Below the pieces are notes generated by a model. That model had not been told where the DNA came from and made no database searches. It worked only from the letters and a program-made list of their open reading frames with translations. From NCBI GenBank assembly GCA_902560565.1, contig CACEMG010000006.1, positions 1 to 61,174 of the forward strand: a DNA stretch of 61,174 nt. Reading direction: 5' to 3'. The stretch comes from an uncultured Pelagibacteraceae bacterium (GTDB lineage: Bacteria; Pseudomonadota; Alphaproteobacteria; Pelagibacterales; Pelagibacteraceae). Both the position numbers and the translations under genes were made by a program. This document shows positions 1 to 61,174 of the stretch, in pieces; within the stretch, counting starts at the first letter, position 1, and each line of letters starts with the position of its first letter.

Positions 1-249
1 GGATGGATGACAACTTATGATCAATTTATGATTATAGCACCTTATTTAATAATGGGACCAGGATTGTTTACAGGTTTAATCACATTAGGGGTCTTGGTTC
101 AAGTATCAAATGCCTTTGCTAGAGTTCATGGTGGATTTGCTTTATTTTTACATAACTGGACAACAATTACAGAATTGAGAAGTATTTATAAACGTTTAAG
201 TGAATTTGAATACAATCTTGAAAAATTTTCAAAAACTAGAACAGCATGA
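1..249 (+). CDS. SbmA/BacA-like transporter, C-terminal fragment (cut by window edge)
   Basis: The frame is open from base 1, so this is the 3' end of a longer gene. The visible 82 codons carry a membrane stretch (IAPYLIMGPGLFTG) and the tail NWTTITELRSIYKRLSEFE, which resembles the C-terminus of SbmA/BacA-family inner-membrane peptide transporters. That family imports peptides and is related to ABC-transporter membrane domains. The assignment rests on this short tail, so it is moderate. Its stop overlaps the start of the next small gene (ATGA), indicating co-translation. Confidence 0.55.
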   Translation, partial: GWMTTYDQFMIIAPYLIMGPGLFTGLITLGVLVQVSNAFARVHGGFALFLHNWTTITELRSIYKRLSEFEYNLEKFSKTRTA

Positions 250-419
250 GTGAAACAACTTTATTTTTGCTAATCATACTATTCATTGTATTTATTATCT
301 ATGCCGTCCATGCTTATGATAGAAAATTAGTAAAACGAATTAACGATCATGAAGAAAAACTTGAAAAAAAAGGCATTTTAAAAAGACATTATTATAAGAA
401 AGATAATGAAAATAGATAA
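246..419 (+). CDS. small single-pass membrane protein (57 aa), unknown function
   Basis: ATG at 246 overlaps the stop of the upstream transporter gene (ATGA) and the stop TAA at 417-419 lies 14 bases inside glpX. The product starts MSETTLFLLIILFIVF: residues about 5-22 form one hydrophobic helix, followed by a charged, Lys/Glu-rich, probably helical tail of about 35 residues. I do not recognise a family. The tight overlaps on both sides, with no other gene possible in this gap, support it as real. It may be an accessory subunit of the upstream transporter; that is inference from position only. Confidence 0.6.
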   Translation: MSETTLFLLIILFIVFIIYAVHAYDRKLVKRINDHEEKLEKKGILKRHYYKKDNENR

Positions 420-1347
420 TAAATTTGAAAATCTATTATTAAATGTTTCAAGTAGAGCAGCTCTATCCTCATATTATCAAGTAGGAAAAAAAAATAAATT
501 TGCGGCAGACGAAGCTGCAGTCGATGCAATGAGGACAGAATTAAACAAAATAAACATGAAAGGAAAAATTGTAATAGGCGAAGGTGAACTTGATGAGGCG
601 CCAATGCTTTATATAGGTGAGGAGGTTGGAACTAATCAGGGGCCTGAGTTCGATATAGCAGTTGACCCTCTTGAAGGGACTAACTTTGCTGCCAATAATT
701 TGCCCGGTGCTCTTTCTGTAATAGCATTATCCACAAAATCAAATTTATTTAATGCTCCCGAAACTTATATGAATAAAATTTCTGCAAACGTACGAGAAAA
801 AGAGGTAGTTGATTTAGATTTTTCTGTAAAAAAAAATATTGATAATTTGGCTCAATATAAAAATAAAAATCCAAATGAATTGTCAACATGTATACTAGAT
901 AGACCAAGACATAGAAAAATTATTGAAGAGTTACAAAATTTGAAAGTAAATATAAAATTAATAACCGACGGAGATGTGTCAGGTGCACTTTTAGTTACAG
1001 ATAAAAAATATAATATTGATTTATTTCTCGGGATAGGAGGAGGACCTGAAGGTGTATTGGCTGCTTCAGCTTTAGATGCTTATGATTGTTTTTTTCAGGG
1101 AAAATTTATATTTGATACAGAAAAAGATATACTTAGAGCAAATGAAATGGGTATTAAAGATTTAGAAAAAAAATATGAATTAAAAGAAATTATATCAGGT
1201 GATTCAATTTTTTGTGCTACTGGTGTTACATCGGGTGATTTAGTCTCAGGTATTAAAATACAAGATAATGAGTTTATCTCAGAGACGCTAATTACACATA
1301 AATCATCAGGTTTAAAAAAGATAATTCAATTAAAGCAAACAATCTAA
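406..1347 (+). CDS. glpX: fructose-1,6-bisphosphatase class II (GlpX)
   Basis: 313 aa, usual GlpX length. It hydrolyses fructose-1,6-bisphosphate to fructose-6-phosphate in gluconeogenesis; some class II enzymes also act on sedoheptulose-1,7-bisphosphate. Visible signatures are GEGELDEAP (about residues 58-66) and the metal/phosphate motif DPLEGT (about 87-92), followed by a GGGPEG motif near residue 220. The ATG at 406 overlaps the preceding small gene by 14 bases, so these genes are likely co-transcribed. In alphaproteobacteria glpX often sits next to hom; here hom is about 10 kb away across the accessory stretch, which suggests that stretch was inserted between them (inference). Confidence 0.93.
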   Translation: MKIDNKFENLLLNVSSRAALSSYYQVGKKNKFAADEAAVDAMRTELNKINMKGKIVIGEGELDEAPMLYIGEEVGTNQGPEFDIAVDPLEGTNFAANNLPGALSVIALSTKSNLFNAPETYMNKISANVREKEVVDLDFSVKKNIDNLAQYKNKNPNELSTCILDRPRHRKIIEELQNLKVNIKLITDGDVSGALLVTDKKYNIDLFLGIGGGPEGVLAASALDAYDCFFQGKFIFDTEKDILRANEMGIKDLEKKYELKEIISGDSIFCATGVTSGDLVSGIKIQDNEFISETLITHKSSGLKKIIQLKQTI

Positions 1348-1393
1348 ATAGAGCTTGATTAATAATTATTTATACAATAAAAAACAGCCTTCT

Positions 1394-1468
1394 GGTCCCT
1401 TCGTCTATCGGTTAGGACACATGGTTTTCATCCATGAAAGAGGGGTTCGATTCCCCTAGGGACCGCCA
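1394..1468 (+). tRNA. tRNA-Glu (anticodon TTC), CCA encoded
   Basis: A complete cloverleaf can be drawn. The acceptor stem GGTCCCT pairs with AGGGACC, the D-arm follows TTCGTCTATCGG, and the anticodon stem CATGG/CCATG encloses the loop with TTC. The T-arm is GGGGTTCGATTCCCC, the discriminator G is at 1465, and CCA is encoded at 1466-1468. It reads GAA/GAG codons. It marks the left border of the accessory stretch. The next ATG starts only two bases after the CCA. Confidence 0.97.
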
Positions 1469-1470
1469 TA

Positions 1471-1719
1471 ATGACTTATTATGTTTATCTAATTATTTCT
1501 AAAATCAAAAAAAAAACAATTTCTTATGTAGGATACACTAAAGATCTTAATAAAAGATTAATTTTGCATAACAATGGGAAAGGAGCTAAATTTACAAGAG
1601 GAAGATTGTGGAAGTTAGCATATTCAAAGAAATATAGATCAAAAACAAAAGCAATGAGTGAAGAATATAAACTTAAAAAGAATTTTAAATTAAGAAAAAC
1701 AATTAAATTTAATGCTTAA
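1471..1719 (+). CDS. GIY-YIG domain protein (small putative endonuclease)
   Basis: 82 aa, essentially one GIY-YIG domain. YVYLI at the N-terminus and YVGYTKDLNKRLILHN (about residues 19-34) hold the conserved Tyr, Gly and Arg residues; a conserved Glu sits near residue 65. Such UPF0213-type proteins are putative DNA endonucleases of unknown role. The family begins right at the YVY strand, which fixes the start at 1471, two bases after tRNA-Glu. The only Shine-Dalgarno-like sequence, AGGGA at 1458-1462, lies inside the tRNA acceptor stem. The stop overlaps the next gene by 8 bases. Confidence 0.85.
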   Translation: MTYYVYLIISKIKKKTISYVGYTKDLNKRLILHNNGKGAKFTRGRLWKLAYSKKYRSKTKAMSEEYKLKKNFKLRKTIKFNA

Positions 1720-2299
1720 GTTTAAAAAAATAAAAGGGAATTTTATTCATCCAACTGCTGTGATAAATTGGAATTCTTTAACAATTGGAAAAAATAACAT
1801 TATTGGTCCATATGTAGTAATTGGTAACAAGGCCCAATGGAAAAATAAAAAGAATAAGGGCAAAATAATCATTGGCAACAACAATGTATTTAATGAGTAT
1901 GCAAATATTCATTTACCAACCACACTTAAAAAAAAAACATATATAGGAAACGAAAATTATATAATGAATTCAACAACAATTGATCATGATTGCTATTTAG
2001 AAAACAATATAACATTAAGTAGCAATGTAATTCTAGGTGGGAATGTACACATTATGAAATATGCTAATTTAGGAATAAAAACAATTGTACATCAGAATCA
2101 GGTAATAGGTTCATATTCTATGATAGGCATGGGCTCATTAATTACAAAAAATAAAAAAATAATACCAGGTTACGTTTATTATGGAAAGCCTATTAAAAAA
2201 GTGAGAAAAAATAAATTTAGTTTAATAAAAAACAAAATTAATGTTAAAGATCTTCAATTTGAGAATAAAAGATTTAAAAAAATTCTAAGCAATATATGA
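1712..2299 (+). CDS. LpxA-like hexapeptide-repeat acyltransferase
   Basis: 195 aa built of hexapeptide repeats of the left-handed beta-helix type, e.g. IGKNNIIGPYVVIG (about 25-38) and IGNNNVFNEYANIH (about 50-63). A conserved His sits in STTIDHDCYLENN, as in LpxA-type O/N-acyltransferases. It lacks the long C-terminal helical domain of true LpxA, so it is more likely a sugar O- or N-acyltransferase for surface polysaccharide. It overlaps the next gene by ATGA and starts the glycan cluster. The acyl donor and sugar cannot be told from sequence. Confidence 0.75.
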   Translation: MLKFKKIKGNFIHPTAVINWNSLTIGKNNIIGPYVVIGNKAQWKNKKNKGKIIIGNNNVFNEYANIHLPTTLKKKTYIGNENYIMNSTTIDHDCYLENNITLSSNVILGGNVHIMKYANLGIKTIVHQNQVIGSYSMIGMGSLITKNKKIIPGYVYYGKPIKKVRKNKFSLIKNKINVKDLQFENKRFKKILSNI

Positions 2300-4377
2300 A
2301 AGATATAGCTATTTTATTACCTTATAAAGAAAACTTTACAGAAAATAATGCTGGCGCAGCATCTATATGGGTCAAAGATTATTTAAATAAAAGTAAATTA
2401 AAAAAAAAAACTATTGTTTATGGAAATCTAGAAAAAAATAATAAGCCTTTATTAAGAAACTTTAAAAATTTAACCTTAAAAGATTCTTTTATTAAAAAAA
2501 ATATTTCCTATACCGAAAAATTATATCAAGAATATCTTAAACATAAATTCAAAGTTATTGAAATTCATAATAGACCAGAGTCTTTATTATATTTAATAAA
2601 AAAAAAGGTTACCTCAAAACTTATATTTGTTTATCATAATAATCCACAGGATTTAAGATCTTCATATTCAGCAAAGGAAAGAATTTATATTGCTGAAAAT
2701 ACAGATCAAATTTATTTTGTAAGTAAATGGGTTAAAAATAAATTTTTTGAAGATTTACCTTATAAACACAAAAATAATTGTGAAATATTATATCCAGCTA
2801 TAAGTCCTGTTAAAAAATTTCCAAAAAAAGAAAATTTAATTATTTTTACTGGAAAATTAAATTCCTCAAAAGGTTTTGATATTTACGGAAAAGCAGTACT
2901 TAAAATTCTTAAAAAATATAAAAGGTGGAAAGCTTTAGCAATTGGAAATGAACCTAGAGAAAAATTTAATTTTTTTCATGAGAGATTCAAAATTTTAGAT
3001 TGGGTAAATCATAAAAAAATACTTAATTTTTATAAAAAATCATCAATTTCGGTTGTACCTTCCAGATGGCAAGAACCTTTTGGTAGAACTGCTATGGAGT
3101 CTGCTGCTTATGGTTGTGCTACAATTACCTCACAAAGAGGTGGTTTGCCAGAAACATTCGATAATAAATTATTTATAAATAAAGTAAATGAAAACGATCT
3201 TTTTAATTTAATTTCTAAATTAATTAATAATAAAAAATTAAGATTAAAAAACCAAAAAAAAAATTGGAAAAATGTAAAACATAAACTTGCTGATCAAATT
3301 TCAAAAATTGATACTCTGAAACAATTCTACCTAAATTCAAATTTTATGATTAATAAATCTTTTAATCTTAAAGTTTTACATATTTCAACTTTTGATGAGA
3401 GAAATGATCATAGGTTATTTAATATTTCTATTTCAAATAAGCTTTCTAAGGGATTTATTAGAAATGGACACGATGTAATTAATTTCAGTTATAGAAACTT
3501 TTTACAAAAATCAATTATTAACAAAAGTAATCAAATAATTAATGAAAAAATACTTAATATTTGTGATAATTATAGACCCAATTTAATTGTTCTTGGTCAT
3601 AACAATATTTTAGAAAGTACGTCAATTAATAAAATTAAAAAAACTTATTCTAGTAAATTTATACTTTGGTATGAAGATGCCCTTGGTAGAAGAGGTGATG
3701 GTCCAAATTGGAGAAATAATCTGAACCTGATTGAAAAAAATAATCAGCTAATCGATAGTTATTATCTAACTACACATCCAGATGAAATAAAGACAAGTAT
3801 ACAAAGAAAAAAACTTAATTTCCTTCCTATACCGGTAGATCCAAATATTGAAAATTTAGAGATATTCAACTGCAAAAATAGATATAAGGATTTATTTTTT
3901 GCGTTAAGCCATGGTGTGAATTTTGGAAAACTTAAAAAAGGAAAAAATGATGAGAGAGAAGAATTTATTCAAGAATTAATGAATTTATATCCTGAGATAA
4001 AATATAATATACTAGGTATTGCTGATGAAGATCCAAAATGGAATTATGATTTTTTTAAGGAATTATCAAAGTGTAAAATGTCCCTCAATCTGAGTAGGGG
4101 ACATCCTCTGAAATACACATCAAGTAATAGAATAGCAGCTTTAATTGGAAATGGCATTTATACTTTTATAGATGAAAAAACAAAATTTAATGATTTTTTT
4201 AACGAAAATGAAGTAGGTTCATATAAAAATATATTAGATTTAGGAAATAAGATTGAATATTTTTTAAAAAATCCAAAAAAGATAGATGAATATGGTAGAA
4301 ATGGGAAAGAAAAATATTTTAAACTTTTTAATAATAAAAAAATAGCAAAAGATATTTTAGACAAAACTTTTAGTTAA
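2296..4377 (+). CDS. two-domain glycosyltransferase (GT4-like N-terminus, second GT-B-like domain C-terminal)
   Basis: 693 aa, about twice a normal glycosyltransferase. Residues about 1-350 look like a GT4 enzyme: FTGKLNSSKGFDIYGKAV is the nucleotide-sugar domain and EPFGRTAMESAAYGCATI (about 260-277) is the E-x7-E donor-binding motif. Residues about 360-693 start a second Rossmann-like fold (VLHISTFDERNDHRLFNISI) resembling CgeB-like or spore-maturation glycosyltransferases, with SLNLSRGHPLKYTSSNRI near 597-614. The protein may add two sugars in succession. It overlaps the preceding acyltransferase by four bases and the convergent oxidoreductase by eight. Confidence 0.75.
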   Translation: MKDIAILLPYKENFTENNAGAASIWVKDYLNKSKLKKKTIVYGNLEKNNKPLLRNFKNLTLKDSFIKKNISYTEKLYQEYLKHKFKVIEIHNRPESLLYLIKKKVTSKLIFVYHNNPQDLRSSYSAKERIYIAENTDQIYFVSKWVKNKFFEDLPYKHKNNCEILYPAISPVKKFPKKENLIIFTGKLNSSKGFDIYGKAVLKILKKYKRWKALAIGNEPREKFNFFHERFKILDWVNHKKILNFYKKSSISVVPSRWQEPFGRTAMESAAYGCATITSQRGGLPETFDNKLFINKVNENDLFNLISKLINNKKLRLKNQKKNWKNVKHKLADQISKIDTLKQFYLNSNFMINKSFNLKVLHISTFDERNDHRLFNISISNKLSKGFIRNGHDVINFSYRNFLQKSIINKSNQIINEKILNICDNYRPNLIVLGHNNILESTSINKIKKTYSSKFILWYEDALGRRGDGPNWRNNLNLIEKNNQLIDSYYLTTHPDEIKTSIQRKKLNFLPIPVDPNIENLEIFNCKNRYKDLFFALSHGVNFGKLKKGKNDEREEFIQELMNLYPEIKYNILGIADEDPKWNYDFFKELSKCKMSLNLSRGHPLKYTSSNRIAALIGNGIYTFIDEKTKFNDFFNENEVGSYKNILDLGNKIEYFLKNPKKIDEYGRNGKEKYFKLFNNKKIAKDILDKTFS

Positions 4378-5359
4378 TTTTTTTTAAAGTTTTAAGAATT
4401 TTTTTCGCAAAATTTATATCAGTAATAGGATTCTTCTTAGTTTTCACGCATTTAAAAAAATGACGCAATTCGTCTTTTAAAGGGTCATTTGATTTAACTA
4501 CCGGTGAATAGTTTTTACCATGATATATTTTTGCTTTGGTATTAAAGAATTTAGAGTCAAAGTAAGACATTTTAGGATACTTTGCATATTTATTATAAAT
4601 TTTAATTTTTTCCTTATCTTTCATTTCATCAAACAAAAGCATCTTAGTACTAGTTATTATTGTTATACGTCTAACTTTGTCAGGATTAAGCCAACTATTA
4701 TTAATATCTATGTAAATATTTTTAATTCGTGAGCTCAGATTAGATATGTCAGGCAAATTTTTCTTTAAAATTGGGTATGAGTTTTCTTTAATTTTTTTGG
4801 GTAATTTATTTAGAAAATAGAAAAGTATACTTAAATCATGAGAAGATAGATCATATGATACACTAACATCATTACGAATTGGACCAAGATTTTGTCTTTG
4901 AAATTTAATATATAGTATCTTTCCATTTTTTTTATTCTCGATAAATTTTTTTATATAATTTATATAATTATTATAAATGTAAATATATCCAAACATTAAA
5001 GTTTTAGAGTTTTTTGTTGTTGATATTTTGTTTATATCAGAAAAGTTTTTTAGACCTGGTTTTTCAACAAATAAATTTTTTTTACATTTAATTGCTTTTT
5101 TAATTAAGGCAAAATTTTTAATCGGTGGTGTTGCTAGAATAATATTTTTAATGTTTTCATTTTTAAAAATATTATTAATTTTTTTTTCTATAATTATATT
5201 TTTTGGAAATCTCGATTCTAAAATTTTACTATTTGAATGATTTTCATCAAAAACGAAAAAACTTTTTTTTTTAAGATTAACCAATGTTCTTGCTATATTT
5301 GTACCCCAATAGCCACAACCTATTAAAGCAGTATCAATTTTTTTAGTTTTTTTAATCAT
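4370..5359 (-). CDS. Gfo/Idh/MocA-family oxidoreductase
   Basis: 329 aa. The N-terminal Rossmann fold shows ALIGCGYWGTNIARTLV (about 12-28) as the NAD(P)-binding loop, and FVEKPG (near residue 97) is the conserved EKP motif of the family. The C-terminal half is the alpha/beta substrate domain. Within a sugar cluster such enzymes usually oxidise or reduce a nucleotide-linked sugar. The gene runs opposite to both neighbours: its 3' end overlaps the double glycosyltransferase gene by eight bases, and its start lies 35 bases from the divergent GT2 gene. The substrate is unknown. Confidence 0.8.
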   Translation of the reverse strand: MIKKTKKIDTALIGCGYWGTNIARTLVNLKKKSFFVFDENHSNSKILESRFPKNIIIEKKINNIFKNENIKNIILATPPIKNFALIKKAIKCKKNLFVEKPGLKNFSDINKISTTKNSKTLMFGYIYIYNNYINYIKKFIENKKNGKILYIKFQRQNLGPIRNDVSVSYDLSSHDLSILFYFLNKLPKKIKENSYPILKKNLPDISNLSSRIKNIYIDINNSWLNPDKVRRITIITSTKMLLFDEMKDKEKIKIYNKYAKYPKMSYFDSKFFNTKAKIYHGKNYSPVVKSNDPLKDELRHFFKCVKTKKNPITDINFAKKILKTLKKIN

Positions 5360-5394
5360 AAAATTGTAATATTTATCATATTAGAATAGATCAC

Positions 5395-6261
5395 ATGGAA
5401 TTTTCAATTATTATACCAACATATAAAAATTATAATTACTTTAAATTAACAATAGATTCTATTAAAAAAAATTCATCTTTTGCTCATGAGATAATTGTTC
5501 ATTTAAATGGTATAGATGAGACAACTGAAAACTATCTTAAAAACGAGAAAATTTTATATACAAAGTCATCTGAAAATATCGGTCTCTGTAGTGGCGTAAA
5601 TAATGCTTATAAACTGAGTTCTAAAAGTTTTATTTTATATTCGCATGATGACATGTATTTTTTGCCTAATTGGGATGATGCTTTAGTAAAGGAAATCAGT
5701 TCAATTAATAGCAAAAAATTTTACCTTTCGATGACGCAATTAGCTCCTACGGGCCCTGTTAAGGGAAGTATACAACATATCCAGTTTGATTGTGGAGATA
5801 CTTTTGAAAATTTTAATGAGGAAAAATTACTTAAAAATTACCATACTTATGCATTTGAAGATCTTCAAGGTAGTCACTGGGCACCACATCTTATTCCAAA
5901 AGATTTATGGGAAAAGGTAGGAGGTTTCAGTGAGGAATTTAATCCTGGATTTGCATCAGACCCCGATCTTAATATGAAACTTTGGGTGAAAGGTAATAGA
6001 ATATTTAAAAGTGTATCAAACTCAAGACTTTATCATTTTGGTTCAGTAACAACTAGAAAAAACACAAATATTTCACCAAATAATGGTAAGAAAACATTTC
6101 TTTTAAAATGGAAAATATCTGTAGAGTTTTTTACTAAGCATTTTTTAAGAAGGGGTGAGCTCTATAATGGACCCTTAACAGAACCTATTAAAAATTTAAG
6201 TTATTACTATGATTATTTTATTAGTAATGCCAAATATTTAATTGCTAAGTATATTAAATGA
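5395..6261 (+). CDS. glycosyltransferase family 2
   Basis: 288 aa with a GT-A fold. The N-terminus FSIIIPTYKNYNYFKLTIDS is the classic GT2 start, and HDDMYFLPNWDDAL (about 84-97) contains the metal-binding DxD-type acidic residues. A second acidic motif is seen in GFASDPDLNMKLWVKG (about 184-199). It probably transfers an NDP-sugar during O-antigen or other surface glycan assembly at the cytoplasmic membrane face. It overlaps the next gene by ATGA, so the two form a unit transcribed away from the Gfo/Idh gene. Confidence 0.85.
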   Translation: MEFSIIIPTYKNYNYFKLTIDSIKKNSSFAHEIIVHLNGIDETTENYLKNEKILYTKSSENIGLCSGVNNAYKLSSKSFILYSHDDMYFLPNWDDALVKEISSINSKKFYLSMTQLAPTGPVKGSIQHIQFDCGDTFENFNEEKLLKNYHTYAFEDLQGSHWAPHLIPKDLWEKVGGFSEEFNPGFASDPDLNMKLWVKGNRIFKSVSNSRLYHFGSVTTRKNTNISPNNGKKTFLLKWKISVEFFTKHFLRRGELYNGPLTEPIKNLSYYYDYFISNAKYLIAKYIK

Positions 6262-7187
6262 AAAAAAAGTTAACTATTCAAATTTCTGAAGGTTTAGGAA
6301 ACCAATTATTCATGTATGCTTTCGCATATTCGTTATCAAAAAAACTAAATTATGATTTGTATATTGATAACAAAAGTGGTTTTTCTAGAAATAAAAATTT
6401 ATTAAGAAATCACCAGTTTTATATGCTAAATAATTTTAACATTATAGATAATATAGCTTATGCTAATATGATTTATGATACACCAATGAAAATATTTCAA
6501 AAAAAATTGAAATTATTTTTTGATATTTTTTTCCAAAAAAAAAGTTTTTTAATTGAAAAGAAAATAAAATTAGAAAATAAAAAAATAGTTGAGGAATTTA
6601 TTAATTTAGATAATTCCAAAGTCTCTAATAATTTATATTTACAAGGTAACTTTGAAAATTATAAATATTTTTTAGAATATAAGCACGATTTAGTTAAAAT
6701 GTTTACTCCAAAAAATCAATTAATAGAGAGTTCTAATCCACTTATTAATAAGATTAAAAACTCAAATTCAATTTCTTTACATATTCGACGAAATAGATTT
6801 TCAGATCAACGCGAATTAAAAACTGAAGAAAATATTCAAAAATCTAATATATTTGTTGAAAACATTATTAATTATATAAATAATTCTATTGATTTCATTG
6901 AATCAAAAGTTTCAAACCCTGAATATTTTATATGGTCTAACGATCACGTTGATATAGATAATTTGCTGAGTAAATTAAAAATTAGCAAATATACTATCGT
7001 TAAAAATAATGTTATTAATGATTTTAATTTATTTAGATATTGCAAACATTTTATTGTAGGCCCTTCTTCATTCCATTGGTGGGGAGCTTGGTTAAACAAT
7101 AATCCAGATAAAATTTGTATACGTCCATCAAACATCAATCCTTCAAACAATAAGAATTTTTGGCCAGATGATTGGGTGTCTATATAA
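6258..7187 (+). CDS. glycosyltransferase family 11 (alpha-1,2-fucosyltransferase-like)
   Basis: 309 aa. The N-terminal ISEGLGNQLFMYAFAYSLS is the GDP-binding GLGNQ-F motif of GT11. HIRRNRF (about 175-181) is the conserved HxRRxDY-type motif with its Asp replaced by Arg-Phe, and GPSSFHWWGAWLN (about 275-287) is the C-terminal family motif. GT11 enzymes move fucose or related sugars from a GDP donor; no GDP-fucose synthesis gene is in this window. The stop is followed directly by the stop of the convergent recombinase, with no spacer. Confidence 0.85.
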   Translation: MKKKLTIQISEGLGNQLFMYAFAYSLSKKLNYDLYIDNKSGFSRNKNLLRNHQFYMLNNFNIIDNIAYANMIYDTPMKIFQKKLKLFFDIFFQKKSFLIEKKIKLENKKIVEEFINLDNSKVSNNLYLQGNFENYKYFLEYKHDLVKMFTPKNQLIESSNPLINKIKNSNSISLHIRRNRFSDQRELKTEENIQKSNIFVENIINYINNSIDFIESKVSNPEYFIWSNDHVDIDNLLSKLKISKYTIVKNNVINDFNLFRYCKHFIVGPSSFHWWGAWLNNNPDKICIRPSNINPSNNKNFWPDDWVSI

Positions 7188-8102
7188 TTAAATTTTGATC
7201 TTATTTAACGCGTTGTTTTTAAACAAATTTGCTTCTTGAATATATCTTCTAACCATTTGTGTAGTTTTATGTCCTGTCATTGCCATTATACTTCTTTCAT
7301 CTGCACCTATTTCTGCAGTTGATGTTGCAAATCCTGATCTTAAACTATGACCTGCATACTTACTGTTATCTAAACCTGCTATCGAAGCGTATTTTTTAAT
7401 AGTAAGTGCTACTGTTTTATCAGATACTTTAAATACCTTGCCATTTTTTATATTTGAATATTCGATCCATTTTTTTAAGGATATGACAGGGCAATAAGTT
7501 TTATTTTCAAAGTAGGGGATTGCCTTTGTTAACCCTATACCTGTTTGGTCAGTTTTAGATTTTGTTACAGTTAATTTTACTCCTTCTTCTACAAAATCTA
7601 CATCTTCATATTCAATCGATACAAGTTCAGATCTTCTAAAGCCTCCAGCGAAGCCAATTAATATTAAAGCTTTGTTTTGGTATTTCTTTGATTCATTCTT
7701 TTCTTCATCTATTACATTAATTATTTTTTTTAAATCATTGATTAATAAAGGTTTTTTTGATGTTTGTTTAACTCCCAATTTTCTTTTAATACCCATAATA
7801 TTTTCAGTAATAACTGGATGTTTAGTGTCAATGTAATGCCCTTTTAATCTATGAACTACTTTGATAGACGCTATTCTTCTCTTTAAAGTACTAAATTTTG
7901 AGAATGAACTTAAATGGGTGAGGTATAAAGCTATTATCTTTGGTTCTGTTGGTAATGAATTAAATCCATTCTTTGCACAAAAGCTTGAAAAGTCTTTAAA
8001 ATCTGCCTGATAAGCTCTCAAAGTATTTTGAGCTTTAGAATTTTTCAAATTTTTTAACGTTTCAATTTCTAAGTTTTTTATGTCAGTAATTAATTCATTC
8101 AT
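7188..8102 (-). CDS. tyrosine-type site-specific recombinase/integrase
   Basis: 304 aa. Residues about 15-115 form a SAM-like core-binding domain and the rest the catalytic domain. The catalytic set is visible: Arg156 in GFRRSEL, a Lys near 181-183 in VTKSKTD, HSLR (His252, Arg255), His278 in TGHKT and the nucleophile Tyr287 in RRYIQ. All residues are present, so it should be active. It could be a phage- or island-type integrase. Its promoter is overlapped by a perfect 11-7-11 inverted repeat, and it lies between a fucosyltransferase and unknown membrane genes in the accessory stretch. Confidence 0.92.
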   Translation of the reverse strand: MNELITDIKNLEIETLKNLKNSKAQNTLRAYQADFKDFSSFCAKNGFNSLPTEPKIIALYLTHLSSFSKFSTLKRRIASIKVVHRLKGHYIDTKHPVITENIMGIKRKLGVKQTSKKPLLINDLKKIINVIDEEKNESKKYQNKALILIGFAGGFRRSELVSIEYEDVDFVEEGVKLTVTKSKTDQTGIGLTKAIPYFENKTYCPVISLKKWIEYSNIKNGKVFKVSDKTVALTIKKYASIAGLDNSKYAGHSLRSGFATSTAEIGADERSIMAMTGHKTTQMVRRYIQEANLFKNNALNKIKI

Positions 8103-8106
8103 AAAA

Positions 8107-8135
8107 ATTTCCGATAACCATTAATTATCGGAAAT
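8107..8135. repeat. perfect 11-bp inverted repeat with 7-bp spacer (dif-like palindrome)
   Basis: The left arm is ATTTCCGATAA (8107-8117), the spacer CCATTAA, and the right arm TTATCGGAAAT (8125-8135). Arms ending in ATAA and starting TTAT around a 6-8 bp centre are the layout of Xer/dif and other tyrosine-recombinase core sites. It ends four bases before the recombinase start codon and overlaps the recombinase -10 box. It may be a crossover site, an operator for autoregulation, or a leader hairpin. Confidence 0.8.
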
Positions 8136-8161
8136 ATAATATAACTCATTTAATAAGTCAA
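8133..8161 (-). promoter_or_regulatory. sigma-70-type promoter of the recombinase gene
   Basis: Reading the minus strand, a -35 box TTGACT (8161-8156) is followed after 17 bases by a -10 box TATATT (8138-8133), each with five of six consensus bases. The predicted transcript starts near 8126, inside the right arm of the inverted repeat, and gives a leader of about 24 bases. A protein bound to the palindrome would block this promoter. Confidence 0.6.
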
Positions 8162-8184
8162 GCAATTAATATAAAAGATTTTTA

Positions 8185-8349
8185 ATGCCAAGATATGTAA
8201 TTATAGGTCTAGTTGTTATTGTAGGAACATTTCTAATTATGAATTATTGGCCAAAATTAAAAAACCAAACAAAAACCCGAATATTAATGGGCATATTTGG
8301 AATCTTTTTTATAAGCATATTTGTCCTCTTATTTTTATTAATGTATTAG
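8185..8349 (+). CDS. small membrane protein (54 aa), unknown function
   Basis: The ORF from ATG 8185 to TAG 8347-8349 encodes MPRYVIIGLVVIVGTFLIMN..., with two hydrophobic helices (about 4-20 and 34-53) separated by a short basic loop (PKLKNQTKTR). I do not recognise a family. It ends six bases before the TTG start of the next membrane protein gene, and its terminal TAGGAA supplies the next gene's ribosome-binding site. That coupling supports both as real genes in one unit. Confidence 0.6.
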   Translation: MPRYVIIGLVVIVGTFLIMNYWPKLKNQTKTRILMGIFGIFFISIFVLLFLLMY

Positions 8350-8355
8350 GAAACT

Positions 8356-8829
8356 TTGATTGATATTTTTAGTATAATTATTGCTGGTATTTTTTCGTGC
8401 ATAATTCTTGATATTTTGGGGTTTTTAATGAAGTTTTTGGGTATTCCTGAACCTTCCTGGGCTGTCGTTGGTCGATGGACCTATTATATGCTTAAAAAAG
8501 CCAAATTTTATAACCCTAATATTGCAGAAATGGCTTCGTTCAAATATGAGGTCGTTCTAGGTTGGCTATTTCACTATTACTTATCAATTTGTTGGGCTAT
8601 TATTTATTACTTTTGTTTTATATTAATTGGTTTTAAAATGTCCTATTTTTCAGGCTTCATATTTGGGGCTCTAACTACTTTAGCTCCATTATTGATATTT
8701 TTGCCATTTACTGGACAAGGTATATTTGCCAGAAATACAAATATACCTCTAAAAACCTCATTAATTTTTTTAATTAGACATTCAATTTATGGAATTGCTA
8801 TGTATGAAGGTTTTAGATGGTTCAATTAA
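8356..8829 (+). CDS. DUF2938-like membrane protein
   Basis: 157 aa with about four hydrophobic segments (about 4-24, 68-92, 97-117, 135-152). The pattern GWLFHYYLSICWAIIYY and the late His in RHSIYGIAMYEG fit DUF2938, a family of membrane proteins of unknown function. The start is TTG at 8356, preceded by AGGAA at 8348-8352 at good spacing; no in-frame ATG lies upstream of the first helix. It is probably translated together with the 54-aa gene just upstream. Confidence 0.65.
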   Translation: MIDIFSIIIAGIFSCIILDILGFLMKFLGIPEPSWAVVGRWTYYMLKKAKFYNPNIAEMASFKYEVVLGWLFHYYLSICWAIIYYFCFILIGFKMSYFSGFIFGALTTLAPLLIFLPFTGQGIFARNTNIPLKTSLIFLIRHSIYGIAMYEGFRWFN

Positions 8830-8919
8830 GCAATGAAAAAAGTTATCCCCACTATTCACTAATTTTAGAAAAAAAATAAAAAAACAATCAAAAAGTGATT
8901 AATACAACTTATTATTATT

Positions 8920-9116
8920 GGTATTGTTGCAGTAATTAAGAGGCAACTCTTAACTGACCGACTGGGGAAATGCCGAGAGGACCAAGCCAGGAGGCAGAAA
9001 GCTTCGCAGAGTAGCGCTAAAATTGTGAGGCGGGAGGCATGGCGGTAGCGCCTACAACGACGTGCCAAAACAACTGTTCTTTGCACTGTAAAAGGTGCAA
9101 GGAAACAGGGGTTTTT
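8920..9116 (+). ncRNA. candidate structured non-coding RNA of unknown class
   Basis: About 200 bases are far richer in G and C than the surroundings and hold no convincing gene. Paired elements are visible. TTAAGAG (8936-8942) pairs with CTCTTAA (8947-8953) around a GCAA (GNRA) tetraloop, extended by CAG/CTG. TTGT-AGGCG (9023-9032) pairs with CGCCTACAA (9049-9057). A long 3' hairpin has CTGTT and TTGCAC (9074-9086) pairing with GTGCAA and AACAG (9095-9108), followed by GGGGTTTTT. The tetraloop and the T-run both favour the plus strand. I see no tmRNA, RNase P, 4.5S or common riboswitch signature. It could instead be a leader of ogt. Confidence 0.45.
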
Positions 9117-9119
9117 AAG

Positions 9120-9389
9120 ATGAAAGGTACATTTTTTCAAAAAAAAGTTTGGAACTATTTAAAAACTATCCCAAAAGGTCAGGTTAGAACTTATAAACAA
9201 GTAGCAATAGGCATTAAAAGACCAAAATCGGCCCGTGCAGTTGCTAATGCATGTGCTAAAAACCCTTATGCACCCCAAATACCGTGTCATAGAGTAATTA
9301 GATCAGATGGAGGGCTTGGAGGTTACTCTGGAATAGGTGGAATCAAGAAAAAGCTCCGATTACTTAGATCTGAGAAAGTAAGTATTTAA
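9120..9389 (+). CDS. ogt: MGMT-family methylated-DNA-protein cysteine methyltransferase, minimal form
   Basis: 89 aa. This is only the C-terminal winged-helix catalytic domain of Ogt/MGMT; typical Ogt is about 160-170 aa. The active-site motif PCHRVI (Cys56) is intact, so it is not an alkyltransferase-like (PWHR) protein. Other family marks are GQVRTYKQVA (about 20-29) and GGLGGYSGIGG. It transfers alkyl groups from O6-alkylguanine to itself. An in-frame ATG upstream at 9039 would add 27 Cys-rich residues read through the RNA-like region, so I chose 9120. Confidence 0.8.
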   Translation: MKGTFFQKKVWNYLKTIPKGQVRTYKQVAIGIKRPKSARAVANACAKNPYAPQIPCHRVIRSDGGLGGYSGIGGIKKKLRLLRSEKVSI

Positions 9390-9886
9390 CCCCTTTTAGA
9401 AGTTATTTTCTGTCTAAAAAGTTAACAAAATCAACGTTTTTTTAACATTTTAATTAAAATTCATGTTAAGAGCATAATTCACCCTTCAGTTGTAGCATTT
9501 AGCACAGTCTGCTAAAATTAGACCCCTCTATGTCCGTTTAAATGCCATATTCAGTTTATGCATTGCTCTATTATTAAACAATATCAACACTCTTAAATTG
9601 CCCTATTTAATACATTCTTATAATTTTTAATCTTTAAAATCAGAAATAGTTCATTCAAAAACCTCTATTTTATGCCATTTTTTATATTTTAAGCTATTTT
9701 TGAGAGAAATATAAAAAAATTATCCTTAATTTAAATACTAGAATAACAATATTTTAATTAATAATGCTGGCTATATTGATTAATTAAACCATTTTTTATT
9801 AATACAAATAATGTAATAATTACAATAGTTTAAAACTTATACTTAAAGTTTTACATTAGTAATTAGTAAATAATTGATACCTAATA
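9390..9886. other. about 500-bp gene-free spacer
   Basis: No reading frame of credible length or family resemblance is seen on either strand. TTTTAGA (9394-9400) and TCTAAAA (9413-9419) form a weak inverted repeat just after ogt and might aid termination. Otherwise the stretch is AT-rich without obvious repeats, RNA genes or hairpins. This is unusually long for such a compact genome. It separates the accessory stretch from the rplM-hom-transporter block. Confidence 0.6.
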
Positions 9887-10738
9887 TTAAAATTTAGAAT
9901 TATGATAGGCTCCTCTTCTCGCAATGTAGATACCAGAAAAAACGATTATAAACAACCCAAGGAAGGTCCAATTATCTGGGAAATCACTAAAGAAATAATA
10001 GCCAATTATAATATTAGTAATAATTTCAAAGTAGCTAAAAGGAGCAAGTTTAGACGCATCGGCATATTTAAGGGATAATATGAGGAAAAAATGACCTACA
10101 CAAGCAAATACACCAATAGCACCTAATAATGACCACTGATTTAACGTAGGGGCAACCCAAACAAATGGCATCGTTAAAGATATAATTATCGCCCCCACTA
10201 CACCAGTTAACAAAAGCGTTAACAAAGGATTGTCTGATTTACTTAACTTACGTGTAATAATTAAATAAAATCCATACATAATACCTGTACCTAGCGCAGC
10301 AAAACTTGCTAAATTTATTTCTACAAAACCAGGTCTAATAACAAGTAGAGATCCCAAAAAACCAATTATTACAGCTAACCACCTTTTATATCCAACTTTT
10401 TCTCCTAACAGAATTGGTGAAAATGCAGTCACTACTAATGGAGCTATAAATGCAAGCGTTAATGCTTTTGCTAATGATATTATTGATATTGAATAGAAAA
10501 AACAAACATTTGCTATTAAAAGTAATAATCCTCTTAAAATTTGTAATTTAGGTTCACTTGTCCAAACAAGATTTTTTCTAAAAAGAAAAAACATTACAGG
10601 CAAAGTAAAAACTACTGTAAAAAAATACCTTCCCCAAGTAATTTGTAAAACCGGAAGATCGGCACTAAGGTATTTAGCTATACCATCCATTATTGGCAAC
10701 ATTACCCAAGCCAATAAGTTAAAAGCTATAGCCTTCAT
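9887..10738 (-). CDS. EamA/DMT-family permease
   Basis: 283 aa with about ten hydrophobic helices arranged as two EamA halves. The first half ends around residue 135; the second starts with ASFAALGTGIMYGFYLIITR. The conserved helix-end patterns WGRYFF and FAPFSYFEI fit DMT-type exporters or importers of small metabolites such as amino acids or nucleotides. It shares one base with the stop of the upstream AEC gene, so it is the last gene of the rplM-to-transporter run. The substrate is unknown; the link with hom hints at amino-acid export. Confidence 0.85.
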   Translation of the reverse strand: MKAIAFNLLAWVMLPIMDGIAKYLSADLPVLQITWGRYFFTVVFTLPVMFFLFRKNLVWTSEPKLQILRGLLLLIANVCFFYSISIISLAKALTLAFIAPLVVTAFSPILLGEKVGYKRWLAVIIGFLGSLLVIRPGFVEINLASFAALGTGIMYGFYLIITRKLSKSDNPLLTLLLTGVVGAIIISLTMPFVWVAPTLNQWSLLGAIGVFACVGHFFLILSLKYADASKLAPFSYFEIITNIIIGYYFFSDFPDNWTFLGLFIIVFSGIYIARRGAYHNSKF

Positions 10739-11640
10739 TAAGGAAAGAAACTTAATGCTATGAATACAATAATTGGAATAGTTACAAATGAAATAACTGT
10801 TGATACAAAAATCATACTTGCCACATTATCTACGTTCTCTTTAGGTGAATACATTGAACCAACAAGAAAATTTAGAATTGCGCTAGGCATAGAACATTGA
10901 ATTAATAATACGCCAGCGGCAAAACCACTTAAATTGAAATAATAAATAATTGCAAAACCAACAGCTGGACCTAAAATAACTCTAGCAAATGATGAAATTA
11001 ATGATCTTTTTAAAGAAAAAACTTTAAGACGAGTAAGTGCAATTCCTAAAGACATTAAAATTAGAAATATAGTAGCATACATTAATAAAAATGTAGTATT
11101 TTCAACAAATACGGGAAGCTCTATATTAAAATAAAGCAATAATACAGATATAATAATCGTATAAAAAGGTGGGCTTTTTAAAATTACATCAAAACTAAAT
11201 TTTCTATCAGCTAAAAAAACACCAACAGTGAAATGAAAAAGAATAATTAATGCTGTTATTGCAGCAGCTACACCTAATCCGTCAAAACCATATGCAAAAA
11301 GACATATGGGAAAACCCATATTACCAGTATTTGGCATCATAAAAGGTGGCAATTCTCTAATAATGTCCTTAGATTTTATAAAATATAAAAAAATAACTCC
11401 TATAACTGCAAAACCACATATAGCTATTAAGTAATACCAAAAATAATCAACAAAGGTTTGAAAATTTATATTTTTAACATTTAAAGCATAAATAATCATC
11501 GCGGGTGAACCGACATTTGCCGCAAAGTTAGTTATAAATTTTGTATCAAATTTTTTATCTTTTTTACCAACAAAGTACCCAATACCTATTATGAAAAAAA
11601 CAGGAAATATTACTTCAAAAAGTTTAATATATATTTCCAT
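10738..11640 (-). CDS. AEC-family transporter (auxin efflux carrier-like permease)
   Basis: 300 aa, with about ten membrane helices. The N-terminal FEVIFPVFFIIGIGYFVGKK and the central PNTGNMGFPICLFAYG motif (about 104-119) are typical of bacterial AEC permeases, which move small organic or amino acids. Its start codon shares one base with the hom stop (TAATG type), and its stop shares one base with the EamA start, so the three genes are translationally coupled. The substrate is unknown. Confidence 0.85.
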   Translation of the reverse strand: MEIYIKLFEVIFPVFFIIGIGYFVGKKDKKFDTKFITNFAANVGSPAMIIYALNVKNINFQTFVDYFWYYLIAICGFAVIGVIFLYFIKSKDIIRELPPFMMPNTGNMGFPICLFAYGFDGLGVAAAITALIILFHFTVGVFLADRKFSFDVILKSPPFYTIIISVLLLYFNIELPVFVENTTFLLMYATIFLILMSLGIALTRLKVFSLKRSLISSFARVILGPAVGFAIIYYFNLSGFAAGVLLIQCSMPSAILNFLVGSMYSPKENVDNVASMIFVSTVISFVTIPIIVFIALSFFP

Positions 11641-12929
11641 TAAAATAATCTTATAAGGACTGGTTTTTTGATAATATTCTTAATTGAATTTATTGATCTT
11701 AAACATTTTTTTGAGTTATTTTCTTTTACACTATGAGTAATAATTATTATCGAGGCCTTCTTCTTTACATTATCAGGTATCTGTATTAATCTTTGAATAG
11801 AAATCTTATACTTTGCTAGATGTTTTGTAATTTGAGACAAAACGCCAGGTTTATCTTTAACTTCAAATCTTAGGTATAGAGAATTTTCGTAGTTATTATT
11901 ATCGTATATACGAGCATTCTCTCTAGCATTATTTGGTAATCCAAATGGAAATTTAATATTACCTCTTAATATTGATAACAAATCAGACATCAAAGCAGAT
12001 GATGTTGGTCCAGGACCAGCACCCTCCCCTTGTAAAACTGACTCGCCTACTGGCATTCCCTCAAGAATAACGGCATTCATAACACCACTAACATTTGCTA
12101 TATAAGTATTTTTCTTAACTAAGCATGGATGTACCCTTTCAAAAAGCTTGTTATTTACAATCTCAGTTATCCCTAAAAGCTTAATTCTTAAATTTAGTTG
12201 ATCTGCCAAATCAAAATCATTACTCTCAATATTTTCAATACCCTCCATTAGACAATTTGATTTAGAAATTTTTTTATTAAAAGCTAATGCAGAAAGAATT
12301 TTTACTTTTGCTAAAGTATCATAACCATTTAAATCTAATTTTGGGTTTCCTGGTTCTGCATATCCAAGATCTTGGGCTTTTTTTAATACATTTTTAAATG
12401 TATCTCCTGTTTTTTCCATTTGAGTTAAAATATAATTACAAGTACCATTAAGTATTCCATATATTTTATAAATTTTGTTTGTAGCCAATCCTTCTTTAAT
12501 TGTTCTTAAAATTGGTATACCTCCACCAACAGAAGCTTCAAATTCAAGATTTACTTTATTTTTTACAGCCAAACTTGACAAACTCTCTCCATGTTTTGCT
12601 ATTAGGGCTTTGTTTGGTGTAATAACGTGTATCTTATTTTTAATCGCTTTCTCAACAACTTTCTTTGAAATGCCATCTGAAAGTCCTATACATTCAAATA
12701 TAATATCTATTTTTTTTTCAGAAATAATTTTTAAAGGATCTGAGAAAAAAATATTTTTATTAATTTTGAATTTTCTTTTTTTGTTTTTATTTTTTGCACT
12801 TATAGCAACTATATTAATAATTTTACCTGTTTTTTTTTGTATTTCTTTTCTTTTAGTTAGTATTTCTTTATAGAGATAGGAACCAATTTGGCCTAAACCT
12901 ATGATTGCTATATTATATGTTTTTTTCAT
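11640..12929 (-). CDS. hom: homoserine dehydrogenase
   Basis: 429 aa, usual for the enzyme with a C-terminal ACT domain. It reduces aspartate semialdehyde to homoserine for threonine and methionine synthesis. The N-terminal NAD(P) motif is IIGLGQIGSYLY (about 9-20). The catalytic core contains GGGIPILRTIKEGLA and ILNGTCNYILTQME. ACT residues start near 350 (RFEVKDKPGVLSQI), pointing to threonine feedback. The ATG overlaps the stop of the small lipoprotein gene (ATGA). MetY in this window uses a product made from homoserine. Confidence 0.95.
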   Translation of the reverse strand: MKKTYNIAIIGLGQIGSYLYKEILTKRKEIQKKTGKIINIVAISAKNKNKKRKFKINKNIFFSDPLKIISEKKIDIIFECIGLSDGISKKVVEKAIKNKIHVITPNKALIAKHGESLSSLAVKNKVNLEFEASVGGGIPILRTIKEGLATNKIYKIYGILNGTCNYILTQMEKTGDTFKNVLKKAQDLGYAEPGNPKLDLNGYDTLAKVKILSALAFNKKISKSNCLMEGIENIESNDFDLADQLNLRIKLLGITEIVNNKLFERVHPCLVKKNTYIANVSGVMNAVILEGMPVGESVLQGEGAGPGPTSSALMSDLLSILRGNIKFPFGLPNNARENARIYDNNNYENSLYLRFEVKDKPGVLSQITKHLAKYKISIQRLIQIPDNVKKKASIIIITHSVKENNSKKCLRSINSIKNIIKKPVLIRLF

Positions 12930-13102
12930 TTATCTATATTTGGATAATTTTTTGATTTATTGTAATTTTCGAGTTTTTTCTTGTATTCATTTATACTTAA
13001 GTCAAAAAAATTACTAAAATCTACAGATTTGGATATATTCTTTTTATTATCTTGGGAACATGAGTTTAATAATATTAATATTATTATAAATAACCTTATC
13101 AC
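12926..13102 (-). CDS. small lipoprotein (58 aa), unknown function
   Basis: A GTG start at 13102-13100 overlaps the argC stop (GTGA), and the TGA at 12928-12926 overlaps the hom start (ATGA). The product begins MIRLFIIILILLNSCSQDNK: a basic residue, a hydrophobic helix, then a lipobox LNSC with the Cys at residue 15. The mature part is about 44 residues, Asn/Lys-rich, ending YPNIDK, with no known domain. It fills exactly the gap between argC and hom and keeps the four-base overlaps, which argues strongly for a real gene. Confidence 0.82.
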   Translation of the reverse strand: MIRLFIIILILLNSCSQDNKKNISKSVDFSNFFDLSINEYKKKLENYNKSKNYPNIDK

Positions 13103-14118
13103 TGAATACCTTCTCTTTCACTAAAACCAAATCTTAAATTCATATTTTGAACTGCTTGACCTGATCCACCTTTAATTAAATTATCTATAACAGATAACAA
13201 AATAATCTTCTCTTTATACTTTGACTTGCACACAGATATAATACATTTATTTGTTCCCATTACATCGTTAGTGCTTAAAAAAGTATCCTTATTTGCAATT
13301 TTTATAAATGATTTACCCTTATAAAATCGTCTAAGCACACTTATTACTTTATTTTGATTTATATTTTTGTTCAAATCAATGTAAATGGTACTTAGTATAC
13401 CTCGAAACATTGGAGTTAAATGCGGTGTAAAGGTAAATTTAATATTTTTATTTGAATGCAAATTAAGCTCTTGTAAAATTTCTGAATTATGACGATGCAA
13501 CGAAATTCCATAGACGCTCATAGACTCATATAGATTCTTATCTTTAAATTTTTTATGCACACCTCTACCAGCACCTGAATATCCTGATTTAGAATCAATA
13601 ATAATATTATCTGTTTTAATTAAGTTATTTTTAACTAATGGAACTAATGGTAGTAGTATTGAGGTTGGATAGCAGCCAGGACAAGATATAATTTGATAAT
13701 TGTTTAATTTAAATTTTGATAATTCAGGTAAAAGATAAATACTTTTCTTAATATTTTGTATAGCTGCATGTTTTTGTTTGTACCATTTAAAATAATTATT
13801 AGAATTTCTTAGTCTGAAGTCACCTGATAAATCGATTAAAACATTATGTTTATTTAATTTTTTTGAAATAATTTGAGCCTCACCATTTGGTAAAGCAGAA
13901 AAAATTATATCACACTCATTAATTTTAGATTTTGTAATTTTTGTAATTTTAGGAAGTTTAGATTTTATTGATTTATCAAAATCTGTTATTTTTTTTCCTA
14001 CTGAACTATTTCCACACAAATATTTTATTTTTATCTTTTTATGATTAACTAGATTTTTAATTAATTCGTTTCCTAGATACCCTGTAGCTCCAGCAATTAA
14101 AACATTCATTTTGGACAT
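13099..14118 (-). CDS. argC: N-acetyl-gamma-glutamyl-phosphate reductase
   Basis: 339 aa. ArgC reduces N-acetylglutamyl phosphate to the semialdehyde in arginine synthesis. Seen: NADP loop IAGATGYLGNELI (about 8-20), the active-site motif SCPGCYPTSILLPL with the catalytic Cys near 149, and SGYSGAGRGVH near 190-200. The second Met (residue 4, MNVLIAG) is an alternative start. It lies 33 bases after rpsI, the arrangement rplM-rpsI-argC being common in alphaproteobacteria, and overlaps the lipoprotein gene by four bases. Confidence 0.95.
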   Translation of the reverse strand: MSKMNVLIAGATGYLGNELIKNLVNHKKIKIKYLCGNSSVGKKITDFDKSIKSKLPKITKITKSKINECDIIFSALPNGEAQIISKKLNKHNVLIDLSGDFRLRNSNNYFKWYKQKHAAIQNIKKSIYLLPELSKFKLNNYQIISCPGCYPTSILLPLVPLVKNNLIKTDNIIIDSKSGYSGAGRGVHKKFKDKNLYESMSVYGISLHRHNSEILQELNLHSNKNIKFTFTPHLTPMFRGILSTIYIDLNKNINQNKVISVLRRFYKGKSFIKIANKDTFLSTNDVMGTNKCIISVCKSKYKEKIILLSVIDNLIKGGSGQAVQNMNLRFGFSEREGIQ

Positions 14119-14151
14119 TTTTAACTATACCAGTTTATATTGAAAAAAAAA

Positions 14152-14559
14152 TTATCTTTTAGAAAACTGAAAACTTCTTCTAGCTTTTCTATGGCCGTAT
14201 TTTTTTCTTTCTACAGCTCTAGAATCTCTTGTGGTTAATTTCTCTTTTTTAAGAGTAGATTTACTTTCTGAGTCCATCATAACTAAAGCTTTTGAAATAC
14301 CGTGGACCATCGCTCCTACTTGACCAGTTAACCCCCCACCTTTGACTTTGCATTTAACATCGTATGAAGTTGCTTGGTTTAATATTTCAAAAGGTCTTAA
14401 TAATTGCATCTTATGATTAGCTCTCTTAAAATAAGTGTCATAATCTTTACCGTTTACTATAATTTTACCTGTACCTTTTTTAAGCCAAATTCTAGCAATT
14501 GAAGTTTTTCTTTTACCAGTTGCGTATTTACTATCTTTAAAATTTATGTCTGCTTCCAT
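14152..14559 (-). CDS. rpsI: 30S ribosomal protein S9
   Basis: 135 aa. It shows TGKRKTSIARIWL at the N-terminus of the S9 domain and the invariant basic C-terminal tail (KKYGHRKARRSFQFSKR), which reaches tRNA in the ribosomal P site. The start is one base after the rplM stop, so the two ribosomal genes are translationally coupled as in most bacteria. Confidence 0.98.
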   Translation of the reverse strand: MEADINFKDSKYATGKRKTSIARIWLKKGTGKIIVNGKDYDTYFKRANHKMQLLRPFEILNQATSYDVKCKVKGGGLTGQVGAMVHGISKALVMMDSESKSTLKKEKLTTRDSRAVERKKYGHRKARRSFQFSKR

Positions 14560-14560
14560 A

Positions 14561-15022
14561 TTAGTTTCTAATAATATTTTTGATGTTCATTTTTCCTAAA
14601 TCTAGAATTTGAGGATTTTGAGCTGAGTGAGGATGTTGTTCACCTGAGTATATCTTTAATTTTTTTAATTGATTTCTAGCTAGAACACCGCCTGGAAGCA
14701 TTCTTTTAACAGCTAATTTTAAAATTTCCTCTGGTTTATTCTTTTCGCTAAGTTTCTGTGGCGTAATCTCTTTAATACCACCAGGATATCCAGTGTGCTT
14801 ATAATATTTTTTGTTTTGAAATTTACTTCCTGTAAACTTTATTTTCTCTACATTCTTTACTATTACAAAATCACCATGGTCAACATGAGGTGAAAATGTA
14901 TTTTTATTTTTTCCTCTAAGTATTTTCGTTATAATTGCTGCTAATCGACCAACAACAGCATTTTTTGCATCAATTTCCACCCAATTGGATTTAATTTCAG
15001 ATTTTTTTAAAAATTTAGTCAT
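14561..15022 (-). CDS. rplM: 50S ribosomal protein L13
   Basis: 153 aa. Typical L13 features: WVEIDAKNAVVGRLAAIIT near the N-terminus, the FSPHVDHGDFVIVKN stretch, and KRMLPGGVLARNQLKKLKIY. It assembles early in the large subunit. No Shine-Dalgarno sequence precedes the ATG at 15022; the bases just upstream read TCCCAGCGA. A near-consensus promoter so close to the start codon suggests an almost leaderless mRNA. Confidence 0.98.
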   Translation of the reverse strand: MTKFLKKSEIKSNWVEIDAKNAVVGRLAAIITKILRGKNKNTFSPHVDHGDFVIVKNVEKIKFTGSKFQNKKYYKHTGYPGGIKEITPQKLSEKNKPEEILKLAVKRMLPGGVLARNQLKKLKIYSGEQHPHSAQNPQILDLGKMNIKNIIRN

Positions 15023-15031
15023 TCGCTGGGA

Positions 15032-15060
15032 TTAATACTTTTAATTATTTCGTATGTCAA
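15032..15060 (-). promoter_or_regulatory. sigma-70-type promoter of the rplM-rpsI-argC-hom run
   Basis: On the minus strand a perfect -35 box TTGACA (15060-15055) is followed after exactly 17 bases by TATTAA (15037-15032). With normal spacing, transcription would begin near 15025, only about three bases before the rplM ATG at 15022. This is the best promoter match I see in the window. Confidence 0.65.
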
Positions 15061-15172
15061 TTAATAGGTTGTATTTTATCGACAAAAAAACCTTAAAAGA
15101 CAGGGTTTTTTTTTAAAATTGGACATTCAAATCAGCTGTAATAAAATAAAATTATAAAAAGGGAGGAAATTA
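15061..15172 (+). promoter_or_regulatory. metY leader with alternative hairpins (possible SAM-responsive riboswitch)
   Basis: AGGTT (15066-15070) can pair with AACCT (15089-15093), leaving an 18-base loop. The same AACC is needed for a downstream terminator-like hairpin, so the two folds exclude each other. Further on, AAAAAGGGAGG (15156-15166) joins an A-run to the ribosome-binding site, as in SAM-II/SAM-V-type RNAs whose 3' strand carries such a run. SAM-V riboswitches before methionine genes are known in SAR11. I cannot confirm the conserved core by eye, so the class is a guess. Confidence 0.4.
15084..15114 (+). terminator. intrinsic terminator-like hairpin in the metY leader (possible attenuator)
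   Basis: AAAAAAACC (15084-15092) pairs with GGTTTTTTT (15104-15112), extended by a U-G and a U-A pair, around the loop AAAAGAC, and ends in a nine-T run (15106-15114). It has few GC pairs, so it is weak. It lies before metY with no gene to end on the plus strand, which suggests attenuation; on the minus strand it would also look like a terminator. Confidence 0.4.
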
Positions 15173-16501
15173 ATGACAAAACAAACTAAAAATCCGGAAA
15201 CTATTGCATTACACGGTGGTGATTATAGAAGTGATCCTGCTACTACTGCTGTAGCGGTTCCTATATATAGAACGACATCTTATCAATTTAACAATACAGG
15301 CCATGCTGCAAACTTATTTGCATTAAAAGAATTTGGAAACATTTACACAAGAATAATGAATCCAACAAATGACGTACTTGAAAAAAGAGTTGCAGCTTTA
15401 GAGAACGGTTTAGCTTGCGTAACAGTTGGATCAGGACAAGCAGCATCAACATTTGCAATTGTAAATGTGTGTCAGGCTGGAGATAATTTTGTGAGTTCAA
15501 CTGATCTTTACGGTGGTACAGTAAACTTGTTTACCCACACATTAAAAAAGTTAGGTATAGAAGTAAGATATGCTGATCCCTCAGATCCTAAAAACTTTGA
15601 AAAAGCGATAGATGAAAAAACTAGATGCTTTTATGCAGAAACTTTACCAAATCCAGCTTTACGTGTTTTCCCAATAAAGGAAGTATCAGATATAGGTAGA
15701 AAACATAATATACCTTTAATAATGGACAATACCGCTGCGCCAATTATTTGTAAACCTCTTGATCACGGTGCTGCAGTAGTAGTTCATTCGTTAACAAAAT
15801 TTATTGGTGGACATGGAACAGTAATTGGAGGATGCTTAGTTGATGGTGGTAATTTTGATTGGACAGCAGATCCTAAAAGACAGCCTTTGTTCAATGAACC
15901 AGATATGAGTTATGGTGGAGCAAAATGGGGTGAAGTAGTTCCTCAACTAACTGGTGCCAACGTTTCATTCGCTGTTAGAGCAAGAGTGTGTTTACTAAGA
16001 GACTTAGGGGCACCTTTAGCTCCTGATAATGCTTGGGGAATAATTCAAGGTCTTGAAACAGCTCCTTTAAGAATGCAACAACATTGTTCTAATGCAGCAA
16101 AAGCTGTTGATTTTCTTCAGAAGCATAAAAATGTTGAGCGTGTAATCTATCCTACTCTTCATAAAGGTGCGATTGGCGATAGGACTAAAAAATACTTTTC
16201 TGGTGGAAATGGAGCCCTGGTTGGAATTGAAGTTAAGGGTGGTGTTGAAGCTGGTAAAAAATTTATTGAAGCTTTAAAAATGTTTTACCACGTTGCAAAT
16301 ATTGGTGATGCAAGAAGTCTAGCTATTCACCCAGCAACAACAACACATAGTCAATTGACACCTGAAGAACTTTTAGCTGCTGGGGTAACACCTGGTTATG
16401 TTAGACTTTCAATTGGGATAGAACATCCAGATGATATTATTGCTGATTTGAAACAAGCTTTAGATGCATCGGGAAAACCAAGTCTAAAGGCTGTTAGTTA
16501 G
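15173..16501 (+). CDS. metY: O-acetylhomoserine sulfhydrylase-type Cys/Met PLP enzyme
   Basis: 442 aa, the length of MetY rather than of MetB/MetC (about 390). It joins O-acetylhomoserine with sulfide or methanethiol to give homocysteine or methionine. Visible are YTRIMNPTNDVLEKRVAALE (about 58-77), GSGQAA, MDNTAAPIICKPLDHGA and the PLP-lysine motif HSLTKFIGGHGT (Lys near 209). A strong ribosome-binding site GGGAGG precedes the ATG. The leader looks regulated. The 3' end overlaps convergent ctaA by eight bases. SAR11 cells are known to need reduced sulfur, which fits this direct sulfhydrylation route. Confidence 0.93.
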   Translation: MTKQTKNPETIALHGGDYRSDPATTAVAVPIYRTTSYQFNNTGHAANLFALKEFGNIYTRIMNPTNDVLEKRVAALENGLACVTVGSGQAASTFAIVNVCQAGDNFVSSTDLYGGTVNLFTHTLKKLGIEVRYADPSDPKNFEKAIDEKTRCFYAETLPNPALRVFPIKEVSDIGRKHNIPLIMDNTAAPIICKPLDHGAAVVVHSLTKFIGGHGTVIGGCLVDGGNFDWTADPKRQPLFNEPDMSYGGAKWGEVVPQLTGANVSFAVRARVCLLRDLGAPLAPDNAWGIIQGLETAPLRMQQHCSNAAKAVDFLQKHKNVERVIYPTLHKGAIGDRTKKYFSGGNGALVGIEVKGGVEAGKKFIEALKMFYHVANIGDARSLAIHPATTTHSQLTPEELLAAGVTPGYVRLSIGIEHPDDIIADLKQALDASGKPSLKAVS

Positions 16502-17513
16502 AAACTTTTTTATTTAAATATAAAAAATAAATACAAGAACTAACTAAAAAAATAGAGCTTATCTGGTGCATAGATGCTAAGTAAATCTGTGCACCATTTA
16601 ATAGTGTAAAAATCCCTAAAATAACTTGAATTATAAGAAAAATACCAACAAAGTTAATTGGACGGTATAATCTTTTAATTTGATTAATATAAATTTTAAA
16701 AAAAATAAAAAAATAAACAACAATTATTAAATAAGCTAGGTTTCTATGTATAAATTGAACTAGAGATGCATCGTTAAAAGCTGATAATGATAGTAAGTTG
16801 GATATGTTATTATCATCAGGAAAAAAATTTGATCCCATTTTAGGCCAAGTATTATATATGGTACCAGCGTCCATTCCAGACACAAATGCACCAATTGATA
16901 TTTGTATAAATAAAATTATTAAAAAAAAAAGAGCAAGATTAAAATTAATTTTTTTATCAGGAGTAATTAGACTTTTAAGATCTAAATAATTCCAGAAAAT
17001 TAGTGAAAGTATGATAAAAGCTATCATCAAATGAACAGCTAATCTATAATGACTAACATCAACCCTATCAACCAAACCACTAGAAACCATATACCAACCA
17101 ATAAATCCTTGAAAACAAATTAATATAAAAATTAAGTATAAATTAATCATTTTTTTAAAACTTGTTAGGTAAGTAAAATAAATTAATGGTATTAAAAAAG
17201 AAATTCCAATAAATCTTCCAAGAAATCGATGTATCCACTCCCACCAAAAAATTACTTTAAATTCATTCATAGTCATGTCGTAGTTTTGTACTTTAAATTC
17301 TGGAATTTTCTTATAAAGATCAAAATACTTGTTCCAATCATTTTCGCTCAAAGGTGGAAGAAAACCTGCAAATAACTCCCATTCAGTTATAGATAGACCA
17401 GAGTCTGTAAGTCTTGTAAGTCCTCCTACTATGATCATTATAGATATGATCCAAAACATAAATAAAAGCCAAGAAGAAATATTTTTCTTGATAGTAATAT
17501 TCTCTATATACAT
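16494..17513 (-). CDS. ctaA: heme A synthase (COX15/CtaA)
   Basis: 339 aa, polytopic, about eight membrane helices. It oxidises heme O to heme A for cytochrome c oxidase in the inner membrane. Family signatures: GGLTRLTDSGLSITEWE (about 29-45), WWEWIHRFLGRFIG with its heme-ligand His, VDVSHYRLAVHLMIAF and a late His pair region FIHRNLAY and MHQISSI. It is divergent from the chorismate mutase gene by 43 bases. Confidence 0.95.
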   Translation of the reverse strand: MYIENITIKKNISSWLLFMFWIISIMIIVGGLTRLTDSGLSITEWELFAGFLPPLSENDWNKYFDLYKKIPEFKVQNYDMTMNEFKVIFWWEWIHRFLGRFIGISFLIPLIYFTYLTSFKKMINLYLIFILICFQGFIGWYMVSSGLVDRVDVSHYRLAVHLMIAFIILSLIFWNYLDLKSLITPDKKINFNLALFFLIILFIQISIGAFVSGMDAGTIYNTWPKMGSNFFPDDNNISNLLSLSAFNDASLVQFIHRNLAYLIIVVYFFIFFKIYINQIKRLYRPINFVGIFLIIQVILGIFTLLNGAQIYLASMHQISSIFLVSSCIYFLYLNKKVSN

Positions 17514-17556
17514 AATTAAATAAATATATTATTTTTTATTAAAACCAATTGAATAA

Positions 17557-17847
17557 ATGTCGCCAAAAAATAAAAAAAAACTTAATGTTTTAAGAGTAAA
17601 GCTTGATAAATTAGATAATAAGTTAATGAATGTTATTAAAATAAGGACGAACTTAGTCAAAGAGGTTGTTAAACTTAAAGAGTATAAAAATGAGATAGTT
17701 GATAAGAAGAGAATATCAGTAATCTTAAAAAAAATTAAGAAAAAATCTATATCAAAAAATATTGACCCTAAAATAACTAATAGAATATGGAAAAATATGA
17801 TTTGGTCATATATTAATTACGAAAGAAAAATTTTTAAAAAAAAATAA
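17557..17847 (+). CDS. chorismate mutase, AroQ type
   Basis: 96 aa, three-helix AroQ fold. LRVKLDKLDNKLMNVIKIR carries the conserved Asp and Arg of helix 1, and KLKEYKNEIVDKKRISVIL the Lys and Arg that bind chorismate. It rearranges chorismate to prephenate for phenylalanine and tyrosine. It is a stand-alone enzyme, not fused to prephenate dehydratase or dehydrogenase. The stop lies one base before the convergent rpmG stop. Confidence 0.85.
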   Translation: MSPKNKKKLNVLRVKLDKLDNKLMNVIKIRTNLVKEVVKLKEYKNEIVDKKRISVILKKIKKKSISKNIDPKITNRIWKNMIWSYINYERKIFKKK

Positions 17848-17848
17848 A

Positions 17849-18040
17849 TTATTTGCTATGGGGTGGTAATTTTTTTTCCACAAAAATTTCGTGTTTTCTT
17901 GTTGATGGATTGTATTTTCTGGCTTTAAGTTTAACTTTGGCTTTCTCACCACCTGCTGGTTTTTTTACATAATAAAAAAAAGGACTATCTGGTTTAGATT
18001 CTGGTACAAGTCTAACCTTCACATGTGTTTTTTTTGCCAT
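17849..18040 (-). CDS. rpmG: 50S ribosomal protein L33
   Basis: 63 aa. It begins MAKKTHVKVRLVPE and has the typical end RKYNPSTRKHEIFVEKKL. The zinc cysteines found in some L33 proteins are absent, as in the C-minus form. It is slightly longer than usual (about 55 aa) owing to a basic KPAGGEKAKV insertion and a C-terminal PPHSK. The ATG follows the MerR stop without a gap. Confidence 0.93.
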   Translation of the reverse strand: MAKKTHVKVRLVPESKPDSPFFYYVKKPAGGEKAKVKLKARKYNPSTRKHEIFVEKKLPPHSK

Positions 18041-18418
18041 TTAATAGTCTTTCTTTAATTTTTTTAAAATACTCGAAATTTTACTTAATCTTAATTTTAA
18101 ATTTTTATTTGGATTATTTATAGGTAGATTTAGTCTATCGTCAAGATCAAATTTTTGACTGTTAAGAATTTTTTTTACACCTTTTATAGTCATACCTTTA
18201 TCTTTTAATAAGTATTTAATTCGCATTAATAAATCGACAGTATCTTTATCATAGTACCTCCTTCTATTGTTAAATATTACAGGTTTAATTTGCTTAAATT
18301 GTTTTTCCCAAAATCTCAAAATGTATGTATTTAATTTACCATTTTGGCTATTTTTTAGTTTTAATATTTCTGCAACTTCGCCAATAGATTTATAAGCACT
18401 ATTCAGCTTTTTAGACAT
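18041..18418 (-). CDS. MerR-family transcriptional regulator
   Basis: 125 aa. The N-terminal winged helix-turn-helix is visible: YKSIGEVAEILKL, LRFWEKQFKQIKP and NRRRYYDKDTVDLLMRIKYLL. The C-terminal part is short and lacks effector-binding cysteines, so the signal cannot be inferred. A MerR-type gene directly after ihfA is a common alphaproteobacterial arrangement. It overlaps ihfA by eight bases and is followed at once by rpmG. Confidence 0.88.
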   Translation of the reverse strand: MSKKLNSAYKSIGEVAEILKLKNSQNGKLNTYILRFWEKQFKQIKPVIFNNRRRYYDKDTVDLLMRIKYLLKDKGMTIKGVKKILNSQKFDLDDRLNLPINNPNKNLKLRLSKISSILKKLKKDY

Positions 18419-18704
18419 GATTGTTTATAAAATTTTTAAATTCTTTAGAGGGTTTAAACTGCACAACACTCCTCTCTGATATAATTTCTTTTTGTTTAGT
18501 TTTAAAGTTATATCCTGGTCTACTTTTTTTAATTTTTAAAACAAAGGTTCCAAAATTTGAAATTTTTAGCTTTTTATATTTGATTAAATTTTCAACAATT
18601 TGATCCAATATGTCATCAAATATGTTTTCAGAAATTTTTTTTGAAAAACCTATCTGCATATATATTGAATTAATTATATCTTTTTTTGTAAGATTAATTC
18701 TCAC
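18411..18704 (-). CDS. ihfA: integration host factor alpha subunit
   Basis: 97 aa. An HU/IHF fold with LTKKDIINSIYMQIGFSKK at the N-terminus, and the DNA-bending arm seen around SNFGTFVLKIKKSRPGYNFK with the Pro at its tip. With IHF-beta it bends DNA sharply in replication, recombination and transcription; a tyrosine recombinase at 7188-8102 might use it. It overlaps plsX (11 bases) and the MerR gene (8 bases). Confidence 0.92.
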   Translation of the reverse strand: MRINLTKKDIINSIYMQIGFSKKISENIFDDILDQIVENLIKYKKLKISNFGTFVLKIKKSRPGYNFKTKQKEIISERSVVQFKPSKEFKNFINNHV

Positions 18705-19707
18705 GATATATATTATTTTTAATTTTATTTATTAAATCACCTTTAACTATTTTTTCACAAACAGAAAGTGAGTTAGAAAACCCAACATAATCTGTTGCAC
18801 CATGACTTTTGATCACCGGAGAATCTAATCCAATAAAAATTGCTCCATTGTAAAGCCTTGGATCTAACCTTTTTTTAAAGCTTTTTAAGTTAAAGTAATT
18901 AATTAAACCTGAAAATTTGCCTAAAATATTATTTTTAAAAACTTTTTTTAGTTCATTTGTAATAAAATTAGCTGTTCCCTCTGCTGTTTTTAATGCGACA
19001 TTCCCTGTAAATCCATCAGAAACTATTACATTAACATCACCATTCATTAATTCATTACCTTCAATAAAACCCTTAAATTCAAAATCCGAATTCACAATTT
19101 TTGACATTTTTTGATAAGTATTCTTTAAAAGTTCGCTTCCCTTAATTTCTTCAGAACCAATATTTAGTAATGCAACTTTAGCTTTATCATTTGGATATAA
19201 TGATTTAAATATAGAAGCACCCATAATTGAAAAATCAATTAAGTTTTTTTCGTTACATTCAATATTTGCTCCAAGATCCAGGACAACACTCATACCGATT
19301 TTATTTGGCCACAAGGCAGATAGTGCTGGCTTATCTATATTTTCAATCATTTTTAAATTTAGTTTTGAAATGACTAATAACGCACCAGTGTTACCAGCAG
19401 ATATGACGATATCAGCTTTTTTATCTTTAACACTTTCTATAGATAGCCACATGCTTGTATTTTTACCTCTTTTTACTGCCTCTAATGGTGTATCTTTTCC
19501 TTCTACAAAGTTTTTTGTATCAATAATATCATAAGAACCTTTATCTAAAGATTTAGGAATATATTTTGAAATAATATCTTTATTCCCAAAAATTAAATAT
19601 TTAATATTTTTGGATTTTTTATTGTGGTCACTTATGCCATCAATAATTTTTTTTGGAGATCCATCTCCTCCCATTGCATCAACTGCAATTTTAATTTTAT
19701 TATCCAT
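18694..19707 (-). CDS. plsX: phosphate acyltransferase PlsX
   Basis: 337 aa. It converts acyl-ACP to acyl-phosphate, the donor used by PlsY, whose gene is also in this window (55189-55764). Family marks: KIAVDAMGGDGSPKKIIDGI at the N-terminus, SAGNTGALLVISKL near 100-113, LGANIECNEKNLIDFSIMG, and DGFTGNVALKTAEG near 230-243. It lies between rpmF and ihfA as in most alphaproteobacteria. Confidence 0.96.
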   Translation of the reverse strand: MDNKIKIAVDAMGGDGSPKKIIDGISDHNKKSKNIKYLIFGNKDIISKYIPKSLDKGSYDIIDTKNFVEGKDTPLEAVKRGKNTSMWLSIESVKDKKADIVISAGNTGALLVISKLNLKMIENIDKPALSALWPNKIGMSVVLDLGANIECNEKNLIDFSIMGASIFKSLYPNDKAKVALLNIGSEEIKGSELLKNTYQKMSKIVNSDFEFKGFIEGNELMNGDVNVIVSDGFTGNVALKTAEGTANFITNELKKVFKNNILGKFSGLINYFNLKSFKKRLDPRLYNGAIFIGLDSPVIKSHGATDYVGFSNSLSVCEKIVKGDLINKIKNNIYREN

Positions 19708-19725
19708 TAATAAATTATAAATTAT

Positions 19726-19905
19726 TTATTCTTTAGGGTCTAAGATTTGTCTGCCTTTATACATGCCAGTTTTAAGATCTAAATGATGAGAGAGACGATA
19801 TTCACCACTTTTTTTATCTTCAATTATATTTTTTGAAGAAACTCTGATATGAGACCTTCTTTTACCAGCTCTTGATTTTGAGGTTTTTCGTTTAGGTACA
19901 GCCAT
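19726..19905 (-). CDS. rpmF: 50S ribosomal protein L32
   Basis: 59 aa, starting [19 protein letters not shown], the typical L32 N-terminus, and ending GRQILDPKE. The ATG is at 19905-19903 and the TAA at 19728-19726. It sits 18 bases before plsX, the standard rpmF-plsX pair coupling ribosome and lipid synthesis genes. The cysteine pairs of zinc-type L32 are absent. Confidence 0.96.
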
Positions 19906-19907
19906 AA

Positions 19908-20384
19908 TTAAATTTTATGATTAATTACACCCTTTATGAAAGAATTAAAAGAATTTTTTTTTAAAAATATACAATATTTATCGAAATATTTAACTAAATC
20001 TGAAATCTCACCCTCATAACTCAAAAAATTCTGAAATATAAGTTTCTTCTGGTCAATTTTTAAATTATCCCACTGATCTATTTTTTCTAATATTGAATAA
20101 AGTGAATTTACATATGTCTTCATTTTTTTATTTATAGACGCGTCTCCATAACCTATTTCTCTAATACTTGTCTCAAGTTCTTTGAATATATAATCAAATA
20201 CTTCTTGTAAGGTTTCTTTTTTTTGCGTTTTTTTATATTCTTTCAAGAAGAAACTAAAGTGAAATAAAAAAATGATTAACCTATCAGAAAATGTGTCATT
20301 TTTTGTAAAATTACTAAATATTGATTTATTTCTAGTGAAATGAACCAAATTGTTATAAATATTAAAGTAATTTTTTTTTAACAT
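19908..20384 (-). CDS. ubiquinol-cytochrome c chaperone family protein (CBP3-like)
   Basis: 158 aa, helical. The pattern [18 protein letters not shown] and [27 protein letters not shown] (about 64-90) matches the CBP3/UQCC family, linked with cytochrome bc1 assembly in mitochondria and found in alphaproteobacteria upstream of rpmF. DUF177, often between the two, is missing here. Its start codon overlaps the start of divergent bamE in a shared CATG. Confidence 0.7.
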
Positions 20385-20844
20385 GAGAATAGTATTTTTT
20401 ATTTCTTTTTTTATTTTTATTTTAAGTTGTTCATTTAATAAAGTGGTTAATCATCACGGTGTACACTTTTTAGAGAAAAAGCACGAGAAATTAACAGTAA
20501 ATAAATCAAATAAAAATGATATTTTGCAGCTTTTAGGTGAACCATCAACTAAAAGTACATTTGATAGAGATATGTGGATATATATTGAACGGAAAATATC
20601 TACCGGAAAGATATATTATCTTGGTAAAGAAAAACTAATAGTTAATAACGTTCTTGTTTTAGAGTTAAATAATATGGGTCTTTTAGCATCAAAAGAATTA
20701 TACACAAAAGAAGATATGAAAGATTTAAAGTTTGCAGAAAACTCAACAGATCCGTCGTATCGAAAGAGATCATTTGTTTACGATTTTTTATCAAGTATGA
20801 GACAAAAGATTAATGACCCACTTGGAAAACGTAAGAAAAACTAA
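20383..20844 (+). CDS. bamE: outer-membrane assembly lipoprotein BamE
   Basis: 153 aa. The signal peptide [16 protein letters not shown] ends in a lipobox (LSC, Cys near 16). The SmpA/OmlA domain shows KSNKNDILQLLGEPSTKST and DMWIYIERKIS. BamE is a small subunit of the BAM machine that inserts beta-barrel proteins in the outer membrane. The start is fixed by the signal peptide and shares bases with the divergent CBP3-like gene's start, so its promoter must lie inside that gene. Confidence 0.9.
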   Translation: MRIVFFISFFIFILSCSFNKVVNHHGVHFLEKKHEKLTVNKSNKNDILQLLGEPSTKSTFDRDMWIYIERKISTGKIYYLGKEKLIVNNVLVLELNNMGLLASKELYTKEDMKDLKFAENSTDPSYRKRSFVYDFLSSMRQKINDPLGKRKKN

Positions 20845-20861
20845 ATAATATTTTTTTATTA

Positions 20862-22967
20862 TTAGCCAGCTATTACAGCAAGCAGTAATAAAGCTACTAT
20901 ATTAGTAATCTTAATCATTGGATTTACCGCTGGACCAGCTGTATCTTTATATGGATCACCTACCGTGTCTCCAGTTACAGCAGCTTTATGAGCTTCTGAG
21001 CCCTTGCCTCCAAAATTTCCATCCTCAATATATTTTTTGGCGTTATCCCATGCTCCTCCACCGGCTGTCATAGAAATTGCAACAAATAAACCTGTAATAA
21101 TTACCCCTAATAACATTGCTCCTACAGACGATAGAGCTGCGACCTGTCCACCAATTGGTAAAATTATTAAATATAAGACAATAGGAGATAGAACTGGTAA
21201 TAAAGAAGGAACTATCATTTCTTTTATTGCTGCTTTTGTAAGTAAATCAACTAATCTGCCGTAATCTGGTTTGGATTTTCGCTTCATTATTCCTGGAATT
21301 TTCTTAAACTGTCTTCTTACTTCAACAACTACAGCTCCACCTGCTCTTCCAACGGCCTGCATTCCCATAGACCCAAACAAATATGGAAGCATGCCACCAA
21401 CTAATAAACCAACTACAACAAACGGGTTAGACAAATCGAATGTTACAATAATACCCTCAAGTTGAGAGCCTGCAACTTTAGAAAAATGTTTTATATCTTC
21501 TGTGTAAGCTGCAAACAAAACTAATGCTCCTAAGCCAGCAGATCCAATTGCATAACCTTTCGTTACAGCTTTAGTAGTATTACCAACAGCATCTAAGGCA
21601 TCTGTTGTTTTTCTTACATTTTTCGGAAGATTAGACATTTCAGCAATTCCACCAGCATTATCTGTTACTGGACCATACGCATCTAGTGCAACAACCATAC
21701 CAGCAAGAGCCAACATAGTAGTTACAGCAATGGCTATACCAAAAAGACCAGCAATATAATTTGTTAAAAGAATTCCACCAACAATAATTAAAGCAGGTAC
21801 TGCAGTAGCCTCCATAGATACTGCTAAACCTTGAATAACATTAGTGCCATGACCTGTTGTTGAAGATGATGCAACACTTTTCACTGGTCTGTAGTTTGTA
21901 CCAGTATAATATTCGGTAACCCAAATTATTAAACCAGTTATAGCCAAACCAATAACACCACAAACATATAAATTCATACCGGAAAATGTTTTATTAGAAA
22001 CAGTGTATGAATTTTCTAAACCTAATACATAATCTGTAATAGGATATAAAATCACTAAAGAAGTTATAGCAGTTACTATAAAACCTTTATATAAAGCTGC
22101 CATTATATTTTTTGATTTTCCTAATTTAACAAAAAAAGTTCCAATAATTGATGTAAGTATGCAAGCGCCACCAATAGATAATGGATAAACCATCATATTT
22201 AAATCACCTTGAAAAAAAATTGAGGACAATACCATTGTTGCTACAATGGTAACTGCATAAGTTTCAAATAAATCAGCAGCCATACCAGCGCAATCGCCTA
22301 CATTATCACCAACATTGTCAGCTATTACAGCTGGATTTCTTGGGTCATCTTCAGGAATTCCAGCCTCTACTTTTCCTACTAAGTCTGCACCAACATCTGC
22401 TCCCTTGGTAAATATACCACCGCCCAACCTAGCAAATATCGAAATTAATGATGCACCAAAACCAAGTGCAACAAGAGCGTTTACAATTTCTCTCTCATCA
22501 ACATTAAAAGACAATAATAAATAATAATAAACAGCAATAGATAAAAGAGCTAAACCTGCCACAAGCATACCTGTGACTGCACCAGATTTAAAAGCAATTG
22601 ATAGTCCTTGAGGTAGACCTTTTCTAGATGCTTCCGCTGTCCTTACATTAGCTTGTACCGATACAAGCATACCTACGTAACCAGCTAAGCCTGATAATGT
22701 TGCTCCAATTAAATAACCTAAACCAACTAAAATACTAAATGCATAACTAATAATAATCAATACTACAATGCCGACGATTGCGATTGTTTTATATTGTCTG
22801 TTTAAATAAGCTCTTGCTCCGACTTGTATGGCAGAGGCAATCTCTTGCATTTTGCTATTACCAGAACTTGAACTTAAAATATTTTTACCAGTAAAAAAAC
22901 CGTAAACAATTGATAATAATCCTGACAAAATTATTAATTTTAGAATGTGCGATGCTGAATCTTCCAT
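20862..22967 (-). CDS. hppA: membrane proton-translocating pyrophosphatase, K+-independent type
   Basis: 701 aa, about 16 membrane helices. It pumps H+ using pyrophosphate hydrolysis. The catalytic signature [19 protein letters not shown] (about 192-210) and [18 protein letters not shown] are intact. [10 protein letters not shown] (Lys near 465) has the Lys that marks the K+-independent subclass, where K+-dependent enzymes have Ala. AAGGG-type acidic loops near the C-terminus ([14 protein letters not shown]) complete the active site. An AAGGA ribosome-binding site precedes the ATG. It is convergent with bamE, 17 bases apart. Confidence 0.97.
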
Positions 22968-23050
22968 AAATCCTTTTAATTAAAGTTAATTAGTTATTCT
23001 TAAAAACTCGCACATTACAAAAAAAAAGACAAAAGGCAATATTTAACTTT

Positions 23051-24010
23051 CTAAAACTTATGTGAATATCCTTTATATTTAGCTAGTTTTAACGATTTAT
23101 TGCCTAACTTTAATATATTGCTTTTGTAACTATTATTAATTTTTCCAATAATAGTAATTTTTTGATTCATTTTTTGTGCAATAGTACTTATTTTTCGACG
23201 ATTTTTTTTTGATGATGTAAATAATAATTGATAATCATCTCCATTAAATACAAGTTCTTGCTTTTTTTTATTATAATTTTTCAAGTAAGTAGTTAGATTT
23301 CTTGATATTGGAATTGAATTTAGGTCTATCTCAAAAGAAAGATTTTGTTTATTAATTAGTCTATACATATCAGAAATTAAACCATCAGAAATATCAATAG
23401 AAGTATTAGCAAAGTTTTTTAACGTTTTTGAAAAATGAAAGGGAATTTCAGGGCAATAATATTTATTAATAAAATATTTTTGGAATTTTTTTGGTCCTAT
23501 TTTGTTATTTTTAATAAATTTAAGTCCTAAAAAACTATCGCCAAGATTACCAGTTACGTATATGTCGTCTTGAATTTTAGCTTTATTTCTTTCTATAATT
23601 GATTTTGAAAAACCAATAGTTGTAACTGTAAAAGTTGGAATTTTCGAGTATACAGTATCACCACCACCGATTTTAATAGAATATTTTTTTTGTTCTTCTT
23701 TTAATGATTTTGAAATTAAGGAAAGATTTCTTTTAGTGAATGTATTTTTGTTACCTCCACCAGATAAGAAATAATATTTTGGGATTACACCTTTACATAT
23801 AATATCAGATAATGACGATCTTATAATTTTTTTAATTATAAGGTATGGGTATTTAAATCCTTTAAAATGAACATTAGAATTATATGTATCAATAGATATT
23901 ACCATTCCACTTTTACTATCAAAAAAAACATCGTCATTTAGATTTTTAGCGGCAGGATTTTTTTTTGATAAAACTTTAAAATAATCATTTATTATTTTAA
24001 ATTCATTCAT
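23051..24010 (-). CDS. thiL: thiamine-monophosphate kinase
   Basis: 319 aa from the ATG at 24010. An upstream ATG (24043) would add 11 residues inside nusB, but the family starts at NEFKIINDYF, so I prefer 24010; it overlaps nusB by eight bases. ThiL phosphorylates thiamine monophosphate to the cofactor thiamine diphosphate. Seen: DDVFFDSKSGMVISIDTYN near the N-terminus (the usual DDAA motif here reads DDVF), KIGGGDTVYSK and SIDISDGLISDMYRL. It ends the nrdR-rib-nusB-thiL run. Confidence 0.9.
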   Translation of the reverse strand: MNEFKIINDYFKVLSKKNPAAKNLNDDVFFDSKSGMVISIDTYNSNVHFKGFKYPYLIIKKIIRSSLSDIICKGVIPKYYFLSGGGNKNTFTKRNLSLISKSLKEEQKKYSIKIGGGDTVYSKIPTFTVTTIGFSKSIIERNKAKIQDDIYVTGNLGDSFLGLKFIKNNKIGPKKFQKYFINKYYCPEIPFHFSKTLKNFANTSIDISDGLISDMYRLINKQNLSFEIDLNSIPISRNLTTYLKNYNKKKQELVFNGDDYQLLFTSSKKNRRKISTIAQKMNQKITIIGKINNSYKSNILKLGNKSLKLAKYKGYSHKF

Positions 24011-24401
24011 AATTTTTTCTAATACTTTTTCCCAATGTGTCAATTATCGAATGAAGGAATTTTGTTTGATAAGAATTTAAAAAGTAATTTGATGCATCTA
24101 AATACTCCTTTATAATGATTTTCATTGGAGTTTTAGATTTATACAAAAATTCAAAAATTGCTGCTTTAATTATAATTATAAATATTTTATCCATTTTTTT
24201 TATGTTATAATTTTTTTCTAAAGTTAATAGCTCGTCATTAATTACTTCATCTCTCTCAATTGTTCCGTTTACAACATCTTTAATGAATTTTTTAAATCTG
24301 TGTTTAGGAAACGTGATTATTTCATCTTTATTAAATAACTTTCCATACAACTTTTGTATAATTATTACTCTAGAATTCATTTTGCTTTTAGTACCATTCA
24401 T
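24003..24401 (-). CDS. nusB: transcription antitermination factor NusB
   Basis: 132 aa, all-helical. The N-terminus RVIIIQKLYGKLFN and the C-terminal pattern IKEYLDASNYFLNSYQTKFLHSIIDTLGKSIR fit NusB, which works with NusE in rRNA antitermination. The middle is divergent from textbook NusB, as usual in this clade. The placement between ribH and thiL is the standard bacterial order and supports the call. Confidence 0.88.
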   Translation of the reverse strand: MNGTKSKMNSRVIIIQKLYGKLFNKDEIITFPKHRFKKFIKDVVNGTIERDEVINDELLTLEKNYNIKKMDKIFIIIIKAAIFEFLYKSKTPMKIIIKEYLDASNYFLNSYQTKFLHSIIDTLGKSIRKNYE

Positions 24402-24404
24402 AAA

Positions 24405-24791
24405 TTATTGATTAATAATAGATACAACAGCATTTGAAGCCTCAGACCCTTTTTTCATTCTCGCTCTAGCTTGCTTTATACTAAGACATGTTAGTATTCC
24501 ATTACCTATAGGTTTTTTACTATCAACCGCCAGATGCATAATTGCATTTGTTGAGGCATATGAAATGAAATCAAAGTGTGGTGTTTGACCTTTTATTACA
24601 CACCCTAAAGCTATAAAACCATCATATTTCTTAATATTTTTTGATATTGTTACAGGAATCTCAAATACACCAGGTACTCTAACTATTTTAATTGAAAAAG
24701 AATTTTTAAGTTTTGATTTCGCTGATTTTAAAAGTCCATTTGAAATATCTTTGTAATAATCAGCTAAAACAATTAAAATTTTTTTTTTCAT
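24405..24791 (-). CDS. ribH: 6,7-dimethyl-8-ribityllumazine synthase
   Basis: 128 aa, slightly short. It condenses the RibB product with the pyrimidine from RibD. Seen: VPGVFEIPVTISKNIKKYDG (about 39-58), ALGCVIKGQTPHFDFI with the catalytic His near 76, and GILTCLSIKQARAR. The start overlaps ribB by four bases. Confidence 0.95.
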   Translation of the reverse strand: MKKKILIVLADYYKDISNGLLKSAKSKLKNSFSIKIVRVPGVFEIPVTISKNIKKYDGFIALGCVIKGQTPHFDFISYASTNAIMHLAVDSKKPIGNGILTCLSIKQARARMKKGSEASNAVVSIINQ

Positions 24792-25888
24792 TTTATAATT
24801 TCCTGTCTTATTATTTTAAGCCCAAAACCTTCTAAACTCACTATTTTCTTTGGTGATCTTGTTACTAAGATCATATTTTTTATATTTAGTGATTTAATCA
24901 TTTGTGCACCAATGCCATAGTTCCTAATCATTTGATCTGATTTTTTTAAATTTTTATTATTTTTATACGCTGTTAAAGTTTGAGTAACAGACTTTAAATT
25001 CGTATCTTTAATAAATACAAGAACACAATTATTAAAGTTTTTAAAATATTTAATTGTTTTATTAAATAAATCTGGGAACTTTTTACCCATTAAATAATTT
25101 TGAACTAAATTTGAAGAAATTACTCGAACCCTAATATTATTCCTTGGAGAAATCTTTCCCTTTATTAATGCAAAGTTTTCTGATCCATCGAGAATATTTT
25201 CAAAAATTTTAATTTTATATTTTTGATTAAGTATTTTAATTGTATCTGTTTTTTTTAATTTAACTAATTTTTCAACTTTCAATCGATAAGAAATCAGATC
25301 GTCTATTCTTCCAATTTTTAATTTATGGTTATTTGCAAAATCAATTAATTCTTTGCCTTTTGTCATCTTACCATTATCGTTCATTATTTCGCAAATAACA
25401 CCTGACGGGTTTTTCTTTGCGAGTTTAGATATGTCTACTGAACCTTCTGTATGTCCTGCTCTGACCAAAACACCGCCTTCTTTTGCAATAATCGGAAAAA
25501 TATGTCCTGGCGAAACAATTTCATTTTTTTTAACGTTACTTTTGATTGCCGTTTTAATAGTAGTATACCTATCTTTTGCAGAGATACCTGTTGTAACACC
25601 CCTTCTTGCCTCTATCGATATTGTAAATGCTGTTTGATTTCTCGATTTATTCACTGGTGACATCAATGATAAGTTAAGTTTCTTTGCTTGTTTATCTGTT
25701 AGAGATAAACATATTAACCCTCTACCATACTTGGCCATAAAGTTTATTTTTTTTGCTGTTATATTAGATGCTGGCACAACAAGATCACCTTCATTTTCTC
25801 TATTTTCATCATCAACCAAAATATACATCTCACCTTTTTTTGCAGCGCTTATAATTTTTTCAATTTTAGTAAAGTTATTTTTTTTCAT
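24788..25888 (-). CDS. ribB: 3,4-dihydroxy-2-butanone-4-phosphate synthase with degenerate GTP cyclohydrolase II-like domain
   Basis: 366 aa. The N-terminal half (to about 205) is an intact RibB: DDENRENEGDLV (about 26-37), RRGVTTGISAKDR, and RAGHTEGSVDISKLA. It makes dihydroxybutanone phosphate from ribulose-5-phosphate. The C-terminal half has the size and order of GTP cyclohydrolase II but lacks its zinc cysteines and catalytic residues; the place expected for SxCxTGDxxxSxRCDC holds RVRVISSNLVQNYL. Such RibB-X hybrids are known in proteobacteria, so a separate RibA is expected elsewhere. It overlaps ribE by 14 bases. Confidence 0.9.
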   Translation of the reverse strand: MKKNNFTKIEKIISAAKKGEMYILVDDENRENEGDLVVPASNITAKKINFMAKYGRGLICLSLTDKQAKKLNLSLMSPVNKSRNQTAFTISIEARRGVTTGISAKDRYTTIKTAIKSNVKKNEIVSPGHIFPIIAKEGGVLVRAGHTEGSVDISKLAKKNPSGVICEIMNDNGKMTKGKELIDFANNHKLKIGRIDDLISYRLKVEKLVKLKKTDTIKILNQKYKIKIFENILDGSENFALIKGKISPRNNIRVRVISSNLVQNYLMGKKFPDLFNKTIKYFKNFNNCVLVFIKDTNLKSVTQTLTAYKNNKNLKKSDQMIRNYGIGAQMIKSLNIKNMILVTRSPKKIVSLEGFGLKIIRQEIIK

Positions 25889-26468
25889 TTATAAATTTTT
25901 TCACATATTTTGACAAAATATCAATTTCAATATTCACAATATCATTTCTTTTCAATTTTTTTAAATTTGTTAGTTTTAATGTATGAGGTATAGCCCATAT
26001 TTGAAAGCCATCTTTTGTAATCTTTGAAATAGTTAATGATACACCATTAATAAGTATTGAAGCTTTTTCTATAAGAAATTTTTTAAATTTTTTAGGAATT
26101 AAAAATTCGTAAATAATTGATTTATCTACGATTGAAGTTTTTTTTACTTTTGCTGTTGCATCAACATGTCCTTGACAAACATGGCCTGAGATTTTTTGAC
26201 CATACTTTAAAGGTAATTCTAAGTTAATGTTGTCATTTAATCTAATTTTATTGAATTTTGAACGTTTTATCGTTTCCTTTGAAAGATAGAATTCTAATAT
26301 ACCGTTTTTTAGGGAAACTAATGTCAAGCATACCCCATCACAACATATGGAAACCCCTAAATCTTTTTTAGATAATTTAAGATTTGATTTTAAAAAAAGA
26401 TTACTCCCTTTTTTTCTATTAATTATTTTTTTTATTTTACCCTGATTAAAAATTATTCCATTAAACAT
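25875..26468 (-). CDS. ribE: riboflavin synthase alpha chain
   Basis: 197 aa with two lumazine-binding repeats: MFNGIIFNQGKIKKI to about residue 90, and a second from HVCQGHVDATAKV (about 96-108). CCDGVCLTLVSL and ILINGVSLTISKI are the matching motifs in each half. It dismutates two lumazines to riboflavin. It sits two bases downstream of ribD and overlaps ribB. Confidence 0.95.
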   Translation of the reverse strand: MFNGIIFNQGKIKKIINRKKGSNLFLKSNLKLSKKDLGVSICCDGVCLTLVSLKNGILEFYLSKETIKRSKFNKIRLNDNINLELPLKYGQKISGHVCQGHVDATAKVKKTSIVDKSIIYEFLIPKKFKKFLIEKASILINGVSLTISKITKDGFQIWAIPHTLKLTNLKKLKRNDIVNIEIDILSKYVKKFINEKK

Positions 26469-26470
26469 AT

Positions 26471-27571
26471 CTAATAATATCTCAAAACTTTATCATCTCC
26501 AGTGTAAGTTTTGACTTCTTCATAATTTTTGAAGTTTTTTTTAACTTTCTTTTCAAAATTAGACAATTCAATTACACCATTTTTTTTAAGTTTTTTTGAG
26601 GATTTAAAATGAAAGAATTCATTAAAAGCTTTATTAGCTAAAAAATTTTGAGTTAAATTTTCCCCACCCTCTACCAACACATAAAATAAACTCTCATTAT
26701 ATAATTTTTTTAAAACATCAAAAAGAGAAAAGTTTTTATTTTTTAAATTAAGATATATAAGCCTTACACCAAACCTTTTCAAAAGTTTTATTTTTTTTTT
26801 ATTATTTTTATTATAGAAAATATAGGTTGGTATTTTCTTAGCAGTTTTAATGATAAATGAATTAATTTTTAAATTTAAATTTTTATCTAATACAACTCGT
26901 ACAGGAGAATATTGTTCTAGTGAATTTAATCGACAGCTTAATTTTGGATTATCCGAATTTAATGTTTTATAAGATATTAAAATTGCATGAGATCTATACC
27001 TCAATAAATGTGATACATCTTGAGAAAAATTGTTAGTTAACATTTTACTTTTTTTAGATTTGATAAAGTTATCCTTAGAGGACGCTATTTTTCCAATTAC
27101 GTATGGTAATTTATTTTTCTTAATATAAAAATAGCTTTTATAAAACTTATTAAGCTTTTTACTTAAAATACCCTCTTTCACTTTAATTTTTTTATTTTTA
27201 AAGAATTTTTTTGCAGTTTTACTTGTTCTTGGATCAATATCATTAATTCCATAAACAACATTTTTAATTTTTTTGTTTTTAATTAAATTTGTGCATGGTG
27301 GTGTTTTACCATGATGATTGCAAGGCTCGAGTGTAACATATAAAGTTGAACCATCTACATTAATCGAAGAATTTTTAATTGCATTAGCCTCTGCGTGAGG
27401 TCTTCCATTAAACCCAGTTACTCCTGATGAAATAATTTGATTATTTTTGACTAATACGCAACCTACAGATGGATTTTCACCTGTGAGGCCATGATTGTTT
27501 TCAGCCAAGCACAAAGCCTGTTCCATATAGAAATTATCATCTAACTTTGAATTATTTCTTTTTGAAGACAT
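26471..27571 (-). CDS. ribD: bifunctional diaminohydroxyphosphoribosylaminopyrimidine deaminase / uracil reductase
   Basis: 366 aa. The deaminase domain (about 10-150) has the zinc site HAEANAI (His59, Glu61) and [11 protein letters not shown] (about 83-93). The reductase domain (about 158-366) begins [13 protein letters not shown] and has [12 protein letters not shown]. It carries out two steps from the GTP cyclohydrolase II product. It overlaps nrdR by 20 bases; the start at 27571 is the first Met after which the deaminase helix (MEQALCLAE) follows. Confidence 0.95.
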
Positions 27572-28010
27572 CTATCTTGTCAACAAACTGGATAAAATCT
27601 TTTTCTTCCCTGAAATTTCTGTAAACAGAAGCAAATCTAACATAAGCTACAGGATCTAAATCTTTAAGACCTTCCATTACCATAGTACCGATTGTTGATG
27701 ATGAAATCTCGCTCTGTCCAAGTTCCTCTAATGATCTAGAAATTTTTGTTATAAATTTTTCCACAGTGTCAGTATCTATTGGTCTTTTCTTTAAAGCTAT
27801 ATATATAGATTTAGAGAGTTTTTCTCTGTCAAAGGCTGATTTTCGACCATTTTTTTTTACGACCATAAGTTCTCTAAACTGTATCCTTTCAAATGTAGTA
27901 AATCTCTCACCACACGAGCAAAGTCTTCTTCTTCTAATTGCAGTTCCATCCTCGGTAGGTCGTGAATCAACTACAGAAGTTTCACCTTTTTTTTCACACG
28001 GACAGATCAT
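27552..28010 (-). CDS. nrdR: transcriptional repressor NrdR
   Basis: 152 aa. It represses ribonucleotide reductase genes, sensing ATP/dATP through an ATP-cone ([20 protein letters not shown], about 51-70). The [14 protein letters not shown] core is canonical. The zinc ribbon is odd: both knuckles are CxC (Cys3/Cys5 and Cys31/Cys33) instead of the usual CxxC. The gene lies between glyA and ribD, a common alphaproteobacterial order. Confidence 0.95.
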
Positions 28011-28027
28011 AAATTTTTTTTTAAGTA

Positions 28028-29339
28028 CTATCTTAAATGCTTATATATAGGGAAGTTTGAACAAAGATCTACAACTTCTTTCCTTACTTCAGCTTCAACT
28101 TTACTATTATCTTCTGGATTTTCTGATAATCCTTTAATGACTTTCGTAATTAAATGACCAACTTTTTCAAATTCTTTTAAACCAAACCCTCTAGTAGTTG
28201 CTGCTTGTGATCCTAATCGAATTCCTGATGTAACCATTGGACTTTCTGTATCGAAAGGTATTCCGTTTTTATTACATGTAATATTTGCTTTTGATAAACT
28301 ATCCGCAGCTATATTACCCTTTACATTAAAAGGTCTTATATCAACTAACATTAAATGTGTGTCAGTACCACCAGAATAAATTTTGAAACCGTTATTTTTT
28401 AATGTTTCTGCTAACATTTTAGCATTTGCCAAAACTGAACTTATGTATTCTCTAAATTCTGGTTTTAAAGCTTCAAGAAATCCTACAGCTTTTGCAGCAA
28501 TTATATGCATTAATGGTCCACCTTGATACCCAGGAAAGACAGCTGTATTAAATTTTTTTAGCAAGATCTTCATGATTTGTTAAAATAATTCCACCTCTTG
28601 CACTTCTAAATACTTTATGAGTTGTTGATGTAACTACATGTGCATGATCTACAGGATTAGGATACCCTTTACCAGCGACTAGACCAGAAAAATGCGCCAT
28701 ATCAACCATTAGGTACGCACCAATTTTATCACAAATTTCTCTAAACCTTTTAAAGTCAATAACTCGTGAGTAAGCGCTAGCTCCAGCAATAATTAATTTA
28801 GGCTTATGTTCTATTGCCATTTTTTCTATTACATCGTAATCAAGAAGTTCAGTTTTTTTATCTACATCATAAGAAATTGCATTAAACCATTTTCCCGACA
28901 TAGATATTTTTAAGCCGTGTGTTATATGACCACCAGAGTCCAAACTCATACCCATGAATGTATCACCTGGTTTTAATAAAGCTAAAAACACTGCACCATT
29001 TGCTTGTGCGCCTGAATGAGGTTGAGAATTAGCAAATTTACAATTAAATAATTTTTTTAATCTTTCATTAGCTAAAGTCTCAGCTACATCAACATGTTCA
29101 CATCCATTATAATATCTTTTACCTGGATAACCTTCTGCATATTTATTAGTCAATACAGATCCCTGAGCCTCTAATACAGCTTGAGACACAATATTTTCTG
29201 ATGCAATAAGTTCAATATGATTTTGTTGTCTTATAAGTTCATCAGTAACTGCTTTATAAACTTCGGGATCTGTTTCTGAAAGTTTTTTTTCAAAAAAATT
29301 TTTATAATCTACGTTTAAATACTTTCCTTCACTTGACAT
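28028..29339 (-). pseudogene. glyA: serine hydroxymethyltransferase, interrupted by a one-base frameshift (probably a sequence indel)
   Basis: The first frame (29339 down to a stop at about 28548) runs from [12 protein letters not shown] through the PLP-lysine motif [13 protein letters not shown] to NHEDLAKKI. The remainder, [20 protein letters not shown] onward to YKHLR, is in another frame down to 28028. The break is a run of seven A on the coding strand (28559-28553); six would restore [11 protein letters not shown] and a 436-aa protein of normal length. All catalytic parts are present across the two pieces. GlyA makes glycine and methylene-THF from serine and is normally essential, so an indel in the sequence or tolerated slippage is likelier than true loss. 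Confidence 0.93.
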
Positions 29340-29347
29340 ACTTTCTC

Positions 29348-29773
29348 CTATATTTTTTTAACTCTTCTTAAGTGTCTCCCACCCTCAAATTTTGTATTCA
29401 AAAAAACACTAATAAATTTTAATGCGTTATTTTTTGAAATTAACCTAGAACCTAATGTAATAACATTTGCATCATTATGCAATCTAGATAATTTAGTTGA
29501 TTTCAAGCTAAAGCATTGGGCAGCTCTGATATTCCTGTGTTTATTAGCCGCTATATTCATGCCAGTTCCTGAACCACAAATTAAAATGCCAACGTTTCTT
29601 TTATTTTTCTTTACATTATTTGCTAATTTATGGGCATAAAGTGGATAATCGACACTTTTATCGGAAAAAGGTCCTAAATCTTGAAAAGATAATTTCTTCT
29701 TTTTTAAAAAATCTAATACTTTTTTTTTTAAAGCAAAACCGGCATGATCGGATGAAATAAATATTTTTTTCAA
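29348..29773 (-). CDS. rpiB: ribose-5-phosphate isomerase B
   Basis: 141 aa. RpiB/LacAB family: [13 protein letters not shown] (about 7-19), [11 protein letters not shown], the catalytic-Cys motif [17 protein letters not shown] (about 63-79) and [14 protein letters not shown]. It interconverts ribulose-5- and ribose-5-phosphate. It stands nine bases before glyA, a common alphaproteobacterial pair. Confidence 0.93.
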
Positions 29774-29793
29774 TAAAATATTATATTAAAAAT

Positions 29794-30417
29794 TTAATTA
29801 AATTTATAGTCCAAAACGCATGCAACTAAATGAACTCTATTTTCTTCACCACCATTAAATGCGTTGTGATATTTAATATTATTTGTAACCCACACTGATC
29901 CGTCTGCTGGCATATGTTCTGCTCTTTTGTCTATTACCATTATAGCGCCTGGATTTGTATAGATTGGTATATGTAATCTTGGCTCTGGATCTCTGTGCCA
30001 GCTTAAAGTTGATCTTGGTTCTTTTAATAAAAGTCTTACTCTTCCAAGTTTATATCTTTTAGATAGTTCATCGAAAACTTCTTTGAAATAAGTATGTTCG
30101 AATTCTTTAACAAATTCTGTATATTTGCTTTCATCAATTTTTATATCTCTTGATACTTCTACTCCAGTTGCATCAGGCTTAGTCCAATAAACACCTCTTA
30201 CTTTATTTCCTTTAATTGAATCTGGATCGCCTGGTATTTGGTTCAATGAAATACCCGCAAAGTGTGGTATTCCTAAACTTGTATCAAATCCTTTAATCTT
30301 TAAAACCTCATTACAAGCATTTCTTAATTTATCTATATCGAATTTTATAGCTTGCTTCTGAAAATCGTTTGGAAAATTTATATTTGAATATCTATTTAAA
30401 GAAGTCACATTTGTCAT
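29794..30417 (-). CDS. aspartyl/asparaginyl beta-hydroxylase-type 2-oxoglutarate oxygenase
   Basis: 207 aa. The iron- and 2OG-binding layout is visible in the C-terminal half: SWHRDPEPRLHIPIYT (HxD type; about 139-154) and the distal His in YHNAFNGGEENRVHLVAC, with the Arg that would bind 2OG. The fold fits the Asp_Arg_Hydrox family. The N-terminal 70 residues are less conserved. The target (peptide, free amino acid or lipid) cannot be told. It is divergent from hemB. Confidence 0.75.
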   Translation of the reverse strand: MTNVTSLNRYSNINFPNDFQKQAIKFDIDKLRNACNEVLKIKGFDTSLGIPHFAGISLNQIPGDPDSIKGNKVRGVYWTKPDATGVEVSRDIKIDESKYTEFVKEFEHTYFKEVFDELSKRYKLGRVRLLLKEPRSTLSWHRDPEPRLHIPIYTNPGAIMVIDKRAEHMPADGSVWVTNNIKYHNAFNGGEENRVHLVACVLDYKFN

Positions 30418-30486
30418 ATTAAATTAATACTTTATTTATTGTTATATTACATATAACTATTGTCGCATATAAAAAAAATATTGAGA

Positions 30487-31476
30487 ATGATTATCACTGG
30501 TAAATACCCTCAGTTACGTTTAAGAAGAAATCGTAAAAGAGAATGGTCTAGAAGATTGACTAGTGAGAACAGCTTATCTGTAAACGACCTAATTTTACCA
30601 ATATTTATTGTCGATGGAAAAAATAAAAAAATACCAATTAAATCCATGCCTGGTGTTTTTAGATATTCTCTCGACAAGTTAAATTCGATTGTTCAGTCAG
30701 CTATTAATTCAGGCATTCCAATGATTGCTCTTTTTCCATATACCAAAAGTTATCTAAAAAATTCTCTTGGCACAGAATCACTAAATCCAAATAATTTAGT
30801 ATGTAGAGCATGCAAATTAATCAAAAAAAAATTTAAAAATAAAATTGGAATTATGTGTGATGTAGCATTAGATCCTTACACATCTCATGGGCACGATGGT
30901 ATTTATCAAAACAATGATGTTGAAAATGATGAAACTATTAAAATTTTAGTAGAACAATCTTTAATCCAAGCATCATCAGGATGTGATGTATTGGCACCAT
31001 CTGATATGATGGATGGCAGAATTGGTAAAATACGTAAAGCTTTAGATTTTAATGGTTTTAAACATGTTCAAATTTTATCTTATGCTGTGAAATTCGCATC
31101 TGGATATTATGGACCATTTAGAGATGCAGTAGGTTCTAAAAATTTACTTAAAGGAAATAAAAAGACATATCAAATGGATTTTAAAAATTCGGATGAGGCT
31201 TTAAGAGAAGTAGCTTTAGACATTAAAGAAGGGGCTGATATGGTTATTATAAAACCAGGCCTACCTTACTTAGATATAATTCAAAAAGTTAAAAGTAATT
31301 TTAAAATTCCAGTAATTGCTTATCAAGTCTCCGGTGAATATAGTATGATAACAAATTCAATCCAAAAAAAGATTTATAATAAAGATGTAATAATGGAGAC
31401 CCTAATTAGTTTTAAAAGATCAGGAGCTAATGCAATAATTACATATTTTGCAGATAAAATTGCTAAGGAACTTTAA
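30487..31476 (+). CDS. hemB: porphobilinogen synthase (delta-aminolevulinate dehydratase)
   Basis: 329 aa from ATG 30487; a TTG at 30460 would add nine residues before MIITGKYP. It joins two aminolevulinates for tetrapyrrole synthesis. The Schiff-base lysines are in YAVKFASGYYGPF and VIIKPGLPYLD. The metal site reads CDVALDPYTSHGHDG, with Ala/Asp in place of the zinc cysteines, which marks the Mg-type enzyme common in alphaproteobacteria. The 3' end lies three bases from convergent recO. Confidence 0.95.
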   Translation: MIITGKYPQLRLRRNRKREWSRRLTSENSLSVNDLILPIFIVDGKNKKIPIKSMPGVFRYSLDKLNSIVQSAINSGIPMIALFPYTKSYLKNSLGTESLNPNNLVCRACKLIKKKFKNKIGIMCDVALDPYTSHGHDGIYQNNDVENDETIKILVEQSLIQASSGCDVLAPSDMMDGRIGKIRKALDFNGFKHVQILSYAVKFASGYYGPFRDAVGSKNLLKGNKKTYQMDFKNSDEALREVALDIKEGADMVIIKPGLPYLDIIQKVKSNFKIPVIAYQVSGEYSMITNSIQKKIYNKDVIMETLISFKRSGANAIITYFADKIAKEL

Positions 31477-31479
31477 TTA

Positions 31480-32163
31480 TTATTTGTTTAATAAATTTTC
31501 AAACTCCATTCTTTGAATGGGAACTTTTAAATTATTTGGTGTAAATATATTCTTTTCCATATAGCTGCTTACAATTGTAAAGCCTCTTAAAATTTCAAAA
31601 TATTCAACTTTTTCAATATTTTCATTAACTAGGAAATTGGGGACAGTTTTTTTTTGTTTTGAGGATTTGACGTAGAAAACCTCTTTGTTATTTACGATTT
31701 CTTTATCTACAATATTTTTTAAATTTAAGTCATACCCTAAGTATTTTAAAAGTTTCAATTCCCAGTTTATGTAATTTTTTAACCAATTATTTTTTTCTAA
31801 TAAGTTGAAAAAATTTTGTATGAGATTAAATATATCAAAATTATTTTCATTTTCAGGTGTCAAATTTTTTATTAAGCTCATCGCAGATATAATAGAATAT
31901 AGTTTTTTCTGATTATTAAAATAAATAGGAGTATATGCTTTTATAATTTCTGCTTTAATCGAGGATACTCTTGTTTCATTTTTGGAATTTAAATTTAAAT
32001 GAAAATAATTACCAATCTGGAGATAGCCTTTAATCTTTTTTGATGTTCCGCCAAATATAATCCCAGAAGTTTTACCACTTTGTTTTGTATAAAAATCTGC
32101 AATTATAGAATTTTCATTATATTTAAATTTATTAATCAAAAATCCTTGGTCAACTCTTGTCAT
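31480..32163 (-). CDS. recO: DNA repair protein RecO
   Basis: 227 aa. An N-terminal OB-fold (DQGFLINKFKYNENSIIADFYTK, then a GxxSKKIKGYLQIGNYF strand) is followed by a helical domain. No zinc cysteines are seen. RecO helps load RecA on SSB-coated DNA. It overlaps rnc by four bases. In most alphaproteobacteria era lies between rnc and recO; here it does not. Confidence 0.88.
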   Translation of the reverse strand: MTRVDQGFLINKFKYNENSIIADFYTKQSGKTSGIIFGGTSKKIKGYLQIGNYFHLNLNSKNETRVSSIKAEIIKAYTPIYFNNQKKLYSIISAMSLIKNLTPENENNFDIFNLIQNFFNLLEKNNWLKNYINWELKLLKYLGYDLNLKNIVDKEIVNNKEVFYVKSSKQKKTVPNFLVNENIEKVEYFEILRGFTIVSSYMEKNIFTPNNLKVPIQRMEFENLLNK

Positions 32164-32822
32164 AATTTATCTACTTTGTTCATAAGTTTACTCGCAGCAT
32201 TTTGCTCTGCAATTTTTTTCGAGGACCCAATACCAAATTCGGGTTTTGAATTTTTAATTTTTACTTGAATTTTAAAAATTGGCTTATGATGCGGACCTTT
32301 GCTTTCTAAAAGCTTATAGATTGGCAATGCTTTAAACTCCTTTAATGAGTGTTCTTGTAATCTTGTTTTTGCGTCTATTTCTGTATTAATAGAATTTTTC
32401 AGATCTGTTGACCATAAATATAAAATAATTTTTTCTGCAACTATAATACCTTGATCTAAAAAAATAGCTCCGATTATTGCTTCACAAGTATCTGAAATAA
32501 TTTTATCTTCAATAGTATTATTAGCCTTTGTTGATGTGTTTGTTTTAATAACTTTATTTAATTGTAAAAATTTACATACCTCATAACATTTTTTTTTATT
32601 TACTAATGAGGCTAGTTTTTTATCTAATATACCTTCTTTTTCATTTGGATATAATTCAAGTAATTTTTTTGCAATTACAAAGCCAAGAACTCTATCACCT
32701 AAAAATTCGAGCTTTTCATTATTAACGTTTTTATCATAACTCTTATGGGTTAAAGACTGAATTAAAAGATTTCTGTCTTTAAATTTTATTTTGAGTTTTT
32801 TTTCAATATCTTCTATTTTCAT
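32160..32822 (-). CDS. rnc: ribonuclease III
   Basis: 220 aa. The nuclease signature NEKLEFLGDRVLGFVIAK (about 35-52) and a second acidic site DTCEAIIGAIFLDQG (about 110-124) are intact. The C-terminal dsRNA-binding domain (about 150-220) ends GSSKKIAEQNAASKLM. It processes rRNA precursors and structured RNAs. It lies one base from lepB. Confidence 0.96.
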   Translation of the reverse strand: MKIEDIEKKLKIKFKDRNLLIQSLTHKSYDKNVNNEKLEFLGDRVLGFVIAKKLLELYPNEKEGILDKKLASLVNKKKCYEVCKFLQLNKVIKTNTSTKANNTIEDKIISDTCEAIIGAIFLDQGIIVAEKIILYLWSTDLKNSINTEIDAKTRLQEHSLKEFKALPIYKLLESKGPHHKPIFKIQVKIKNSKPEFGIGSSKKIAEQNAASKLMNKVDKL

Positions 32823-32823
32823 A

Positions 32824-33549
32824 TTATATAATTTTTTTGAAAAATCTATCGAATCTAATTAGCTTATTCCAACGCCATATTTCAAATATACTTCCCTTTC
32901 TAGTGTCAGAAGAGAAAAATATAAATTGCGCTTTACCTACCAAATTGTTTTCATGAACATATCCAACACTGCTTAAGAACCTGCTATCTTTTGAACAGTC
33001 TCTATTATCACCTAAAAAGAAATAATGTTTATCTGGAACAACAAATTTTTGTGAATTCTGAAATGTATAATATTTACCATAAACAGTTTTAAATTTTTTA
33101 TTAGATAGTTTTTCTTCAAAAGTATTTACATCAATTGGTTTATCTCCACAGAATATGATATCATCGTTCGATACAAGATCTTTAAATACCTCAAGATCGT
33201 TAATGTAAATTAGTCCATCAATAAATTGTATTGTATCACCGGGACCGCCAATCAATCTTTTTATATAATCTGTTCGATTATCGGCTGGTGTCTTAAACAC
33301 TACAACATCTCCAATTTTTGGTTTCTTGCCTAAAATTCTATTTTTGAATAAGGGTGGACTGAAGGGAAATGAATGTTTGCTGTAACCATAGCTGTATTTA
33401 GTAACAAAAAGTCTATCTCCAACAAGTAAATTGGGTTCCATTGATGATGAGGGTATATAAAATGGCTGAATAAATATTGATCTTATGAATATAGCAATAA
33501 TCAATGCATAAAATAGAGTTTTTATATTTTCGTAAAATACTTTCTTCAT
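32824..33549 (-). CDS. lepB: signal peptidase I
   Basis: 241 aa. One N-terminal membrane helix (about 11-29) is followed by the catalytic Ser in IPSSSMEPNLLVGD (Ser36) and the general-base Lys in DYIKRLIGGPGD (Lys97). HYFFLGDNRDCSKDSR is the conserved box near the C-terminus. It cleaves signal peptides at the periplasmic face. It overlaps acpS by four bases. Confidence 0.96.
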   Translation of the reverse strand: MKKVFYENIKTLFYALIIAIFIRSIFIQPFYIPSSSMEPNLLVGDRLFVTKYSYGYSKHSFPFSPPLFKNRILGKKPKIGDVVVFKTPADNRTDYIKRLIGGPGDTIQFIDGLIYINDLEVFKDLVSNDDIIFCGDKPIDVNTFEEKLSNKKFKTVYGKYYTFQNSQKFVVPDKHYFFLGDNRDCSKDSRFLSSVGYVHENNLVGKAQFIFFSSDTRKGSIFEIWRWNKLIRFDRFFKKII

Positions 33550-33932
33550 AATTTATTTATTATAACGTAGGCAATAGAATACTCTTTTTCATCAGATAAA
33601 GAGATATAAACACTAAATTTTTTTGATTTAAATTTTTTGTTCAAAATCTCTTTTACCTTGTTATTATAAGATATTGTTGGTTTGCCTAACTTATTTTTTT
33701 TTACAGAAATATCCTTAAAATTAATTCCTTTTCTAAAACCTGTACCAATTGATTTTACAAATGCCTCTTTTGCTGCAAATCTTTTAGCAAAAAAGTTTGT
33801 TTTATTTTTAACTTTTTTTGAGTCTTTAATTTCATTTTCTGAAAATATCCTTGAAAGAAATTTATGATTTTTAATTAAATTCTTAATTCTTGAATTTTTA
33901 ATTATATCAACACCGTTACCGACTATTTCCAT
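33546..33932 (-). CDS. acpS: holo-[acyl-carrier-protein] synthase
   Basis: 128 aa. IVGNGVDIIKNSRIK at the N-terminus holds the metal-binding Asp, and FFAKRFAAKEAFVKSIGTG (about 47-65) the Glu and Lys of the active site. It attaches the phosphopantetheine arm to ACP. It is packed between pdxJ (no gap) and lepB. Confidence 0.94.
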   Translation of the reverse strand: MEIVGNGVDIIKNSRIKNLIKNHKFLSRIFSENEIKDSKKVKNKTNFFAKRFAAKEAFVKSIGTGFRKGINFKDISVKKNKLGKPTISYNNKVKEILNKKFKSKKFSVYISLSDEKEYSIAYVIINKL

Positions 33933-34649
33933 TTATTTACAAATTTTTTTAAATTTTTTAATTACATTTTTTAATCCAAAAAAAATCGACTCCCCGATTA
34001 TAAAATGACCTATATTAAATTCTGATATTTCATTAATTTTGGATAATAAAATCGTGCTTTTATAATCAAGGCCATGACCGGCATGTACTTCAATACCTAA
34101 AGATTTTGCATATGAGGCACATTTTCTTATTTTTTTTAACTCATTATTATAATTTTTTTTTAACCTAACTAATCTTGATAACTTTCCTGTATGAATTTCT
34201 ATACATTTTGTTTTTATCTTTTTAGAAAGTTTAATATCTTCAATACTTGGGTTGATAAATAAGCTAGTTCTTATTTTATTTCTATTAAATAATTGAATTA
34301 TATAAGATATCTTTTTAGAATTTTTTTTTAAATTAAGACCACCTTCTGTAGTAACTTCGTTTCTTTTTTCAGGTACCAGACAAACAAACCTTGGTTTACA
34401 CTTTAAAGCTAATTTAGTGATTTTTTCGTTTGTAGATAATTCAAGGTTAATTGGAATTTTTTTAAACTTAGATAATGTGATCAGGTCTTTATCATTAATA
34501 TGTCTTCTATCTTCTCTTAAATGTATTGTAATAGAATCTGCACCAAGTTTCATTACATATTTAGCTGCATTTAATATATTAGGATGATCCTCACCTCTTG
34601 CATTTCGTATCGTGGCTACATGGTCAATGTTTATACCTAGTCTTTTCAT
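33933..34649 (-). CDS. pdxJ: pyridoxine 5'-phosphate synthase
   Basis: 238 aa. LGINIDHVATIRNARGEDHP (about 4-23) is the PdxJ start; SITIHLREDRRHINDKDL, CLVPEKRNEVTTEGG and EVHAGHGLDY follow in the usual order. It makes pyridoxine phosphate from deoxyxylulose-phosphate and aminoacetone phosphate. PLP is the cofactor of GlyA and MetY here. It shares one base with pyrE. Confidence 0.96.
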   Translation of the reverse strand: MKRLGINIDHVATIRNARGEDHPNILNAAKYVMKLGADSITIHLREDRRHINDKDLITLSKFKKIPINLELSTNEKITKLALKCKPRFVCLVPEKRNEVTTEGGLNLKKNSKKISYIIQLFNRNKIRTSLFINPSIEDIKLSKKIKTKCIEIHTGKLSRLVRLKKNYNNELKKIRKCASYAKSLGIEVHAGHGLDYKSTILLSKINEISEFNIGHFIIGESIFFGLKNVIKKFKKICK

Positions 34650-35236
34650 TATATTCTTCTACTGCCTGGACTGCTAATAGGTATTTCTTTTAAATATGCA
34701 GGAATTTTATTTTTTTTAAATGTTTTAGCTTCAATTTTTAATTGAGAAACTAATGGTTTATTTTTAATTTTTAAATTTGATTTATTTGAGCGGTCAATAA
34801 TACAAGCAAAACCAATTAATTTAGCTTTAGCTTTTTTAATTAAACTCACACATTCTAAACTAGACTTACCAGTTGTAATTACGTCTTCTACAATTAAAAC
34901 TTTGGCATTTTTTTTTATTTGAAATCCTCTTCTTAATGTAAATTTTTTGTTTACCCTTTCACAGAAAATAGTTTCTTTGTTTAAAATTTTTCCTATCTCA
35001 TAACCAATAACAATTCCACCAACTGCTGGAGATAATATTAAATCAATTTGTTTAAATTTTTTTTTAATTCTCCTACTTAAAGAATGACAGATTTTTTGAG
35101 ACAATTTTGGAAAGCTTAATAATTTTGCGCACTGGATGTATCTATCAGAATGTAAACCAGATGATAAAACAAAATGTCCTTCTAAAAGTGCGTTAGTTTT
35201 TCTTAAAACCTTTAAAGATTCTTTGGAAGAAAGCAT
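34649..35236 (-). CDS. pyrE: orotate phosphoribosyltransferase
   Basis: 195 aa. The PRPP motif is VLIVEDVITTGKSS (about 113-126). ALLEGHFVLSSGLHSDRYIQ (about 16-35) is typical of the alphaproteobacterial form. It makes OMP from orotate. The chosen start overlaps the end of rsh by 44 bases; conserved residues begin close to it, so the overlap is likely real. Confidence 0.94.
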   Translation of the reverse strand: MLSSKESLKVLRKTNALLEGHFVLSSGLHSDRYIQCAKLLSFPKLSQKICHSLSRRIKKKFKQIDLILSPAVGGIVIGYEIGKILNKETIFCERVNKKFTLRRGFQIKKNAKVLIVEDVITTGKSSLECVSLIKKAKAKLIGFACIIDRSNKSNLKIKNKPLVSQLKIEAKTFKKNKIPAYLKEIPISSPGSRRI

Positions 35237-36938
35237 ATTTTTTATCTTTTTGTCTAATAATTTTAAAATTATATTCTTTTTGTTTTAACTCACTTATAAG
35301 TTTTGTAAAGTTTTTGAGATCTCCAATAATAAGGTTAAATTGAAAATTTATACTTTCTTTAGTTTTTTCTACCATTTCAACACTTGATATGTTTAGATTA
35401 TTTTCTCCAATAAGGGAAGTTACTTCACCAAGCCTCCCAGGCTGATCAGGTAGAGATATCCAAAGTTTAGTATTGTAAATTTTCTTTTTTGTTAAATTTT
35501 CAGCATCACGGTACTGCCAGTATCTTCTTATAGCTGCTCTTGCCTTGCCTGTTTTAGTAGATGTCAGCCAATGAAGTGATGGGGAAACTTTTTTAGAGGT
35601 AATTATTTTTATTACATCGCCATTTGTTAAAGTAGATTGCAAAGGACTTTCTTTACCATTTATTTCGCATCCAATAGCAGTGTCGCCCACTTGGGTATGA
35701 ACTGCATAAGCAAAATCAATCGGAGTTGCATTTTTTGGCAGTTTAATAACTGAACCTTTGGGTGTAAAGCAGAAAACGTTTTCTTGAAACATTTGCAATT
35801 TTGTAAATTCATAAAAATCCTCAGGATTTTCATTTCTATCGATTATTTCAACTAAATCTGCTAACCAATCATACTCTTTCCAAGTAAGTGAATTAAATTT
35901 TTCTGATGATTTATATTTCCAGTGTGAAGCAATGCCTCTTTGAGCAAATTCATGCATTTGCATTGTTCGTAATTGTATTTCGATTGGCCTTTTGTTGGGT
36001 CCTATAATTGCTGTATGTAAAGATTCATATTTATTTATTTTAGGTGAAGATATATAATCTTTAAATCTACCTGGTATGCAGTTCCATTTGCTGTGGAAAA
36101 TACCAAGTGCCCTATAGCATGATGGAACATCGTCTAAAATAATTCTAAAACCAATAATGTCTGTTATTTGCTCTAAGGAAATTCTTTTTTGTTGTATCTT
36201 GCGCCATATTGAAAAAGGTGTTTTCTCCCTTCCATATATTTTAGCAATCAGTTTGTTTTCTTTTAATAAATTTGAAAAATCTTCAGATATAGTATTAAAA
36301 TTATTAAGATTATTTACTTTTATCTGATCCAATCTATCTTTAATTAACTTTCTTGCATTTGGATTTAAAACTTGAAATGATAAATCCTCTAATTCATCTC
36401 TTATCCTGTTCATTCCCATTCTATCAGCTAACGGTGCATAGATTTCCATTGTTTCTTTTGCTTTTCTAATTTGTTTTTCTTTTTTCGATACAAACTGTAT
36501 AGTTCGCATATTATGTAATCTGTCAGCCAATTTGACTAAAAGAACTCTAATATCTTTTGATGTAGCTAAGATTAATTTTCTAAAATTTTCCGCTTTTGAA
36601 TCACTTGCAGCTTGATTTTCATAAGCGGATATTTTTGTAACACCATCAACTAGATCAGCAACTTCTTTTCCAAATTCTTTCTCTATAGTTTTGTAAGTTG
36701 CTTGTGTATCCTCAATAGTATCGTGCAATAATCCGGTTGCAATAGTTGCACTATCAAGTTTTAAGTCCGTTAATATATTAGCTACAGCAACAGGATGAAT
36801 TATATAAGGTGAACCTTCATCTCTTTTTTGTTTTTCGTGAGCTTTAAGAGCAAAATCGTAAGCTTTACTTAATGTTTCTGGATTTAGAAATTTATTATAG
36901 GATTTTACTTTATTTATTAAGTCGTCAGATTTAAGCAT
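35193..36938 (-). CDS. rsh: bifunctional (p)ppGpp synthetase/hydrolase, RelA/SpoT family (short form)
   Basis: 581 aa. The HD hydrolase domain has HPVAVANIL and HDTIEDT (about 72-78). The synthetase domain shows EQITDIIGFRIILDD and NKYESLHTAIIG. A TGS domain follows (about 375-435, VFCFTPKGSVIKLPKNATPI), then a C-terminal ACT-like domain (about 478-560, LPDQPGRLGEVTSLIG). Typical Rsh is about 720-780 aa; the helical and zinc-finger part between TGS and ACT is reduced here. It should set the stringent response. rpoZ, usually next to it, is absent. Confidence 0.94.
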   Translation of the reverse strand: MLKSDDLINKVKSYNKFLNPETLSKAYDFALKAHEKQKRDEGSPYIIHPVAVANILTDLKLDSATIATGLLHDTIEDTQATYKTIEKEFGKEVADLVDGVTKISAYENQAASDSKAENFRKLILATSKDIRVLLVKLADRLHNMRTIQFVSKKEKQIRKAKETMEIYAPLADRMGMNRIRDELEDLSFQVLNPNARKLIKDRLDQIKVNNLNNFNTISEDFSNLLKENKLIAKIYGREKTPFSIWRKIQQKRISLEQITDIIGFRIILDDVPSCYRALGIFHSKWNCIPGRFKDYISSPKINKYESLHTAIIGPNKRPIEIQLRTMQMHEFAQRGIASHWKYKSSEKFNSLTWKEYDWLADLVEIIDRNENPEDFYEFTKLQMFQENVFCFTPKGSVIKLPKNATPIDFAYAVHTQVGDTAIGCEINGKESPLQSTLTNGDVIKIITSKKVSPSLHWLTSTKTGKARAAIRRYWQYRDAENLTKKKIYNTKLWISLPDQPGRLGEVTSLIGENNLNISSVEMVEKTKESINFQFNLIIGDLKNFTKLISELKQKEYNFKIIRQKDKKYAFFQRIFKGFKKN

Positions 36939-36958
36939 TAATCTTTTATATCACGAAA

Positions 36959-37468
36959 TTATAAAATTTTAATACTTCTTAGGCTTGTAGTGGGTAAATT
37001 GTTTAATAATTGGGTAATTTTCTTATTATTTTTTGGATGTTTCCATTTTTTATCAATTTCAAATAATGGAAATAAAACAAAACTCCTATTATGCATCCTT
37101 GGGTGAGGTATTTTTAAATCAATATTGCTAAATAGTATATTTTTTTGGGCATAATCTATTATATCAATATCACAAATTCGCGGAGCATTTTTATAAGATT
37201 TTGATCTTCCTAAAAATTTTTCAATTTCTTTAATAAATATAAATAATTCACTCGGATTAAATGTTGTGATGCATTTTAAAACAATGTTTAAAAAATATGG
37301 ATCTTTTTTATTAGGCCATGAATCTGTTTTATAATAGCTAGAGGACGATATAATTTTAATTTTTTCATTTGAGTTTATCAAATACTTTGACTTCTCTATA
37401 TTGTGTTGTCTATTACCAAGATTTGATCCTACAGCTAATATGGTATTCTTAGCTTGTTTTTCGAACAT
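36959..37468 (-). CDS. folK: hydroxymethylpterin pyrophosphokinase
   Basis: 169 aa from the ATG at 37468. A longer frame begins at 37555, but its first 29 residues are read inside smpB and have no family match. Signatures: [18 protein letters not shown] (about 11-28), [10 protein letters not shown], and [12 protein letters not shown] near residue 100, the magnesium-binding Asp pair. The enzyme pyrophosphorylates the pterin for folate synthesis. It stands between smpB and rsh, where rpoZ often is in other alphaproteobacteria. Confidence 0.92.
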
Positions 37469-37919
37469 ACCTGGCCCTATCTCTATTCCAGTCTCTTGTT
37501 TTTTTTGTTTGTCTTTTATCGTACTGCTTTTTACCTTTAGCAACTGCAATTTCAATTTTTGCTTTACCTTTTTTAAGATATAATTTTGTAGGAATCAAAG
37601 TAAATCCTTCTCTATTAACTTTACCGATTAATTTATTAATTTCCCTTTTGTTAAGAAGAAGTTTTCGATCATCCATTGGATTATGATCTGAATAACTTGC
37701 CTGCTTATACGAGGATATATGAGCATTAATTAAAATTATCTCACCATCTCTTTCAATTGCGTAAGCATCCGAGATATTAACTTTTCCAGATCTTATAGAT
37801 TTAATTTCAGATCCCTTTAATACTAATCCAGCTTCATAAATATTTTCAAAAAAAAAATTAAAACTTGCCTTACGATTTAGAGAAATTATTTTTAAACCAG
37901 GGCTGGTCTTCTGTTTCAT
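37449..37919 (-). CDS. smpB: SsrA-binding protein SmpB
   Basis: 156 aa. [20 protein letters not shown] and [19 protein letters not shown] (about 37-55) are the oligosaccharide-binding-fold motifs of SmpB. The C-terminal tail is rich in Lys/Arg ([19 protein letters not shown]), as needed to enter the ribosomal mRNA channel with tmRNA. It shares a base with the dapA stop. tmRNA itself is not found in the window. Confidence 0.96.
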
Positions 37920-38803
37920 TAACTTAATAATTTAGCTGATATAAGTGCCTTTTTGACTTGTTCTTCAGTTTCTTTTTTTATTTTAACTAAAGGAAGTCTT
38001 ATTTCATCATCACATAAACCTAAAAGTTTTGCAGCATATTTGACCGGTGCAGGATTACTTTCTATGAATAAAGATTTGTGAATTGGTTGTAATATTTGAT
38101 CAATTCTTTCTGCTTCCTTAACTTCATAATCGGTTTTAGATTTAGAATAATTTTGAAAGTCAGAACATAATTTAGGAGCAATATTTGCTGTAACAGAAAT
38201 AATACCAACCCCTCCTCTTCTATTAAATTCTAGTGCAAATCCGTCTTCTCCAGTTAATTGAATGAAATCTGGCCCTAGTTTCTTAAGAGTTGCGTCAATT
38301 CTATTTGGATCACCAGTTGCATCCTTCACACCAGCAATATTTTTTAATTCAAATAACCTAGCCATTGTATCAACCGACATATCAATGACACATCTACTGG
38401 GAATGTTGTAAATTATAATTGGTAAACTTGTATTATCATTTATGGCTTTATAGTGTTGATATAAACCTTCTTGGGTTGGTTTATTATAATAAGGAGTTAC
38501 TATTAGAGCGCCATTAGCTCCAACTTTTTCTGCATGCTTTGTTAGAGAAATTGCTTCTTCTGTTGAATTAGATCCAGTACCTGCAATAACAGGTATTTTT
38601 CCATTACTTTCTTTTATACAAAGTTCTATTACTTGTTCATGTTCTTCGTGATTTAATGTCGGAGACTCACCTGTAGTGCCTGCTGGTACAAGTCCATGGG
38701 TTCCATTTTCAAGATGAAAATGGATAAGTTTTATATAAGCCTCTTTATCAAGCTTATTATTCTTAAATGGTGTGATTAATGCAACATTTGAACCTTTGAA
38801 CAT
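37919..38803 (-). CDS. dapA: 4-hydroxy-tetrahydrodipicolinate synthase
   Basis: 294 aa. Aldolase barrel: [17 protein letters not shown] (about 39-55), [19 protein letters not shown] with the catalytic Tyr pair, [12 protein letters not shown], and the Schiff-base Lys in [11 protein letters not shown] (Lys160). First committed step to lysine and meso-diaminopimelate. It heads a minus-strand run of ten genes down to recO and is divergent from slt by 42 bases. Confidence 0.97.
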
Positions 38804-38845
38804 AAATACTTATAGCATATATATCATATAAATAGATACGAAATT

Positions 38846-41068
38846 ATGAAAAAATTTTATTTTTTACTTTTAACATCAATATTATTTTTAACTATAACAA
38901 AACAAGTTTTTTCAGATGAAAAAAATATATTTCCAAAGAAAAAACCTATTTTAGTTCCTGAAATAAAAGAAAAAAAGTTATCAAAAAATATTTTATTACC
39001 TATTAAAAAACCTGCTAAAAAAGACAAAAAGGAAAGTCAAAAAGAGGAAACTGTCAAAGAGATAGATACAACAACTAAATTGGGTATAATTATACCAAAA
39101 AATAAGCCTAAAATTGTATCCAAAAAAATCAAAACAGCTGAAGTAAAGTCAAAACATTTTTCTAAGAAAAAATTTAGACTTGCACAAAAGTCAATAGAAG
39201 CGTTTGAGAAAGGAAGATGGACAGAAGCTTTATCGTTGGCAAAAAAATCAAAAGATAAAAATATTTATAATTTTGTTCAATGGAGACATTTATTAACTAG
39301 AGGAAATAAGGCAAGTTATTATGATTATCAGCAATTTATTTTAGATAATCCAGATTATCCGCGAATTGGGAGAATAAAGTATTTATCTGAGCATAAGTTA
39401 TCAACTGAAAAAATTTCACCTAGAAAAATAATATCATTATTTGGAAATGAAAATCCTTTAAGTGGATATGGTGAAATGATTTATGGAGAAAGTTTAATTT
39501 CAGAAGGTAGATATGATGATGGTGTTGCATTAATTAAAAAAGGATGGATTACTGCAAAACTAAGTAAAAGTGATTTAAGATATTTTAGAAAAAAATATAA
39601 AAAATATCTTAATAAGCAAGATTATATTAATAGGGCTGACTATCTAGCATGGGAAAATAAATATTGGGATTTACAGAGAATGTTAAGATATCTTCCTAAA
39701 GACGAGCAACTATTATATACAGCACGACAATTATTAATGAGCAGATCCTATGGTGTAGATAATGCTATTTCTAAAGTACCACAAAAATATAAAAATGACC
39801 CAGGATTAAATTACGATAGACTTAAATGGAGAAGAAAAAGAGGAAGAGTAGACTCATCCTTAGAAATATTATTAAAAGTAAAAAATAACAAAGATTACTT
39901 GGTGAGACCCGATAAATGGTGGGTTGAAAGAGAAATTATATCTAGATCTTTAATTTATAAAAAAAAATATGAATTAGCATATAAAATTTCTAGCAATCAC
40001 GCTCTTTCGGAAGGACCAGAATTTGCAGCTGCAGAATGGATGAGTGGTTGGATTGCACTTAGTTTTTTAAATGATCCAATTTTAGCAATTGAGCATTTTG
40101 AAAATTTTTATAACTCTGTAGGTTATCCTATTAGTCTTTCCAGAGGAGCTTTTTGGCTTGGTAGATCATACGAACAAATTGGAAATAGTAAACTCATGGA
40201 GAGATGGTATCAAGAATCTGCGAAATTTCCAACAACTTATTATGGACAACTTGCATTTATGAAAGTCTATCCAGATAAAAAGTATGAACTTAACATGGAC
40301 GAAAATTTTGATAAAGATTATAAAAAAAAATTTTTTGATAAGGATTTAGTAAAAATTGTATACCTTCTCGATGAATTAAATAAATCAAAATATACTAAAT
40401 TTATATTACGTGGTTTAGCGAATGATAATATTGAGCAAGGAAGTGAAATATTTGCTGCTGAACTGGCAACAAATATTTCCCGTTACGATTTTGCAATTCA
40501 AATTGCTAAACTCGCTTCATATGAAAAAAGATTTATAAATAATTATAATTATCCAATCATAAGTACACCAAAATTGATTAATGGAAGAAAAATTCCTGAT
40601 AGTGCATTTATATTATCTATAATCAGGCAAGAAAGTGAATTTGATATTTCAGCTAACAGTTCTGCTGGCGCAAGAGGTTTAATGCAATTAATGACCTACA
40701 CAGCAAAAGTAGTTGCAAAACAGGCTAAACTTCCTTATTCAAAATCTAGATTAACTACTGACCCAGAATATAATATTAATTTAGGTTCTCATTATATAGC
40801 AGGTCTCATACTAGAGTATGATGGTTCCTATCCATTTGCTATAGCGGCATACAACGCTGGACCGAAAAGAGTGAAATATTGGAAAAGAATAAATAAAAAT
40901 CCCCAGAAAAAACAAATCGATTATGTTGACTGGATAGAATTGATAAAATTTAAAGAAACAAGAAATTACGTCCAGAGAGTTCTAGAAAACTATAATGTGT
41001 ACAATTATATAGTTCAGAATAAACCAGTCGATATTATTGATTTTTTTAAGAATAAACCACTTTATTAA
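38846..41068 (+). CDS. slt: soluble lytic murein transglycosylase
   Basis: 740 aa. An N-terminal signal peptide (MKKFYFLLLTSILFLTITK) is followed by a Lys/Pro-rich linker (about 25-100) and a long helical superhelix domain. The C-terminal SLT domain shows FILSIIRQESEFDISANSSA with the catalytic Glu near 595, GLMQLM, NLGSHYIAGLI and AIAAYNAGPKRVKYW. It cleaves peptidoglycan in the periplasm. The stop TAA (41066-41068) touches the 3' end of the convergent tRNA-Ser gene. Confidence 0.93.
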   Translation: MKKFYFLLLTSILFLTITKQVFSDEKNIFPKKKPILVPEIKEKKLSKNILLPIKKPAKKDKKESQKEETVKEIDTTTKLGIIIPKNKPKIVSKKIKTAEVKSKHFSKKKFRLAQKSIEAFEKGRWTEALSLAKKSKDKNIYNFVQWRHLLTRGNKASYYDYQQFILDNPDYPRIGRIKYLSEHKLSTEKISPRKIISLFGNENPLSGYGEMIYGESLISEGRYDDGVALIKKGWITAKLSKSDLRYFRKKYKKYLNKQDYINRADYLAWENKYWDLQRMLRYLPKDEQLLYTARQLLMSRSYGVDNAISKVPQKYKNDPGLNYDRLKWRRKRGRVDSSLEILLKVKNNKDYLVRPDKWWVEREIISRSLIYKKKYELAYKISSNHALSEGPEFAAAEWMSGWIALSFLNDPILAIEHFENFYNSVGYPISLSRGAFWLGRSYEQIGNSKLMERWYQESAKFPTTYYGQLAFMKVYPDKKYELNMDENFDKDYKKKFFDKDLVKIVYLLDELNKSKYTKFILRGLANDNIEQGSEIFAAELATNISRYDFAIQIAKLASYEKRFINNYNYPIISTPKLINGRKIPDSAFILSIIRQESEFDISANSSAGARGLMQLMTYTAKVVAKQAKLPYSKSRLTTDPEYNINLGSHYIAGLILEYDGSYPFAIAAYNAGPKRVKYWKRINKNPQKKQIDYVDWIELIKFKETRNYVQRVLENYNVYNYIVQNKPVDIIDFFKNKPLY

Positions 41069-41163
41069 TGGCGGAAGGAGAGGGATTCGAACCCTCGGTA
41101 CACCTTTTCAAGCGTACGGCGGTTTAGCAAACCGCTGGTTTAAACCAGCTCACCCATCCTTCC
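41069..41163 (-). tRNA. tRNA-Ser (anticodon GCT), CCA encoded
   Basis: Read on the minus strand, the acceptor GGAAGGA pairs with TCCTTCC. The D-arm is GAGCTGGTTTAAACCAGC, the anticodon stem CGGTTT-GCT-AAACCG encloses GCT, and a long class II variable arm GTACGCTTGAAAAGGTGTAC follows. The T-arm is GAGGGTTCGAATCCCTC, the discriminator G is at 41072, and CCA is at 41071-41069. It reads AGC/AGU. Transcription runs into slt antisense. Confidence 0.96.
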
Positions 41164-41226
41164 GTATTACCCTGTGTAACTTGAAATCATTGAATATTCA
41201 ATATTAATCAAGTAATTTCATCAAAA

Positions 41227-42480
41227 ATGAAAAACAAATATTCTATATTTTCACTAATTAAAAATGCTTTTAGCAGCCATGAAAATTGGCAAAGGGCATG
41301 GCGTGATCCTGAGCCAAAAAAAGAATATGATGCGATAATCGTAGGTGGAGGAGGACATGGATTGGCAACAGCATATTATTTGGCAAAAAAACATAAAATC
41401 ACAAATATAGCTGTTGTTGAAAAAGGTTGGATTGGTGGTGGAAACACTGGAAGAAATACAACTATTATAAGATCAAATTATTTATGGGATGCTAGTGCGG
41501 GATTATACGACCATGCACTTAAAATTTGGGAAGGTTTATCTCAAGAACTAAATTATAACGTCATGTTCAGTCAAAGGGGCGTTATGAATTTAGCACATAA
41601 CCTTCAAGATGTTCGAGACCTCAAAAGAAGAACGCATGCAAATAGATTAAATGGTATAGATGCTGTTTGGTTAAACACAGATGAAGTAAAAAAATTCTGT
41701 CCAATCATAAATACTTCTCCAGATATAAGATATCCAGTTTTAGGTGGTACATTACAAAAAAGAGCTGGCACAGCACGTCATGATGCAGTTGCTTGGGGAT
41801 ACGCTAGAGGAGCGGATCAGCTTGGTGTAGATATAATTCAGAATTGTGAAGTTAAAGGAATTAAAAGAGATGGCGATCAAGTCATTGGTATAGAAACATC
41901 CAAAGGGTACATCAAATCTAAAAAAATTGGAGTAGTTGCTGCAGGTCATTCAAGTGTAATAGCAAATATGGCTGGTTTAAAATTACCACTTGAAAGTAAA
42001 CCACTTCAAGCTTTAGTATCTGAGCCAGTTAAACCAATTATTGATACAGTTGTGATGTCAAATGCAGTTCATGCTTATGTTAGTCAGTCTGATAAAGGTG
42101 AATTAGTTATAGGTGCTGGAACAGACTCATATGTATCTTATACTCAGAAAGGAAGTCATAATATTGTGGAGGAGACTTTAAGAGCAATATTAGAACTGTA
42201 TCCAATTTTTAGTAGAATGAAAATGCTTAGGCAATGGGGAGGTATAGTTGACATTTGTCCTGATGCAAGTCCAATAATAAGTAAAACACAAGTCAAAGGT
42301 CTTTATTTCAATTGTGGCTGGGGTACCGGTGGTTTTAAAGCAACACCAGGTTCTGGTGATCTTTTTGCTCATACCATCGCGAATGATGAACCCCATAAAT
42401 TAAATGCAGCATTTAACATAAATAGATTTGTAAGTGGCGATCTTGTAGACGAACATGGGGCAGCAGCTGTTGCACACTAA
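41227..42480 (+). CDS. soxB: sarcosine oxidase beta subunit
   Basis: 417 aa, normal SoxB length. It carries covalently bound FMN and FAD and oxidises sarcosine. The N-terminal dinucleotide fold is [20 protein letters not shown] (about 36-55). [20 protein letters not shown] and the C-terminal [19 protein letters not shown] (about 364-382) are typical. It is the first gene of a four-gene operon soxBDAG, with soxD two bases downstream. Confidence 0.96.
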
Positions 42481-42482
42481 AG

Positions 42483-42761
42483 ATGTTTATAATTAATTGC
42501 CCTTATTGTGGAGAAAGAGATCAAACAGAATTTTCATCAGGTGGAGAAGCACATATTGCAAGACCAAAACAGCCAACAGAACTAAGTGACGATGAATGGG
42601 CCGAGTTTTTATTCATGAGAAAAAATATAAAAGGAATTCAATTTGAAAGATGGAACCACAGTCATGGCTGTAGAAAATGGTTTAACGTTGTTAGAGACAC
42701 TTCTAATGATAAAATTCATGCAGTTTATAAAATGGGTGAAAAACCTCCGGTAAATAAATAA
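42483..42761 (+). CDS. soxD: sarcosine oxidase delta subunit
   Basis: 92 aa. Zinc-binding cysteines in INCPYCGERDQTEFSSGGEA (about 3-22) and WNHSHGCRKWFN near residue 60 are the SoxD pattern. It is a small structural subunit of the heterotetramer. It shares one base with soxA (TAATG). Confidence 0.95.
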   Translation: MFIINCPYCGERDQTEFSSGGEAHIARPKQPTELSDDEWAEFLFMRKNIKGIQFERWNHSHGCRKWFNVVRDTSNDKIHAVYKMGEKPPVNK

Positions 42762-45700
42762 TGTCCCAAGAGTTAAGAATTAATAATAACAAATTCATTG
42801 ATCAGACAACTAGATTATCTTTTAAATTTAATGGTGAAAAATTATATGGTTACAAAGGAGATACCTTAGCCTCTGCATTATTAGCAAATAATATACATTT
42901 GGTAGGTAGAAGTTTCAAATATCATAGACCTAGAGGAATAATGACATGTGGATCTGAAGAGCCAAATGCAATTGTTCAAATTGGAAACGATCCGTCACTT
43001 ACAGACCCAAACGTTAGAGCTACTGAAATAGAACTTTACGAGGGTTTAGAAGCATTCAGTCAAAATTGTTGGCCTAATGTAAAATTTGATATTGGTGGTA
43101 TAAACAATCTTTTGTCTCCTCTTCTTCCAGCTGGATTTTATTATAAAACATTTATGTGGCCTGCTAGTTTTTGGGAAAAATACGAATTCTTTATTCGTCA
43201 TTCTGCAGGGCTGGGTAAATCACCAACAAAACCTGATAGAGATATATACGATCATAAGTATTATCACTGTGATGTCTTGGTTGTTGGTGGAGGTATTTCA
43301 GGCATAATGGCTGCGAAATTGTCAGCTGAAAATAATAATGAAACTTTACTAATTGATGATAAAAATATTTTAGGTGGTACAACAATTTATCAAAATAATG
43401 ATTGTTTTCAAATAGATGGCATTCATACAAATTATTGGCTAGAAAATGAAATTAAGAAAATAAAGAATATTAAAAATTTAACCATTAAAACAAGAACAAG
43501 TTTAGCAGCTTATCATGGGTATAATTATTTACTAGCAAAGGAAAATCTATCTGATCATTTAAGCCCGGATGAAAGAAAAAATAAAATAAGACAAAGACTT
43601 TGGAAAATAAGGGCTAAAAAAGTTATAATCGCAACAGGTTCTATAGAGAGACCATTAATTTTTAATAATAATGACAGACCCGGTATTATGCTTTCATCTG
43701 CAATAAAGAAATTTATTGATTTTTATGGTGTAAAAACAGGAAAAGAAATCTCATTATTTACTAATAATGATAGCGTTTATGAAACAGCAATTTCGTTGAA
43801 GAAAAGTGGAGTAAATATTATATCTATCATTGATATTAGAGATAAATCATCATCAAAAATTGTTAAGGAAGTTGAGAAACATAATATAAAAATTTATTGG
43901 AATCATACAATTGTAAATACTGAAGGCTATAGAAGAATTAGTTTTATAGAAATTATGAAGCTATCAGATGATGGGTCTGGTGTAATAGGAAAAAAAATTA
44001 AATTAAAAACTGATTGCTTGGGGATTTCAGGTGGTTGGACACCAATGGTTCATTTGTTCACACAATCTGGTGGGAAATTAAAATTTAGATCAAATGATAA
44101 TGTTTTTTTACCAGACAAGAATAAAACTCCATCGGATCAAATAAGTATAGGATCTTGTAATGGAGACTTTGATATTAAAGATATAATTTTAAACTCTAAT
44201 AAAGATGTTAAAACATTTTTAGGTATAGAAAATTCACCCTTTGATAATCTAAAAGTTGAGTCATCAAGAGAGGAAATGAAGAGAAATATTTGGTTGCTAC
44301 CTTCAGATAAGCCGATCGGAAAAACAAAACCTTTTTTAGATTTTCAAAACGACTCTACAGCTAAAGATGTCAAACTTGCATTGCGTGAAGGGTTCAAATC
44401 AATTGAACATGTAAAAAGATATACAACAACTGGAATGGGCACCGATCAAGGAAAATTATCAAATATGCATGCTTTAGGTATTATAGCTGAAACAACCGGA
44501 ACAAATATGGGTGAGCTAGGTACTACAACTTTTAGACCTCCCTACACTCCTCTTACCTTCGGTGCAATTGTTGGAAGAAATGTTGGAGAATTTTTTGATC
44601 ATACAAGAAAAACTGCAATGCATAATTGGCATGTTCAAAATAAAGCTAAATTTGAAAATGTAGGTCAATGGAAAAGAGCCTGGTATTATCCAAAAAATGG
44701 TGAGACAATGTTTGAAGCAGTTCAAAGAGAAAGCAAAGCTGCTAGAGAGAGTGTTGGTATACTAGATGCTTCTACGCTTGGAAAGATTGATATTCAAGGC
44801 ACTGATGCGTCAGAATTTTTAAATCGTGTATATACAAATGCTTGGTCAAAGTTAGCTGTAGGCAAATGTAGATATGGTTTAATGTTAAATGAGGATGGAA
44901 TGGTTTATGATGACGGAGTAACTACAAGATTAAGTGAAAATCACTATATAATGACGACTACAACTGGTGGTGCAGCAAATGTACTTACTAAACTAGAGGA
45001 TTATCTTCAAACAGAGTGGCCTGAACTAGATGTTTATTTAACAACAGTTACTGATCATTTTTCAACAATAAGTATCTGTGGACCTAACTCAAAAAAAATA
45101 TTGAGTAAAGTCATACCGGATCTGGATCTATCAGATGAAAACTTTCCTCATATGTCTTTCAAAAATTCTATAATAAATGGAATTAAATGTAGGGTAATGA
45201 GGATTAGTTTCACAGGTGAGCATAGCTATGAAATTAATATTCAATCGAATTACGCTAAACATGTTTGGGAATTGTGTATGGATGCAGGAAAAAATTATAA
45301 TATAACTCCTTACGGTACTGAAACTATGCACCTATTGAGAGCAGAAAAAGGATTTATAATTACTGGTCAAGATACTGATGGAACAATGACACCATCAGAT
45401 TTACAAATGGATTGGATTATTGGTAAGAAAAAATTTGATTTTATTGGTAAAAGATCGCTTTATAGAAGCGATACAATAAGAGATGATAGAAAACAATTAG
45501 TAGGTCTTTTGACTGATGATCCTAAGGAGATTTTAGAGGAAGGTGCGCAAATTGTTGAAAAGTTAAATCAAAAGCCTGTCGAGATGTTAGGGCATGTAAC
45601 ATCGAGTTATTTTAGCCCAAATTTAAATAAATCAATTGCTTTAGCAGTAATAAAGAGTGGAAAAAAACTAAAAGGTAAAAAATTTTTTGTGCCAATGGAA

Positions 45701-45772
45701 AATAAAAACATTAACGTAACTGTTACTGACACAGTTTTTTTTGATAAGGAAAATAAAAGATTAAATGCTTAA
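42761..45772 (+). CDS. soxA: sarcosine oxidase alpha subunit
   Basis: 1003 aa, usual size. Order: an N-terminal ferredoxin-like part (TRLSFKFNGEKLYGYKGDTL, GRSFKYHRPRGIMTCGSEEP); an NAD-binding oxidoreductase domain (DVLVVGGGISGIMAAKLSAE, about 171-190); a central Cys-poor linker; and a C-terminal GcvT-like aminomethyltransferase domain from about 620 (AVQRESKAARESVGILDAS), which passes the methyl carbon to tetrahydrofolate. The product methylene-THF can be used by GlyA. The stop overlaps soxG by eight bases. Confidence 0.96.
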   Translation: MSQELRINNNKFIDQTTRLSFKFNGEKLYGYKGDTLASALLANNIHLVGRSFKYHRPRGIMTCGSEEPNAIVQIGNDPSLTDPNVRATEIELYEGLEAFSQNCWPNVKFDIGGINNLLSPLLPAGFYYKTFMWPASFWEKYEFFIRHSAGLGKSPTKPDRDIYDHKYYHCDVLVVGGGISGIMAAKLSAENNNETLLIDDKNILGGTTIYQNNDCFQIDGIHTNYWLENEIKKIKNIKNLTIKTRTSLAAYHGYNYLLAKENLSDHLSPDERKNKIRQRLWKIRAKKVIIATGSIERPLIFNNNDRPGIMLSSAIKKFIDFYGVKTGKEISLFTNNDSVYETAISLKKSGVNIISIIDIRDKSSSKIVKEVEKHNIKIYWNHTIVNTEGYRRISFIEIMKLSDDGSGVIGKKIKLKTDCLGISGGWTPMVHLFTQSGGKLKFRSNDNVFLPDKNKTPSDQISIGSCNGDFDIKDIILNSNKDVKTFLGIENSPFDNLKVESSREEMKRNIWLLPSDKPIGKTKPFLDFQNDSTAKDVKLALREGFKSIEHVKRYTTTGMGTDQGKLSNMHALGIIAETTGTNMGELGTTTFRPPYTPLTFGAIVGRNVGEFFDHTRKTAMHNWHVQNKAKFENVGQWKRAWYYPKNGETMFEAVQRESKAARESVGILDASTLGKIDIQGTDASEFLNRVYTNAWSKLAVGKCRYGLMLNEDGMVYDDGVTTRLSENHYIMTTTTGGAANVLTKLEDYLQTEWPELDVYLTTVTDHFSTISICGPNSKKILSKVIPDLDLSDENFPHMSFKNSIINGIKCRVMRISFTGEHSYEINIQSNYAKHVWELCMDAGKNYNITPYGTETMHLLRAEKGFIITGQDTDGTMTPSDLQMDWIIGKKKFDFIGKRSLYRSDTIRDDRKQLVGLLTDDPKEILEEGAQIVEKLNQKPVEMLGHVTSSYFSPNLNKSIALAVIKSGKKLKGKKFFVPMENKNINVTVTDTVFFDKENKRLNA

Positions 45773-46325
45773 TTTTGAAACTACATTGCAAGATAGTAAA
45801 TCATATGGAGATCTAACTTTATCTGAGGTAGAACCTATATTAAAAATTAACTTAAGAAGTAATAAAAGAGAATTTTCAACTAAAATAGGCAAACTTCTTT
45901 CAATCATACCACCTATAGAAGCAAATACCTCATCCAGTAATGAGGATTATTCTGTTTTGTGGTTGAGCCCTGATGAGTGGTTAATTTATTCAAATAACAA
46001 AATCTCATATGAACAACAAAATTTATTGGAAGAAAATTTATTTAACAATATATCTAATATAAATCAAGGCTCAGTTACTAATGTTACAGACCATTGGGTA
46101 ATGATCAATCTTAAGGGGTATAAAATTTATGATTTATTATCAAAATCTTCACCATACGATTTTAAAAATTTTAAAATGAAAAAAGGTTCTGTAACTCAAA
46201 CTCTGTTAAATCATACTGATGTAATTTTACATAACATATACGATAATAATTTAAATTTATTTGTGAGAAGGTCTTTTTCTGAAGATTTATGGCTATGGAT
46301 TAACGACAGTGCTCGTTTTCTCTAA
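45765..46325 (+). CDS. soxG: sarcosine oxidase gamma subunit
   Basis: 186 aa. A GcvT-like fold without catalytic residues; LSPDEWLIYS (about 66-75), VTDHWVMINLKGYKIYDLLSK and VRRSFSEDLWLWIND are the conserved stretches. It completes the heterotetrameric oxidase. The C-terminal 33 bases overlap the convergent MATE gene. Confidence 0.93.
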   Translation: MLNFETTLQDSKSYGDLTLSEVEPILKINLRSNKREFSTKIGKLLSIIPPIEANTSSSNEDYSVLWLSPDEWLIYSNNKISYEQQNLLEENLFNNISNINQGSVTNVTDHWVMINLKGYKIYDLLSKSSPYDFKNFKMKKGSVTQTLLNHTDVILHNIYDNNLNLFVRRSFSEDLWLWINDSARFL

Positions 46326-47648
46326 TCTTAGTTTTAAATATAATATTAAAATACTAAGATAAATTCCTGAAAAAATCCAATTTACTCCTGCCCAGAGCCA
46401 AAAAAAAGTTTCAAAACTTGCATTTATATACTTCGCAAAAAGAAATACCATTATTGGATTAAAGCCATTTCTAAATAAATTTGAAATCATTGCATTTTCC
46501 GATTTCTTTATTGCCATAAATAAACCGTTTGAGAGAAAAAATATTGGGTACGCAGGTAGTATGAATGCACAGATTTTTAAGTATTTCGAACCAAACTCGA
46601 TAACAATTGGATCACTAGAAAAAAAACTTATTATAAGATCTGACAATATGTACAAAAAAATTCCAGATACAATCATGATAAGAAATGAATATTTTATAGA
46701 GGTAAAATATGTTTCTTTAACTCGTTCAAAATTTTTAGCACCAAAATTTTGGGAAATAATAGAAATAATTGCTGTATTAATACCTAATATAGGAAGTAAT
46801 ACTACTTGCTCAATCCTTGTACCTGCCCCGTAACCGGCTACTGCATATTCACCTGATTGACCAATATAAGCAAGAACAATTGCTGCTGTTATAGAGTATG
46901 CAAATATTGAAACTACAATAGGCATTGATGTAAAGAAAATATTGATGAAATAGAATAATTTTGGAATAAGAAATTCATTAGTAATTTCTTTAATTCTAGG
47001 ATTTTTTAAAATTTTAAATAAAATTATAAAAAAAGCTACTGACTGAGAAAATATAGTAGATATTGCTATTCCTTTAACTCCCAAAGCTGGAAAGAACAAA
47101 AGACCAAATATTAAAATTGGATTCAATATTAAATTTATAAAGAATGATAAAATTAATACATTTCTGTAAGTTTTGGTATCTCCTTCAGCGTGTAACAATG
47201 AATTTAAAGCTACAACTAAAATAAATAATATTGATCCCGAAAAAATTATATCTGTATATTGAAGACCTAGTTCAGTAACTTTTTCAGTTGTTACCATTAA
47301 AGAAAAAATTTTATCGGAAAAATTTAAACCTATTAGTGTAATTACAACTGATATTAAGACTCCAAAATAAATGATGTGCGTGAAATAATTTAATATATTT
47401 TCTTTATTCTTTTCACCAATACTATTTCCTATCAAGGAGGTGCCTGCTACAGTAACTCCTATGGAGGTTGCTACAATAATAAAGTATATTGGAAATGATT
47501 TACTTAATGCCGCTAATGCCTCGGGTGATATTTTTCCTGCATAAAAAGTATCAACAATATTATACAAAGTTTGAAATAACATCCCCACCATAGCAGGTAG
47601 TGCTAATTTACGAACTAAATGAGGAATGTTGTCCTTTAGTAAATTCAT
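46293..47648 (-). CDS. MATE-family efflux transporter
   Basis: 451 aa from the ATG at 47648, one base after the trhO stop. A longer frame starts at 47684 but would overlap trhO. About twelve helices in two halves. The N-terminal LPAMVGMLFQTLYNIVDTFY and GTSLIGNSIGEKNKENILNY are typical MATE motifs, and a matching pair occurs after residue 240. It exports drugs or metabolites using Na+ or H+. The substrate is unknown. Confidence 0.88.
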   Translation of the reverse strand: MNLLKDNIPHLVRKLALPAMVGMLFQTLYNIVDTFYAGKISPEALAALSKSFPIYFIIVATSIGVTVAGTSLIGNSIGEKNKENILNYFTHIIYFGVLISVVITLIGLNFSDKIFSLMVTTEKVTELGLQYTDIIFSGSILFILVVALNSLLHAEGDTKTYRNVLILSFFINLILNPILIFGLLFFPALGVKGIAISTIFSQSVAFFIILFKILKNPRIKEITNEFLIPKLFYFINIFFTSMPIVVSIFAYSITAAIVLAYIGQSGEYAVAGYGAGTRIEQVVLLPILGINTAIISIISQNFGAKNFERVKETYFTSIKYSFLIMIVSGIFLYILSDLIISFFSSDPIVIEFGSKYLKICAFILPAYPIFFLSNGLFMAIKKSENAMISNLFRNGFNPIMVFLFAKYINASFETFFWLWAGVNWIFSGIYLSILILYLKLRLEKTSTVVNP

Positions 47649-47649
47649 T

Positions 47650-48549
47650 TCAAGCTTCTCTTTGGAAAAAGTATTTTTTTCCATTTTTTTTTGCCGTTAA
47701 TGTCTGCTTTTGTCTCATTCTAAATCTCTGTTTTTGTGAATTTGTTAACTTATTATAACAATTTGGACAACTAACACCTTGCTCGTAAAAGTTAGATTTT
47801 CTCTCAGAAACTTTTATTGGATTTCTACAGCCTGGACATATTTTTAAATTTCCAGGCCTCAATCCATGTTTTATTGATACACGATTATCAAATACGAAGC
47901 AGTCCCCACTCCATAAACTATCCTTTTTCTTAACATTATCTAAATAATTTATTATTCCACCTTTTAATTGGTAAACATTTCTAAAACCTTTTCTTTTTAA
48001 ATAAGCACTAGCCTTTTCACATCTTATACCACCCGTACAAAACATACCTATGTTTTGATTTTTTTTTAAAGTTTTAAAATATCGTGGAAAATCTCTAAAA
48101 TTAATCAATTCTGGATTAATAGATCCTTTAAATGTTCCAACTTTAAATTCAAAACTTTTTCTAGTATCAATAAGAACAGTTTCTTTTTTTAATATAAACT
48201 TATTCCAATCTTTAGGTTCTATCTTGTTTTTTGTAACAATTTTATTTAATTTCATTCCTATTGGAACAACTTCTTTTTTAATTTTAATTTTGCCTTTTTT
48301 AAAAGCTTGATACTTATAATAGGATATATTTTCATTATCTAACTTTCTGATATTTAGTAAATTTAGAATCTTATTCTTGACTTTTTTATATTTAGTAGGC
48401 TTAAAACTAATTGTACCGTTTATCCCTTCAATAGAAATTATAATGCTACCCCTAACCTGTTCCTCTTCAATCAACTTTTCGAGATTTTTTTTTAATAATT
48501 TTATATTTTTAATCTTCTTAAACTTATAAAAACCAAATATCTTGTACAT
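47650..48549 (-). CDS. trhO: tRNA uridine(34) hydroxylase, rhodanese family (TrhO/YceA-like)
   Basis: 299 aa. An N-terminal acylphosphatase-like part (GSIIISIEGINGTISFKPT) precedes a rhodanese domain with the active Cys in GMFCTGGIRCEKASAYLKRK (Cys171) and VLIDTRKSFEFKVGTFKGS. The C-terminus has a zinc-ribbon-like set (CPGC, then SCPNCY) as in the longer TrhO proteins. TrhO hydroxylates U34 of some tRNAs. It shares a base with the upstream methyltransferase gene. Confidence 0.9.
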   Translation of the reverse strand: MYKIFGFYKFKKIKNIKLLKKNLEKLIEEEQVRGSIIISIEGINGTISFKPTKYKKVKNKILNLLNIRKLDNENISYYKYQAFKKGKIKIKKEVVPIGMKLNKIVTKNKIEPKDWNKFILKKETVLIDTRKSFEFKVGTFKGSINPELINFRDFPRYFKTLKKNQNIGMFCTGGIRCEKASAYLKRKGFRNVYQLKGGIINYLDNVKKKDSLWSGDCFVFDNRVSIKHGLRPGNLKICPGCRNPIKVSERKSNFYEQGVSCPNCYNKLTNSQKQRFRMRQKQTLTAKKNGKKYFFQREA

Positions 48550-49205
48550 TATAATTTCCTACATATAGACAAACCGTCACCAATAGGAAGGATTAGAGAC
48601 TCAACTTTATTATTTTTTTTTATATATGAATTAAATTCCCTTATCTTTACCGTAAGCCTATCATTCTTATGTTCATTGGCGACATCCCCATACCACAATA
48701 CATTATCTGTAATTATAATTCCCGACTTATTAGTAATTTTTAAAGAATTTTCAAAATAATCTATATAATTCTCTTTATCAGCATCAATAAATACCATATC
48801 AAAATATTTATTTGAATTTACTAAATCTGCTAAACTTATTTTGGCATTATTTACTAATAAATTAATTTTTTTACTAAGATTAGCTTTGTCAAAAAATGAT
48901 CTTGCTATTTTAGAGGTTTCCTCGTTCTTGTCTAAAGCTGTGATTGAAGTATCATCATTTGATGCCAAGGCCATAGTTAAAGTACTTAACCCTGTAAATG
49001 TACCAATTTCCAAAATATTTTTTGGATTAGTGATTTTAATAATAAAGTGTAAGAAATGACATTGGCTAACTGATATTTGCATTTTTTTAATTTCACCAAG
49101 TTTTTCATTATATTTTATGATCTCTTTTTGAACTGGGTGTAAATCTAATGAATTATTATTAATATAATTTTCTATTTGATTGTTTAACTGAAGATTTGAA
49201 CCCAT
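48549..49205 (-). CDS. O-methyltransferase (caffeoyl-CoA/catechol type)
   Basis: 218 aa. SAM-binding motif NILEIGTFTGLSTLTMALA (about 58-76), the metal-binding Asp in DMVFIDADKENYIDYFE, and IITDNVLWYGDVANE match class I O-methyltransferase family 3. The methyl acceptor cannot be inferred. It is one base downstream of gatB and is followed by trhO, so it is probably co-transcribed with gatCAB. Confidence 0.88.
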   Translation of the reverse strand: MGSNLQLNNQIENYINNNSLDLHPVQKEIIKYNEKLGEIKKMQISVSQCHFLHFIIKITNPKNILEIGTFTGLSTLTMALASNDDTSITALDKNEETSKIARSFFDKANLSKKINLLVNNAKISLADLVNSNKYFDMVFIDADKENYIDYFENSLKITNKSGIIITDNVLWYGDVANEHKNDRLTVKIREFNSYIKKNNKVESLILPIGDGLSICRKL

Positions 49206-49206
49206 T

Positions 49207-50685
49207 TTAGTTCAATTTTTTTTTTAGTATTTCATTAACTAATTGTGGGTTTGCTTTTCCACCTGAGCTTTTCATAACCTGGCCAACAAAAAAACCAAAT
49301 AATTTATCTTTTCCAGATTTGTACAACCCAACATTTTTTGGATTTTCAGATATTATTTTATCTATAATTTTTTCTAATTCTTTTGGGTCGCTTTGTTGTT
49401 TTAGACCCTTTTCTTCAACAATTTTTTCTGGATCCTTATCACCATCAGACATTATTACAAAAATTGTTTTTGCGATTTTTCCTGAAATTGTACCCTTTTT
49501 GATGAGATTTATTAATTTTGCTAAATTTTTAGATGAAATAGGACTTTCGGTAATTTCTAAATTTTTTTCATTTAATAATGCAAATAATTCACCTGTAATC
49601 CAATTTGTAGCAAGTTTTACATCAGAATTTTTTGATACTTCCTCAAAATATTTCGATGTATCTATATCAGATACCAAAATATTGGCCTCATAAGGTGATA
49701 GCTTAAACTTTTCTATAAATCTTTTCTTTTTTTCATCCGGTAATTCTGGAATATTTTTTTTAATATCGTTAATAAAATTTTCATCTAATTCCAAAGGAAG
49801 TAAATCAGGATCTGGAAAATATCTATAGTCGTGAGCATCTTCTTTAGATCTCATAGATCTGGTTTCGTTTTTTTTTGTATCAAATAATCTGGTTTCTTGG
49901 TCAATAGATCCACCCTCTTCTATAACATCAACTTGTCTATTTGCTTCATAATCAATGGCCATTTGCATAAATTTGATTGAGTTAACATTCTTTATTTCAC
50001 ATCTTGTTCCAAGTTCCTTGCTACCCTTTTTTCTTACTGAAACATTTACATCAGCTCTTAATGATCCTTCTTGCATATTGCCATCACATGTACCTAAATA
50101 TCTCATTATTGATCTTAGTTTTTTTATATATGAATTTACCTCATCTAATGATCTTAAATCGGGTTTACTTACGATTTCCATCAATGCAACCCCTGATCTG
50201 TTTAGGTCAACTAATGTATTATTTGGATCTATATCATGAATGCTTTTACCGGCATCTTGCTCAAGATGTAATCTTTCAATTCCAATTTTTTTTTCACCAT
50301 TTGGTAAATCTAATGTTACTGTTCCTTCGCCCACAATAGGGTTTTTGTATTGTGATATTTGATATCCCTGAGGTAAATCGGCATAAAAATAATTCTTCCT
50401 ATCAAAAATTGATTTTTTATTTATTTTGGCATTAAGTCCTATGCCTGTTTTAATTGCTTGTTTAATGCAAAACTCATTTATAACAGGTAACATTCCAGGA
50501 AAAGCAGCATCTACTAAGCTTACTTGTGTATTTGGCTCTGAACCAAATTTAGTTGGAGAGGTTGAAAATAACTTAGACTCAGACAATACTTGAGCATGCA
50601 CCTCAAGACCAATAACTACTTCATATTCATTGGTATTTCTTTTAATTAAATATTCTTTATTTTCCTCACTCAATTTATCCACCAA
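49207..50685 (-). CDS. gatB: aspartyl/glutamyl-tRNA amidotransferase subunit B
   Basis: 492 aa. [20 protein letters not shown] (about 21-40) is the GatB signature. [31 protein letters not shown] and [19 protein letters not shown] follow. The C-terminal YqeY-like domain ends [14 protein letters not shown]. GatB binds the mischarged tRNA in the kinase step of Gln-tRNA/Asn-tRNA formation. It overlaps gatA by 16 bases. Confidence 0.97.
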
Positions 50686-52127
50686 TCATTAATGTTATTT
50701 TTAAAATTAATATTTTTTTCAATTGAATAAGCTATGTTAAGAATATTTTGTTCATCAAAAGCTTTTCCTATCACTTGAAGCCCTAAAGGGTAACCTGCTT
50801 TATCATGACCAGCCGGTATAGATATAGCTGGTAAACCTGCTAAATTAATCGGTACAGTAAATATATCGTTTAAGTACATTGAAACAGGATCATTTGTTTT
50901 TTCACCAATCTTAAAAGCTGAGCTAGGGGTTGACGGTGTTAATATAGCATCAACCTTTTTATACGCTTGATCAAAATCATTTTTAATCAATCTTCTTACT
51001 TTTTGTGCTTTTAAATAATATGCATCATAATAACCAGAAGAAAGAACATATGTTCCAATCATTATTCGTCTCTTTACTTCATCACCAAATCCTTCAGATC
51101 TCGTCTTTTCATACATGTCAATCAGATTTTCTCCCTTTGATCTAAACCCATACTTTACGCCATCGTATCTAGCTAAATTTGACGAAGCTTCTGCAGGAGC
51201 TACTATGTAATAAGTTGGTAAGGCATAATTAGTGTTTGGTAAATTAATTTCAATTATTTCTCCTCCATTGTCCTGGATTATTTTCATACCTTTTTTCCAG
51301 AGTTCGTCCATTTCTTTAGGCATTCCATCAACTCTATATTGCTTAGGTATTCCTATTTTTTTTCCTTTGATATTTTCATTAAGATCTTTTAGATATGGGC
51401 CTCTTTTAAAATCAACAGACGTTGAGTCTTTATTGTCATAAGAGCTAATAACTTCTAGCATCAAAGCACAGTCCTTAACGTTATGAGTCATTGGACCGGC
51501 CTGGTCCAAAGAGGATGCAAAAGCTACGATGCCATACCTTGAGCAACTTCCATATGTTGGTTTTAGTCCAACTGTACCTGTGAAAGAGGCCGGTTGTCTA
51601 ATTGAACCACCCGTGTCTGTTCCTATTGTAGCAGGTGTTAACTTTGCAGCAAGAGCTGAAGATGAACCACCAGATGAACCTCCTGGAACTAAATTTTCAG
51701 ATATAGGATTTTGTACATTTCCAAAAAAACTAGTTTCATTAGACGATCCCATTGCAAATTCATCACAATTCAATTTTCCAATGATAATGCCCCCTTCATT
51801 TAAAATATTTTGGGTAACAGTCGATTCATATGTTGGAATAAAATTTTCTAAAATTTTACTACCAGCAGTAGTTCGAATATTTTTGGTACAAAAAAGATCT
51901 TTTACTGCTAAAGGAATACCGGGTAATTTTTTATTAAAATCTGGTTTTTCATCAAATTTTTTAGCTTTTTGTAATGCGTTTTCAAAATTTTCTGTAATAT
52001 AAGAATTTAGTTTTTTTGATTTTTGTGACCTGTCAATAAATGCTTTAGTAACTTCTGTAGATGAGATTTCTTTTTTTTTTATTTTTTCAACTAACTCAAA
52101 TAGCTTTAAATCAATTATATTAGACAT
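50670..52127 (-). CDS. gatA: aspartyl/glutamyl-tRNA amidotransferase subunit A
   Basis: 485 aa. Amidase signature family: the catalytic Lys in PLAVKDLF (Lys76), the [13 protein letters not shown] loop (about 149-161) and the Ser in [13 protein letters not shown] (Ser175). It releases ammonia from glutamine for transfer in GatB. It shares one base with gatC. Confidence 0.97.
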
Positions 52128-52414
52128 TATTCAACAACCTTTGGGACTACAAAAAAATCTTTATTATCTTCGGGTGAGTTTTTAAGTATATCTTCTCTTA
52201 TATTTTTTGATTTAATTTCGTCTTTTCTTAGTTTTAAATTTGTTTCAACAATTGATGTAAGTGGTTCAATTTTTTCAGTATCTAGTTCCTCTAGTTTTTC
52301 GATAAATTTAAATATTGAATTTAAATCATCACTTAATTTTTTAGCTTTATTATCATCTATTGATATTCTGGACAATTTAGAGATATGCTTTACTGTTTTA
52401 AGATCTATAGTCAT
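52127..52414 (-). CDS. gatC: aspartyl/glutamyl-tRNA amidotransferase subunit C
   Basis: 95 aa. The helical N-terminus VKHISKLSRISIDDNKAKKL and LNSIFKFIEKLEELDTEKIEP are typical GatC, which wraps between GatA and GatB; the C-terminal tail ends DFFVVPKVVE. First gene of gatCAB; divergent from ruvX by 45 bases, where the promoters of both must lie. Confidence 0.95.
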   Translation of the reverse strand: MTIDLKTVKHISKLSRISIDDNKAKKLSDDLNSIFKFIEKLEELDTEKIEPLTSIVETNLKLRKDEIKSKNIREDILKNSPEDNKDFFVVPKVVE

Positions 52415-52459
52415 ATGATAAGAATATTAAAAACTATCATTTAATCTGAAAATTACAAT

Positions 52460-52915
52460 ATGATCACAATCGATGCCCTAAAAGATAAATTAGATAATAA
52501 TTCAAGATTGTTAGGTTTAGACCTAGGTTCTAAAAGAATTGGCGTTTCTGTCTGTGATGATAGGAGGAAAATTGCCACTCCTTATAAGACTATTCAATTT
52601 ACCAACATAGAAAATTTATCTTCTGAACTTGCTAATATAATAAAAGAAAATAACATTTCAGGTATAATTGTTGGAAATCCGCTAAATATGGACGGGTCAT
52701 TTGGTAAAAGTTCACAATCAATCAGAGATAAAGCAGAAATTATTGAAGAAAAAACTGCTATTCCGGTTTGTTTGTGGGATGAAAGGCTATCAACATCAGG
52801 AGCTTATAGTTTATCAAGTGATCTCGACATAAAATTTTCTCAAAAAAAAAAGAAAATCGACGAAAAAGCGGCTACATTTATACTTCAAGGAGCTATTGAT
52901 TATTTAAATAATTAA
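52460..52915 (+). CDS. ruvX: Holliday-junction resolvase-like / pre-16S rRNA nuclease (YqgF)
   Basis: 151 aa. An RNase H-like fold: LLGLDLGSKRIGVSVCDD (about 17-34) with the first catalytic Asp, IIVGNPLNMDGSFGKSSQSI and VCLWDERLSTSGAYS, and the late Asp in KKIDEKAATFILQGAIDYL. Known to mature the 16S rRNA 5' end. It precedes pyrB by 43 bases. Confidence 0.94.
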   Translation: MITIDALKDKLDNNSRLLGLDLGSKRIGVSVCDDRRKIATPYKTIQFTNIENLSSELANIIKENNISGIIVGNPLNMDGSFGKSSQSIRDKAEIIEEKTAIPVCLWDERLSTSGAYSLSSDLDIKFSQKKKKIDEKAATFILQGAIDYLNN

Positions 52916-52958
52916 ACCCTTGCTTTAGTGGCATTAAAAGTTTATAGAGTTGGTTTTA

Positions 52959-53900
52959 ATGGCAATTAATAAAAAAGCTATTAAAATTTCAAAAAAACAC
53001 CTTCTAGGAATACAAGACCTTTCTATTTCTGATATAAATTTAATTTTAGACGAAGCTAAATCATTTATAACTTTAAATAAGAGCAAAAATAAAAAAATAG
53101 ATATTTTAAGAGGTAAAACTCAAATTAATCTCTTTTTTGAACCCTCAACAAGAACGCAAAGCTCTTTTGAATTAGCAGGTAAGAGATTAGGCGCAGATGT
53201 AATGTCAATGAATATTGTAAATTCAGCAATTAAAAAAGGTGAAACTTTAATTGATACTGCAATGACATTAAATGCGATGCATCCAGATATCATCGTTATC
53301 AGACATCAGGATTCGGGAGCATGTAATCTACTTTCACAAAAAGTAAATTGCGCTGTATTAAATGCTGGAGACGGAAGAAGAGAACATCCAACTCAAGCTT
53401 TATTAGATGCATTAACAATAATTGATAGAAAGAAAAAAATTAGTGGATTAAAAATTGCAATCTGCGGTGATATTCTCCATTCAAGAGTAGCAAGATCAAA
53501 TATTTATTTACTTAATATGCTAGGTGCTGAATTAAATATTGTTGCACCATCAAATTTAATGCCAAAGGATATTGAAAAATTAGGAATAAACAAATTTACT
53601 AATATGAAAGATGGTGTCAAAGATTGTGATATTGTAATGATGTTAAGATTACAAAATGAAAGGATGACAAGCTCGTTTTTATCATCAAACAGAGAGTATT
53701 ATGAGTATTACGGCCTAACACCAGATAAACTTAAATTAGCAAAAGATGATGCCCTAATTATGCATCCTGGACCTATGAATAGAGGTATCGAAATAGATAC
53801 AAAACTCGCTGATGATATTAACAAAAGTGTTATTAAGGAACAAGTTGAACTTGGGGTAGCTGTACGAATGGCTTGCTTAAAAATTTTTGGACAACAATGA
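52959..53900 (+). CDS. pyrB: aspartate carbamoyltransferase catalytic subunit
   Basis: 313 aa from ATG 52959; a TTG three codons upstream is a less likely start. Carbamoyl-phosphate loop [12 protein letters not shown] (STRT about 63-66), [25 protein letters not shown] (about 139-153) and [12 protein letters not shown]. Second step of pyrimidine synthesis. The stop overlaps the next gene by ATGA, and the partner gene is the pseudo-dihydroorotase typical for this type of enzyme. Confidence 0.96.
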
Positions 53901-55186
53901 AGAAAAAGTTTTTTTTAAATGCAAATATAATAGATCCTTATAATGCAATTGATGAAATTGGAGGATTGATAGTAAATGAGGAAGGTAAAATCGAGGCTAC
54001 TGGAAAAAAAGTAAATAAAAATAATATTCCATCTAGAGAAAAATTTGTCGATTTAAATGGTAAACATATATTCCCAGGGCTAGTAGATATGAGAGTATTT
54101 GTGGGTGAGCCTGGTTTTGAATATAAAGAGAATTTTAAAACATTAAGTAATGCTGCTCTATCTGGGGGCGTAACATCAGTTGTTACAATGCCAAATACAT
54201 CGCCAGTTATAGATAATGTATCTATTGTAGACTTTTTAAAACGTAGAGGTCGAGATAAATCCAAGATAAATATTTATCCCTCTGCATCACTCACTAAAAA
54301 TTTAGAAAGTACAAACATGACTGAATTTGGACTTTTAAAAAAGAAAGGAATTATTGCATTTACAGATGGTATTCAAACAATTCAAAATACTCGATTAATG
54401 TCAAGAATTATGAGATCAGCTTACGATCTTGATTGCTTAGTAATGCAACATGCAGAAGATTTTGAATTATCTAAAAATGGAAGCGTAAATGATGGTATAG
54501 TTGCAACTCGTTTAGGTTTACAAGGCATACCTGACTTAGCAGAAAGAATAATTATTGAAAGAGACTTAACTTTATTAGAAGATTTTAATTGTAGGTATCA
54601 TATATCACAAATTTCATCATCAAAGTCAGTAGATGTAATAAAAAAAAAGAAAGATGCTGTAAAATTTACAACTGGTGTATCAATTAATAATTTATCTTTA
54701 AATGAGAATGATATTGGTGATTTTAGAACCTTCTTAAAACTGTCTCCCCCATTAAGAACCGAGGAGGATAGAAAGTCACTTGTAGAAGCGATTAATAAAG
54801 ATCTTATTGATGTAATTGTTTCGGACCATAAACCAGAGGATGAGGAGTCAAAAAGATTAACTTTTTCACAAGCTGCAACAGGTGCATCAGGTATAGAAAC
54901 ACTTTTACCACTTGCACTAGAACAATATCACAATAATTCAATTAAACTTTTTAAAATTATTGAATTATTGACAAGTAATCCAGCTAAAATACTTAAAATA
55001 AATAAAGGAAATCTTACAATAGGAAATGATGCAGATTTTTGTGTTGTAGATATAAATAAACCATGGATAGTCAAAAAAGAAAATTTAGTTTCTAAATCTA
55101 AAAACACATCTATCGAGGATAAAAAAATGCAAGGAAAAGTTTTATCGACATTTGTTAAAGGCGAAGAGTTATATAAAACTAATTAG
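53897..55186 (+). CDS. dihydroorotase-like protein lacking the metal HxH motif (pseudo-dihydroorotase)
   Basis: 429 aa from ATG 53897, overlapping pyrB by four bases. An amidohydrolase fold is clear: [20 protein letters not shown] (about 61-80), [19 protein letters not shown] and [10 protein letters not shown]. The HxH that binds the two metals in active DHOases is replaced by RVF (about 66-68), so catalysis is unlikely. In several proteobacteria such PyrC-like subunits assemble with PyrB as a structural partner; a working PyrC is expected elsewhere. Confidence 0.9.
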
Positions 55187-55188
55187 AT

Positions 55189-55764
55189 ATGTTGTTCTTA
55201 ATTTTATTTATTAGTTATTTAATTGGGTCGATTCCGTTTGGATTTTTGCTTGCAAAAATTTTTTTAAAAATAGATATACGCAATATTGGATCAGGTAACA
55301 TTGGTGCAACAAATGCACTTAGGACAGGTAATAAATTAATTGGGTATAGCACTTTAGTGCTAGATATAAGTAAAGCTGTGATTTTACTTTTAATTATAAA
55401 GTTTAATTTTTCTGAATACTTATTAGCATCTTCAATTGCAGTTTTTTTGGGACATGTTTTTCCTATATGGTTAAAGTTTAAAGGCGGTAAAGGAGTGGCT
55501 ACATATGTCGGTATACTTTTTTGTATTAATATTTATTTAGGAGTTATTTTTATAATTACTTGGTTTATTGTGTTTATTATATCAAAGTATTCCTCTCTAG
55601 CCTCAATGATAGCGTCATTGTTTGTTCCTCTATCAAGTTATTTTTTATTTAATGATATCAACTATTATTTTTATATTATTTTATTTTTGCTCATTTTGAT
55701 TACCCACAGAGAAAATATAAAACGCCTAAAAAATAATACTGAATCGAAGACAAAAATTTATTAG
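55189..55764 (+). CDS. plsY: glycerol-3-phosphate acyltransferase PlsY
   Basis: 191 aa, about five membrane helices. The three PlsY motifs are seen: YLIGSIPFGFLLAK (about 10-23), IRNIGSGNIGATNALRTGNK (about 34-53) and LGHVFPIWLKFKGGKGVATY (about 90-109). It transfers acyl groups from acyl-phosphate (made by PlsX) to glycerol-3-phosphate. The stop of the upstream gene is two bases away. dprA, often next, is absent. Confidence 0.95.
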   Translation: MLFLILFISYLIGSIPFGFLLAKIFLKIDIRNIGSGNIGATNALRTGNKLIGYSTLVLDISKAVILLLIIKFNFSEYLLASSIAVFLGHVFPIWLKFKGGKGVATYVGILFCINIYLGVIFIITWFIVFIISKYSSLASMIASLFVPLSSYFLFNDINYYFYIILFLLILITHRENIKRLKNNTESKTKIY

Positions 55765-55803
55765 TTTGACTAAAAGTATAATTTATGTGTAGTTTTAGTC
55801 TTT

Positions 55804-58365
55804 ATGAATCTTGTTATTGTTGAAAGTCCCGCAAAAGCAAAAACTATAAATAAATATTTGGGAGATAATTATACTGTTCTAGCAAGTTATGGTCATATAA
55901 GAGACTTGCCATCAAAAAACGGATCTGTTGATCCTGAAAATAAATTTAAAATGATATGGGAGATTGATAGTTTTTCTAAAAAATATTTGAAAGAAATTAC
56001 AGATGTTGCAAAAGAGTCTGATAAGATAATTCTTGCAACTGATCCTGATCGTGAAGGTGAAGCTATTGCTTGGCATGTTAAAGAATTTTTAGATGAAAAA
56101 AAACTTTTAAAAGATAAAAAAATAGAAAGAGTGGTTTTTAATGAGATAACTAAAAATGCAGTTACTAAAGGTATTGAAAATCCAAGAAAAATTGAGGATC
56201 AATTAGTAGATGCATATATGGCAAGAAGAGCCTTGGATTATTTGGTTGGTTTTAATATTTCACCAATACTTTGGACAAAACTTCCAGGTTCAAAATCGGC
56301 AGGTAGAGTTCAGTCAGTAGCTTTAAAATTACTTACGGAAAGAGAACATGAGATAGAAATATTCAAACCAGATGAGTTTTGGACACTTAACGTAAATTTT
56401 AATACGAATGATAATTCAAAAATTAATTCCACAATTTTACAACTAGATGGAAATAAAATTGAGAAATTTAGTTTTAAAAATAAAGAGGATATTAATTTAG
56501 CAATCGAAAAAATTAAAAGTAAAAATTATAAAATTACAGATATTACATCTAAAGTATTTACTAGAAATCCTGTCGGACCATTTACAACATCTACTTTACA
56601 ACAAACAGCGTCCAGTAAATTAGGATTTGGTGCCTCACGAACTATGCAAATAGCACAGAGATTATATCAAGGTATAGATATTGATGGCGATACAAAAGGC
56701 TTGATTACATATATGAGAACTGATGGAACGAACATTTCTAAAGAAGCTGTAAATGAATTTAGATCTTATATAGATAATAATTTTGGTAAGGATTATTTAC
56801 CTGAAGAACCATTAAATTATTCTGGTAAGAAAGCTAAGAACGCTCAAGAGGCACACGAAGCTATACGACCAACTAATATCGAAAATTCACCTGAAAAAAT
56901 GAAAAAATATTTAAGCTCTGATCAAAATAAACTTTATAATTTAATTTGGTCAAGAGCCTTATCTTCACAAATGGAATCTGCAAAATTTGATAGAAAAACT
57001 ATATCTATAGAGTCAGATGACTCTAAAAATGTTTTGAGATCAAGTGGATCTGTAATTAAATTTGATGGTTTTTTAAAACTTTATAAAATTGAGGACGACC
57101 AAAGTGATGAAAAAATACTTCCAGAGGTAAACAAAGGTCCAATAAATATTGAGGGTTTTATTGATGAACAGCATTTTACTCAACCACCTCCAAGATACTC
57201 TGAGGCTAGTTTAGTTAAAAAACTTGAAGAATTAGGTATTGGAAGACCATCAACTTATGCAAGTATTATCTCAGTTATTGCTAATAGAGGATATGCCGAT
57301 ATCGTAAATAAGAGATTTTTTCCAACAGATAGAGGAAAGTTAATATCTGCATTTTTGGAAAAACTTTTCACTAAATATGTTGATTATGGATTTACAGCCA
57401 AACTTGAAGATCAATTGGATGATATTACATCTGGTAAGGAGGATTGGATCAAGGTTCTTGAACAATTTTGGGCAGATTTCAATAAAAACGTTACAACCGT
57501 TAGGGAAAAAAGAACTAGAGAGGTATTGGATTTACTCAATGAAAGTTTAGGTAGTCTTATTTTCGAGACAAACGAAGAGGGAAAAGTTGATCGAAAATGT
57601 AAGTTATGCGCTGATGGTGTTTTAAGCTTAAAAAATAGCTTTAGAGGAGGTGCGTTTATTGGTTGTTCCAATTATCCAGAATGTAAATTTACAAGACCAC
57701 TTTCAAAAGCTAAAGCAGCTGAACAATTAAACTTGGCTGAGCCGAAATTAATAGGTAAGCACGAAAATGGGAAAGATATATATTTAAAAAATGGAAGGTT
57801 CGGTCCGTATCTACAATACGAAATTGATAAAGAGAAAATAGAAGAAAAACCCAAAAAAAAGAAAAAACTAAAAAAACAAAAAGATGATAATTTTAAAAAT
57901 GTATCTATACCTAAAGGTATTGATATCGATTCAATAGACTTAGATAAAGCTAAATATTTATGCTCTCTACCAAAAAATCTAGGTTTTAATCCTGAAAATC
58001 AAAAAGAAATTTTTTTAAATTCTGGAAGATTTGGCCCATACTTAAAATGTGAAAATAAATCTGCAAGACTAGAAAATGTCGAAGATATTTTTACTATAGG
58101 ATTAAATAGAGCTATAACATTAATAGCTGAAGCAAAACCAGGAAGAATCTCTTCATCATTGATTAAGGATCTAGGTGAACATCCCGAAGATAAAAAACCA
58201 GTAAGGATTATGAAGGGTCAGTATGGACCGTATATTAAATATAAATCTTTAAATGCAACTATACCTGAAGAAAAAGATCCGACGGAACTAACCATGGAAG
58301 AAGCATTAATATTGATTGAGAAAAGAAGAGAATACGATAGAAATAAGAAAAAGAAAAAAAAATGA
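55804..58365 (+). CDS. topA: DNA topoisomerase I
   Basis: 853 aa. The TOPRIM domain starts MNLVIVESPAKAKTINKYLG, with the acidic DPDREGEAIAWHV near 80-92. The active-site Tyr303 is in GLITYMRTDGTNIS. One four-Cys zinc finger is seen (CKLC, then CSNYPEC, about 600-625), followed by three KNGRFGPYL-type C-terminal repeats and a Lys-rich end. It relaxes negative supercoils. The last bases overlap ridA (ATGA). Confidence 0.97.
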   Translation: MNLVIVESPAKAKTINKYLGDNYTVLASYGHIRDLPSKNGSVDPENKFKMIWEIDSFSKKYLKEITDVAKESDKIILATDPDREGEAIAWHVKEFLDEKKLLKDKKIERVVFNEITKNAVTKGIENPRKIEDQLVDAYMARRALDYLVGFNISPILWTKLPGSKSAGRVQSVALKLLTEREHEIEIFKPDEFWTLNVNFNTNDNSKINSTILQLDGNKIEKFSFKNKEDINLAIEKIKSKNYKITDITSKVFTRNPVGPFTTSTLQQTASSKLGFGASRTMQIAQRLYQGIDIDGDTKGLITYMRTDGTNISKEAVNEFRSYIDNNFGKDYLPEEPLNYSGKKAKNAQEAHEAIRPTNIENSPEKMKKYLSSDQNKLYNLIWSRALSSQMESAKFDRKTISIESDDSKNVLRSSGSVIKFDGFLKLYKIEDDQSDEKILPEVNKGPINIEGFIDEQHFTQPPPRYSEASLVKKLEELGIGRPSTYASIISVIANRGYADIVNKRFFPTDRGKLISAFLEKLFTKYVDYGFTAKLEDQLDDITSGKEDWIKVLEQFWADFNKNVTTVREKRTREVLDLLNESLGSLIFETNEEGKVDRKCKLCADGVLSLKNSFRGGAFIGCSNYPECKFTRPLSKAKAAEQLNLAEPKLIGKHENGKDIYLKNGRFGPYLQYEIDKEKIEEKPKKKKKLKKQKDDNFKNVSIPKGIDIDSIDLDKAKYLCSLPKNLGFNPENQKEIFLNSGRFGPYLKCENKSARLENVEDIFTIGLNRAITLIAEAKPGRISSSLIKDLGEHPEDKKPVRIMKGQYGPYIKYKSLNATIPEEKDPTELTMEEALILIEKRREYDRNKKKKKK

Positions 58366-58823
58366 ACTTTGAAGAAAATATTAAAAAAAATAATTTAACA
58401 CTTCCTAATGCTGCTGATCCTGTTGGTTCTTATGTTGCAACTAAAGTAGTGGGAAAGTTACTTTATATTTCGGGACAAATTTCGATTGATGCTGATGGTA
58501 AACTCATTAAGGGAAAGGTTGGAAAAGATTTAACCTTGGAACAAGGTTATCAAGCTGCAATTAGATGTGCATTAAGTATAGTTGCGCAGTCAAAAAAAGC
58601 TACTGATGGAGATCTATCAAAAATCAAAACATGCGTAAAATTAACTGGATTTGTGAATTCTATTGATACATTTACAGATCAACCTAAAGTTATTAATGGT
58701 GCTTCTGACACAATATCAAAAATATTTGGCGACGCTGGAATGCATACAAGAGCCGCTGTAAGTGTAAATAGTTTACCTTTAGGTGTTGCTGTTGAAGTTG
58801 ACGCTATATTTGAGTTAAACTAA
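58362..58823 (+). CDS. RidA/YjgF-family protein
   Basis: 153 aa, the longer YjgF subgroup (about 150 aa) found in proteobacteria. GSYVATKVVGKLLYISGQI (about 22-40) and RAAVSVNSLPLGVAVEVDAIFE near the C-terminus carry the conserved Arg and Glu of reactive enamine/imine deaminases. It may clear 2-aminoacrylate from PLP enzymes. It is translationally coupled to topA. The stop lies nine bases from convergent ugd. Confidence 0.9.
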   Translation: MNFEENIKKNNLTLPNAADPVGSYVATKVVGKLLYISGQISIDADGKLIKGKVGKDLTLEQGYQAAIRCALSIVAQSKKATDGDLSKIKTCVKLTGFVNSIDTFTDQPKVINGASDTISKIFGDAGMHTRAAVSVNSLPLGVAVEVDAIFELN

Positions 58824-58832
58824 TCTATTTAT

Positions 58833-60131
58833 TTATCTTCCCACACCAAAATATTTAAAACCTTGTTGTTTCATTTTTGTAGGAGAGTAAATATTTCTCA
58901 TATCAAATATAATAGGTTTTCTACCTTTTAAATAAGATTTGAAATTTATTGATTTAAAGTCATTCCATTCAGTATGAACAACTATTAAATCTGATTTCTT
59001 TAAAGCATCTTTTATATTATTTTCAAAACTTACATTTTTATATTTATTAAATTCTTTTTTATGACCAGTAGGATCGTAATAGCTTACTTTAGCTCCCTTT
59101 TTACTTAATATCGGAATCATAGTTAAACTTGATGAGTCCCTCATATCATCAGTATTAGCTTTAAATGTGACTCCCAAAAAACATATTTTTTTATTCTTAA
59201 GTCTGTTTTTTAATAGTTTACTTATACGGCTTAATAATAAATTAGATCTATTATCATTTGATTTAATTACGCTTTTAATAACTGAAAGTTTTGTTTTAAA
59301 CTTATCTGCAGTATTAATTATTGCCTTTGTATCCTTCGGAAAACATGATCCTCCGTAAGCAGGTCCAGCCCTCAAAAACCGTCCACCAATTCGTTTATCA
59401 AGACCCATACCTATTGAAATATCCTCAATATTGATATTTGTTTTTTCACATAGATTAGCCATCTCATTTATAAAAGTTATTTTTGTCGCTAAAAAAGCGT
59501 TAGAAGCATATTTAATTAACTCGGCAGCTCTTCTTGAGGTATTAAGATATTGTGCGCCCTTAGATATTAATGGTGAATATAGTGTTTTAAGAATTTTGTT
59601 TGATTTAATATCATTTGTGCCAACTACAACTCTATCAGGGTATACGAAATCCCTTATTGCTTCTCCTTCCCTTAAAAATTCAGGATTTGAAACTATTGAA
59701 AATTTTTTTTTTTTATTAGTTTTTTGAATAATTTTTTCAATTTGATCACCTGTTGTAACTGGTACAGTTGATTTAGTAATTATTATTTTAAATTTATTTA
59801 TTGATTTTCCAATTTCCTTAGCAACATTAAATACCTGGCTTAAGTCCGCACCACTTCCACCTTTTCTTGATGGTGTGCCTACACATATAAAAATTATATC
59901 AGATTTCCTCACTGAGTCTTTAAGATCTGTTGAAAAGCTAAGTCTTTTATTTTTATAGTTTTTTAATACCAATTCCTCTAAACCAGGCTCATAAATAGGT
60001 ATCTTTCCTTTTTTTAAAGAATTTATTTTAGCTTGATCTTTATCAACACAAATTACATTGTTTCCTAAATCTGAAAAACAAACACCACTTACAAGTCCAA
60101 CGTAGCCTGTTCCAATCATACAAAGTTTCAT
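58833..60131 (-). CDS. ugd: UDP-glucose 6-dehydrogenase
   Basis: 432 aa. NAD loop MKLCMIGTGYVGLVSGVCFS, FICVGTPSRKGG, VSNPEFLREGEAI (about 147-159), and the catalytic Cys263 in GPAYGGSCFPKDTKA. It oxidises UDP-glucose to UDP-glucuronate for surface polysaccharides. It overlaps galU by four bases; the pair makes the two precursors in sequence. Confidence 0.96.
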   Translation of the reverse strand: MKLCMIGTGYVGLVSGVCFSDLGNNVICVDKDQAKINSLKKGKIPIYEPGLEELVLKNYKNKRLSFSTDLKDSVRKSDIIFICVGTPSRKGGSGADLSQVFNVAKEIGKSINKFKIIITKSTVPVTTGDQIEKIIQKTNKKKKFSIVSNPEFLREGEAIRDFVYPDRVVVGTNDIKSNKILKTLYSPLISKGAQYLNTSRRAAELIKYASNAFLATKITFINEMANLCEKTNINIEDISIGMGLDKRIGGRFLRAGPAYGGSCFPKDTKAIINTADKFKTKLSVIKSVIKSNDNRSNLLLSRISKLLKNRLKNKKICFLGVTFKANTDDMRDSSSLTMIPILSKKGAKVSYYDPTGHKKEFNKYKNVSFENNIKDALKKSDLIVVHTEWNDFKSINFKSYLKGRKPIIFDMRNIYSPTKMKQQGFKYFGVGR

Positions 60132-60907
60132 GATTTAGCGATCTCTAATGAAGATTTAATATATCCATGCATTGTTCCACAATCTAAATATTTTCCCTCG
60201 AAACTATGACCAATAAATTTATTATTTTGTTTTATTAAAGTCCTTATAGCATCTGTAATATGAATTTCACCACCTTTACCTTTTTTTTGTTTTTTTAGAA
60301 TTCCAAATATTTTTTTTGGTAAAATATATCTGCCAATTACAGCATTGTTTGAAGGAGCAGTTTTTATATTTGGCTTTTCAATTACATCTTTAATAAAAAA
60401 ATTATTTTTATCGATATTTTTATCTTTCATATAAATACCCCATCTATTAACAGTTTTTTTTTGAACTTTCATACTTGCCATAACAGAACATTTTTTCTTT
60501 TTATGGATTGATATCATTGCTTTTGAACAATTTTTTTTAATTATTAGATCATCTGGTAATAACATTAAGAAAAAATTATCCTTTATTTTATTTTTTGTTT
60601 TATAGACAGCATCGCCTGTACCTAGTGGTTTATTTTGGTAAACAAATTTAATCATTTTTTTATACTTTTTAATTTTTTTATATTCATCAATTACTCTTTT
60701 ATCATTATAAAAATATTTTTTAATAATTTTTTTTTTATTTGATATAATAAAGATTACTTCATTGATTCCAGCTTCTATGCATTCGTCTAATATATATTCA
60801 ACGCCCGGCTTACCATTCATAGGTAGAAGTTCTTTTGCAAAAACACTTGTGAGAGGCAAAAGTCTTGTACCTAATCCTGCTAATGGTATTATAGCTTGCT
60901 TAATCAT
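60128..60907 (-). CDS. galU: UTP-glucose-1-phosphate uridylyltransferase
   Basis: 259 aa, shorter than usual (about 290-300). AIIPLAGLGTRLLPLTSVFAK (about 5-25; nucleotide loop), ELLPMNGKPGVEYILDECIE, LLPDDLIIKK with the metal-binding DD, and DVIEKPN are in order. It forms UDP-glucose. The first base of its start codon lies 31 bases from divergent panC. Confidence 0.95.
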   Translation of the reverse strand: MIKQAIIPLAGLGTRLLPLTSVFAKELLPMNGKPGVEYILDECIEAGINEVIFIISNKKKIIKKYFYNDKRVIDEYKKIKKYKKMIKFVYQNKPLGTGDAVYKTKNKIKDNFFLMLLPDDLIIKKNCSKAMISIHKKKKCSVMASMKVQKKTVNRWGIYMKDKNIDKNNFFIKDVIEKPNIKTAPSNNAVIGRYILPKKIFGILKKQKKGKGGEIHITDAIRTLIKQNNKFIGHSFEGKYLDCGTMHGYIKSSLEIAKS

Positions 60908-60938
60908 TGGTTATTGTAATATTTAATGGCTATCATAA

Positions 60939-61174
60939 ATGATAATTTTTAAAAGTATTAATAAATTAAAAAATCAAGTTAATTTTAAGGCAAAAGTTGG
61001 TTTTGTTCCAACTATGGGTTCACTTCATAAAGGACACATATCTTTGATAAAAATATCAAAAAAAGAATGTAATAAAACTCTTGTAAGTATTTTTGTAAAT
61101 CCTTCACAATTTAATAAAAATAATGATTACAAAAAATATCCTAGGGACCTAAAAAATGACCTTAAAATTTTAAA
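60939..61174 (+). CDS. panC: pantoate-beta-alanine ligase, N-terminal part (cut by window end)
   Basis: 78 codons are visible before the window ends. FVPTMGSLHKGHISLIK (about 23-39) is the PanC/nucleotidylyltransferase HxGH motif, and VSIFVNPSQFNKNNDYKKYP (about 50-69) the next conserved block. It makes pantothenate from pantoate and beta-alanine. An ATG at 60926 is out of frame and closes early, so 60939 is the start. Confidence 0.95.
   Translation, partial: MIIFKSINKLKNQVNFKAKVGFVPTMGSLHKGHISLIKISKKECNKTLVSIFVNPSQFNKNNDYKKYPRDLKNDLKIL

Follow-up and report, generated by a model that had tools for sequence, protein, structure and literature searches.

The orphan RNA IMES-2 in SAR11 bacteria: a probable free-standing small RNA in which two hairpin loops appear to pair

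The locus and its RNA class

The window analysed here is a stretch of 61,174 nucleotides from an uncultured Pelagibacteraceae bacterium (GenBank assembly GCA_902560565.1, contig CACEMG010000006.1, positions 1 to 61,174). A gene for an XerD-like tyrosine recombinase, scoring below the NCBIfam cut-offs, occupies 7188-8102 on its reverse strand with glycosyltransferase genes beyond it, and an ogt-like gene (PF01035) occupies 9120-9389 on the forward strand, its start codon having been chosen here in place of the start in the ORF list (9039). Between the two lies a GC-rich segment. GC content in 200-base windows reaches 0.47 at 8900-9099; most windows nearby have 0.15-0.36, and those of the ogt stretch 0.36-0.41, which agrees with the original prediction that this segment differs sharply in composition from its AT-rich surround. 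The predicted minimum free energy of 8925-9120 is -69 kcal/mol (z -4.1) and was equalled by none of 200 dinucleotide shuffles.

When the entire window was compared with Rfam, positions 8929-9068 of the forward strand matched IMES-2 (RF02035) at 135.6 bits, the cut-off being 54.7 (E 6.3e-35). The match, which is 55% GC, spans all 141 model positions (1-141) and is not truncated; nothing else in the window lies above cut-off apart from two tRNAs. The class had earlier been given as unknown, with a covariance-model search proposed as the check, and that search places the RNA in IMES-2 far above the cut-off. The earlier lack of a match to tmRNA or common riboswitch signatures is borne out, since there is no tmRNA among the Rfam matches and ARAGORN gives two tRNAs only; a tRNA or known riboswitch is ruled out by the same two scans. 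6S RNA was also rejected as an identity, RF00013 being absent from the Rfam matches of the window. The coordinates first proposed for the structured region (8920-9116) hold, except that 8920-8928 is probably promoter and not RNA. The core of the RNA is thus set at 8929-9068 (+) by the match over 141 model positions together with the covariation described below, and the gene, with its terminator hairpin included, has its 3' end at approximately 9116. The absence of a believable protein frame is upheld by a count over 67 distinct full-length cores, in which the six frames are open throughout in 0, 0, 0, 1, 1 and 0 cores.

The IMES-2 family was reportedly described by Weinberg et al. in 2009, from marine metagenomes. 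No host or role for IMES-2, nor anything relevant on IMES-1, was found in the open literature searched. A passage of the giant squid genome paper places IMES-2 among matches that may derive from environmental contamination, a Red Sea metatranscriptome study (PMC5069720) names the glycine riboswitch, but not IMES-2, in its part on SAR11, and the relevant portions of PMC2864571 and PMC2217521 contain nothing on it. Membership of the present RNA in the family fits by every testable feature, namely score, covarying helices and marine host. The family itself was known; what is added here is the host family, the distribution, the upstream elements, the terminator and a kissing helix. Taken jointly, the identity as IMES-2, the status of a free-standing, regulated small RNA and the contact between loops 3 and 4 are judged to be quite probable.

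Directly downstream of the core is a predicted intrinsic terminator (9074-9116, +), made up of a hairpin at 9074-9108 and a T run at 9112-9116; this is the long 3' hairpin ending in GGGGTTTTT that had been noticed before, and it is present as described. In 83 of the 84 loci, those to which the terminator count applies, a hairpin with a T run was found downstream of the RNA in 77 and was missing by the rule used in six. Within the genus of the window (g1; other genera are numbered likewise) the terminator helix shows compensating changes, with three of 480 cells non-standard. RNAalifold found no common helix in an alignment of ten terminators from mixed genera (A2), and the stricter rule of a promoter and terminator scan returned no terminator. 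The likely start of ogt falls three bases past the T run, and by eye no obvious ribosome-binding site is seen at 9112-9120. The ogt gene may be leaderless or may be served by read-through.

Four hairpins and the probable pairing of loops 3 and 4

The secondary structure was examined in an alignment (A1) of 51 cores, what remained of 68 distinct ones once the truncated L079 and 16 near-duplicates had been set aside; the partial match L085 was not used. A1 was aligned by sequence alone and is therefore not fitted to the pairing between loops 3 and 4 considered below. Over 45 pairs, those of the kissing helix included, 93.0% of 2273 cells are standard pairs and 33 pairs show double changes, a result reached in none of 500 shuffles. 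The original prediction of a structured RNA is thus supported both by the Rfam score and by homologues in which 33 of 45 pairs are changed on both sides, these being the compensatory changes that had been named as a check on the stems.

The first hairpin (8936-8953, +) carries the GNRA tetraloop, here GCAA, that had been predicted, and is paired in 100% of cells with double changes in four of its seven pairs. Hairpin 2 (8954-8997, +) contains an inner GAGA-capped hairpin; 95.5% of its cells are paired and nine of its 11 outer pairs are doubly changed. The window's own copy of this hairpin has, in the Rfam alignment, one deletion in the stem and four non-standard pairs. Hairpins 3 (9001-9031, +) and 4 (9036-9066, +) are likewise supported by covariation in A1. 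The stem of hairpin 4 corresponds to the nine-pair helix noted earlier, which stands in part: the nine positions are there (9036-9044 with 9058-9066), but at one of them the two bases are mismatched throughout the 51 aligned sequences. By eye, sequences from g6 and g9 (L069, L072-L074, L076 and L078) have the half of the RNA that holds hairpins 3 and 4 in clearly different types while hairpins 1 and 2 are near-constant, and the former half looks as if it had been exchanged between genera as a block.

The loops of hairpins 3 and 4 contain the strands GCGCUA (9014-9019) and UAGCGC (9046-9051), which together would form a kissing helix of six pairs on the forward strand, and covariation across the 51 sequences supports this pairing. 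Standard pairs make up 96.1% of its 306 cells against 89.2% in shuffles, with none of 500 shuffles as high, and 23 cells are doubly changed against a shuffle mean of 4.2, again with none of 500 having as many; these counts take related sequences as separate and are not independent events on a tree. Control pairings slid by one to three columns were only 5-57% paired. The central two pairs are standard in 51/51, the first as CG in 41, UA in nine and AU in one, and the second as GC in 38, AU in 11 and UA in two. Among the other four pairs two are invariant, and each outer pair is broken in six of the 51. Of five measures taken over the whole helix, two were not above the shuffles: the count of doubly changed pairs (two) and that of further pair types (five), with 417 and 421 of 500, respectively.

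The variation in the loops is concordant between partners. Loop 3 and loop 4 have the centres GCGC and GCGC in 29 sequences (g1, g5, g6, g7, g11 and g16), GCAC and GUGC in seven (g10 and g12), GUGC and GCAC in three (g6 and g9), GUAC and GUAC in three (g6 and g13), GUUC and GAAC in two (g14 and g17) and GAAC and GUUC in one (g9). This amounts to six loop combinations in twelve genera; six further g1 sequences have a break in one outer pair. Complete pairing of the four central positions between loops 3 and 4 is seen in 45/51 sequences, in every case by Watson-Crick pairs. Self-pairing, with G-U allowed, would be available to loop 3 in 37/51 and to loop 4 in 43/51, and these counts favour contact between the two loops over contact of like with like as the conserved interaction. 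Loops 3 and 4 appear to pair with each other. As the linkers between the hairpins are of 3-6 nt and the loops of 11-16 nt, it looks geometrically possible for the pairing to form within one molecule with the hairpins side by side; the covariation signature is equal for pairing within one molecule and between two. The Rfam structure line for IMES-2 leaves both loops open and marks no pseudoknot, which is no proof that its authors missed the contact since a covariance model cannot hold it.

Host, neighbourhoods and absences

SAR11 bacteria are among the most abundant bacteria in the sea. IMES-2 was found in 259 of 397 Pelagibacteraceae (SAR11) genomes, covering 12 of 14 genera, in 76 of the 140 Pelagibacteraceae genomes at least 90% complete and in 30 of 101 near relatives; many genomes are incomplete and single absences accordingly mean little. 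Among the matches listed it is single-copy per genome. A sample of the class gave IMES-2 in three of 385 genomes, each of them Pelagibacteraceae and one of them the source of the window, and in a sample of the order our own model (R1) matched 108 of 247, all Pelagibacteraceae among the matches listed. A DNA pattern for hairpin 1 occurs in at least 119 named stretches, and the 80 listed are all titled Pelagibacteraceae, Pelagibacterales or Pelagibacter. The host of IMES-2 is SAR11, and within the genomes searched it is confined to one family.

The position of the RNA in the chromosome differs between genera. In all eight g1 loci mapped it lies between the tyrosine recombinase gene and ogt. Two of these (L103 in G029 and L104 in G054) have the recombinase-IMES-2-ogt block inverted relative to the flanking genes, with differing breakpoints. 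IMES-2 lies elsewhere in G118, not beside the recombinase. In g5, g6, g7, g9, g11, g13 and g16 it is found behind mnmA (Pfam tRNA_Me_trans in the one representative tested), facing a convergent gene of cluster 6, and mnmA also precedes it in g14, where the contig then ends. In g12 its neighbours are an SNase-domain gene on one side and an SRAP gene on the other, and in g10 it is beside SelO. Over 21 mapped neighbourhoods, with ORFs that overlap the RNA skipped (G110, G222 and G059), the next downstream gene is convergent in 11, co-directional in nine and off the contig in one.

These neighbourhoods bear on an earlier suggestion that the RNA may be a cis leader. It would then be a riboswitch or attenuator of ogt, with the terminator hairpin before the ogt start as the switch. 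In favour of this, in g1 ogt follows in the same direction in 8/8 mapped loci, and in the window its likely start three bases after the T run is so placed that read-through could feed it. As a general role a leader is excluded, because the next gene is convergent in 11/21 and the place of the RNA is not fixed; another gene follows in g10, and two genomes that do not have IMES-2 (G012 and G163) still have ogt, directly behind a GNAT gene. We consider a leader of ogt extremely improbable. The other suggestion made from this locus, that of a free small RNA, agrees with the comparison. The RNA, its two upstream elements (A and B, below) and its terminator stay together across at least three unrelated addresses, which argues for an independent transcription unit that is probably regulated. 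The most likely status of IMES-2 is that of a regulated small RNA transcribed on its own.

Absences of IMES-2 are concentrated in one part of the family. A tree of topA was built for 26 of 30 genomes asked (three gave no match and one had a broken gene), and all 11 genomes without IMES-2 fall in one well-supported Pelagibacter clade of 14; the same clade holds three genomes with the RNA, and outside it 12/12 have it. It follows that one subclade of Pelagibacter lost IMES-2, whether through repeated losses or with a later regain inside the subclade, and since many of its genomes are without the RNA, IMES-2 is dispensable. The subclade offers natural strains with and without the RNA for comparison. 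A tree of the recombinase was rejected as a species tree, as that gene adjoins a variable region, and topA was used instead. In one otherwise near-complete genome (G254; L321-L323) topA appears to be in pieces with stops, possibly through an assembly error. No hidden IMES-2 was detected by R1 in G012, G103, G117, G126, G135, G163 or G174, and Rfam gave nothing above cut-off in 19 IMES-2-less loci around the recombinase. At this site G012 and G163 have a small gene (DUF6356 in G012, where it was tested) and a GNAT gene between recombinase and ogt, and four more IMES-2-less genomes have the GNAT gene according to a regular-expression search. L129, L138 and other loci without IMES-2 have small genes here, be they DUF6356, GNAT or others.

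The adjacent tyrosine recombinase in g1, the patchy presence of the RNA in that genus and its differing places among genera would suit an RNA of mobile or phage origin carried along with the recombinase. Comparison of the two speaks against this: the recombinase gene is present in 14/14 and 26/30 genomes whether or not IMES-2 is, and is apart from the RNA in those genomes of g5, g7 and g12 that were compared. A 20-mer from hairpin 1 had no matches in viral contigs (stem variants would escape such a search), and there is one copy of the RNA per genome. Very little credence is given to a mobile origin. As regards the recombinase itself, a dif-like palindrome lies beside its start (8108-8134), and such a palindrome adjoins the recombinase in 39 of 40 loci against two of 911 background windows. 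GC-skew maxima were noted at approximately 9381 in the window and, in an 18-kb stretch of G143, at 1,336,703, less than 1 kb from the recombinase. As the skew maximum is so close, recombinase and palindrome may be a chromosome-dimer resolution system at the terminus. A 'probable phage integrase' is listed for hypervariable region HVR2 of SAR11 in a passage of PMC2217521.

Upstream elements and possible roles

Two conserved elements precede the RNA; the counts given for them refer to 77 and 81 distinct upstream regions out of the 84 loci. Element A (8843-8860, +) consists of two direct 9-mers one helical turn apart, TTATCCCCACTATTCACT in the window, and we take it to resemble a pair of DnaA boxes. 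Its family consensus is approximately TTATCCACAC-TATTCACA, and the repeats resemble TTATCCACA-C-TATTCACA. Of 77 distinct upstream regions, 70 contain it at up to three mismatches, whereas random 130-base windows from the same loci do so in 1.3% of cases; the pattern was derived from the same sequences in which it was counted. At up to one mismatch genome-wide, 15 genomes with IMES-2 have the site at IMES-2 and only three others, and six genomes without IMES-2 have none; as the 15 were chosen for matching at IMES-2, the informative figures are the three extra sites and the 0/6. A reversed control pattern gave four matches in all 21 genomes. The idea of a replication origin at IMES-2, which the DnaA-like boxes suggested, found no support, as the sampled skew of G143 there is a maximum and not a minimum.

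Element B (8885-8901, +) lies near the -35 position, with the consensus CAACTAWAAAGTGATAC and the form CAATCAAAAAGTGATTA in the window. The GNGAT that anchored the search for it occurs within the expected 30 bases in 81/81 distinct upstream regions, a C ten bases before GNGAT is invariant (81/81), and most other positions are strongly biased. One exact form of the element was found in three of 15 genomes, at IMES-2 in two of the eight genomes with the RNA and once elsewhere; occurrence at IMES-2 in just two of eight suggests that this form is too strict. The match elsewhere is in G163, which is without IMES-2, and has no Rfam match above cut-off; it is flanked by a gene for a LacI-type regulator and one for a sugar-binding protein, as judged by eye. 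A -10-like box, TATTGT at 8922-8927 (+), is tentatively proposed from its position only, and transcription would then start near 8930-8935. An extended -10 was dropped as an invariant feature since it fits just 17 of 81 upstream regions, and a promoter scan found no sigma-70-like site on the forward strand between 8700 and 9500. Because elements A and B stay with the RNA when its address changes, its presumed expression is likely to be regulated.

Taken together, IMES-2 would be a free-standing small RNA, approximately 185 nt long, that is transcribed from a promoter of its own, ends at an intrinsic terminator and folds into four consecutive hairpins and a terminator hairpin, with a kissing contact between hairpins 3 and 4. 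Hairpins and kissing helix leave little of the RNA single-stranded. As nearly all of the conserved sequence lies in helices or in the mutual contact of the loops, a folded body is the most likely form in which it works. We suggest that this body is compact, that its action is in trans and that it either holds a protein or forms assemblies of its own kind; pairing with mRNAs by way of an exposed seed is not the mode envisaged. The RNA would be switched, and tied to growth or replication state, by a factor recognising element A, for which DnaA is a possible candidate. Taken separately, the protein-binding role is plausible and held tentatively, the argument for it being that no long conserved stretches are left unpaired, and control by DnaA is possible, if doubtful.

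It could be argued that loop 3 or loop 4 (GUAGCGC) targets mRNAs in trans and that the loop-loop pairing is a resting state. The loops are strongly conserved unpaired sequence in the Rfam model, and the G-U-A-G of loop 4 is invariant in 51/51. Against this, the loop centres change among genera and the partner loop follows, so that a fixed target would need to change too, and a base-pairing small RNA of this kind seems unlikely. A functional stand-in for 6S RNA, binding RNA polymerase and tuning transcription in slow growth, is suggested by searches with RF00013 (E up to 1), which matched none of 15 SAR11 genomes and six of 14 control genomes, Caulobacter among the six and four of them above cut-off. 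6S RNA has the architecture of a single long hairpin with a bubble. IMES-2 shares with it length class, free-standing status and a high degree of structure but differs in fold, being four hairpins in a row and not one long bubble-bearing hairpin. In addition, seven near-complete Pelagibacter genomes that have no IMES-2 also gave no 6S match, which indicates that IMES-2 is no general replacement for 6S RNA, and we regard such a role as very unlikely.

Two complementary and often non-identical loops, kept by paired changes, are a feature of the pRNA of phage phi29. IMES-2 shares with such interlocking-loop RNAs one tested feature, that of complementary loops with paired changes. It is conceivable, although quite unlikely, that IMES-2 is a self-assembling RNA, its dimers or rings held together by pairing of loop 3 in each molecule with loop 4 in a neighbour, and that DnaA governs its synthesis from a tandem DnaA-box promoter nearly unique to this gene. 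Were this the case, SAR11, in which no 6S RNA was detected, would couple replication state to an RNA particle. The large ornate RNAs ROOL and GOLLD are reported to form RNA-only complexes (PMC12286853). Whatever its role, the placing of this orphan RNA in SAR11 with a single copy, upstream elements and a loop contact that can be mutated makes it experimentally tractable.

Other candidate structured RNAs from intergenic regions of SAR11 were described in Pelagibacter ubique by Meyer et al. 2009 (PMC2704228), whose abstract and section on a fourth motif do not name IMES-2. That section judges the fourth motif to be a separately transcribed non-coding RNA with variable 3' neighbours. It is described as a three-stem junction, in contrast to the four hairpins in series of IMES-2.
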